Source of the DNA: Planctomycetota bacterium
Lineage (GTDB): Bacteria > Planctomycetota > Planctomycetia > Pirellulales > PLA5
Direction of reading: 5' to 3'
Length of the DNA: 32,668 bases
Assembly (NCBI GenBank): GCA_003576845.1
Contig: QEVJ01000060.1
Span: 1 to 32,668, forward strand
Shown: positions 1 through 32,668 of the stretch, piece after piece
How positions within the stretch are numbered: the stretch's first letter is position 1
Layout of the letters: each line of letters starts with the position of its first letter
Position numbers and translations under genes: made by a program
Notes under the pieces: generated by a model
What the model saw: only the letters and a program-made list of their open reading frames with translations
What the model was told of the DNA's origin: nothing
The model's database searches: none

Positions 1-3000
1 ACGTCGAGGTCATCGGCGGCGCGGACGACGACCGCCTGCTCATCGAAGGCCGCGACTCGAACGACATCATTCGCATTACGATCGGCCCGAATGGACAATT
101 GCTCGGCGTGAGCTTCGAAGAACCGAACCCCGGCGGCGCGACGGCCAGCGAAGTGCAGACGATCGTCATGCCCTCGAACGTCACGGGCGGAACGTTCACC
201 CTGGCGTTTCTGGGCGTGACGACCGGACCGATCGCCTTCAATGCCACCGCCGCCGAAGTCGCCGCGGCACTCGCTGCATTGAGCACGGTCGGCGGCGCGG
301 CCAACATCTCGGTGACGAGTGGCAACGCCGCCGGCGGACCCTGGGTCGTCGCGTTCCAAGGAGCGCTGGCCAATCAAGATGTGCTCGACATTCTGCCCGA
401 CGGCGCCAATCTCACGCTCGCCGGCGGCGATGTCATCGTCGCCGAAACGACGCAGGGCAGCGCCACGACCGGCGTCAACGAAGTCCAGCGGATCACCCTC
501 CCGCCGCAGACCACCGGCGGCACGTTTGCCGTCTCGTTCGGCGGCAACACGGCGTCGGGTATTCCCGCCGGCGCCAACAAGGACATCCTGCAAGACGCCC
601 TCGTCGCCGCGGGCATCGCCGGCGGAAACATCCGCGTCACCGGCGGAATCGGCGGCCCGTGGCTCGTCGAGTTCCGCGACAGCGAAGGCGCGAAGGACCA
701 ACCGGCGCTTACCGTCGACGCCAGCGGGCTCACGGGCGGAGTGAGCGGCAACGTCGCGGAAACCACCGCCGCCGCGGCAGAGGTGCAGCAGGTTTCGCTT
801 CCCGCCGGCGTGACCGGCGGGACATTCACGCTCTCGTTCGACGCCGGCGGCGGGGCCGACACGACCGCCCCGTTGCCGCACAATGCCACCGCCGCGCAGG
901 TGCAAGCCGCCCTCGGCGGGCTGACGTCGATCGGTGCAGGCAACGTCAGCGTGACCGGGTCGCCCGGCGGGCCGTGGAACGTGTCGCTCTCGGGGGCTGC
1001 GGCCGCCTCGGCGAACCTCATCGCGGGCAACGCCGCCGCTCTGACCGGCGGAAACGTCGTCAATGCCCTAGAGACGATCCCCCGCAGCGGCAGCAACGAG
1101 CTGCAACAAGTTTCGCTCTCCGCCGCGACGAGCGGCACGTTTCGGCTGACGTTCAACAACGGCGCGATCTCGCGGACCACCGACCCGATCCCGTTCGACG
1201 CGACGCCCGACGAAGTCCGCGCGGCGCTCGCCGCGCTCTCCTCGATCGGAGGCACGTCGAATGTGATGGTCAGCAGCGCCAATCCGGCCGGCGGACCGTG
1301 GCTCGTGGCGTTTCTCGGCAGCTTGTCGTCGACGAACTTCCCGCCGATGACGGTGGACACTTCCGGCCTCAATGCCGGAGCGACCGGCGGCGTCGTGACG
1401 TTCAACAATGGCGCGGCCGCCAACCAGGTGCAGATCGTCGACTTGGGCGGCGCGACCGCCGGACAATTCCGACTGCAATTCGGCGCGCAACAGACCGGTC
1501 CGTTGAACTTCAACGCCTCGGCCGCCGACGTCAAAGCCCAACTCGACACGATCCTGCCCTCGGCCGGCACCGCGGTCCGCGGATCGTCGGGCGGCCGTTT
1601 CTACAGCGAGTTCATCGGGCCCTTCGCCGGCACGGTGCAACCGCTAGTCACCTTCGCCGACGTCAGTCTCTCGGGCGGCGCCGCGCCATCCGTCACCGAG
1701 ACGTTCGGCGTCGGCGAGGTGCAAACGATCGCGACGACTCCGCCGGCGACGAGCGGCACGTTCACGCTCACGTTCAACGGAGAGACGACCGGCCCAATCG
1801 CCTTCGACGCCACGGCGGCCACGGTGCGGACCGCGCTCGCGGCGCTGGCCTCGATCGGCACGCTCGACAACGTTCAAGTTACCAGCCCAAGCGCGGCCGG
1901 CGGACCGTGGGACGTGCGGTTTGCCGGCGAGTTGTCGGGCGCGAACCAGCCGCTCATCGTGGGCAACGGCTCCAACCTGGCCGGCGCATTCGCCGCCGCC
2001 GGTTCAATCGGCGTGGTCGTCGCGAGCCCCGGCGTCAACGAGCGGCAGACGATTTCGCTCCCCGGCGCGACCGGCGGAACGTTCCTGGCGTCGTTTGGCG
2101 GCCAGATCACCGCGCCCATTACGTTCAACGCCGGCAACCTCGCCGCCACGGCGACCAATATCCAGGCGGCGCTGGCGGCATTGCCGTCGGTCGGCGCCGG
2201 CAACGTCGCCGTGGCGAGCCTCGGCGGAAACCAGTTCCGCGTCGAGTTCCAAGGCTCGCTGTCCGCAAGGAACGTCACGTCGATCGGCCTGGGCACGTCG
2301 CTATTGACCGGCAATCTGACCGCCACGGTCGACGAGGTCATCGCCGGCCACGGCACGAACGAAGTGCAGACGCTCACGCTCCCGCCCGGCACGACGGGCG
2401 GCTCGTTCACCGTCTCGTTCGCCGGCAGCGCGACCGCGACCGTGAGTTTCAATGCCTCTGCCGCCGAAGTGCAAACCGCGCTGGAAAGCCTCGGCACGAT
2501 CGGCGTAGGCAACGTCGCCGTCACCAGCAACAACGCCACCGGCGGACCGTGGGTCGTCGAGTTCACCGCCGCGCTCGGAAGCGCAAACCAACCGGCCATC
2601 GTCGCCAACGGTGCGTCGCTGACCGTCACCGGCGGCGCCATCGAGGTCCAGGAAACCACCCCCGGCGCGAACGGGCAGACCAAGGTCCTCGCCTCGACGC
2701 AATTCAAGACCATCGACAGCGTCGAGCTATTCCAGATCGAGGGCGGCGGCGGCGACGACCGCCTGATCGTCGAAGGCGCGATCCAGTTCGCGCAGGGCAT
2801 CTATTTCGACGGCGGCGACGGCAACGACTTCTTGGAGCTAATCTCCCGCGCCACGACGCCGAACTTCGTCCTGCCGATCTTTCCCGACGACACGCAGGCC
2901 GTGATCTCGATGGATGCGCGGTCGTTCCAATTCACGGGTGTCGAAGGCGGAATCATTCTCGACGCCGAGTCGCGGGCCGCCATCGCCACGCTCTCCGGCA

Positions 3001-6000
3001 CCGACGACGGCAATGACATCCGCTTCGCCGGCATCGGCTCGCAGCGGGCCACGTTCGCCCGCGACGCCCAGGTAACGACCACGCTTCGCGGATTTGGCGA
3101 CGGCAGCACGATCAACCTCCGCGGCGAACAGGGCGACGACACGATCTCGGTCGCGCTCAACGGCGTTACGGAGTTCGCGACGATCAACGTCGACGGCGGC
3201 GGACCGGCCGGCGCCGATGCGATCCGTTTCGAGGGCACCGACGGCAACGACGCATTCACGTTCCAACACGCCGCGAACTCCACCGAGGCCGGCCAAACGA
3301 TCGTCGGCAGCACAACGCCGGCGACGATCGACTTCGTCAACTTCTCCGAAATGTCGTTCGTCGGACTCGGCGGGACCGACGGCATCACCGTCAACGCGCC
3401 GCGGGCGGGCAACGACTACGTGCTCGCGTTTCCGGCCCTGGCCAACAACAGCTCGTTCGTCTGGACGACGCTCCGCGAGGACTCCGACCCGCCGGGCCCG
3501 ACGCCGATTCGGCCCGACATCGTCTATCCGCAGGTCCCGCTGTCGAGCATCGAGAACCGCACGTTCAACACCGGCACGGGCGCCGATACGCTCGCGCTCT
3601 TGAGCGACGACGTCCCCGGCGTCAACAGCGAAGCCACCGTCGTCGGCGGCAACAGCATTACGTCCCTGTTCTATTTCGATCACCAGGTGCAGTTCATCCA
3701 CGACGTGGTCGCCGCCGACGCCGTCGTGCTGGAGATGGGCAGCGCCGAAGACCTCATCGACGTCACCCCGGGCGTGGGAATCGACGTGTTCGTCAACACG
3801 GGCGTGGGCAACGACTTCCTCACGTACAACGGCCTGGGCGGCGACGTGTCCGTCGATGCCGCTACGGCAACGATCTCGCAAACCGGGTTGGGCGACGTGA
3901 TCTACAGCGGCGTCGATCACGTCGTGCTCGTCGACGGAGCCAGCCTGTCGATCGCCGGCGGCGACGACGACGATGAGTTCACGTATACGCCGCTCTCGGC
4001 CGACGCGGGCCGCGTGCTGTTGGCCGGCGCGGCGACCGATTTCGCGTTCGGCGAGTTCGCGGCGCTGTTGCTCATCGGCAACGAAGCGGCCGCCGACCGC
4101 GTGACCGTCGAGGGCACGAACGGCCGCGATCAGATCGTGGCTGGCGGCGGCACGCGCACGGTCAGCGTCCGCAATGCCGCCGGCGCGCTGCTGCTGCCGG
4201 TTCAGTTGGATACGTCGATCGAACTGGCGGTGTTCAACGGCCGCGACGGCGACGATACGTTCCTCGTGTTGCCGGAGCCGCTCGCGGGCAATGCCCCGCT
4301 GGCGTTCTTCGTCGACGGCGCGTCGCCCAACGGTTTCGATCGGCTTGTCGTCCAGGACGAAGGGCCCGGCAACGTCGTGCGGCATCATCAAAGCCTCGAT
4401 CAGCAAAGCGGCGCAATCGTCGTCGGGCTTCTGCCGCCGATCGGATACGCCGGCGTCGAGCGGGTCGATATCCTGCCGCTCGATCCCGTCATCGGCGGCG
4501 CCGGCGCGGACGGCATGGGCCGCATCGTCGTGTTCCACTCGGACGAACTCGAGCAGAACGACAGCCGGCCGAACGCGACCGAGTTCGGCGATCTCGAACA
4601 GACCTCGCACAAGCCGAACATCGACCCCGGCGGCGAGACCGACCCGTTCGGCATCGGGCTCGACCTGCCCGGCGACGAAGATTGGTATCGCTTCGTGGCG
4701 ACGACGACCGACACGCTGCGGTTCGGCCTCGTGTTCGAGCCGATCGGCACGCTCTCCAACGGCAATCCCGGTCTGCCCGGCGACGGCCTGCTGCGAATCG
4801 ACGCCTACGACGCGGCCGGCAACCCGATCGCCAAGATCCCCGGCGAAGGCGCGGCCACGCATACGATCGGCGTCGAGACGGGCATGGCATATTTCCTTCG
4901 CGTCCGCGGCCAAACCCCCGAAGCGATCAACGTCTACGACTTCACGATCGAAGACCTCGACAATATCGGCCCACAAGTGACCGACGTTTGCATCACCGAC
5001 AATCCGGCCACGCAGCGGGACGAGTGCGAGTACAACCTGTTCGCCCCTAAGCCGGAGACCGATGGCCCGACGCCGCTGGTCGACCGGCTTACCATCAGCA
5101 TCCGCGACCTGGTGGAGCGGTTCCCCGGTTTCTTGTACCCGGCGCTCGACGTAGCGATCGCGTCGACGCCGGGCCATTACCGCGTCGTCGGCGACGCCAA
5201 CGGCATCATCCCGATCCGTTCGATCACCGTCGTCAACGATCCGGTGGTCGTCGGCCAGGCCGCCACGGCCAGCATCGTGCTCGAGTTCTTCACGCCGCTG
5301 CCCGACGACCGGTTCACGCTGTTCGTTTCCGACTCGATCACCGATCCGACCGGCGTGCAGCTCGACGGCGAATCGAACGCCGCGGAGCCGCAGCCGAATC
5401 CCAACTTCCCCAGCGGCGACGGCGTGCCGGGCGGAGAATTCGTCGCCCGGTTTACCGTCGATAGCCGCCCGGAGATCGGCGTTTGGAGCGCCGGCAGCGT
5501 GTATATCGACACGAACGGCAACAACCGCTGGGATCCGACCAACACCGATTACACGAACCGCGACATCACCTACGTGCTCGGTTTCACGAGCGACAATCTG
5601 TTCGCGGGGAACTTTTCCGCGATCGCGGTGCCGCCGCCCGCTCCTGCGCCCGGCGACGGCGGGCCGCAACCGGCCGGCGGTGCTCCGGCGCCGATCGTCG
5701 CCGATGGCTTCGACAAGCTCGGCGGCTATGGTTTCGCCGGCGGCAGCTATCGCTGGCTAATCGACATCACCAACGACGGCGTGCCCGACATCGTGCATAC
5801 CGAGCCGGCCGCGGTAAACGGCGTTCCGGTGGCGGGCAACTTCGACGGCAATCTCGTCAACGGCGACGAAGTGGCCCTGTTTACGGGCACGAAGTGGCAC
5901 TTCGACACGAACCACGACTATCGCGTCGACGCGCAGCTCGCCACGGCCATGCGCGGCACGCCCGTCGTCGGCGACTTCAACGGCGACGGCTTCGACGACC

Positions 6001-7253
6001 TGGCCACGTGGTCGAACGACGTGTTCTACATCGACCTGTACAACGCGGCGCTGCCCGGCGTGCTGAAGTGGGACGGCGTGGCTGACCTGTCATTCGGCTT
6101 CGGCTTCCCCGGCATTCTCGAAAAGCCCGTGGCGGCCGACATGAACCAGGACGGTTTCGAGGACCTCGGCCTTTGGGTTCCCAACCGCAGCGGCGCAACG
6201 CCCGACACCGACGGCGAATGGTACTTCCTCATTTCGGTCGATCCGGACACCGACCAGCACGTGTCGATCCTCGATCGCATCGAGACCGATCCGACGACGC
6301 AGCAGCCGGTGGTCAAGTTCACGCCGATTCCGTTCGGGCACGATATCCTGGCGCAGTTCGGAGACGAGTTCGCGCTGCCGATCGTGGGCAATTTCGATCC
6401 CCCGGTCGCGCCGTCGCCCATTGAGCCGGCGACTGTGGCCGAAGTGGCGGTCCGCGGCAGCGGCTGGTCGACAACAGCCGCTGCATCGGCGAGTGGCACG
6501 GGCGCGAGCAGCGGCACTGGCTCAGCGGGTGCCACTGGCTCAGCGGGTGCCACTGGCTCAGCCAGTGATGCGGGGGGCTCGCTCGGCGTTCCGCTGGGCA
6601 TGGACGGCTCGACCGAGCATCTGGCGCTCGCCGGCGTCGACCAGTTTGTCGCGCGATACGCCGAAGACGCCGAAGTGCGGTTCGACGACTTGTCGATCGC
6701 GAGCACTGCGGGCACGCCGTATCAGATCGACGCCTTCTCGTACAACCCGGCGACGCGAACGGCGACCTGGACGTTCGACCGGCCGCTCGACGCTGACCGC
6801 GTATTGGTTTCGCTTGCCAACGCGGGCGCGGTCGTGTGGTCGAAGACGCTCGATGTGCTCGCCGGCGACTTCGACGAGAGCGGCGCGGTGGACGCGGCCG
6901 ACGTGGCCGCGGCCGTGGCCGCTGTGTACGGCGGCCAGACGACGCACGCCTCGGCGGCCGACCTCAATCGCGACGGCATCCTGAATCTCCGCGACGTGAT
7001 CGCGCTGCGTAACCGGTTGGGCACATCGCTACCCGCCGCGCCAAGCGCCGCGGCCGGTGCGATCGTGCGCGCCGCCGCCGGCAACCGAGTTTCCGCGCCA
7101 CGCGAAGAGGTTCTCATCGCACGGCGCCGCACCGCTCGGACCGTTGCGGTCGATACGGCAATCGCCGAACTCGGATCGCCGGACACGACGGACACGCTCG
7201 CCGTAAAGGCTCGCCAACGGCGCGTCGCGGTCCGGCACGCGGCCAAGAATTGA
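1..7253 (+). CDS. Giant secreted repeat protein with dockerin domain, 5'-truncated by window edge
   Basis: The frame is open from base 3 and the true start lies upstream; the TTG at 99 is only the first possible start codon inside the window. About 2,416 codons are visible. From about 147 to 2680 there are eight tandem repeats of roughly 100 residues, each opening with E-V-Q or a variant, then GTF-x-L-x-F, a 'FNATAA' segment and 'GGPW-x-V-x-F'. From 2740 to about 4500 the protein is Gly/Asp-rich with RTX-like stretches such as GGDGND. A pre-peptidase C-terminal (PPC)-like domain starts near 4549 (LEQNDSRPNATEF). An Ig-like region, three FG-GAP/VCBS-like motifs (for example GDFNGDGFDDLATW near 5970) and a dockerin type I pair (GDFDESGAVDAADV, then LNRDGILNLRDV, 6860-7020) follow. 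The tail is basic. Family knowledge suggests an extracellular, calcium-binding, surface-attached protein. Ligand and exact role are unknown. I do not recognise a named family for the 100-residue repeat. Confidence 0.9.
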   Translation, partial: VEVIGGADDDRLLIEGRDSNDIIRITIGPNGQLLGVSFEEPNPGGATASEVQTIVMPSNVTGGTFTLAFLGVTTGPIAFNATAAEVAAALAALSTVGGAANISVTSGNAAGGPWVVAFQGALANQDVLDILPDGANLTLAGGDVIVAETTQGSATTGVNEVQRITLPPQTTGGTFAVSFGGNTASGIPAGANKDILQDALVAAGIAGGNIRVTGGIGGPWLVEFRDSEGAKDQPALTVDASGLTGGVSGNVAETTAAAAEVQQVSLPAGVTGGTFTLSFDAGGGADTTAPLPHNATAAQVQAALGGLTSIGAGNVSVTGSPGGPWNVSLSGAAAASANLIAGNAAALTGGNVVNALETIPRSGSNELQQVSLSAATSGTFRLTFNNGAISRTTDPIPFDATPDEVRAALAALSSIGGTSNVMVSSANPAGGPWLVAFLGSLSSTNFPPMTVDTSGLNAGATGGVVTFNNGAAANQVQIVDLGGATAGQFRLQFGAQQTGPLNFNASAADVKAQLDTILPSAGTAVRGSSGGRFYSEFIGPFAGTVQPLVTFADVSLSGGAAPSVTETFGVGEVQTIATTPPATSGTFTLTFNGETTGPIAFDATAATVRTALAALASIGTLDNVQVTSPSAAGGPWDVRFAGELSGANQPLIVGNGSNLAGAFAAAGSIGVVVASPGVNERQTISLPGATGGTFLASFGGQITAPITFNAGNLAATATNIQAALAALPSVGAGNVAVASLGGNQFRVEFQGSLSARNVTSIGLGTSLLTGNLTATVDEVIAGHGTNEVQTLTLPPGTTGGSFTVSFAGSATATVSFNASAAEVQTALESLGTIGVGNVAVTSNNATGGPWVVEFTAALGSANQPAIVANGASLTVTGGAIEVQETTPGANGQTKVLASTQFKTIDSVELFQIEGGGGDDRLIVEGAIQFAQGIYFDGGDGNDFLELISRATTPNFVLPIFPDDTQAVISMDARSFQFTGVEGGIILDAESRAAIATLSGTDDGNDIRFAGIGSQRATFARDAQVTTTLRGFGDGSTINLRGEQGDDTISVALNGVTEFATINVDGGGPAGADAIRFEGTDGNDAFTFQHAANSTEAGQTIVGSTTPATIDFVNFSEMSFVGLGGTDGITVNAPRAGNDYVLAFPALANNSSFVWTTLREDSDPPGPTPIRPDIVYPQVPLSSIENRTFNTGTGADTLALLSDDVPGVNSEATVVGGNSITSLFYFDHQVQFIHDVVAADAVVLEMGSAEDLIDVTPGVGIDVFVNTGVGNDFLTYNGLGGDVSVDAATATISQTGLGDVIYSGVDHVVLVDGASLSIAGGDDDDEFTYTPLSADAGRVLLAGAATDFAFGEFAALLLIGNEAAADRVTVEGTNGRDQIVAGGGTRTVSVRNAAGALLLPVQLDTSIELAVFNGRDGDDTFLVLPEPLAGNAPLAFFVDGASPNGFDRLVVQDEGPGNVVRHHQSLDQQSGAIVVGLLPPIGYAGVERVDILPLDPVIGGAGADGMGRIVVFHSDELEQNDSRPNATEFGDLEQTSHKPNIDPGGETDPFGIGLDLPGDEDWYRFVATTTDTLRFGLVFEPIGTLSNGNPGLPGDGLLRIDAYDAAGNPIAKIPGEGAATHTIGVETGMAYFLRVRGQTPEAINVYDFTIEDLDNIGPQVTDVCITDNPATQRDECEYNLFAPKPETDGPTPLVDRLTISIRDLVERFPGFLYPALDVAIASTPGHYRVVGDANGIIPIRSITVVNDPVVVGQAATASIVLEFFTPLPDDRFTLFVSDSITDPTGVQLDGESNAAEPQPNPNFPSGDGVPGGEFVARFTVDSRPEIGVWSAGSVYIDTNGNNRWDPTNTDYTNRDITYVLGFTSDNLFAGNFSAIAVPPPAPAPGDGGPQPAGGAPAPIVADGFDKLGGYGFAGGSYRWLIDITNDGVPDIVHTEPAAVNGVPVAGNFDGNLVNGDEVALFTGTKWHFDTNHDYRVDAQLATAMRGTPVVGDFNGDGFDDLATWSNDVFYIDLYNAALPGVLKWDGVADLSFGFGFPGILEKPVAADMNQDGFEDLGLWVPNRSGATPDTDGEWYFLISVDPDTDQHVSILDRIETDPTTQQPVVKFTPIPFGHDILAQFGDEFALPIVGNFDPPVAPSPIEPATVAEVAVRGSGWSTTAAASASGTGASSGTGSAGATGSAGATGSASDAGGSLGVPLGMDGSTEHLALAGVDQFVARYAEDAEVRFDDLSIASTAGTPYQIDAFSYNPATRTATWTFDRPLDADRVLVSLANAGAVVWSKTLDVLAGDFDESGAVDAADVAAAVAAVYGGQTTHASAADLNRDGILNLRDVIALRNRLGTSLPAAPSAAAGAIVRAAAGNRVSAPREEVLIARRRTARTVAVDTAIAELGSPDTTDTLAVKARQRRVAVRHAAKN
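6513..6567 (+). repeat. 18-base tandem repeat (3 units) ending in a palindrome, inside the giant gene
   Basis: Three adjacent 18-base units occupy 6513-6530, 6531-6548 and 6549-6566, each close to gccactggctcagcgggt. They encode a low-complexity Gly-Ala-Thr-Gly-Ser linker between the FG-GAP-like region and the dockerin part. The last unit diverges at its end to form a near-perfect palindrome, cactggct-c-agccagtg (6551-6567). Related palindromes occur at 11505-11527 and 26309-26329. Confidence 0.85.
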
Positions 7254-7332
7254 CGGCGTGTTCTCGCTCCCGTTGGCGATCAGGGCGGTTCCGTCTTCGC
7301 CTCGCTCGTGGGCGCCCGCCGGCCGTGCTACC

Positions 7333-9102
7333 ATGAACGGTATGCAACCGGAGCGTCTAGGACCGTATCGCATCGAACGCAAGCTAGGCCGCGGCGGCAT
7401 GGGGACCGTCTTTGCGGGCGTCGACGACCACGGCCATCGCGTGGCGGTCAAGGTGCTTGCGCCGGCGCTCGCTGCGGAGCCGGGCTTTCGCCAGCGGTTC
7501 GATGCCGAGATCGAATCGCTCAAGAAACTGATGCACCCCGGCATCGTGCGGCTCTACGGCTTCGGCGAGCAGGACGATTACATCTTCTATGCGATGGAGT
7601 TCGTCGACGGGCCGAGCCTCGAGGAAGAACTGCGTGCCGGGCGGCGGTTCGATTGGCGCGAAACGGCCGACCTGGCCATTCAGATCGCCCGAGCTTTGCG
7701 GCACGCCCACGACCACGGCGTGATCCATCGCGACCTCAAGCCCGCAAACCTGCTTCTGGCCGACGAGGACCAAATCAAGCTTTCCGACTTCGGCATCGCG
7801 CGGCTGTTCGGACAGCGGCTCACCGGCTCCGGCGGCGTGTTGGGAACGGCCGAGTACATGGCCCCGGAGCAGGCCGAGGGACAGCCCGTCTCGCCGCGGT
7901 GCGATTTGTATAGCCTCGGCTGCGTGATGTACGCGATGCTCACCGGGCAGCCGCCGTTTCGCGCCGATTCGCTTCCGGCGATGCTCGACAAGCACCGCCG
8001 CGAGACGCCCCGGCCGCTCCGCGAGCTGGCCGCCGACGTGCCGGCCGATATGGAGCGGGTCGTCGCGCGGCTCTTGGCGAAATCGCCGGACGAACGCTAC
8101 CCAACGGCTCAGGCCGTGGCCCGCGAACTCGAAATGCTCATCGACCGGTTGACGCTCGGTTCGAGCCGCGCGCAACCGGCCACGCCGCCGGCAAAGGGCG
8201 AGCGGGATGCATCGGCCGAGCATCTTGCGTCGCCACGAGCCGCCCTGGCGGATACCGACGTCGAGTTGCCGCGAAGCGGGGCTCGCGCCAAACACGAGCC
8301 GGCTCCCCTGCATGCGACCGGCGAAATCGGGGCGATCACCGATGCCTCGGCGACGCCGCGGCGGGTGCGATTCGAGACGGTCGGGCGGCCGGACAAAGAG
8401 CGCAATGCCGGAAAGTGGTGGCACATCGCGCTGGCCGCGCTGCCGACGGCCACGATGCTTGCGGCGCTCGTCGCGCTGTTCGTGTATCTGGTCCGCGGGC
8501 CGTCGATCGACGAGCGGTTCGCGGCGATCGAGGAAGCGGCGGCGACCGGCGACCCCGCGGAGTTGGCCGAGAAAGAGTCCGAGATCGACCGGCTGATCGA
8601 CGAGCTCGACGAGGACGATTTGCGGCTCGATGCGCTGCGCGATCATCGCTCGGCGATCGAGCTTTGGCGGATCGAGCGGCGGCTTGCGCGGGGACTGCCG
8701 GCGGCAAAACGCAACGGCGGGCGGACGCCGGTCGAGCGGTTGCTGGCCGATGCGCTGTGGATGGCCGAGCGCGATCCCGAAGAGGCGGCGAAGCTGCTCG
8801 AGACCCTCATTGCGTTGTACGACGCGCCCGAGGATGCGGCCGCGGACAATGGCGACGACTCGCGGCAGGCAGTCGCAATCGCGCGGCGGAACCTGAAGCG
8901 GTTGCGTCCCTTGGTCGAGCGGCAACGGGCCGATCACCGCGCGGTCATCGAGGATTCGCTCGCCCGCGCGGAAAAGCTGCGGGCAAGCAACCCAGCCGCA
9001 GCCCGTCGCATTTTCGAGGCGTTGGTGCGACAATACGGGAACGAACCGTGGGCTGCGCCGTGGATCGAACCCGCGCGGCAAGCGATCGCGGAGATCAAGT
9101 GA
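7333..9102 (+). CDS. Transmembrane Ser/Thr protein kinase (PknB-like)
   Basis: The product is 589 residues from the ATG at 7333; a second ATG lies at 7342, and the frame also opens at a GTG at 7258 but that extension does not look like kinase sequence. The N-terminal half is a complete eukaryotic-type kinase domain. It has the glycine loop GRGGMG (19-24), ATP-binding Lys40 in VAVK, a likely helix-C Glu59, the catalytic loop HRDLKPAN (132-139), DFG (152-154) and the activation-segment end GTAEYMAPEQ. A variable linker follows, then one hydrophobic span at about 363-386, and a charged, helical C-terminal part of about 200 residues that would lie outside the cytoplasm. No PASTA repeats are visible. 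It starts about 80 bases after the giant surface protein gene. Substrate and signal are not evident; phosphorylation of cytoplasmic proteins in response to an envelope signal is inferred from topology. Confidence 0.93.
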   Translation: MNGMQPERLGPYRIERKLGRGGMGTVFAGVDDHGHRVAVKVLAPALAAEPGFRQRFDAEIESLKKLMHPGIVRLYGFGEQDDYIFYAMEFVDGPSLEEELRAGRRFDWRETADLAIQIARALRHAHDHGVIHRDLKPANLLLADEDQIKLSDFGIARLFGQRLTGSGGVLGTAEYMAPEQAEGQPVSPRCDLYSLGCVMYAMLTGQPPFRADSLPAMLDKHRRETPRPLRELAADVPADMERVVARLLAKSPDERYPTAQAVARELEMLIDRLTLGSSRAQPATPPAKGERDASAEHLASPRAALADTDVELPRSGARAKHEPAPLHATGEIGAITDASATPRRVRFETVGRPDKERNAGKWWHIALAALPTATMLAALVALFVYLVRGPSIDERFAAIEEAAATGDPAELAEKESEIDRLIDELDEDDLRLDALRDHRSAIELWRIERRLARGLPAAKRNGGRTPVERLLADALWMAERDPEEAAKLLETLIALYDAPEDAAADNGDDSRQAVAIARRNLKRLRPLVERQRADHRAVIEDSLARAEKLRASNPAAARRIFEALVRQYGNEPWAAPWIEPARQAIAEIK

Positions 9103-9143
9103 CGATCGATCAGAGATGAGCGATGAGTGAAGCGCATCGCTGC

Positions 9144-9191
9144 TGCCCACTGCCCACTTCTCCTGCCCACTTCCCCCCGCCCACTGCCCAC
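9144..9191 (+). repeat. Degenerate 7-base tandem array abutting hemB start
   Basis: Units of the form tgcccac occur at 9144-9150, 9151-9157, 9164-9170 and 9185-9191, with variants ttccccc (9171) and cgcccac (9178); one 6-base spacer breaks phase at 9158. The array stops one base before the hemB ATG at 9193, so the usual Shine-Dalgarno position is pyrimidine-rich repeat. Immediately upstream (9103-9130) is another loosely 7-periodic stretch rich in gatgag. Confidence 0.8.
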
Positions 9192-9192
9192 G

Positions 9193-10197
9193 ATGTCCAC
9201 GCCTAACCTCGGCTTTCCGACGACTCGCCTTCGCCGCTTGCGGTACAACCCCGCCGTGCGGCGACTCGTGCGCGAAACGCAGCTTGCGCCGGGCGATTTC
9301 ATCTTGCCGCTGTTCGTTCGGCCGGGCAAAGGCGAGCGCCGGGAGATCGCCTCGATGCCGGGCCACGCCCAGTTGTCGCCCGACATGATCGCCGCCGAAG
9401 CGGAGGAAGCGGCGAAGCTCGGACTCGGCGGCATCATCCTGTTCGGCATCCCGGAGCATAAAGACGCCCTCGGCAGCGATTCGTATTCCGACGACGGGAT
9501 CGTGCAACACGGCATTCGCGCCGCAAAGGCCGCCGCACCGGACTTGCTCTGCGTGACCGATGTCTGCTTCTGCGAGTACACCGACCACGGGCATTGCGGC
9601 GTGCTCGACCGCTCGACCGGCCGCATGGACGTGAACAACGACGCGACCCTTGAACTGCTGGCCAAGCAAGCGGCCAGCCACGCGCGGGCCGGCGCCGACA
9701 TGATCGCACCGAGCGGCATGATGGACGGCATGGTCGGAGCGATTCGCCGCGGTCTCGACGCCGCCGGGTTCGCCCACGTGCCGATCGTGAGCTATGCCGC
9801 GAAGTACGCGAGTGCCTTCTACGGTCCCTTCCGCGACGCGGCCGAGAGCACGCCGCAAGCCGGCGACCGCCGCGGCTATCAAATGGACGCGGCCGCCGCG
9901 GCCGAGCAGGCGATCCGCGAAGTGCAACTCGATCTCGACGAAGGCGCCGACATCGTCATGGTCAAACCGGCGCTGGCGTATCTCGACGTCATCGCCCGCG
10001 TGCGAGCGGCGTTCCCGGGCGTGCCGCTCGCGGCGTATAACGTCTCCGGCGAATACAGCATGGTTAAGGCCGCGGCGGCAAGAGGCTGGCTCGACGAACG
10101 GGCCGTCGCCCTCGAAATGCTCACAGCCATCAAGCGCGCCGGCGCAGGGATCGTGCTGACGTACTGGGCGAAGGACGTGGCGCGGTGGCTGGCGTAG
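9193..10197 (+). CDS. hemB: Delta-aminolevulinic acid dehydratase (porphobilinogen synthase)
   Basis: This enzyme condenses two 5-aminolevulinate molecules into porphobilinogen, the first common step of tetrapyrrole (haem) synthesis in the cytoplasm. The product is 334 residues, the usual HemB size, from the ATG at 9193. A longer reading from 9127 would translate a simple repeat and was rejected. The protein begins with the typical RLRRLRYNP segment. The zinc-site cysteines are present in [16 protein letters not shown] (Cys125, Cys127, Cys135). The two active-site lysines that form Schiff bases are Lys204 ([15 protein letters not shown]) and Lys258 ([10 protein letters not shown]). The C-terminal [11 protein letters not shown] and LTYWAKD segments are also typical. 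It therefore looks like a functional zinc-type HemB. No other haem genes are adjacent, and there is no recognisable Shine-Dalgarno. Confidence 0.97.
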
Positions 10198-10201
10198 TGC
10201 T

Positions 10202-10389
10202 TCACCACAGAGGACACCGAGGGCACGGAGAAGCGGCGATGAAAATAATGAATGATGACTGATGAACGACAAGTGATGAACAATCCATACGGTGCGAGCA
10301 TTTTTTTGCTCATCGTTCATCGCTCATTCGTCATCAATCATCACTCATCACTTGCATTTCCTCTGTGCCCTCGGTGTCCTCTGTGGTGA
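10202..10389. repeat. Composite inverted repeat: 9-base-period ends enclosing 7-base-period arrays
   Basis: The outer 25 bases at 10202-10226 (starting tcaccacagaggacaccg) are matched perfectly, in inverse orientation, by 10365-10389. Within each end the sequence has a 9-base period (cacagagga / caccgaggg). Inside the ends are 7-base arrays: aNtgatg-type units at 10244-10285, and on the other side catcgtt, catcgct, cattcgt, catcaat, catcact, catcact at 10311-10352. A small hairpin (gagca/tgctc around a T run) lies at 10296-10311. The element fills most of the gap between hemB and the radical SAM gene. Confidence 0.85.
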
Positions 10390-10411
10390 GGCAATCGGGC
10401 CGCCGTTCTGC

Positions 10412-10417
10412 TATAAT
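10412..10417 (+). promoter_or_regulatory. Possible -10 box (TATAAT) for the radical SAM gene
   Basis: A perfect TATAAT sits 39 bases before the ATG at 10456, just after the inverted repeat ends. No convincing -35 hexamer is seen at the right distance (10389-10394 reads aggcaa), so this is a tentative call. Confidence 0.35.
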
Positions 10418-10455
10418 TCACTGACCTCCGTCGCCCGACTCCCGCGAGACTCGCG

Positions 10456-11907
10456 ATGTTCTACACGCTCAAAATGGCCAAACGCCTGCTTCTCGAAACC
10501 GACAAGCGGCTATTGTGGAAGCTGGCTTGGAACGTGGGTTTCAAGGGAATGCGCTCGGTGCAAAAACACAAGGCGAGGCTGCGGCGGGGCGAGTTCTTTC
10601 CGCCCTTCCTGTACGTGTCGGTCATCAATAGCTGCAACCTCCGCTGCCAGGGGTGCTGGGTCGACGTGGCCGCCAAGCAGCAGACGATCGACGCCGCCGC
10701 GATGCACCGGATGATCGACGAAGCCCAGGCGATGGGCAACGCCTTCTTCGGCATCCTGGGCGGCGAGCCGTTCATGCACCCCGAGCTGCTCGACATTCTC
10801 GAACAACATCCCGACTGCTACTTCCAGATCTTTACCAACGGACAGTTCATCACCGACGAAGTGGCGGCCCGGATGCGCCGCATGGGCAACGTCACGCCGC
10901 TCGTGAGCATCGAAGGCAACGAAATCATTTCCGACGAGCGCCGCGGCCGCGGCGGCGTGTGGAGCAAGTCGATGCAGGGCGTCGAAAATTGCTTGAAGCA
11001 CCGCGTAATGACCGGCGTTTGCACGAGCCTCTGCCAGACGAACATCGACGACTTGCTCACCGAAAAGTGGCTCGATCGGCTCATCGAAATGGGCGTGATG
11101 TACGCCTGGTTTCACATCTATCGCCCCGTCGGTCCAGACCCGCGCCCGGAACTCGCGCTCACGCCGGAGCAGCAACTTCGGGCGCGGAAGTTCGTCGTCG
11201 AGATGCGCGCCAAAAAGCCGATCGTCATCATCGACGCTTATTACGATGGCGACGGCAAAGCCCTCTGCCCCGCCGCGACTGGTTTCACGCACCACATCGG
11301 CCCTTGGGGCGATATCGAGCCGTGTCCGATTATTCAGTTGGCGAAAGAGTCGATTTACGACACGGCGGAATCTGACGCGAATGCCCCGACCGTAGGTCAG
11401 GCCAAGCGGCCAGGCGACTTGCCATTATCGCAAACCCCAACCCGCGCCGGCCTGACGGAACATTCCAAAGACGCAACGGGCGCCGCGCATTACCGCGAGG
11501 GTGCCACTGCTGGCTCGTCCAGCAGTGCCGTCCCAACGGTTGCCGAGGCGCATTACCGCCCGCTCGCCGAGACCTTCAACAACTCGCAATTCCTCCGCGA
11601 GTTCCGCGAAATCGCCGCCGCATCGAGCCGGGGCTGCATCGTCCTCGAACGCCCGGACTTGCTCCACGAGCTAGCCGTCCTCCACGACGCCCGCGACACA
11701 ACGGCCCGCAAAACATCGCTCGCCGAACTCGCCGCCATGCAGCACCGCCCCAGTCAGTCGAGCCAGTCGGAGCAAGTCCCGGAGAAGAATTGGTATTACT
11801 GGTTCGCGAAGCGGTATTTTTTCAACGATTTCGGGGCGTACGATACGCCGCGGGTCAGTGCGTTGCGCCAGCGTATCGCGACAAAGCAGATGCCAGCGAC
11901 GCCATAA
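10456..11907 (+). CDS. Radical SAM protein with repeat-derived insertion
   Basis: This 483-residue protein has the radical SAM 4Fe-4S motif CNLRCQGC (Cys60, Cys64, Cys67) and the GGEP motif (102-105), followed by a TIM-barrel-like core. A later Cys-containing segment (ALCPAATGFTHHIGPWGDIEPCP) resembles the SPASM/auxiliary-cluster-type C-terminal regions of this superfamily. The substrate cannot be told from sequence. Residues about 310-368 look unlike the rest: they are encoded by short dispersed repeats (11392-11457 and 11485-11559) that keep the frame open. After them the conserved-looking sequence resumes (RPLAETFNNSQFLREF). The C-terminus is aromatic and basic (NWYYWFAKRYFFNDFGAYD). The stop codon is followed after one base by the ATG of the acyltransferase gene, but the two genes differ strongly in base composition, so a functional link is doubtful. 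Confidence 0.9.
   Translation: MFYTLKMAKRLLLETDKRLLWKLAWNVGFKGMRSVQKHKARLRRGEFFPPFLYVSVINSCNLRCQGCWVDVAAKQQTIDAAAMHRMIDEAQAMGNAFFGILGGEPFMHPELLDILEQHPDCYFQIFTNGQFITDEVAARMRRMGNVTPLVSIEGNEIISDERRGRGGVWSKSMQGVENCLKHRVMTGVCTSLCQTNIDDLLTEKWLDRLIEMGVMYAWFHIYRPVGPDPRPELALTPEQQLRARKFVVEMRAKKPIVIIDAYYDGDGKALCPAATGFTHHIGPWGDIEPCPIIQLAKESIYDTAESDANAPTVGQAKRPGDLPLSQTPTRAGLTEHSKDATGAAHYREGATAGSSSSAVPTVAEAHYRPLAETFNNSQFLREFREIAAASSRGCIVLERPDLLHELAVLHDARDTTARKTSLAELAAMQHRPSQSSQSEQVPEKNWYYWFAKRYFFNDFGAYDTPRVSALRQRIATKQMPATP
11392..11457 (+). repeat. 66-base dispersed element, copy A (inside radical SAM gene)
   Basis: The left 19 bases (gtaggtcaggccaagcggc) and the right 14 bases (gcgccggcctgacg) are identical to those of the element at 17276-17341. 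Both copies enclose exactly 33 bases, but the cores are unrelated. The ends contain a short inverted repeat, gtcaggcc/ggcctgac. At 66 bases it adds 22 codons without shifting frame. Confidence 0.85.
11485..11559 (+). repeat. Palindromic insertion bounded by a 12-base direct repeat (inside radical SAM gene)
   Basis: The 12-mer gcgcattaccgc occurs at 11485-11496 and again at 11548-11559, exactly 63 bases apart. Between them is the palindrome cactgctgg (11505-11513) / ccagcagtg (11519-11527). The translation shows the duplicated residues AHYR on each side of a Gly/Ala/Ser-rich segment. This is what a target duplication, or a duplicated short segment, would leave. Confidence 0.8.
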
Positions 11908-11908
11908 C

Positions 11909-13081
11909 ATGCCAAGCATGGCGAAAGACCACATGAAACCAATTCGTTACCCGCTTCTCGACCCTCTACGCGGAATTGCCGCTCTTTGGGTATTTGCGTT
12001 TCATTATCACTTTTCAGAGCAGTTTCAATCGACGTGTCCTCACTTTCATTCGATCTTCAAGCTCGGCGATCTCGGTGTGCCGATGTTCTTTGTCATATCG
12101 GGCTTCTGCATAACGGCGGCCGCGCGAACAACGATCCTGAAGGATAGGCCGTGCTCTGATTTCTTGTACCGCCGTGCACGCCGAATTTATCCGACGTTCT
12201 GGCTTTCCATTCTTGTAGTCGTTAGCGTCCCTTTCGCCATTGAGGCGATCAGCAGCCTGAAGACGGGGCAGTACACGCCGCCGTCGTCTGACAATCTGAA
12301 CTACGGCTTTATCAAGTACGATATCACGGATTGGATTTGCGTCGTATCGCTTGCCAAAGTGTTTGAGCCCGACGCACAAGCGACGAACCTTCAATTCAAG
12401 TTCACCACGGTGAATTCCGTTTATTGGACTTTAGCCATAGAAGTCCAGTTCTACTTAGTTGTTGCCTTGGCGCTACTGTTTCGCCAGAGGTTTTACGCGG
12501 CAATCGTCGTCACAACGTTCATTTCATTCGCTGCGGCAGCCTATCCTGTAGTCTATGAGTCGGGCGTCTTCTTTCCGTATTGGTGGATGTTTGCTCTTGG
12601 AGTGCTGCTTCACATGCTCGTCGAAAGAGGAATTACGCCAATTCGGCTGTTTGGATCGTATCGAGCGATCGTACTTGCCGCCGTGCTTTTAGGCTTAGTT
12701 GCACATCTGGTAGCGAGCCCTCATGACTTGCCTTTTCACGGCGAGATATTTGCGATCCTATTCTTCGCCGTTCTGTTTGCGGCGTTTGATTGTCAGAGCG
12801 ATCTTCCTCGGCGTTGGAGTCTGTCGCGAGTCGCAGTCGCGGTCGTTGCCGGTTTGGGAGCGATGTCGTATTCGATCTATCTGATTCACGGGCGAGTTCA
12901 GTTCTTGTCCATGCAAGTTGCTCGCCAGATAACAAGTCCTGAGGCTATTCTTTTTGATTGCCTCGTGTTCCTCGTCACGCTTATGTTGTGCGGGGTGTTC
13001 TACTTCGCGTGTGAAAGGCCGTTTGTCAAAGTATCGCCTTCACGCCCTACTGAAGACGCAAGAGCAGTGATGTCGGCTTAG
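11909..13081 (+). CDS. Acyltransferase 3 family membrane protein (OafA/YrhL-like)
   Basis: The product is 390 residues from the ATG at 11909; ATGs at 11918 and 11933 are also possible and none has a clear Shine-Dalgarno. It opens with LDPLRGIAALWVFAFHYHF, matching the start of acyltransferase-3 proteins, which move acetyl or other acyl groups onto extracytoplasmic sugars. About ten hydrophobic segments follow (for example around YRRARRIYPTFWLSILVVV, VYWTLAIEVQFYLVVALALLF and YSIYLIHGRVQF). The motif NSVYWTLAIEVQFY is typical of the family. Base composition is clearly lower in GC than the flanking genes: 12421-12480 has 25 G/C of 60, against 44 of 60 at 13861-13920. That suggests horizontal acquisition. 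The acceptor sugar is unknown. Confidence 0.9.
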   Translation: MPSMAKDHMKPIRYPLLDPLRGIAALWVFAFHYHFSEQFQSTCPHFHSIFKLGDLGVPMFFVISGFCITAAARTTILKDRPCSDFLYRRARRIYPTFWLSILVVVSVPFAIEAISSLKTGQYTPPSSDNLNYGFIKYDITDWICVVSLAKVFEPDAQATNLQFKFTTVNSVYWTLAIEVQFYLVVALALLFRQRFYAAIVVTTFISFAAAAYPVVYESGVFFPYWWMFALGVLLHMLVERGITPIRLFGSYRAIVLAAVLLGLVAHLVASPHDLPFHGEIFAILFFAVLFAAFDCQSDLPRRWSLSRVAVAVVAGLGAMSYSIYLIHGRVQFLSMQVARQITSPEAILFDCLVFLVTLMLCGVFYFACERPFVKVSPSRPTEDARAVMSA

Positions 13082-13136
13082 AATCGTAGGGGTGGCCGAA
13101 CGCTACGTTGACCGTCCAGCCAGGTGTCAACCGCTT

Positions 13137-14423
13137 ATGACCCGCGTTCCCATCGAAACCGTTTCCCTCCAACAGCGCCTCGACATCGTCGTCGAAACGA
13201 TGCGCGAGATGAGTCGCCAGACCGATCCGCAGGCGATGGTGCGGGCGTATGTCGAGCGGATTCGGCAGATCGTGCCGGTGGATCGCGGGTTTTCGCTGAG
13301 CCGCCGCGATCTAAAGTGGCCGCAATATCGAATCACGCGGAGCACGACTTGGAAGGAAGACATCAATCCCTGGAAGGAGAAACACCGCTTGCCGCTCCTC
13401 TCCGGCGGGTTGCTCTCGGAGTTGATTTACGGCGACGAGCCGCGGATCATCGACGATCTCGCGGTCGATGAAAACGATCCGGCGGCCGATTACCTCTCCG
13501 GCTTCGGCTCGCTGATGGCCGTGCCCAACTACGACCAGGGGCAAGCGCTCAACATGACCGTGTTCCTCCGCGAGGACCGCGCGGCGTTCGATCACGATCA
13601 GTTGCCGGACATCGTGTGGCGGAGCAATCTGTTCGGCCGGGCCACGAACAATCTCGCCCTCAAGGACGAACTCGAACGAGCCTATCGCCAACTCGACCGC
13701 GAATTGCAGATCGTCGGCGAGATTCAGCGGGCCTTGTTGCCGCAGACGCTGCCCGAGATTCCCAATCTCGACATCGCGGCGTTCTATCAGCCGTCACGGC
13801 GGGCCGGCGGCGACTATTACGATTTCTTTCCGCTGCCGCACGGGAAGTGGGGCATCTTCATCGCCGACGTGAGCGGACACGGCACGCCCGCGGCGGTCCT
13901 CATGGCGATCACGCACGCGATCGCCCACATGCACCCCGGTCCGCCCTCGCCGCCCGGCGACGTGCTTTCGTACCTGAACCATCATCTGGCATCGCGATAT
14001 ACGGCGCTACACGAAACGTTCGTCACGGCGTTCTACGGAATCTACGATCCGGCCGCGCGGACGATCCATTACGCATCGGCGGGGCACAATCCACCGCGAA
14101 TCAAACGCTGCACCACCGGCTCGCTGCTCTCGCTCGACGCGGCGGGCGGGTTACCGCTGGGCGTGTGGGACGAAGTGCAATACGACGAAAGCCGCGAAAC
14201 GCTGCGGCCCGGCGATCAGATCGTCATCTATACCGACGGCATCACCGAAATGCACAACGGACGCGGCGAGCAATTCGGCGCCGATCGGCTCGACGCGGTG
14301 CTCGCCGGCTGCAAGCAGGAAGCCCGCGAACTGCTCGACGCGGTGCTGCGGGCGGTGGACGAGTTTGCCGCGGGGGAACCGGCGGACGACGATCGGACGC
14401 TGATCGTGGCGCGCGTGACGTAG
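13137..14423 (+). CDS. GAF-like sensor plus SpoIIE-type PP2C phosphatase (RsbU-like)
   Basis: The product is 428 residues from the ATG at 13137, preceded by AGGTG about nine bases away; a GTG at 13092 would add 15 residues. Residues about 10-180 look like a GAF-type sensor domain. A short coiled-coil-like linker (LKDELERAYRQLDRELQIVGEIQRALLP) then leads to a SpoIIE/PP2C domain. Metal-binding acidic residues are visible in GGDYYDFF (Asp226, Asp229), DVSGHG (Asp244) and YTDGITE (Asp367), and ASAGHNPP is also typical. Such proteins dephosphorylate anti-sigma-factor antagonists in partner-switching signalling. No anti-sigma factor or STAS protein is adjacent, so the partner is unknown. Confidence 0.93.
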   Translation: MTRVPIETVSLQQRLDIVVETMREMSRQTDPQAMVRAYVERIRQIVPVDRGFSLSRRDLKWPQYRITRSTTWKEDINPWKEKHRLPLLSGGLLSELIYGDEPRIIDDLAVDENDPAADYLSGFGSLMAVPNYDQGQALNMTVFLREDRAAFDHDQLPDIVWRSNLFGRATNNLALKDELERAYRQLDRELQIVGEIQRALLPQTLPEIPNLDIAAFYQPSRRAGGDYYDFFPLPHGKWGIFIADVSGHGTPAAVLMAITHAIAHMHPGPPSPPGDVLSYLNHHLASRYTALHETFVTAFYGIYDPAARTIHYASAGHNPPRIKRCTTGSLLSLDAAGGLPLGVWDEVQYDESRETLRPGDQIVIYTDGITEMHNGRGEQFGADRLDAVLAGCKQEARELLDAVLRAVDEFAAGEPADDDRTLIVARVT

Positions 14424-14440
14424 GCGGCTGGGGCGCTGGC

Positions 14441-14796
14441 GTCGATTACTTAAGCACAGAGGCCCCAGCGCGGCCGGTGGCCGCAACCAAAAACGAGAAT
14501 GGTTCGTTAAACGCAGAGGACGCAGAGGGCGCAGAGGTGGCGCAGAGTAGATTCCATGAGAACTCATCGACGCTTGGCGCCTCAGGAAACTGCAAGGTAC
14601 ACGTCTCGCGACAAACCATCGCCGTCCCCTCTGCCCTTCCTCCGCGTCCTCTGCGTCCTCCGCGTTTAACGAACACGCCCAAATCTTCGCAAGTATGCAA
14701 AATCCTCCGCGTTTGTAGTACAGAGGACGAGCACAGAGGGGCACGGCGACAATGCAAGTGATGAATGGTGATTGATGAGCGATGATTGATGACCTA
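14441..14796. repeat. Repeat-filled gap between phosphatase and HD gene
   Basis: No gene is supported in 14424-14904. The gap begins with gtcgattacttaa (14441-14453), which recurs in inverse orientation at 26460-26472. An inverted repeat spans 14502-14674: gttcgttaaacgc plus 9-base units (cgcagagga, cgcagaggg) on the left, matched on the right by gcgtttaacgaac and ctctgcgtcct-type units. A third block at 14718-14796 resembles one half of the 10202-10389 element: cagagg/gcac sequence, then aatgcaagtgatg and 7-base units agtgatg, aatggtg, attgatg, agcgatg, attgatg (14757-14791). Confidence 0.8.
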
Positions 14797-14904
14797 ATTG
14801 GAGTGTGAACTTGCAAGCGGCACTAGCGATCCTCGCCTACACGGTGCTAGCGTCCTCCGCGTAATCGCCGGCCCTGTTCGCGACGCACATGCTGAGTTGC
14901 GGGG

Positions 14905-15432
14905 CTACTCTGCAAATTCGCCGGCCAGGCGGCGGACTTCATCGGCAAGCGCCTGCGACGGCCAGGGCTTGAGCGCTTCGAGCAGATTGAGCGAGGCCTG
15001 CGAGTACCGCTTGCGCTTGTCGTCCGACCAGTTCGGCAGCTTCTCGCGCAGGTTGTGGACGCGGTCGGCCAGCTTGATCCATTTCGCGTCTTGCGACATG
15101 CCGCGGGCCGCGTCCAAGAGCGCCGCCTGTTTCGTCTCGAACGATCCTTGGTATTTCGCGTCGACGGTCATTTCCTCGACCAGCCGGGCGACGCGCTTGC
15201 CGCACTCTTCCGCGATTTGTTTGCGGGTCGTTTTCGTGTCTTCGATTACGTCGTGAAGGTAGGCAGCGGCGAGAATCTCCGGATCGTTCACGCCGTGCTC
15301 GACCAGCAGCTCGGCGACCGCGAAGGGATGCGTGTGGTAGGGCTTGCCGTTCGCCCGCGTCTGGCCCGCGTGTGCGGTAACGCACCATTTCCGGGCGGTT
15401 TCGATTAGGTCGTTGTCGTCCTTCTTTGCCAT
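14905..15432 (-). CDS. Stand-alone HD-domain hydrolase, RelA/SpoT-hydrolase-like (MESH1 type)
   Basis: The product is 175 residues from the ATG at 15432. A longer reading to 15648 gives basic, non-conserved sequence and was rejected. The HD fold signature of (p)ppGpp hydrolases is visible: YHTHPFAVA with His35, AAYLHDVIEDT with His60-Asp61 and the Glu64-Asp65 pair, and KLADRVHNLR with Asp123 and Asn127. These correspond to the metal-binding and catalytic residues of the hydrolase half of Rel/SpoT. There is no synthetase, TGS or ACT domain, and the length fits small alarmone hydrolases. Removal of pyrophosphate from (p)ppGpp, or a related nucleotide hydrolysis, is inferred. The gene stands alone, divergent from malate dehydrogenase. 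Confidence 0.87.
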   Translation of the reverse strand: MAKKDDNDLIETARKWCVTAHAGQTRANGKPYHTHPFAVAELLVEHGVNDPEILAAAYLHDVIEDTKTTRKQIAEECGKRVARLVEEMTVDAKYQGSFETKQAALLDAARGMSQDAKWIKLADRVHNLREKLPNWSDDKRKRYSQASLNLLEALKPWPSQALADEVRRLAGEFAE

Positions 15433-15553
15433 GTCGCGGTGGTCCTCGCCCGAGTCGATCGAAAGCGCCGGCAGGCGGTCCGTGCCGCGGCGCGAAGAAC
15501 CAGTCTGGCGGCAATCGCTGCCGCGGTCAACCGAAGATGCTCTGCGAACACCC

Positions 15554-16619
<1,066 letters not shown>

Positions 16620-16659
16620 CGCGCTGGGAATTCAGGGCGGACTAAAAGACCGCGACCTG

Positions 16660-16754
16660 GGCCCGCAAAAAACTCGGGCCAAAGCCGCTCCGGAACCGCC
16701 TCACCCGGAGCGAATCCCAAATCCCATATCCCGAATCCCGATCCGCGATCCCTA
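16660..16754. terminator. Hairpins and 7-base array between convergent mdh and mscL
   Basis: Two stems are visible: ggcccg (16660-16665) with cgggcc (16675-16680), and cgctccgg (16686-16693) with ccggagcg (16705-16712). They lie between convergent genes and could end transcription on both strands, though no clean U run follows. A 7-base array follows directly: atcccaa, atcccat, atcccga, atcccga (16714-16741). Its complement is the gggattc heptamer seen at 23412-23439. Confidence 0.5.
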
Positions 16755-17162
16755 CGCCTTCGCCTTCAGCAAATCCCGAATCTCCGCCAGCAGCTTCTCC
16801 TGCGCCGGCGGGTCCTTGGGCGCCTCGGCTTCGGCCCGCTTCATGCGATTCATGGCCTTGACGATCAAGAACACGCAAAACGCGATGATGAAGAAATTGA
16901 TCACCGTGTTGATCAACTGCCCGTAACCGATCACGGGCGCCGAAACCTTGCGCGCTTCGTCCAGCGACTTGTACTCGACGCCATCGAGCGCAATGAACTT
17001 GTCCTTGAAATCCACTTTGCCCGCAATCATCCCGATCGGCGGCATGATGATGTCGTCCACGAGCGACTTGACGATCGGCTGAAACGACGTCGCCATGATG
17101 ACGCCGATCGCCAACTCCAGCGCATTGCCGCGGAGCGAAAACTCTTTGAATTCCTTCCACAT
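16752..17162 (-). CDS. mscL: Large-conductance mechanosensitive channel
   Basis: MscL forms a homopentameric inner-membrane pore that opens under membrane tension and releases solutes during osmotic downshock. The product is 136 residues, the normal family length. The ATG at 17162 has a GGAGG Shine-Dalgarno five bases upstream; upstream Met codons were rejected for that reason. The N-terminal amphipathic helix (MWKEFKEFSLRGN) leads into the first membrane helix with the family pattern LAIGVIMATSFQPIVKSLV. DDIIMPPIG follows, then a periplasmic loop, the second helix (INTVINFFIIAFCVFLIVKAMN) and a charged C-terminal helix (QEKLLAEIRDLLKA). It looks intact. Confidence 0.95.
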   Translation of the reverse strand: MWKEFKEFSLRGNALELAIGVIMATSFQPIVKSLVDDIIMPPIGMIAGKVDFKDKFIALDGVEYKSLDEARKVSAPVIGYGQLINTVINFFIIAFCVFLIVKAMNRMKRAEAEAPKDPPAQEKLLAEIRDLLKAKA

Positions 17163-17275
17163 ACGAGCCTCCAGTCGAAGAACGATGCGACACCCAAGCA
17201 ACGCGCCATCATCCTGATGCGTTCCTACATTCCGTCAAGGTACCCCCGCCGTCTTTTCGAAGCCGAAGCCAACTC

Positions 17276-17341
17276 GTAGGTCAGGCCAAGCGGCAAAGAA
17301 CTCCACCATCCTAAATCGACTCTCCCCGCGCCGGCCTGACG
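17276..17341 (+). repeat. 66-base dispersed element, copy B (intergenic between mscL and lnt)
   Basis: It shares its first 19 and last 14 bases exactly with the copy inside the radical SAM gene (11392-11457), around an unrelated 33-base core. More gtcagg/cctgac fragments follow downstream (for example cctgcctgacgg near 17366), so the gap 17163-17451 is mostly repeat sequence. I see no gene in it. Confidence 0.85.
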
Positions 17342-17451
17342 CAGTTCCGCAGGTCGGCCGCCACCCTGCCTGACGGAAACGCCAACGGAAACGCCAAAAC
17401 CGCAACGCCGCGGCGATGGGAACGATTGCCGCAACGTCGAATGCAGCGACG

Positions 17452-19197
17452 TCAATCGCCGCTTCCGTCAGGCACGGGAGTGCCTGACTTACCTGACTTT
17501 CGCCGCAGGCAACCGCCGAAGAGCATCGCCGTGGCCGCGGCAAGACACGTCCAGGCGAACCAATCGCCGCCGGCAAGGTACGGGCTTTCAAGCGCGGACC
17601 GGCGGGGCTGGGCGATGATGTAGCCCGGCTTTCGCCGCGGGAGTTGCTCGACGATCCGGCCTTTGTCGTCGATCCACGCCGAGATGCCCGTGTTGGCCGC
17701 GGTGACGAGCGGTTTGCGCATTTCGACGGCGCGGAACACGTCGCAGACGAGGTGCATGTCGAGTCCGGCGGAACCCCAGAACCAGCCATCGTTCGTCTGC
17801 GTGATGATCACGTCCGGCTCGCGATTCTTGACTTTGAGTTGGAGCACCTGCCGCCGGATCATGTGCGGCACCACCGACTCGAAACAAATGTTCGGCGCGG
17901 CCAACAGCGGCGGGGCGTCGCGGGCGGCGATTTCGATCGCCACGGCCCGCTCGCCTGGCGTGAGACCGCCGCTGAGCGGCGTGAGGTTGTAGAGCCACGG
18001 GAAGATCTCGCCGAGCGGCACGTATTCGCCGAAGATCACCGGGTGCATCTTGTCATAGCGGGCGACGATCTTCGGTTCCCCGGTGATCGCGTTGAGCGTG
18101 ACGTGGATCGAGGCGCTGCGATACTCGACGCCGTGCTGGTGGTAATCTTCCGCGTTGAGCGCCAAGAGAAGCGGCGCACGCACCTCGCGAGCCGTGTCAT
18201 AGATCAGGTCGCGAAACAACTCCGGCATCGCCGCGTCCAGGTGAGCCGGCGGGGCGTCGAGGTCGTGGTAGGTCAAGAGCGGCGTGCGGTACATCGACTC
18301 GGGCCAAACCACCAGCCCCACGCCCGGCGCTTCGCGGACCGCGGCCAGCGACAGGCCGAGGTACTCTTCGTAGGTCCGCTTCTTCGTGGCAAGGTACTCG
18401 TCGTGCGGTTGGCCGAATTGCGTGTCGAGCGTCCCCTGGATCAGGGCAATCCGCGGCGACGGCGGGATTTCGACCGTCGCGTCTTCCGACGCGGCGATCC
18501 GTCCACGGCCATAAGAAAGCACGGCGGCGAGCAAGAACGCGGCGGGAACGAGCCGCCACAGTTTCCAGCCGCGGCCGCCGTTCGACCGCGGCAGCGCTTG
18601 GGCAATGCACACCCCGACGAGCATCACGACGAAGCTCACGCCGTAGGCCCCGACCAGGTCGCTCATCTGAATCAGCGCGAGCCACTGATATTGCGTGTGC
18701 CCCAGCGCGGCCATCAGAAAACCGGTGAAGACGTACGCGCGGATCAACTCCATCGCAACCCAAACCGCGGGCATGGCAAGCTCTGCCGGCACGCGCAGCC
18801 GATGCACCGCCAGCCGCGAAATCTGCACGAATGCCGGAAAGTAGCAGCCCAAGTATCCGGCAAGAAAAAACCAGCCGATCGTCGCCGACCAATGCGGCAG
18901 CGTGATCCAGTAAACGGCCGCGGACCAGAACAGATACCCGGCGAACCAGAGCTTCAAGTACGCCCGGCGGCCGGGAAGTGTCGACCGGAGCACGATCGGC
19001 GTCCATGCGATCGGCGCGAGCCACGCCAGCGGCCACCAGTTCACCGGCGGCAGCGCGAGCCAATACAACAGCCCGCCGAACATGGCGAGGGCGAAGGGCG
19101 AGGTCCACCGCGATGCGGCGGGTTGCGTCGGGCAAGGCTTCTCAGCTTGCGGCACGGCGGCGGACGCTTGCGGCGCGGCGGTACGCGGCTCGGACAT
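17452..19197 (-). CDS. lnt: Apolipoprotein N-acyltransferase
   Basis: Lnt adds the third acyl chain to the N-terminal cysteine of lipoproteins at the inner membrane, a step typical of bacteria with an outer membrane. The product is 581 residues from the ATG at 19197, supported by GGGAG five bases upstream; ATGs at 19209 and 19320 are less likely. After a Pro/Ala-rich cytoplasmic lead there are six or more membrane helices. A nitrilase-like periplasmic domain then carries the catalytic triad Glu300 (VVWPES), Lys383 (YDKMHP) and Cys438 (NICFES). A last membrane helix (WFAWTCLAAATAMLFGG) follows. The final residues (KSGTPVPDGSGD) are encoded by a palindromic gtcaggca/tgcctgac repeat at 17467-17488, so the natural end may once have been different. 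No other lipoprotein-processing gene is adjacent. Confidence 0.95.
   Translation of the reverse strand: MSEPRTAAPQASAAVPQAEKPCPTQPAASRWTSPFALAMFGGLLYWLALPPVNWWPLAWLAPIAWTPIVLRSTLPGRRAYLKLWFAGYLFWSAAVYWITLPHWSATIGWFFLAGYLGCYFPAFVQISRLAVHRLRVPAELAMPAVWVAMELIRAYVFTGFLMAALGHTQYQWLALIQMSDLVGAYGVSFVVMLVGVCIAQALPRSNGGRGWKLWRLVPAAFLLAAVLSYGRGRIAASEDATVEIPPSPRIALIQGTLDTQFGQPHDEYLATKKRTYEEYLGLSLAAVREAPGVGLVVWPESMYRTPLLTYHDLDAPPAHLDAAMPELFRDLIYDTAREVRAPLLLALNAEDYHQHGVEYRSASIHVTLNAITGEPKIVARYDKMHPVIFGEYVPLGEIFPWLYNLTPLSGGLTPGERAVAIEIAARDAPPLLAAPNICFESVVPHMIRRQVLQLKVKNREPDVIITQTNDGWFWGSAGLDMHLVCDVFRAVEMRKPLVTAANTGISAWIDDKGRIVEQLPRRKPGYIIAQPRRSALESPYLAGGDWFAWTCLAAATAMLFGGCLRRKSGKSGTPVPDGSGD
17467..17488. 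repeat. Palindrome gtcaggca/tgcctgac in the 3' end of lnt
   Basis: Left arm 17467-17474 and right arm 17481-17488 are perfect reverse complements around cgggag. It resembles the end sequences of the 66-base elements (gtcaggcc / ggcctgac). It encodes most of the last dozen residues of Lnt. Confidence 0.75.
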
Positions 19198-19332
19198 GCG
19201 GACTCCCATCAAATCGCTCCGTCGGTTGGCGAGCCAGTTTGCCCCTGGCGATTGCCCCGTGGGAACCGGCTCGATAAGCACGATCCCTCGCTCCGCCATC
19301 ATATTCCACCCGGTAGCCACAAGACCACGCCG

Positions 19333-19338
19333 AATCTA
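19333..19338 (-). promoter_or_regulatory. Possible -10 (TAGATT) upstream of lnt
   Basis: On the minus strand TAGATT lies about 135 bases upstream of the lnt start. The closely similar TAGAAT occurs upstream of three other minus-strand genes here. No matching -35 was established. Confidence 0.2.
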
Positions 19339-19354
19339 CACTCGGATGACCGTT

Positions 19355-19392
19355 CCCTCGCCGCTCGCCCCGAACCCCGCGCCCCTCGCCCC
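19355..19392 (+). repeat. 7-base tandem array abutting the isomerase start
   Basis: Consecutive heptamers ccctcgc, cgctcgc, cccgaac, cccgcgc and ccctcgc, then ccc, run without a gap up to the base before the ATG at 19393. The region where a Shine-Dalgarno would lie is therefore all pyrimidine-rich repeat. The complementary heptamer (ggggcga type) occurs at 26269-26296. Confidence 0.8.
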
Positions 19393-20205
19393 ATGAAATT
19401 CGCCATCTGCAACGAGACGTTCCAAGACTGGCCGCATGAACGGGCGTTTGCGTTCGCCCGCGAATGCGGTTACACCGGCATCGAGATCGCCCCGTTCACA
19501 CTGGCCCGCGACGCGACCGCCGCCACGCCGCACCAGCGGGCCGAAATCCGGTCGCTGGCCGAACGCAATGGTCTCGAAGTGGTCGGACTCCACTGGCTCC
19601 TGGCCAAGACCGAGGGCTATTACCTCACGAGTCCCGACGCGGCCGTGCGACGAAGGACGGCCGACTATCTCCGCGAACTCGCCCGCCTGTGCCGCGACCT
19701 GGGCGGAAACATTCTCGTGTTCGGCTCGCCGCAACAGCGAAATCTCGTGGGCGGAATGTCGCACGAACAGGGCGTGGAATATGCCGCGGAAGTGTTTCGC
19801 GACGCCGTGCCGGAACTCGAATCGCTCGGCGTCACGCTGGCCGTCGAACCGCTCGGGCCCGCGGAAGGGAACTTTCTGCTCACCGCCGCCGCGGGCGTGG
19901 AATTGATCGAGCGGGTCGGCTCGCCGAACTGCCGGCTGCACCTCGACTGCAAGGCGATGTCGAGCGAACCGACGCCGATCCCGGACCTAATCCGGCAGTT
20001 CGCACCGTACATGGTCCACTTTCACGCCAACGACCCAAACCGCCGGGGACCGGGCTTCGGCGAGCTCGATTTCCGGCCGATCTTCGCCGCTCTAAGAGAA
20101 GTCGGCTACGACGGCTGGGTGTCGGTCGAAGTGTTCGACTACGCGCCGGGCGTCGAGCGGCTCGCGCGCGAAAGCATCGAGTACATGCGGCGCATTGCTG
20201 GGTAG
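19393..20205 (+). CDS. Sugar phosphate isomerase/epimerase (xylose isomerase-like TIM barrel)
   Basis: The product is 270 residues from the ATG at 19393. The same frame stays open far upstream (to 17644), but that part is antisense to lnt and is not coding. The sequence fits the AP endonuclease 2/xylose-isomerase-like barrel family, as in sugar phosphate isomerases or hydroxypyruvate-isomerase-type enzymes. Likely metal ligands follow the usual order: Glu152 (LAVEPLG), Asp185 (LHLDCKAM), His211 (VHFHANDP) and Glu246 (VSVEVFDY). The N-terminus MKFAICNETF and the late GFGELDF segment are also typical. Substrate is unknown. It stands alone between divergent lnt and convergent CBS genes. No signal peptide is present, so it should be cytoplasmic. 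Confidence 0.9.
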   Translation: MKFAICNETFQDWPHERAFAFARECGYTGIEIAPFTLARDATAATPHQRAEIRSLAERNGLEVVGLHWLLAKTEGYYLTSPDAAVRRRTADYLRELARLCRDLGGNILVFGSPQQRNLVGGMSHEQGVEYAAEVFRDAVPELESLGVTLAVEPLGPAEGNFLLTAAAGVELIERVGSPNCRLHLDCKAMSSEPTPIPDLIRQFAPYMVHFHANDPNRRGPGFGELDFRPIFAALREVGYDGWVSVEVFDYAPGVERLARESIEYMRRIAG

Positions 20206-20214
20206 GATGCTGGG

Positions 20215-20300
20215 TAGGGTGAGTCGAACGAAGTGAGGCCCACCAGGAATAGCCAACGACGCCACAAACCGGTAGGCGTCACTTCGTTCGACCGACCCTA
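20215..20300. repeat. Inverted repeat with gtcgaacgaagtga arms
   Basis: The left arm 20215-20239 (tagggtgagtcgaacgaag...) and the right arm 20276-20300 match in inverse orientation at 22 of 25 bases. It lies between the convergent isomerase and CBS genes and may act as a bidirectional terminator. The left arm continues into cccacca, and the same sequence recurs at 24566-24594. Confidence 0.8.
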
Positions 20301-20318
20301 CGCGTTGATCCTACGCAC

Positions 20319-21095
20319 TTATGCTTCTTCGAGCCGTTCGGCCATGACCGACAGTATCTCCCGGTCGGTGATCAGGCCGACGAATTGATTGGCGCGATCG
20401 GCGACGAGGATCGCGGTCACGCCGCGGTCGAGCATTTTTCGCGCGGCGTCTTGGAGCCGGTCGCTCGGCAGCAGGGCGGGAACGTTCGTGGCCGCAAGCT
20501 GCATGGCTTTGACGTGCGACGCACCGGTGGGTTGCGAAAACTCTTTCCAAACCGTCAGCGTTCGCCGCGGAATCACGCCCACGGGGCAAGAACCCTTGAG
20601 TACGGCGAGGTAGTCGATCTCCAATTCGTCCATGGCACGAATCGCTTCGTCGACCGACGCTTCGCCATCGACGTAATACTCGTCGCCGAGCAGGTGGTCG
20701 GCAATCGGTTCGCTGCTTCCGGCGCCGCCGTACGAGAACTCGCGGAGAAAGTCGGTCGACGTGATGATGCCGAGCAGCTTTCCCGCCTCCAACACAGGCA
20801 CCGAATGAAATCGGCGTTCGAGCATCAATCGCAAGGCGTCGAGCGGCGGCGAATTGTGCGTAACGGACTCGGGCGCCGGCGTCATCACGTCGGCCACGGT
20901 CAGCTCCTTCGCGTCGCCTGCCCGCCGTATGTCGAGGTCCGACACGATACCCACCAGCCGCCGCTTGTCGTCGACGACCGGCAAGTGGTGGAAGTGATAC
21001 TCGTCCATCGAGTTCAAGGCTTCCTCCAGCGTCGCGCCGAGGCCGATCGCCAGCGGGTTGTACGTGACGAGGCTTTCGAGTCCCAAGTCGAGCAT
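20319..21095 (-). CDS. Protein of four CBS domains
   Basis: The 258-residue product consists almost wholly of CBS domains, roughly at 5-60, 68-120, 130-185 and 195-253. That gives two Bateman modules, which usually bind adenine nucleotides such as AMP, ATP or S-adenosylmethionine. Recurrent signatures are HHLPVVDDKRRLVGIVSDLD, HSVPVLEAGKLLGIITSTDF, DYLAVLKGSCPVGVI and AILVADRANQFVGLITDRE. The start at 21095 has GGGAG eight bases upstream. There is no catalytic or membrane domain, so it probably regulates another protein by nucleotide sensing. No partner is evident among the neighbours. Confidence 0.92.
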   Translation of the reverse strand: MLDLGLESLVTYNPLAIGLGATLEEALNSMDEYHFHHLPVVDDKRRLVGIVSDLDIRRAGDAKELTVADVMTPAPESVTHNSPPLDALRLMLERRFHSVPVLEAGKLLGIITSTDFLREFSYGGAGSSEPIADHLLGDEYYVDGEASVDEAIRAMDELEIDYLAVLKGSCPVGVIPRRTLTVWKEFSQPTGASHVKAMQLAATNVPALLPSDRLQDAARKMLDRGVTAILVADRANQFVGLITDREILSVMAERLEEA

Positions 21096-21206
21096 GGCGC
21101 GGTCTCCCGGGCGAGCGCGGCGAGTGGCGATTAAATTGGAGGTTGAAACGCGGGACCGGGGTGTCTCATGCGCGCGACGACTGCCGCGCCCCCGCCGCCC
21201 GAAGGA

Positions 21207-21212
21207 ATTCTA
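21207..21212 (-). promoter_or_regulatory. Possible -10 (TAGAAT) upstream of the CBS gene
   Basis: TAGAAT on the minus strand lies 112 bases upstream of the CBS start. The same hexamer occurs upstream of the PhyH-like gene (22397-22402) and hpt (25297-25302). No -35 was established. Confidence 0.25.
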
Positions 21213-21304
21213 GTACGTACCGCGTAGATACACGCTGGACGCCCGTGCCACGCTCGCGCTAGGGGCGGGCAGAAAACGCGGCAGAATCGGCACGACCGGC
21301 GTAG

Positions 21305-21404
21305 CAGCCTGTTGAAAACGGGGACTGACCCTCTCAGGCACGTCGTAATCTGCGGCTAATAACGCACTTTCCAAAGGGTCTGTCCCCTTTTTCAACGGGC
21401 TGTT
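21305..21404. repeat. Inverted repeat with cctgttgaaaa...ggggac arms
   Basis: The left arm 21305-21332 (cagcctgttgaaaacgggga...) and the right arm 21375-21403 are near-identical in inverse orientation, about 26 of 28 bases, allowing for a few mismatches and a one-base offset. About 42 bases lie between them. No gene is supported in the gap 21096-21445, which holds this element and the possible -10 at 21207. It resembles a small non-autonomous mobile element; no transposase is in the window. Confidence 0.75.
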
Positions 21405-21445
21405 AGGCGCGTCGCGGACGGCCTCCGCAGCCGCGGAATTCGTGG

Positions 21446-22324
21446 CTACGCCTGCGCCGGATCGAACAGCAGCGGAAAGAACCGGCCGGACATGACGTTT
21501 CCGGCGGGAACGGGCGGCACGCCGGCGAGCAGCTCGTCGTTCGACGCCGATTTCGTGCCGTCGGCGAACGCGTTGAGCACGACCGCCCGCCGCGGCCGCT
21601 CGGTGCGGTTCTCGTAAGAGCCGTGGACCATCAGCGGATGATGAAACACCCCCTCGCCGCGTTTGAGTTCGGCGAACGCGGGCTTGAATTGCGTTTTCTG
21701 CTCTTCGGTGAGGACGGACTGAATCGCGTTCATGTCGCCCGCCAATCCGGTGATCGGCAACAGCGGCCAACGGTGACTGCCGGGAATGTACGCGACGCAG
21801 CCGTTGTCGCGGGTCGCATCGTCGAGGGCAATCCAGCACGTCAGATGGCCCATCGGCTGCGTGCGGGTCCAATACGAATAGTCCTGATGCCAGGCAACGA
21901 CCCCGCCGTGCTTGGGCGGCTTGCAAAACAATTGATCGTGCCAGAATCGCACCTTCGAGCCGAGCAACTGGCTCGCCGCCATCGTGAAAGCCGGCGCCCA
22001 CAGGATGTCGTGCAGCGCGGGCCGCAACCGCCACGCGCCTAGGGCATGGAACAGCACCGTGTCGGGCGACGTCGACTCGTTCGAGTGATACTCGTAAAAC
22101 AACTCGTGGCCGTCGCATTTTGGGTTGGCCAGATCGGCGACCTCCGCCCGCAATGCCTCGACCTGGGCGTCGTCGAGAATTCTAACGCCGGCGAGATAGC
22201 CGTTGTCGTGAAAAAAGCAGACCTGCTCGTCGGACAGACGATAGCGGTCCCATTCGGCCCGCGTCTTGGGAATCTCGAACAGCGAACCGACGAGCTCGTG
22301 GCGGGTGGAGAGATCGGTGGCCAT
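21446..22324 (-). CDS. Phytanoyl-CoA dioxygenase-family protein (Fe(II)/2-oxoglutarate oxygenase)
   Basis: The 292-residue product belongs to the PhyH family of non-haem iron, 2-oxoglutarate-dependent oxygenases. The iron-binding His-x-Asp...His triad is visible as His146 and Asp148 (AWHQDYSYW) and His234 ([12 protein letters not shown]). The arginine expected to bind 2-oxoglutarate would be in TERPRRA (Arg243-Arg246). [15 protein letters not shown] near the N-terminus and [12 protein letters not shown] are also typical. There is no signal peptide. Substrate is unknown: family members hydroxylate many small molecules. The gene is divergent from the secreted hydrolase at 22471. The start at 22324 lacks a clear Shine-Dalgarno. 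Confidence 0.93.
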
Positions 22325-22396
22325 GAATCGCGGGCGAATGCGGTGTAGATTTCGTGGGGTATTCCGGTCGGCTGCCTTGTACGCTGGCAGGGCCGT

Positions 22397-22402
22397 ATTC
22401 TA
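22397..22402 (-). promoter_or_regulatory. Possible -10 (TAGAAT) upstream of the PhyH-like gene
   Basis: TAGAAT on the minus strand lies 73 bases before the start codon, in the divergent gap 22325-22470. Confidence 0.25.
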
Positions 22403-22470
22403 CGATAGGGCGCTCGAGTCGTCCACGAAACCTGGGTCGTTCGCACACCACACACCCACGAGATGCACCG

Positions 22471-23412
22471 ATGTCTGCCGTTCATTTCGCCCCGCGGCGC
22501 GCGTATTCCTGTCTGTTGTTTGTTGTTGCGGCATGGGCACAGGTGGCGGCGACCGCGGCGCCGGCTGTCGCGCGCGATCCGGATCACCTCGTGTTCTTGT
22601 GGCCCGACGGCGCGCCCGGCGCGAAGGGGACGGCCGACGGCGACCGGCCGGAATTGTCCGCGTACCTCGCTGCGGGCGATAAGAACTCCGGGGCAGGCGT
22701 CGTCGTCTGTCCAGGCGGCGGCTACGGGCATCTGGCGGTGGATCACGAAGGCAAGCAAATCGCCGACTGGTTCAACTCGATCGGCGTCTCGGCGTTCGTG
22801 CTCAAATATCGTCATCGCGCGAGCGGCGCAGGTTACGGTCATCCGGCGCCGCTCGACGACGCGCAGCGGGCGATTCGCCTCGCGCGCAGCAAAGCCGCCG
22901 ATTGGAAAGTCGACCCCAAGCGGATCGGCGTCATGGGATTTTCCGCCGGCGGGCATCTCGCTTCCACCGCCGCGACCCACTTCGACGACGGTAAAGCCGA
23001 TGCGCCCGACCCGATCGATCGCCAGGGTTGCCGGCCCGATTTTGCGATCCTATGCTACGCGGTCATCACGCTCGACGATGCTTTCACCCACCAAGGCTCG
23101 AAGAAGAACCTGTTGGGCGCCGAGCCGGACCCGAAACTCGTCGAACTCCTTTCGAACGAGAAGCAAGTCACCGAAAAAACGCCGCCGACGTTTCTGTGGA
23201 GCACCGGCGACGATGGCGCCGTGCCGGTCGAGAACAGCGTGCAGTTCTATCTCGCTTGCCGTAAGGCGAAAGTGCCGGCCGAGTTGCACGTGTACGAGCA
23301 CGGACCGCACGGCGTGGGGCTCGGCAAGAATCTTCCGGCCGTGTCCGTCTGGTCCGATCAACTCGCGGCCTGGCTGAAGCACCGCGGAATTCTGACAGGG
23401 GCTGGGGGCTAG
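22471..23412 (+). CDS. Secreted alpha/beta hydrolase (acetyl-xylan-esterase-like)
   Basis: The product is 313 residues from the ATG at 22471. An N-terminal signal peptide is likely (SCLLFVVAAWAQVAATAAPAVA), which places it in the periplasm or outside. The fold is that of small esterase/lipase enzymes. It has an oxyanion-hole motif PGGGYGHLA (81-89), nucleophile Ser158 in GFSAGGH, an acidic residue in TGDDGAVPVENS (Asp247/Asp248) and His280 in EHGPHGVGL. In planctomycetes relatives are often annotated as xylanase or acetyl-esterase type, acting on polysaccharide esters. The substrate here is an inference. The stop codon overlaps the start of a gggattc tandem array, and the last residues (GILTGAGG) may be affected by it. 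Confidence 0.9.
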   Translation: MSAVHFAPRRAYSCLLFVVAAWAQVAATAAPAVARDPDHLVFLWPDGAPGAKGTADGDRPELSAYLAAGDKNSGAGVVVCPGGGYGHLAVDHEGKQIADWFNSIGVSAFVLKYRHRASGAGYGHPAPLDDAQRAIRLARSKAADWKVDPKRIGVMGFSAGGHLASTAATHFDDGKADAPDPIDRQGCRPDFAILCYAVITLDDAFTHQGSKKNLLGAEPDPKLVELLSNEKQVTEKTPPTFLWSTGDDGAVPVENSVQFYLACRKAKVPAELHVYEHGPHGVGLGKNLPAVSVWSDQLAAWLKHRGILTGAGG

Positions 23413-23439
23413 GGATTCGGGATTCGGGATTCGGGATTC
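23412..23439. repeat. Perfect 7-base tandem repeat, gggattc x4
   Basis: Four exact copies of gggattc start at the last base of the hydrolase stop codon. The complementary heptamer occurs at 16728-16741. Confidence 0.9.
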
Positions 23440-23466
23440 GGCAAGCGCCTGCCGCATTCGCCGTAC

Positions 23467-23508
23467 ATTCACAATTCACAATTCACCACTTACTACTCAC
23501 CATTCATT
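23467..23508 (+). repeat. 7-base array upstream of agmatine deiminase
   Basis: Consecutive heptamers attcaca, attcaca, attcacc, acttact, actcacc and attcatt end ten bases before the ATG at 23519. No Shine-Dalgarno is visible. Confidence 0.75.
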
Positions 23509-23518
23509 CCTTGATTCG

Positions 23519-24559
23519 ATGCCCGAGACGCCCGCCGAGCTTGGCTATTACTATACTGCGGAATGGACGCCGCACGCGGCCACGTGGATTTCTTGGCCGC
23601 ACAATCCGGCGACTTGGCCCGGCAAAATCGAGCCGGTGCCGGGCGTGTTTGCCGAATTCGTTAGGGCCGTCGCAGCGCACGAGAGGGTCAACATCCTCGC
23701 CGGCCGCCCGAACGTGATGCAGCAAGCCCGCGAGCTCGTCGGCGACGTACCGAACGTGACGCTCTTCGACATTCCGACCAACGACTGCTGGATTCGCGAC
23801 TATGGGCCGCTGTTTCTCGCGAGCCGCGACAACCTGCCCCCGGCGATGGTCGATTTTCGCTACAACGCCTGGGGCGGGAAGTATCCGCCCTTCGATCTCG
23901 ACGACCGCGCCGCCGCAAAGATCAACGACACGCTCGCCATGAAGCGGTTCGACCCGGGCGTCATCCTCGAAGGCGGCTCGATCGACGTGAACGGCCGCGG
24001 AACGTTGCTTACCACCCAGAACTGCCTGCTCAATCCAAATCGCAATCCGCACCTGTCGCGCGGGCAAGTCGAGCGGTATCTAGCCGACTACCTCGCCGTT
24101 CGCAAAATCATCTGGCTCCGCGGCGAAATGGCCGGAGACGATACCGACGGACACATTGACCAGCTCGCGCGGTTCGTCGACGAACGAACCATCGTCGCCG
24201 CGATCGAGGAGGATCCGGCGGACGAAAACTTCGGCCCGCTCAAGGAAAGTTGGGAGCGGCTCGAAAAGGCAACCGATCAAGACGACCGGCCATTCACCCT
24301 CTTACCGCTACCGATGCCGCGGGCGAAGTTTCACGACGGCCAGCGGCTGCCGATGAGCTACGCGAATTTTTACATTGCCAACGGAATCGTCGTAGTCCCC
24401 AAATTCGACGACCCGAACGACGCCGTCGCCGTGGAAACGCTCGGGCGGTGCTTTCCGACGCGGCGGATCGTGCCGATTTACGCCGTCGATCTCGTGTGGG
24501 GCCTCGGCGCGTTTCACTGCATGACGCAGCAGCAATGTGCGACGAGCGCGAATCGTTAA
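23519..24559 (+). CDS. aguA: Agmatine deiminase (peptidyl-arginine deiminase family)
   Basis: It hydrolyses agmatine to N-carbamoylputrescine and ammonia, a step from arginine to putrescine. The product is 346 residues, within the family range. Substrate and catalytic positions are visible: NDCWIRDYGP (Trp91, Arg93, Asp94), LEGGSID (Glu151), DTDGHIDQLARF (His212, Asp214) and the nucleophile Cys334 in GAFHCMTQQ. The usual GGGNIHC before the cysteine reads GLGAFHC here, a mild departure. The start is fixed at 23519 by the conserved MPETPAELGYYYTAEW region. The carbamoylputrescine amidase that normally follows is not next to it. A nitrilase-fold gene (lnt) is nearby but is not that enzyme. Confidence 0.92.
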   Translation: MPETPAELGYYYTAEWTPHAATWISWPHNPATWPGKIEPVPGVFAEFVRAVAAHERVNILAGRPNVMQQARELVGDVPNVTLFDIPTNDCWIRDYGPLFLASRDNLPPAMVDFRYNAWGGKYPPFDLDDRAAAKINDTLAMKRFDPGVILEGGSIDVNGRGTLLTTQNCLLNPNRNPHLSRGQVERYLADYLAVRKIIWLRGEMAGDDTDGHIDQLARFVDERTIVAAIEEDPADENFGPLKESWERLEKATDQDDRPFTLLPLPMPRAKFHDGQRLPMSYANFYIANGIVVVPKFDDPNDAVAVETLGRCFPTRRIVPIYAVDLVWGLGAFHCMTQQQCATSANR

Positions 24560-24565
24560 GGCGCA

Positions 24566-24594
24566 TGGTGGGTCGAACGAAGTGAGGCCCACCA
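24566..24594. terminator. Hairpin with gtcgaacgaagtgagg loop between convergent genes
   Basis: Stem tggtggg (24566-24572) pairs with cccacca (24588-24594). The loop carries tcgaacgaagtgagg, shared with the inverted repeat at 20215-20300. It sits between the convergent agmatine deiminase and hpt genes, so a terminator role is plausible, though it is also a dispersed repeat. Confidence 0.55.
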
Positions 24595-24617
24595 ACGCGC
24601 GAACGAACCGGGCCCGT

Positions 24618-25184
24618 TCAAACCGCCGCCACCGCCCCGCGCTCGGCTTCTTCCGCCATGCGTTCGGCGGCGATGCGATCCGGCTCTTCGAGAATTGCGA
24701 TGTAAGGCAGGTGGCGATAGGCGTCGCGATAGTCGAGTCCGTAGCCGACGACGAACTGGTCGGGAATCTCGAAGCCGAAGTGATCGGGGTTGCGACCGAC
24801 TTTCTGCCGGCCCTCTTTGGTGAGAAGCACCGCCATCCGGATCGACTTCGGCCTGAGGCAATCGATCTGCTCGGTCAGTTCGAACAGCGTTTGGCCCGTG
24901 TCGAAAATGTCGTCGACCAGCAGCACGTCGCGGCCGGCGATCTGCGGCATGAACTCCGCGTTCATCACGAGCTTGCCCGCTTTGCTGTTGCGATAGCTGC
25001 GGGCTTGAATCACGCCGACTCGGAGGGGCATGGTCAGTTCGCGCAACAGATCGGCCAGAAACATCACGCTGCCGGTCATGACGCCGACGATGGTCAGCGG
25101 ACGATGGCCGTAAAACGCCTGGATTTCGCGTCCCAAGCGGCGGACGCCTTCCCGGATTTCGTTGTCGCCAAGCAGAATTCTCAC
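24618..25184 (-). CDS. hpt: Hypoxanthine phosphoribosyltransferase
   Basis: It salvages hypoxanthine (and usually guanine) with PRPP to IMP or GMP in the cytoplasm. I place the start at the GTG at 25184, giving 188 residues. GGGAG lies exactly five bases upstream (25190-25194), and the protein then begins (M)RILLGDNEIREGVRRLG, like other HPRTs. The ATG at 25196 has no Shine-Dalgarno and itself overlaps that signal. The PRPP-binding motif VLLVDDIFDTGQTL (about 87-100), the flexible-loop region with SYRNSKAG, and the late PDHFGFEIPDQFVVGYGLDYRD segment are characteristic. The frame stays open far upstream to 26405, but that part is antisense to the CPBP gene. Confidence 0.95.
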   Translation of the reverse strand: MRILLGDNEIREGVRRLGREIQAFYGHRPLTIVGVMTGSVMFLADLLRELTMPLRVGVIQARSYRNSKAGKLVMNAEFMPQIAGRDVLLVDDIFDTGQTLFELTEQIDCLRPKSIRMAVLLTKEGRQKVGRNPDHFGFEIPDQFVVGYGLDYRDAYRHLPYIAILEEPDRIAAERMAEEAERGAVAAV

Positions 25185-25296
25185 GGCAGCTCCCATGCAA
25201 TGCGGCGGGCGGTCGCGCGGGCGATACTGCGGCCGCGCGACGATCCCGAGTGACGGATAGGAATAGGCGGCGTATTCGCCGAAGGGAAAGGCCGTT

Positions 25297-25302
25297 ATTC
25301 TA
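25297..25302 (-). promoter_or_regulatory. Possible -10 (TAGAAT) upstream of hpt
   Basis: TAGAAT on the minus strand lies in the divergent hpt/CPBP gap (25185-25391), about 113 bases before the GTG start. No -35 was established. Confidence 0.25.
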
Positions 25303-25391
25303 GGGCACGGCGCACGAAGTATACACCCCGTTTTTTTTCGCAAACTAGTTGGCGCGCGTTTCCCGCAACCCCACCTCCCTGCGACCGTCCG

Positions 25392-26228
25392 ATGGCAATC
25401 CGCCGATTTCGCGACTTTTGGGACGCCTTCTTCCACGCGCCGCTCCGCCGCGCGGCCGAGGAGCAGCGGGCGCACGTCGCGGCGGCTTCCGGACCCGATT
25501 GGCACGTGGCCGTCGTCCTGGTCACAGCCGCATTGATGCTGACAGTGCAACGCTACGTGTTCCGCTCCGGCAACGTGGGCATGGCGCTCGACGTGCTCGC
25601 CGACGTGATGGATGCGTCGGCCCACGCGCGACTTGCGGAGCTCGCCAACGCGCCGGAGAACTCCATGCTCGCCAGCCTGATCTATTGGGCGTTCGGACAA
25701 TTCGTCGTGTACGTCGCCGGCCCGGCGCTGGTCATCAAGCTGTTGTTCCGCCAGCGGCTCGCGGATTACGGGGCGAAACTGCGCGAGATGTTCACGTGCG
25801 CCTGGGCGTATCTCTTGATGGCCGCAGTCATGCTCCCGGGCGTGTGGTTCGCGTCGACGCGGGAGAGCTTTCTGGATACCTACCCGTTCTACCGGCTCGC
25901 CGAGGAAGAGCCGCTCTGGCCGCGGTTCTTGATCTGGGAGCTGTGCTACGCGATTCAATTCGTGTCGCTCGAGTTCTTCTTCCGCGGATTCCTGCTCCAC
26001 GGCACGCGGCGGCGGTTCGGGGCATACTCCATCTACGCGATGATGGTCCCCTATTGCATGATCCATTTCGGCAAACCGCCGCTCGAAACGCTCGGCGCGA
26101 TTGCCGCCGGCATCGTCCTCGGCTTCATGAGTCTCAAGACGCGGTCGATCTGGATGGGCGCAGCGCTGCACATTTGCGTCGCCTGGTCGATGGACGCGGC
26201 GGCGCTGTGGCGAACGGGCAGGATTTAG
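25392..26228 (+). CDS. CPBP-family (Abi/CAAX-protease-like) membrane protein
   Basis: The 278-residue product has about six to eight hydrophobic segments. It carries the CPBP intramembrane protease signature in its C-terminal half: SLEFFFRGFLLHG (Glu194, Arg198), YCMIHFGKP (His225) and AALHICVAW (His260). The usual motif is Glu-Glu-x-x-x-Arg; here the first glutamate is Leu193, which may alter or weaken protease activity. Family members cleave membrane or prenylated proteins, or protect against bacteriocins. The target here is unknown. The start at 25392 has no obvious Shine-Dalgarno. Confidence 0.85.
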   Translation: MAIRRFRDFWDAFFHAPLRRAAEEQRAHVAAASGPDWHVAVVLVTAALMLTVQRYVFRSGNVGMALDVLADVMDASAHARLAELANAPENSMLASLIYWAFGQFVVYVAGPALVIKLLFRQRLADYGAKLREMFTCAWAYLLMAAVMLPGVWFASTRESFLDTYPFYRLAEEEPLWPRFLIWELCYAIQFVSLEFFFRGFLLHGTRRRFGAYSIYAMMVPYCMIHFGKPPLETLGAIAAGIVLGFMSLKTRSIWMGAALHICVAWSMDAAALWRTGRI

Positions 26229-26240
26229 GCGGGAGGACCG

Positions 26241-26472
26241 AGGATTGAGGATTGAGGATCGAGGATTGAGGGGCGAGGGGCGAGGGGCGAGGGACGCGTC
26301 TACCGCGTGGCACTGGGCGAGCCCATGCCCCGTCGCGATAATGACGGTCGTCTTATGAAAACATAGGCACTGAGGCGCGGACGAATACAAACGCAAAATG
26401 AACAATGAAACACATCCTCTCCGTGTGCCTCTGTGCTTATCCTCTGTGTGCCTCTGCGTTTAAGTAATCGAC
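26241..26472. repeat. Repeat-filled gap: 7-base array, palindrome and 9-base-type block
   Basis: No gene is supported in 26229-26546. Eight consecutive heptamers run from 26241 to 26296 (aggattg, aggattg, aggatcg, aggattg, aggggcg x3, agggacg). A palindrome follows at 26309-26329 (ggcactgggc / gcccatgcc, one base short of perfect). Bases 26412-26459 carry cctctgtg/cctctgcg-type units, complementary to the cacagagg blocks elsewhere. The block ends with ttaagtaatcgac (26460-26472), the reverse complement of 14441-14453. Confidence 0.8.
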
Positions 26473-26546
26473 GTCAACTTCTTGAACAAGTGTGGTCATG
26501 ACCGCTCGGCCACGCTGCGCCGCACCCTCATCCCGCCGATTCTCCG

Positions 26547-28871
26547 ATGTCGCCAAACCAACGCTCGGGTCTTCTCGTCGCCTGCTACGCGCTGGCCATC
26601 TTTGCCGGCGCGTTTCTGGTGTTTCAGGTGCAGCCGATCATCGGCCGGGCGATCTTGCCGTGGTATGGCGGCAGCCCCGCGGTATGGACGACCTGCATGT
26701 TGTTCTTTCAGACGGTGCTGTTGCTCGGCTACTTGTATGCGCACCTTCTAACGCTGCTGTCGAGCGTGCGATTGCAGGCGGCGATTCATTTGGCGCTCGT
26801 GATCGCGGCAGTGCTCGCGCTGCCGATCTTGCCCGGAGAAAGTTGGAAGCCGACCGGCGGCGGCGATCCGACGGGACCGATTCTGGCGTTGCTTGCGGTT
26901 CACGTGGGCCTGCCGTATCTGGTGCTGTCCTCGACGGGGCCTCTGATGCAGGCCTGGTTCAGCCGTTCGCTCCCCGGCGCGTCGCCCTATCGGCTTTACG
27001 CTCTATCGAACGTCGGATCGCTCCTCGCCTTGCTGACGTATCCCGTTCTTGTCGAGCCGGCGCTCACCCTCCGCGAGCAAACGGCCGTCTGGGGCGGCGG
27101 GTTCGGATTCTTCGCGCTCGTCGGCGGGATCCTCGCGGGGCGCTGGTGGTTGCCGGCGGCAGCTTCCGCTTCCAATTCAAAAGACTCGCTCACAGCGGCC
27201 CGCGCGGCGGCTCACGACGCGGCCGAGAGCGTCGTGGCGGAATCGCAAGAGCGACCAACGTGGAGCCAGCGGCTTTCGTGGCTGCTGCTGCCCGCGCTGG
27301 CGTCGGTGATGTTGCTCGCGACGACAAACCACGTGTGTCAAGACGTGGCCGTAATTCCGTTCCTGTGGGTCGCGCCGCTGGCCCTCTATCTCTTGTCGTT
27401 CATCTTGTGCTTCGACAGTCCGCGGTGGTATGGACGGCGGTACTGGGGATTGCTGGCGATCGCGGCGATCGTCGGCGTGAGCGTTATGAAGAAGTACAAC
27501 GTGACGGGCGCCCTGCTGCTGGAAATCTTCGCGTACTTCTCGGCGATGTTCGCGATTTCAATGATCTGTCACGGCGAGATGGTCCGCCGCAAGCCGCACG
27601 CGAAGTATCTGACCGAGTTCTACCTGATGTGTTCGGCCGGCGGGGCATTGGGCGGGCTGCTCGTCGCCATCGTCAGCCCGCTCGTCTTTTCGACCTACGT
27701 CGAACTGCACGCAGGGTTGATCCTCGCCTCTGCCCTGGCCGCAGCCGTCGTGTTCGGCGACGAGCGGCTCCGGCTGCGATCGCGGGCGCCGTGGATCTAC
27801 GCGAGTGGCGGAGTCATTCTCGCCGCTGCGTTCGCAACCGTGTTTTGGATGCAGGCCGACGCGATGCAGTCGGACCGGATGGTCGCCGTGCGGAATTTTT
27901 ACGGCGTCCTCTACGTCGACGAAGCGACCGACGCGGAGCATCCGGAGCAGAACGGTTGGAAGCTGATTCACGGGCGAATTTCGCACGGTTTTCAGTATTC
28001 CGCGCCCGAACTTCGCCGCGAAGCAACGACGTACTACAACGAAGCGAGCGGCGTGGGCGTGGCGCTGCGGCGGATTGCCGCCGACGCTTCGACGCCGCTC
28101 GTTGGCAGTGCGGGCGGTGGGGCCGTCAGCGAGTCGCCCGACGCCGACGCGACGCGATCCGCAGTCCCCGTCGACGAACCGTTCGCGCCTGCGAACGGCG
28201 ACCCGCCAAAACGCCGCCCGCTGCGGGTCGGCGTCATTGGCTTGGGCGCCGGCACGATCGCCACGTATGCCCAACCCGGCGATACGTTTCGCTTCTACGA
28301 GATCAACCCGATCGTCGAGACACTCGCCCGAACGTACTTCACCTACCTCGAAGATTGCCGGGGAAAAGTCGAGGTGGTGATCGGCGACGCGCGGCGCACG
28401 ATGGAAGAGGAACCGCCCCAGCGATACGACGTGCTCGCCCTCGACGCCTTTAGCGGCGACGCGATTCCGACGCATCTGCTCACCCGCGAGGCGTTCGCGA
28501 TTTACGACCGGCACCTCGCGCCCGGCGGCGTGATCGCGGCGCACATCAGCAACAAACACCTCAATCTCAAACCGGTCCTCATCGAAGCGGCCAAGGAATT
28601 CGACTGGCGGGCGGTGCTCGTCGATGCCAGCGACGACAACCGCAACGGCTCGGCCGGCTCGACCTGGGTGCTTTTGACGCACAACGCCAAGTTCCTTGCC
28701 GATCCGGTGGTGAAGAAATCCGGAGAACCGCTGTCGAGCGCCATGACGGTGAGGATGTGGACGGACGAGTACAGCAATCTGCTGCCGCTGCTCGACAAGA
28801 CGGTGGACCTTGGCGGTTGGACGCTGGAACTTCGCGGCTGGAAAGTCGATATTCGGCGCCACGAGGAATAA
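26547..28871 (+). CDS. Polytopic membrane protein fused to a spermidine-synthase-like domain
   Basis: The 774-residue product has an N-terminal membrane part with many hydrophobic helices up to about residue 450 (starting LLVACYALAIFAGAFLVFQVQPIIGRAILPW). A Rossmann-type methyltransferase/spermidine-synthase-like domain follows from about 560: GVIGLGAGT as the nucleotide-binding loop, FYEINP as the acidic strand end, then VVIGDARRTM and LALDAFSGDAIPTHLLT. This is the known 'fused MFS/spermidine synthase' arrangement. The reaction has not been shown for this protein, and true polyamine synthesis is uncertain. A Ser/Ala-rich linker lies near residues 208-230, and an acidic low-complexity patch lies before the Rossmann domain (about 512-550). 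The ATG at 26547 lacks a clear Shine-Dalgarno. Confidence 0.88.
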   Translation: MSPNQRSGLLVACYALAIFAGAFLVFQVQPIIGRAILPWYGGSPAVWTTCMLFFQTVLLLGYLYAHLLTLLSSVRLQAAIHLALVIAAVLALPILPGESWKPTGGGDPTGPILALLAVHVGLPYLVLSSTGPLMQAWFSRSLPGASPYRLYALSNVGSLLALLTYPVLVEPALTLREQTAVWGGGFGFFALVGGILAGRWWLPAAASASNSKDSLTAARAAAHDAAESVVAESQERPTWSQRLSWLLLPALASVMLLATTNHVCQDVAVIPFLWVAPLALYLLSFILCFDSPRWYGRRYWGLLAIAAIVGVSVMKKYNVTGALLLEIFAYFSAMFAISMICHGEMVRRKPHAKYLTEFYLMCSAGGALGGLLVAIVSPLVFSTYVELHAGLILASALAAAVVFGDERLRLRSRAPWIYASGGVILAAAFATVFWMQADAMQSDRMVAVRNFYGVLYVDEATDAEHPEQNGWKLIHGRISHGFQYSAPELRREATTYYNEASGVGVALRRIAADASTPLVGSAGGGAVSESPDADATRSAVPVDEPFAPANGDPPKRRPLRVGVIGLGAGTIATYAQPGDTFRFYEINPIVETLARTYFTYLEDCRGKVEVVIGDARRTMEEEPPQRYDVLALDAFSGDAIPTHLLTREAFAIYDRHLAPGGVIAAHISNKHLNLKPVLIEAAKEFDWRAVLVDASDDNRNGSAGSTWVLLTHNAKFLADPVVKKSGEPLSSAMTVRMWTDEYSNLLPLLDKTVDLGGWTLELRGWKVDIRRHEE

Positions 28872-28959
28872 CCACTCGTGGCGCCGTCTTCCGATTCCGG
28901 TGGCGATGCAGAACTTGCGGGAACTCGCGCCGGTGCCGCAACTCGCCGCACACTTGGAA

Positions 28960-29063
28960 CCTATCCCGAAACCGGAATATGTAGGAGGCGAATCCCTTCG
29001 CCGATAGGCCCGGTTAGCGATTCTATCGGCGAAGGGATTCGCCTCTTACAGTTCTGGGATAGG
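28960..29063. terminator. Long hairpin between convergent genes
   Basis: Arms 28981-29007 (gtaggaggcgaatcccttcg...) and 29023-29049 match at 26 of 27 bases in inverse orientation around a 15-base loop. Outer arms cctatccc (28960-28967) and gggatagg (29056-29063) extend the structure. It lies between the convergent membrane/spermidine-synthase and acyl-CoA synthetase genes and could end transcription from both sides. Its form also resembles a mobile palindromic element. Confidence 0.7.
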
Positions 29064-29083
29064 CCCTTGGACTCGCGGGTGAG

Positions 29084-30691
29084 TTACGGAGCGCTTAGTT
29101 TTTCCGCGGCGATCGCCCGCATTTGTTTCAGGTCGAGCTTGCCGCTGCCGAGGACCGGGATCGCTTCGACTTCGATGAAGCTATCCGTGCCCGGAATCCA
29201 CAGGTTCGGCAATCCAGACGCGGAGAGTGCCTGGCAGATTTCTTGCGGGGACTTTTCGACCGGCACGTGCAGCACAACGATCCGCTCGCCGCGGCGTTCG
29301 TCGGGCACGGCCGTGACGACGGCTTTGAGTTCCTCGTCGCCGTTGCCGAGGATTTGCGAGATCGCCTCTTCGATCTTGATGTGCGGCACCATTTCGCCGG
29401 CGATCTTCGAGAAGCGGCTTTCCCGGCCGGTGATATGAATGAACCCGTCGGCGTCGAGAAACGCGATGTCGCCGGTCGTGTACCAACCGTCGCGAATCAC
29501 CTCGGCCGTCGCGTCGGGCCGGTTGAGATAACCCTGCATCACGTTCGGCCCGCGGATCAGCAGCATGCCCGATTCGCCGGTCGGCACGGGTTCGCGGGTT
29601 TCAGGATGAACGATCTTCGCTTCGACGCCGGGGACGCAGCGGCCGACGGAACCTTCGCGGCGCTCGAGCGCGCCTTTCGCTCGCGTGCGACTCTCGGGCA
29701 CGTTCACCGAAACGAGCGGCGAAAGCTCCGTCGCGCCATAACCCTCCGACGGCCGCGTGCCGAACTTCTGCTCGAACGCGGCGGCCAGATCGAGCGGCAT
29801 CTTCTCCGCGCCCACGACCACGACATCCAGCGTCTTGAACTCCTCCGGCGTGCAGCGCTTCATGTACGTCCGCAAAAACGTCGGCGTGGAGAGCAGGATC
29901 GTGCATTTGTGCTCGCGGCACAGCTTGCCGACGATCTTGGCGTCGAGCGGGCTAAAGTGATACACGCCCTTGGGAGCGAGCGTGAGCACGGTCCAAAGCG
30001 TCACGGTATAGCCGAACGAATGAAAGAACGGCAGGAACGCGGCGATCGCGTCGTCGCGGCGAAGTTGAACCACCGCGTCGACCGCGTCGACGTTCGACGC
30101 GATGTTGCCGCAGCTGAGCATCACGCCCTTCGGTTGGGCCGTCGAGCCGGACGTGAAGATCACCGTCATCAGATCGTCGGGCCGAATTCGGTCGAGACCG
30201 AACTTGCGATCCAGCGACGCGACCGGCGAAACGAACGCCTGCCACGCCGCGACCGCCTTGTCCGAAAGCCGCACCTTCTCGCGGAAGTCTTCGAGGTACA
30301 CGAGCGGGCAGTCGAGTTCGAACTCCATCTTCTCCATGAACCGCCGGCTCGTGAGCACGTGGCGGATGCCGCACTCTTTGATGCAGTAGTTAAGAATGTC
30401 CGACGTGACCGTGTAGTTGAGATTGACCGCCACGCGGCGACAGAGAGACGTCGCCACGTTGGCGAGCACGCCGCCGGCCGAGGGCGGCAGCAGAATGCCG
30501 ACGAACCGCTCGTCGTCGGCGAGCACTTCGCGAAGCAAAAGCCGGCGAAAGATCAGCGACCGCATGAGCAGGCTGCCCCCGGTCAGGCTCGCCCCGGTCG
30601 AATCGACGACCTTCACGAGCGACCGCGCCGCGCGGCATTCGCGCAAGAACCGTTGCGGCAGGGACAGCTTCTTGCCGTTCGTCTGTACCAC
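29084..30691 (-). CDS. AMP-dependent acyl-CoA/acyl-ACP synthetase (Aas ligase-domain-like)
   Basis: The 535-residue product belongs to the acyl-adenylate-forming family. The phosphate-binding loop TSGSTAQPKG (180-189), FFHSFGYT, EGYGATELSP, GWYTTGDIAFLDADGF, the hinge ITGRESRFSKIAGEMV and the C-terminal catalytic lysine region GSGKLDLKQ are all present. The overall pattern, including the N-terminal GASLTGGSLLMRS, resembles the ligase half of Aas (acyl-ACP synthetase/lysophospholipid acyltransferase). The acyltransferase half is missing here. Fatty acid activation for phospholipid repair or incorporation is therefore inferred. The start is the GTG at 30691, with GGAGG seven bases upstream. Confidence 0.9.
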   Translation of the reverse strand: MVQTNGKKLSLPQRFLRECRAARSLVKVVDSTGASLTGGSLLMRSLIFRRLLLREVLADDERFVGILLPPSAGGVLANVATSLCRRVAVNLNYTVTSDILNYCIKECGIRHVLTSRRFMEKMEFELDCPLVYLEDFREKVRLSDKAVAAWQAFVSPVASLDRKFGLDRIRPDDLMTVIFTSGSTAQPKGVMLSCGNIASNVDAVDAVVQLRRDDAIAAFLPFFHSFGYTVTLWTVLTLAPKGVYHFSPLDAKIVGKLCREHKCTILLSTPTFLRTYMKRCTPEEFKTLDVVVVGAEKMPLDLAAAFEQKFGTRPSEGYGATELSPLVSVNVPESRTRAKGALERREGSVGRCVPGVEAKIVHPETREPVPTGESGMLLIRGPNVMQGYLNRPDATAEVIRDGWYTTGDIAFLDADGFIHITGRESRFSKIAGEMVPHIKIEEAISQILGNGDEELKAVVTAVPDERRGERIVVLHVPVEKSPQEICQALSASGLPNLWIPGTDSFIEVEAIPVLGSGKLDLKQMRAIAAEKLSAP

Positions 30692-30782
30692 CTAGAAACC
30701 TCCGCCGGACGAGACGCACCTAAGCGGGCCAAATGTGCCGGCAATCGTAGCAATTCGTCCGAATTGGCGGAAGCGGGATCGG

Positions 30783-32102
30783 TCAGCCGATCTGCGGCAG
30801 CTCGTACCCGCGGCGGTGCTCGCGGCCGAGGAGCTTGTTGGCGGCCGCGTCGTCGAAGGTCTCGGTCGCGGCGTCGAGGCGGAGCCGCTTGCCGGTCCGC
30901 CAGGCGATGTGCCCGGCGTGGCACATGGCGCTGCTGACGTGTCCGGAATAAAGTTCCTGGTTGAGCGAATCGCGCTTGCGGCTGCGCATCGCATCGAGAA
31001 AGTTGCGGACGTGAGCTTGTTGGGCCGCGCTTAAGTCGCTCGCGCCTTGCTTGATGAGATTGCCGGCCGCGTCGAACGCCTTCCACGACGAGTTGGTCAA
31101 CATCAGCGTGCCGTTCTCGCCGTAGAGCACCGCGCCCTCGGTCGCGCCGAACAGCTTGGGCTTCGACCAGAGCCGCATTTCGTATTGCAGCACCTTGCCC
31201 GGCCACTCGTAACTCACCAGCAGCGTATCCGGCCACTGCTGGTGGTCGTCGGTGAAGAACAACTTGCCGCCGGCGCAGGAGACGGCCTCGGGCAGCGTGT
31301 CGAGTCCCATTGCATAGCGGCAAAAGTCGATCCGGTGGACGCCGTCGTTGCCGAGGTCGCCCGTCCCGTAGTCGAACAGCCATCGCCACGCGCCGCCGAG
31401 CACGATTTCGGCGTTGTACGGCCGCTCGGCAACGGGACCTTGCCAGATGTCGTAATCGAGCGTGGCCGGCGGCGTGCCGTCCTTGCCGAGATGGATTTCG
31501 CGATTGCGGTCGGTTTCCCACGCTCGCCCGAACAGCACCTTGCCGAGCGCGCCGCTGCGAACGAACTCGGCCGCTTCGCTAAGGAATGCGGCGCTGCGAA
31601 TTTGCGTGCCGACCTGGACCATCCGCTCGTGCTTGCGGGCGATCGCGACGGCCGTCTTGCCTTCGGCGATGTTGTGGCTTGCCGGTTTTTCGACGAACAC
31701 GTCCTTGCCTGCCTGGCACCCGTAGATCGTGAGCAGCGCGTGCCAGTGATCCGGCGTGGCGACGACGAAGGCGTCGATCGAGTCGTCGGCGAGCAGATCG
31801 CGGAAGTCGCGGACGAGCTTCGGCTCGAGGCCGGTCCGCTGCTTCATTTCCGCGCCGCGCTGCTGGCGAACCGGTTCGTTGACGTCGCAAATGTGCGTCA
31901 CGATGCAGTCCGGTTCGGCGGCGAAGCTCTGCATGACCGAGTTTCCTCGGCCGCGCACGCCGATGCATGCGACGCGAATCTTGTCGCTGGCCGCAACGGC
32001 CCGGCGGGGCGCGGCCGATGCGAGCGTCGCGGCGATGCCCGATGCAGCGATGCCCGATGCGGCGGTGTGCTTGAGGAACTCGCGGCGCGTGTCGTGAGAC
32101 AT
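30783..32102 (-). CDS. Tat-exported Gfo/Idh/MocA-family oxidoreductase
   Basis: The 439-residue product has a twin-arginine signal (TRREFLKHTAAS, Arg6-Arg7), then an Ala-rich hydrophobic stretch, so export of a folded, cofactor-bound protein is likely. The nucleotide-binding fold starts KIRVACIGVRGRGNS (41-55). The family motif VEKPASHN places Lys139-Pro140, and the C-terminal domain has GAWRWLFDYGTGDLGNDGVHRID with the usual Asp/His. Members oxidise or reduce sugars and related compounds with NAD(P). Such Tat-exported versions are abundant in planctomycetes, and the substrate is unknown. GAGG six bases before the ATG at 32102 supports the start. The signal-peptide core contains a duplicated 15-base unit (32032-32061). 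Confidence 0.93.
   Translation of the reverse strand: MSHDTRREFLKHTAASGIAASGIAATLASAAPRRAVAASDKIRVACIGVRGRGNSVMQSFAAEPDCIVTHICDVNEPVRQQRGAEMKQRTGLEPKLVRDFRDLLADDSIDAFVVATPDHWHALLTIYGCQAGKDVFVEKPASHNIAEGKTAVAIARKHERMVQVGTQIRSAAFLSEAAEFVRSGALGKVLFGRAWETDRNREIHLGKDGTPPATLDYDIWQGPVAERPYNAEIVLGGAWRWLFDYGTGDLGNDGVHRIDFCRYAMGLDTLPEAVSCAGGKLFFTDDHQQWPDTLLVSYEWPGKVLQYEMRLWSKPKLFGATEGAVLYGENGTLMLTNSSWKAFDAAGNLIKQGASDLSAAQQAHVRNFLDAMRSRKRDSLNQELYSGHVSSAMCHAGHIAWRTGKRLRLDAATETFDDAAANKLLGREHRRGYELPQIG
32032..32061. repeat. 15-base tandem duplication in a Tat signal peptide
   Basis: Two adjacent copies (gcgatgcccgatgca and gcgatgcccgatgcg) encode the doubled Ser-Gly-Ile-Ala-Ala stretch in the hydrophobic core of the oxidoreductase signal peptide. 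Confidence 0.85.
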
Positions 32103-32150
32103 GGCAGGCCTCGTAGTTTGGCGGTCGCCGGAAGGAACGCGACCAACAAT

Positions 32151-32668
32151 CTACGGCGAGCCCAGCACCGCTTGCAAGCAGTCGTAATCGTTCGGAAGCG
32201 GATCGGCGAGAAGCCATTCCACGTCGAGCCAGAATCCGGGGAGCGTTCGGCTCCTGAATATGCGGTTATCCTCGAGCGGAATCGGCTCGTAACGGCCGTC
32301 GGCCAGTGCCAGGAATTCACACCGACGGGCGAGCGTGTCGATGAGCCAGTATTCCGGCACGGCCGCTTCGAGGTAAAGCTGCTTCTTCTCGACGTAATCG
32401 CGCGTGCGGCTGTCGCGCGAGACGATCTCGACGGCGATATCGGGGGCGCCTTTCATGCCGCGCTGTTCGGCGAGATGCAAGCGGTCGGCGCGGATATATG
32501 CCACATCGGGTTCGGGCGCGCGAATCTCCGAAAGCTCGAAAGCAAATCGGCTGCCCAAGATCATGCCACCGATTTTTTTTGCTGCAATGAAGTTTCGCAG
32601 CAGCGCCACCAACCACATATTCACATCATTGTTGCGCAGCGTGTCGGGCGACGCCATGTAGATGACTC
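32151..32668 (-). CDS. Uma2-family endonuclease (DUF820), N-terminus outside window
   Basis: At least 168 residues are visible. An ATG occurs at 32657, but the frame stays open to the window edge, reading Val-Ile-Tyr before that Met. This fits the usual 'GEVIYM' segment of the family, so about 30-50 residues probably lie beyond the edge. The PD-(D/E)XK-like core is visible: PEPDVAYIR, then PDIAVEIVSRDSRTRDYVEKKQLYLEAAVPEYWLID. Members are restriction-like nuclease-fold proteins of unclear role, expanded in planctomycetes and cyanobacteria. The stop is 48 bases upstream of the oxidoreductase gene on the same strand. Confidence 0.88.
   Translation of the reverse strand, partial: VIYMASPDTLRNNDVNMWLVALLRNFIAAKKIGGMILGSRFAFELSEIRAPEPDVAYIRADRLHLAEQRGMKGAPDIAVEIVSRDSRTRDYVEKKQLYLEAAVPEYWLIDTLARRCEFLALADGRYEPIPLEDNRIFRSRTLPGFWLDVEWLLADPLPNDYDCLQAVLGSP

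Follow-up and report, generated by a model that had tools for sequence, protein, structure and literature searches.

Results

A gene-less nested hairpin lies between hemB and a radical-SAM gene

The window analysed here is the whole of contig C4 (QEVJ01000060.1; 32,668 nucleotides) of a 7.05-Mb Planctomycetota genome (GCA_003576845.1; 289 contigs, 99% complete). Between its hemB gene (PF00490, delta-aminolevulinic acid dehydratase) and a radical-SAM gene (PF04055), a gene-less hairpin of 188 bp is situated at 10202–10389 (Table 1). In this composite, TCACCACAGAGGACACCGAGGGCAC (10202–10226) is exactly reverse-complementary to 10365–10389, so that the perfect 25-base inverted repeat described in the original prediction, with 9-base units around two opposed heptamer arrays, was recovered to the letter. 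The wider outer arms show 84% pairing across 44 nt and are built from CRCNGAG cores spaced 9 bp, while the opposed heptamer arrays (TGATGAN) inside them run from 10244 to 10266 and from 10308 to 10349. Moreover, CRCNGAGNNCRCNGAG (allowing at most one mismatch) was matched 11 times vs. 2.74 expected and TGATGANYGATGA 10 times vs. 0.23 expected, with none of 100 shuffles reaching either count, and 7, 9 and their multiples were the only locally common periods.

As RNA, the composite folds at –116.3 kcal/mol (z-score of –14.1, with none of 200 shuffles equally stable), i.e., far better than chance, which answers the proposed check for secondary structure; folded as DNA, it reached a z-score of –10.4. 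An Rfam scan of the window returned no family and no rRNA match, and a search for a terminator or promoter at the composite found none. The empty terminator search agrees with the earlier view that this is a composite design and not a standard terminator.

Table 1. Positions of the composite and of further array features in the window
Feature	Position	Strand	Basis
Whole composite, gene-less nested element	10202..10389	.	Inverted repeat, arm pairing, fold; flanks PF00490 / PF04055
Outer left arm, three CRCNGAG cores, period 9, GxxExxY type	10202..10231	+	Core and period shared with the L032 arms (GxxExxY gene)
Outer right arm, inverted copy of the left	10360..10389	-	Arm pairing, motif excess over shuffles
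Inner left heptamer array, TGATGAN	10239..10282	+	Period scan, shuffles; limits by eye
Inner right heptamer array including junction GGAAATGCAAGTGATGA, which recurs at other loci	10306..10361	-	Period scan, shuffles, genome-wide loci
Outer end of second composite (TTAAGCACAGAGG), ahead of inserted unit	14450..14462	+	Three-way alignment (C8, C115 copies)
Inserted unit splitting left arm of second composite, holds nonamer element; copies on C8, C115	14463..14719	.	Three-way alignment
Nonamer element of CGCAGAGG kind, two arms, gene-less	14502..14674	.	Arm pairing, shuffles
Remainder of split arm and inner TGATGAN array; right half lost	14720..14796	+	Period scan, three-way alignment
Decayed nonamer element: right arm 26412–26461, weak left arm ~26366–26384	26366..26461	.	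Left arm by eye only
Lone GGGATTC heptamer array	23412..23441	+	Unit as in arms of sister-species four-helix-bundle element L045
Heptamer arrays GAGGATT, GAGGGGC	26220..26293	+	GAGGATT unit shared with four-helix-bundle element L036

Related blocks had been predicted elsewhere in the window. The half-copy at 14718–14796 is indeed present, with an outer arm that starts at ~14450 and is split by an insert carrying the block at 14502–14674, which was itself confirmed as a related 9-base block with inverted arms (87% pairing). For 26412–26459 the prediction held in part: the cores are those of the composite, but their spacing is ~10 and ~13 instead of 9. The larger repeated unit at 14463–14719, which recurs at ~90.5 kb of contig C8 and at ~14.1 kb of contig C115, has non-array borders, contains a nonamer element and is located inside the arm of another element; perhaps it represents a third kind of mobile element.

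Both repeat kinds recur across the genome, alone and joined

Genome-wide, the nonamer pattern yielded 213 matches vs. 8 for a backward control, and the TGATGAN pattern 140 vs. 4 for its control. The 30 TGATGAN loci correspond to 18 distinct places, 10 within nonamer arms and 8 outside them. A period-7 array was situated just inside the arm at 15 of 24 distinct nonamer places (vs. 41 of 960 control pieces), and just outside the arm at none of the 24. The possibility that both repeat types exist independently and were joined by chance was therefore borne out only in that each also occurs alone; the joined design itself, for which a genome-wide search had been suggested, recurs far above chance. 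Only counts are given here: a chance figure of 3.7e-17 for the composites was set aside since its nonamer pattern was stricter than the one behind the 10 of 18 places, and a 42-bp lag scan (threshold 0.7) was left aside as too coarse.

The joint between nonamers and heptamers has a recurring form, GGARATGCAAGTGATGA, and an AATGAAG-kind array can replace TGATGAN as the inner array at joined loci. The window's nest at 14.4 kb recurs on C8 and C115, with the likeness stopping at the outer arms, and a triple nest is common to contigs C38 and C184. The 36-bp arm CGCAGAGGGCGCAGAGGTCTCGCAGAGGACGCAGAG is shared by a gene-bearing element (L032) and the gene-less nest on C184. Entire nests are thus found at unrelated positions, and the composite is a design that recurs and is spread as one unit. 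Comparison with a sister species (G001) gave no present/absent pair of the window element and was uninformative on it, because synteny breaks at the window-element sites and the intergenic DNA is saturated. At ~1380–1700 of another locus of this genome (L108; C8, 79.8 kb), a cluster of arms was observed in which four different heptamer arrays, of the GGGGTCA, GGATTCG, TCATCAC and CCTCGAC types, follow each other in a row.

The repeat period follows the enclosed gene family

Two protein families, GxxExxY (PF13366) and the four-helix-bundle family PF05635, were chosen for testing on grounds of resemblance. In this genome, all four GxxExxY genes adjoin inverted arrays of ~8–9 bp units (L034 being cut by a contig end), and all seven PF05635 genes are located between inverted arrays, with 7-bp units except for L040 (~15 bp). 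None of these seven lies on C4, and no S23/IVP gene is present inside the window.

The arm survey covered 66 loci of PF05635 and 113 of GxxExxY, taken from this genome, other members of its order, and many phyla including archaea, with the arm defined as the best inverted pair within 330 bp and the flanks moved 700 bp outward serving as control. Loci with a flank shorter than 200 bp (5 of 66 and 6 of 113, respectively) were excluded. The relatives surveyed were the best 80 of 579, with one locus set drawing on 50 of those 80 genomes, and the loci of each genome were its best matches, so the survey leans to intact genes. The cut for arms was placed at 28, the top three of 144 shifted-flank controls scoring 28, 28, and 33; shifted flanks replaced a locus-swapping null, which was dropped because GxxExxY arms are alike across loci.

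Arms were found at 55 of the 61 usable PF05635 loci (six had no arm pair) and at 93 of the 107 usable GxxExxY loci (14 had none). Among the armed PF05635 loci, the period was 7 or 14 in 50, 8–11 in three (L065, L273, and L281), another value in one, and unclear in one, while the armed GxxExxY loci had a period of 8–11 in 83 cases and of 7 in none (one other, nine unclear). When only loci clearly assigned to either period class are counted, this association (50:3 vs. 0:83) has a Fisher p-value of ~5e-34 when loci are taken as independent, although related ones are not, and strongly suggests a rule in which a 7-bp period goes with PF05635 and an 8–11-bp period with GxxExxY. Two or more CRCNRA[GT] cores were present in 80 of the 93 GxxExxY arms and in 0 of the 55 PF05635 arms. 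GxxExxY arms combine a fixed core (i.e., CRCNRAG or CRCNRAT, frequently preceded by TTAACC), conserved across phyla, with variable spacing (8 bp in 48 instances, 9 bp in 58, 10 bp in 24, and 11 bp in 9). PF05635 arms combine fixed spacing with variable sequence, with 45 distinct heptamers among 55 elements, and the paired arms of one element match despite the differences between elements.

Each period thus marks a separate element family with its own gene elsewhere, which could not be seen in the letters available to the original prediction. A common plan is apparent in both, i.e., one small gene between inverted arms that are each a tandem array: family A combines the GxxExxY nuclease gene with arms that have a conserved core at 8–11 bp, and family B the four-helix-bundle gene with arms in which one of many heptamers recurs every 7 bp exactly. 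Gene-carrying elements of the two families have median spans of 472 and 498 bp, and the genes inside elements are PF13366 or PF05635 only, with no transposase among them. Across 57 genomes of the order, strict nonamer arrays averaged 14.5 per genome in the 34 with a GxxExxY gene vs. 1.9 in the 23 without (Mann-Whitney p-value of 0.001), the exceptions being three of those 23 genomes with at least five nonamer arrays.

The outer arms of the composite have the hallmarks of a MITE-like derivative, being short, gene-less, and inverted at the ends, with a gene-bearing relative (L032) in the same genome and the same 9-bp CRCNGAG grammar. For the inner TGATGAN arms, no gene-bearing relative was found among the 66 PF05635 loci, at which no TGATGAN or AATGAAG arms were seen apart from one weak match (L061), and it is from period and pairing alone that we infer the TGATGAN and AATGAAG arrays to belong to family B.

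Some individual loci deserve mention. Two four-helix-bundle elements (L273 and L281) have clear 8- and 9-bp periods and may reveal how a period changes, and L040 (1468–1821) is located amid a run of tRNA genes; an Rfam scan of 20 of the 66 PF05635 loci found no rRNA and only the tRNAs near L040. At L220, 130-nt arms on both sides of a GxxExxY gene hold a second inverted pair, i.e., nesting beyond planctomycetes.

A predicted Cas4-like nuclease and a four-helix bundle

In GxxExxY proteins, the name-giving E, a D, and an ExK are invariant in all 14 (A1) and all 40 (A3) aligned members. A sequence search against solved structures found no match. A structural model of a Nostoc member (pLDDT of 93.6) best matched 4ic1 (Z-score of 10.0; Foldseek E-value of 4e-3), i.e., SSO0001, which we take to be a Cas4 protein, followed by 3ijm (Z-score of 8.2) and the Holliday-junction resolvase 1gef (Z-score of 7.5). 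Z-scores below 8 may reflect merely a common arrangement. QxxxY is a motif of RecB/Cas4 nucleases. The model places the D...ExK site in the right fold, and GxxExxY is accordingly predicted to be a PD-(D/E)XK nuclease with a Cas4-like fold.

PF05635 proteins matched structures 2gsc and 2rld (five chains each) and, weakly, the NCBIfam model of Avd. To our knowledge, this four-helix bundle has no known catalytic site. In the accessible portions of PMC8934634 and PMC8700078, the proteins are named without mention of repeats. Avd, whose homology to 2gsc has been noted, is reported to be essential to retrohoming by diversity-generating retroelements (PMC10053308, as far as the part consulted goes). 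This resemblance to PF05635 and the weak Avd matches would fit 7-bp elements that move as RNA, with a reverse transcriptase acting in trans. However, the distribution of PF00078 reverse transcriptases disfavours such a route, which we regard as very improbable: they are missing from 19 of 37 relatives with PF05635 genes, including the present genome (0 matches), and present in 11 of 20 relatives without PF05635.

The elements could also owe their mobility to an unrelated transposase or recombinase, with the two small proteins as mere passengers, e.g., regulators or defence proteins. Catalytic residues are indeed absent from the four-helix-bundle proteins, gene-less copies far outnumber genes (213 nonamer matches vs. 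4 genes), and GxxExxY has a weak Cas4 match in PADLOC (3e-4). Nevertheless, the strict link between period and family is hard to account for if the protein is unconnected to the ends, and gene-carrying genomes contain more arrays, so that we consider passengers unlikely, if the least unlikely of the alternatives weighed here.

Occupied and empty sites of four-helix-bundle elements

Conjugative plasmids of Nostocales contain identical operon junctions that are either occupied by a four-helix-bundle element or empty, with sharp borders at the arrays. Site 1 is occupied in Trichormus variabilis plasmid C and in Scytonema, and empty in Fremyella (Microchaete) diplosiphon and Nostoc carneum, with ~98% identical flanks; among the matches listed, six records (H44–H49) have the shorter (empty) form. 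Site 2 is occupied in three Nostoc plasmids and empty in five, site 3 is occupied in one and empty in five, and site 4, which has a less sharp border, is occupied in Calothrix and empty in three plasmids. No array is present at the empty sites, indicating that the arms arrive with the element. Since the empty state is the commoner one at sites 2 and 3, it was read as ancestral; possibly, however, the empty sites are precise deletions from an occupied state.

The 5-bp sequences GTAAT (site 1) and TTCTA (site 2) flank the element on either side and occur a single time where the site is empty, providing candidate duplications at two of the four plasmid sites, while sites 3 and 4 give no clear one. 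No excess of target-site duplications was detected across 57 PF05635 loci (3.49 vs. 3.51 by chance), and only a slight one across 94 GxxExxY loci. On pNPM1, a gene-less heptamer hairpin is situated inside a four-helix-bundle gene and is missing from two close copies; gene-less heptamer forms seem to insert too. Overall, the comparison of sites argues strongly that four-helix-bundle elements are mobile.

These sites also bear on two explanations that involve no mobile element. Microsatellite-like slippage, with arrays paired by chance inversion, does act on them to some extent, as indicated by a 14-bp difference in heptamer array length between near-identical plasmids. Slippage alone was nevertheless rejected because the empty sites hold no arrays; with only two periods and their multiples locally common, arms that match within but differ between elements, and a core conserved across phyla, there is next to no chance that it explains the arrays. 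The second explanation holds the hairpins to be structured host RNAs or processing sites (e.g., RNase III hairpins or attenuators) that are kept for regulation and dispersed like 23S intervening sequences. The high stability of the RNA hairpin agrees with it, as does the Coxiella intervening sequence, which RNase III cuts out and in which heptameric repeats adjoin the S23 gene (PMC4990558, in the part available). In contrast, the window contains no Rfam family, and presence/absence differences between near-identical plasmids, one of them an insertion inside a gene, resemble mobility, which makes a purely regulatory origin quite improbable, though less so than either a reverse transcriptase in trans or slippage. 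Regulatory and mobile views can be compatible after insertion.

In Nostoc pC052_E, a decaying element (L290, 1202–1335) has kept nothing but its left heptamer arm and the 5′ portion of the four-helix-bundle gene. Another Nostoc plasmid (L287, 2501–2869) has a four-helix-bundle element between its beta and alpha ribonucleotide reductase genes, pointing in the opposite direction to both.

Turnover of GxxExxY elements

For family A, a site between conserved genes was searched in 16 Dolichospermum genomes. Eight, the query's own included, match the query across the whole element at 82–100%, and alignment of four of these eight revealed two variants, one with CGCAGAG arms and the other with CGCAAAG arms. 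In three genomes, a GxxExxY element of reverse orientation, ~70% alike, lies between flanks 90–96% identical to those of the query; one genome has a short arm hairpin alone, and four are without a simple flank pair. GxxExxY elements thus turn over between conserved flanks, with the arms travelling along with the gene, and no arm-free empty site for this family was seen among the 16 genomes. The GxxExxY tree mixes phyla (21 changes, vs. a minimum of 11 and a shuffled mean of 26.8) but was set aside as proof of transfer because most of its branches are weak. Neither protein matched any of 50,697 phage records.

Discussion

As far as sequence comparison goes, the data document that period follows gene family, that numerous copies lack a gene, that family B has sites both with and without an element, that family A elements have turned over between conserved flanks, and that elements nest, with entire nests spreading as units. 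The composite at 10202–10389 is probably a gene-less, nested derivative of these two families of very small mobile elements.

As a possible mechanism, each protein would recognise its own arms, family A via their sequence and family B via their spacing or hairpin, each heptamer perhaps being matched by one subunit of a pentamer. The family A nuclease might cut its own array or an arm cruciform, after which repair of the break would insert a copy of the element in a homing-like manner; such cut-and-repair copying would explain both the replacement of elements between arms and the nesting inside arms. For family B, our best guess is that the pentamer reads some five steps of 7 bp along an extruded hairpin, with the cutting left to a host nuclease. 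Gene-less copies would move in trans, and the arms of existing elements would be favoured targets, giving rise to nests such as 10202–10389; the window composite itself would be either what is left of such nests or a form of them mobilised in trans.

In its widest form, the proposal is about as likely to be right as wrong: a new class of minimal DNA elements, reaching from bacteria into archaea, would move without known transposase, integrase, or reverse transcriptase by means of one small protein and inverted tandem-array ends that act as a ruler (i.e., exactly 7 bp for a pentameric bundle and 8–11 bp for a Cas4-like nuclease), and intergenic heptamer repeats and the intervening sequences of rRNA would represent the debris and the specialised descendants of this class. 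For now, we would class the elements with the known small mobile elements that have inverted ends and copies lacking a gene, and have not filed them as categorically new, since we infer the role of the proteins in movement.

Several known systems invite comparison, the cyanobacterial STRR repeats among them. In REP/RAYT, where a palindromic repeat goes with a Y1 tyrosine transposase, and in MITE/IS pairs, one copy bears a gene and numerous others share its inverted ends but have none, a likeness that extends to the present elements; unlike in those pairs, no transposase is among the genes found, and each end is a tandem array with a period characteristic of the family. Homing endonuclease elements, Cas4, and casposons resemble them in that a small nuclease, here with a Cas4-like fold, lies between ends that it may recognise, but homing elements have an intron or intein host, which is lacking here, and do not share the inverted tandem-array ends. 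The link to diversity-generating retroelements lies in Avd as a four-helix-bundle homologue (PMC10053308, in part), although PF05635 elements also occur in genomes without reverse transcriptase.

Intervening sequences in 23S rRNA (Coxiella, Leptospira, Xanthomonas) share with family B a PF05635 protein, complementary ends, a span of ~430 nt, and a sporadic spread. Complementary ends forming a stem are found in the window composite and the surveyed loci, and an S23/IVP gene is present by selection inside the family B loci. The elements described here differ in being located between ordinary genes, in being numerous, and in having gene-less copies and occupied as well as empty sites. In Coxiella, three or two GACAGAT heptamers adjoin the S23 gene on its upstream side, and the portion of that paper at hand calls the origin of the intervening sequence unclear and recalls old proposals of present or past mobility (PMC4990558). 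Intergenic heptamer arrays, some as inverted pairs, have likewise been described for GGGAATC and GGGGATT in cyanobacteria and Xanthomonas, generally without association with mobile elements and, according to the sections available, with no detailed earlier literature on heptameric repeats (PMC4692102), and for TAACTGA, whose origin was left open in the available text (PMC4679880). Unlike the arrays studied here, these repeats are not linked to a gene in those parts of the two papers. Our search, which left most subscription papers and preprints outside, found no literature joining either gene family to inverted tandem-array ends.

If true, the proposal would provide one explanation for intergenic heptamer arrays, for two abundant 'hypothetical' protein families, and for the origin of 23S rRNA intervening sequences, whose mobility has long been suspected. 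It also makes testable the question whether a bundle without known catalytic site, or a 125-residue nuclease, can move DNA with tandem-repeat ends; if either suffices, few known mobile elements would be smaller. In practice, element ends would then serve as helpful marks in genome annotation, in which they cause false gene starts and assembly breaks. In the window, the long reading frame of hemB has a CTGCCCA-type heptamer array inside its start (9143–9191), and translation probably begins at the ATG near 9190; an array can thus give rise to a false N-terminus. Finally, further period-7 arrays in the window, at 16711–16752, 19355–19392, and 32033–32060, resemble lone arms.

Follow-up and report, generated by a model that had tools for sequence, protein, structure and literature searches.

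The stretch of DNA analysed here (the window, 32,668 nucleotides in full) carries on its forward strand, at 10456-11907, a gene for a radical SAM protein, an open reading frame of 483 amino acids with a Pfam Radical_SAM domain at residues 54-188 (E 5e-15). The gene upstream of it (9127-10197) is hemB (porphobilinogen synthase)-like in appearance, and the weak NCBIfam matches of the radical SAM protein include the heme-pathway enzymes NirJ, AhbC and AhbD, all far under the cut-off; judging from these similarities, a heme-related role of the protein is possible. The gene holds an insert of residues 304-367 (11365-11556, + strand), delimited by orthologue alignments and by an AlphaFold2 model. 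Along this region follow, all on the + strand, a GTAG-headed dispersed REP-like repeat of 66 nt (element A, 11392-11457, read as VGQAKRPGDLPLSQTPTRAGLT), the first copy of the exact 12-base direct repeat GCGCATTACCGC (11485-11496), the left half of a 90-bp REPIN (element B, 11499-11527, where GGGTGCCACTGCTGGCTCGTCCAGCAGTG with flanking bases is read as GATAGSSSSA), and the second copy of the direct repeat (11548-11559). A previous reading of this DNA, made from the sequence alone, had placed the two repeat segments correctly, element A to the exact base, and had rightly described the reading frame as open through both.

In regard to the origin of the insert, orthologues were searched for in 57 genomes of the order, comprising the window genome and 56 relatives, and close ones were present in about half of them, with 40-92% identity across residues 1-303. 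Many of these show the two matching segments adjoining, or nearly so, in the DNA, with query residues 304-367 skipped. According to the aligned translations, these residues are missing from every orthologue with a readable junction (more than 30, taken from the relatives' genomes, from named planctomycetes and from one genome labelled Verrucomicrobiales), and only a few show 3 or 4 extra residues at that point. The sequence-only reading had predicted that orthologues would lack residues of about 310-360, as they indeed do, and the contrary case that it named, the segment conserved in distant orthologues, did not occur among these more than 30 junctions. The most informative comparison comes from the sister species of the same genus (G001), where DRAEPAGNGSVNGDEPHYRPLAE, a 17-residue linker, stands in place of the 64 residues of the window. 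This linker contains the HYRP codons once, as predicted for an orthologue, and neither element A nor element B. The insert thus amounts to 64 residues when measured against the orthologues of the order and to about 47 against the sister species. The proposed in-frame growth holds; its proposed size of about 43 residues (22 + 21) was too small. About 17 residues of the insert are non-repeat linker that was already present in the sister species. Since the sister lacks both inserts, the simplest order of events would be that the short linker came first, and that A and B were added on the branch of the window genome after its split from the sister. The sister assembly also holds two fragments of the radical SAM gene, 96.6% identical, which end on contigs 213 (L107) and 65 (L108) and represent either a strain mixture or a recent duplicate.

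The AlphaFold2 model has a pLDDT of 70-94 for most of the protein and below 50, all coil, for residues 304-364, and the insert is therefore predicted to sit in a disordered loop, in agreement with the loop position foreseen in the previous reading. Compared with the sister species, dN is about 0.035 for residues 1-303 and 0.105 after the insert, at a dS of about 1.1, which is above 1 and near saturation, giving a dN/dS of about 0.03-0.08. Given such low dN against dS, the gene looks functional, and its parts flanking the insert appear to be under strong purifying selection. These values bear on the possibility that the locus is an assembly chimera or a dead gene. The genome, of which the window is contig 4, is indeed a 7.05-Mb draft in 289 contigs, with many repeats able to break contigs, but both flanks of the insert lie on one contig and in one gene, the frame is intact across 483 codons, the dN/dS to the sister is that of a maintained gene, and similar in-frame cases are found in other genes and in another genome. 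We give almost no credence to a chimera or a dead gene.

Both segments have relatives elsewhere in the genome, as had been claimed for two different repeat elements. For element A, the two-arm pattern GTCAGGCCAAGCGG-N24-34-CGCGCCGGCCTGAC has 66 matches in the genome (66 exact-arm copies), while the reversed pattern has none. The window copy shows 74-100% identity to 53 copies, 40 or more other places in the genome match it at 75-91%, and across its full 66 nt it is 91% identical to copies elsewhere in the genome and has the ends specific to the family. GTAGGTCAGGCCAAGCGGC is retained at the 5′ ends of the copies and CCCGCGCCGGCCTGAC(A/G) at their 3′ ends, the middle being variable. The element folds as GTAG, an 8-bp stem, a mismatched bulge and then a 4-bp stem. 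Its GTAG head is 97-100% conserved per position among 36 aligned copies, which, together with the imperfect palindrome, agrees with the definition of GTAG REPs. However, 74 of 83 copies are 65/66 nt long, beyond the 20-40 nt of GTAG REPs, and element A is therefore called only REP-like. Some copies are arranged as inverted pairs about 90 bp apart. Roughly one copy in two has a length in multiples of three, and of the six reading phases about half, on average, contain no stop codon. The second copy of element A in the window (17276-17341, + strand) is intergenic, between lnt-like and mscL-like genes.

Element B is built around a 23-bp palindrome with perfect arms (11505-11527), found at 92 sites in the genome and at none in the reversed control. 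The second segment had been described as a palindromic segment with 63-base spacing; the palindrome was confirmed, but only about 29 nt (11499-11527), not all 63, belong to the dispersed family. The full element of 90 bp consists of GGGTGCCACTGCTGGCTTGTCCAGCAGTG, 32 nt and CACTGCTGGACAAGCCAGCAGTGGCACCC, with the halves inverted so that the whole forms a near-perfect single hairpin, and its 90-nt consensus folds at -46 kcal/mol (z -12). There are 36 such inverted pairs, mostly 32 nt apart. In the radical SAM gene only half a REPIN is present, and the 3′ remainder (11528-11547) shows no clear family match. Because the consensus starts with GGGTGC and has no GTAG head at its 5′ end, element B was filed as RAYT-associated REPIN-type and not as a GTAG REP; it may correspond to the TIR type (PMC3733652).

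With the donor families at hand, we consider it very probable that the insert arose when non-autonomous mobile repeats of the REP type entered, in two separate in-frame events, a single tolerant surface loop of a radical SAM enzyme that remained in working order. The protein growth by small mobile repeats suggested previously is thus borne out by orthologues without the segment, by the single codon copy in the sister and by the predicted disorder of the loop. Alternatively, ordinary slippage and tandem duplication could have enlarged the loop, any likeness to dispersed repeats being incidental or secondary. Such an origin would agree with the existence of the 12-base direct repeat and with a loop that was variable in the genus beforehand, but slippage does not bring in dispersed repeats, and here element A is 91% identical over 66 nt to genomic copies and the palindrome of B is an exact family member. 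Slippage can account at most for the 12-base repeat and the residual linker, and as an explanation of the insert it is quite improbable.

As to the mobility of element B, four Y1_Tnp genes were found in the window genome. RAYT transposases belong to the Y1, HUH-type enzymes. Those on contigs 70, 26 and 185 each have their own palindromic or inverted repeats, and the fourth gene is an IS200-type transposase. The contig-70 RAYT has two inverted CACTGGTGG palindromes, both upstream, that differ from B by one base per arm. Its relatives in four other genomes (G021, G015, G013 and G046; 48-54% identity) are bracketed by inverted B-type palindromes, which flank both sides of the RAYT or overlap its end in L219, L249, L290, L293 and L295, while one B-type palindrome lies near the RAYT in L210. 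Since B-type palindromes bracket the relatives of the contig-70 RAYT, element B can be classed from this gene context as a RAYT-associated REPIN, despite the missing GTAG head. No RAYT bracketed by element A was found, and in this draft assembly A does not occur at any of the four Y1_Tnp loci. Two further observations concern the same genes. On contig 54 (L142, 262-982), four CACTGGTGG-type palindromes, the REP type of the contig-70 RAYT, form two inverted pairs within 720 bp. The window itself contains, at 28980-29050 between convergent genes, the inverted pair TGTAGGAGGCGAATCCCTTCGCCGATAG / CTATCGGCGAAGGGATTCGCCTCTTACA, which looks like the REPIN of the contig-26 RAYT, as a closely similar palindrome flanks that Y1 transposase gene (L115).

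The 12-base direct repeat had been interpreted as a target duplication. The repeat itself is exact: its copies lie 63 bases apart, with 51 nt between them, and where the second copy lies the sister has a single equivalent, CCGCACTATCGT. By this comparison the second copy, formed by the codons of AHYRP, is the ancestral one and the first is the added one. A repeat of such length is moderately rare by chance, being reached in 28 of 20,000 codon shuffles of the region and in 3% of 143-nt slices of the window. If it were a target duplication, the second element could be a MITE-type insertion made by a DDE transposase, a view that draws on the exact repeat around the second segment and its single equivalent in the sister. 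On the other hand, at 83 A copies and 34 paired B copies flanking repeats were no commoner than in shuffled flanks, by which a target-site duplication of constant length, the MITE criterion, was ruled out for both families; B-type palindromes bracket Y1 (RAYT) genes; and the 51 nt between the repeats exceed a REP half. We accord very little weight to a MITE-type insertion. The 12-base repeat is thus not the target-site duplication of the family, and it is private to the radical SAM site. Mobilisation of REPs by a Y1 (RAYT) transposase should produce no target duplication, and the absence of one fits REP elements of this kind. RAYT action nevertheless leaves the 12-base repeat unexplained, which counts against insertion of mobile REP-type repeats, the explanation that we prefer, as do the incomplete REPIN with its unmatched 3′ remainder, the lack of a RAYT bracketed by element A and the draft state of the genome.

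Further cases of in-gene insertion were sought in 669 kb of the window genome picked around copies, under a strict test that required a codon-scored gene on both sides of the element. By this test, in-gene copies were 1 of 83 for A, 0 of 36 for paired B and 2 of 32 for solo B palindromes, while 64% of random 65-bp positions in the same 669 kb had codon-scored genes on both sides. A third solo B, in a GH2-like gene, was missed by the strict codon scoring and found by inspection at a looser threshold. Genes with in-frame inserts are thus three, encoding the radical SAM protein, PriA and the GH2-like protein; a further candidate (L148) was dropped, its element lying upstream of the likely start codon. 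In PriA, CACTGGTGGCTTGCCCACCAGTG is read as GTGGLPTSA in a loop missing from most orthologues, and the PriA of the sister has a longer insert in the same loop, starting with the similar GGTGGCACTGGT. In the GH2-like protein, RTAGQASSG lies in a loop that varies in length among orthologues. The GH2-like gene of another genome (G029, L198) has a different palindrome, CCCTCTCCCCTCGCGGGAGAGGG, near the codons before PLNEIRRLSR, in the same loop as the B-type palindrome of the window genome. If insertion were uniform, frame alone would pass roughly one quarter of coding insertions. As far fewer are seen, either most in-frame insertions are also removed or insertion favours intergenic DNA.

Insertions of this kind recur in G021, a genome from a different family of the same order, with 201 B-type palindromes. 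Within 60 stretches (343 kb) around its copies, 12 of 96 elements are in frame in codon-scored genes, while 66% of random positions are coding. The host genes encode MnmE, UvrA (its identity confirmed by NCBIfam), PurQ, an Lhr helicase, a sugar ABC ATPase, a UbiA-type prenyltransferase, an H4MPT-linked protein, a PQQ protein, a subtilase and a TPR protein, and, as it looks from similarity, also the counterpart of the GH2-like gene. The PriA gene of G021 holds a complete REPIN, in the loop that also carries the PriA insert of the window genome, and brings the number of genes to about 13. One more candidate (L221) was dropped, its element being upstream of the likely start codon. In MnmE (L243, 2001-2126), a whole REPIN of 42 codons immediately follows the DTAG motif, within the switch II region; that this tRNA-modification GTPase should tolerate an insert there is surprising.

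The common element of G021 measures 126 nt between its terminal inverted repeats in 35 of 44 copies, and 35 of the 44 contain a stop-free frame. Most copies of the REPIN preserve a length in multiples of three together with the open frame SSFKT..EPTSG-ATASSSSSA-..-ALLGKPAV-AP..GFETA. Of the 44 copies, 35-36 are open in each of three phases and 18 in a fourth. The seven codon-scored copies inside genes nevertheless all have one orientation and phase, PriA being an eighth whole in-gene REPIN; if open phases are taken as equally likely, a single phase in seven of seven would arise by chance with (35/129)^7, about 1 in 10,000. The third palindrome phase, rich in Cys and Trp, is used by no accepted in-gene copy in the window genome or G021. 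The single reading phase of the surviving whole copies suggests that selection acts on the peptide and not on the DNA alone. It is doubtful, yet worth considering, that certain Planctomycetota harbour a RAYT-driven REPIN that has turned into a mobile element compatible with coding, one that continually supplies flexible loops to unrelated and even essential proteins while selection acts on the peptide it encodes.

The restricted set of reading phases among in-gene copies could also mean that the radical SAM insert was co-opted as a useful loop, for example in partner binding, and kept by positive selection. The repeated use of the same loops, of PriA in the window genome and G021 and of the GH2-like protein in the window genome and, with another palindrome, in G029, would be in line with this. 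However, the insert is predicted to be disordered, the host genes are unrelated, and the phase restriction is expected from the purging of harmful peptides alone, which makes co-option improbable. Under the favoured explanation by insertion of mobile repeats, the RAYT would move single-stranded hairpins in trans, and nearly all insertions in genes would be purged by selection. The rare survivors would be those combining a length in multiples of three, a stop-free phase for a flexible peptide and a site in an unstructured loop; the surviving phase of B would provide the small residues Gly, Ala, Ser and Thr. No new function would be required, neutrality or near-neutrality being the most likely state of the insert.

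Repeats inside genes are already known from several systems. Di Nocera et al. (2013, PMC3733652) described intragenic GTAG/CGTC REPs, single or as dimers, contained entirely in ORFs, where they lengthen the protein by 20-30 or more residues, with hosts that include DNA repair genes (UvrA, UvrB and the recB product); most copies were intergenic, and loops were proposed as tolerant sites. The same study reported REP families in Planctomycetes and, for the verrucomicrobium Opitutus terrae, many copies within genes. The palindromic repeats of the window genome likewise occur inside genes and at loop sites while most copies are intergenic. They differ in that two unrelated families share one radical SAM loop, with an intermediate in the sister species, and in that element B has no GTAG head. 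The phase restriction and the repeated use of a loop across lineages, shown with orthologues, go beyond that study. The classic case of in-gene palindromes is that of the Rickettsia palindromic elements (RPEs), dispersed repeats of about 150 bp that have entered many unrelated protein genes in frame, each of the repeats having an open frame (PMC10969869). In-frame insertion in unrelated genes is shared with our three cases in the window genome and about 13 in the sampled part of G021, and the 126-nt REPIN is close in size, the likeness being one of manner of working alone. Here, however, the phylum is a different one, B is grouped with RAYT-linked REPINs, and in-gene copies are rare in the window genome. 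REPINs themselves are inverted pairs of REP palindromes that form one long hairpin and are present in many copies, with the same palindrome on the flanks of the RAYT gene (Bertels and Rainey 2011, PMC3116915; TnpAREP, PMC8266576). Element B resembles them in its inverted pairs, high copy number, location mostly outside genes and same-type palindromes at RAYT genes. REPINs were described as extragenic (PMC3116915; PMC8266576), whereas some copies here form part of proteins. Element A departs from usual REPs of 20-40 nt by its 65/66 nt and by having no RAYT beside it in the loci seen.

Intragenic REPs and RPEs are thus already known, while the orthologue proof with an intermediate, the two families in one loop, the PriA loop shared across lineages and the single phase of whole REPINs are new here. 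The way in which new protein segments originate is usually inferred from old events. Since one can see in this case the donor families with the probable mover of one family, the ancestral site without insert and the sister intermediate, the lengthening of proteins by mobile DNA becomes directly testable. In-gene REPs are also extended to Planctomycetota with orthologue evidence, and PriA illustrates how one loop is used by such elements in different lineages.

Repeats of other kinds are found in the remainder of the window. Positions 1-2700 contain repeats at a spacing of about 315-324 bp (families D1, D2, D4 and D10), and this periodicity suggests that the region may encode a large protein built from domains of about 105 residues. 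At 10187-10404 and 14502-14674 lie mostly intergenic inverted repeats, whose arms measure 44-46 nt and are rich in CACAGAGG/CGCAGAGG motifs. ATGA-rich tracts adjoin these inverted repeats and recur at 14739-14797.
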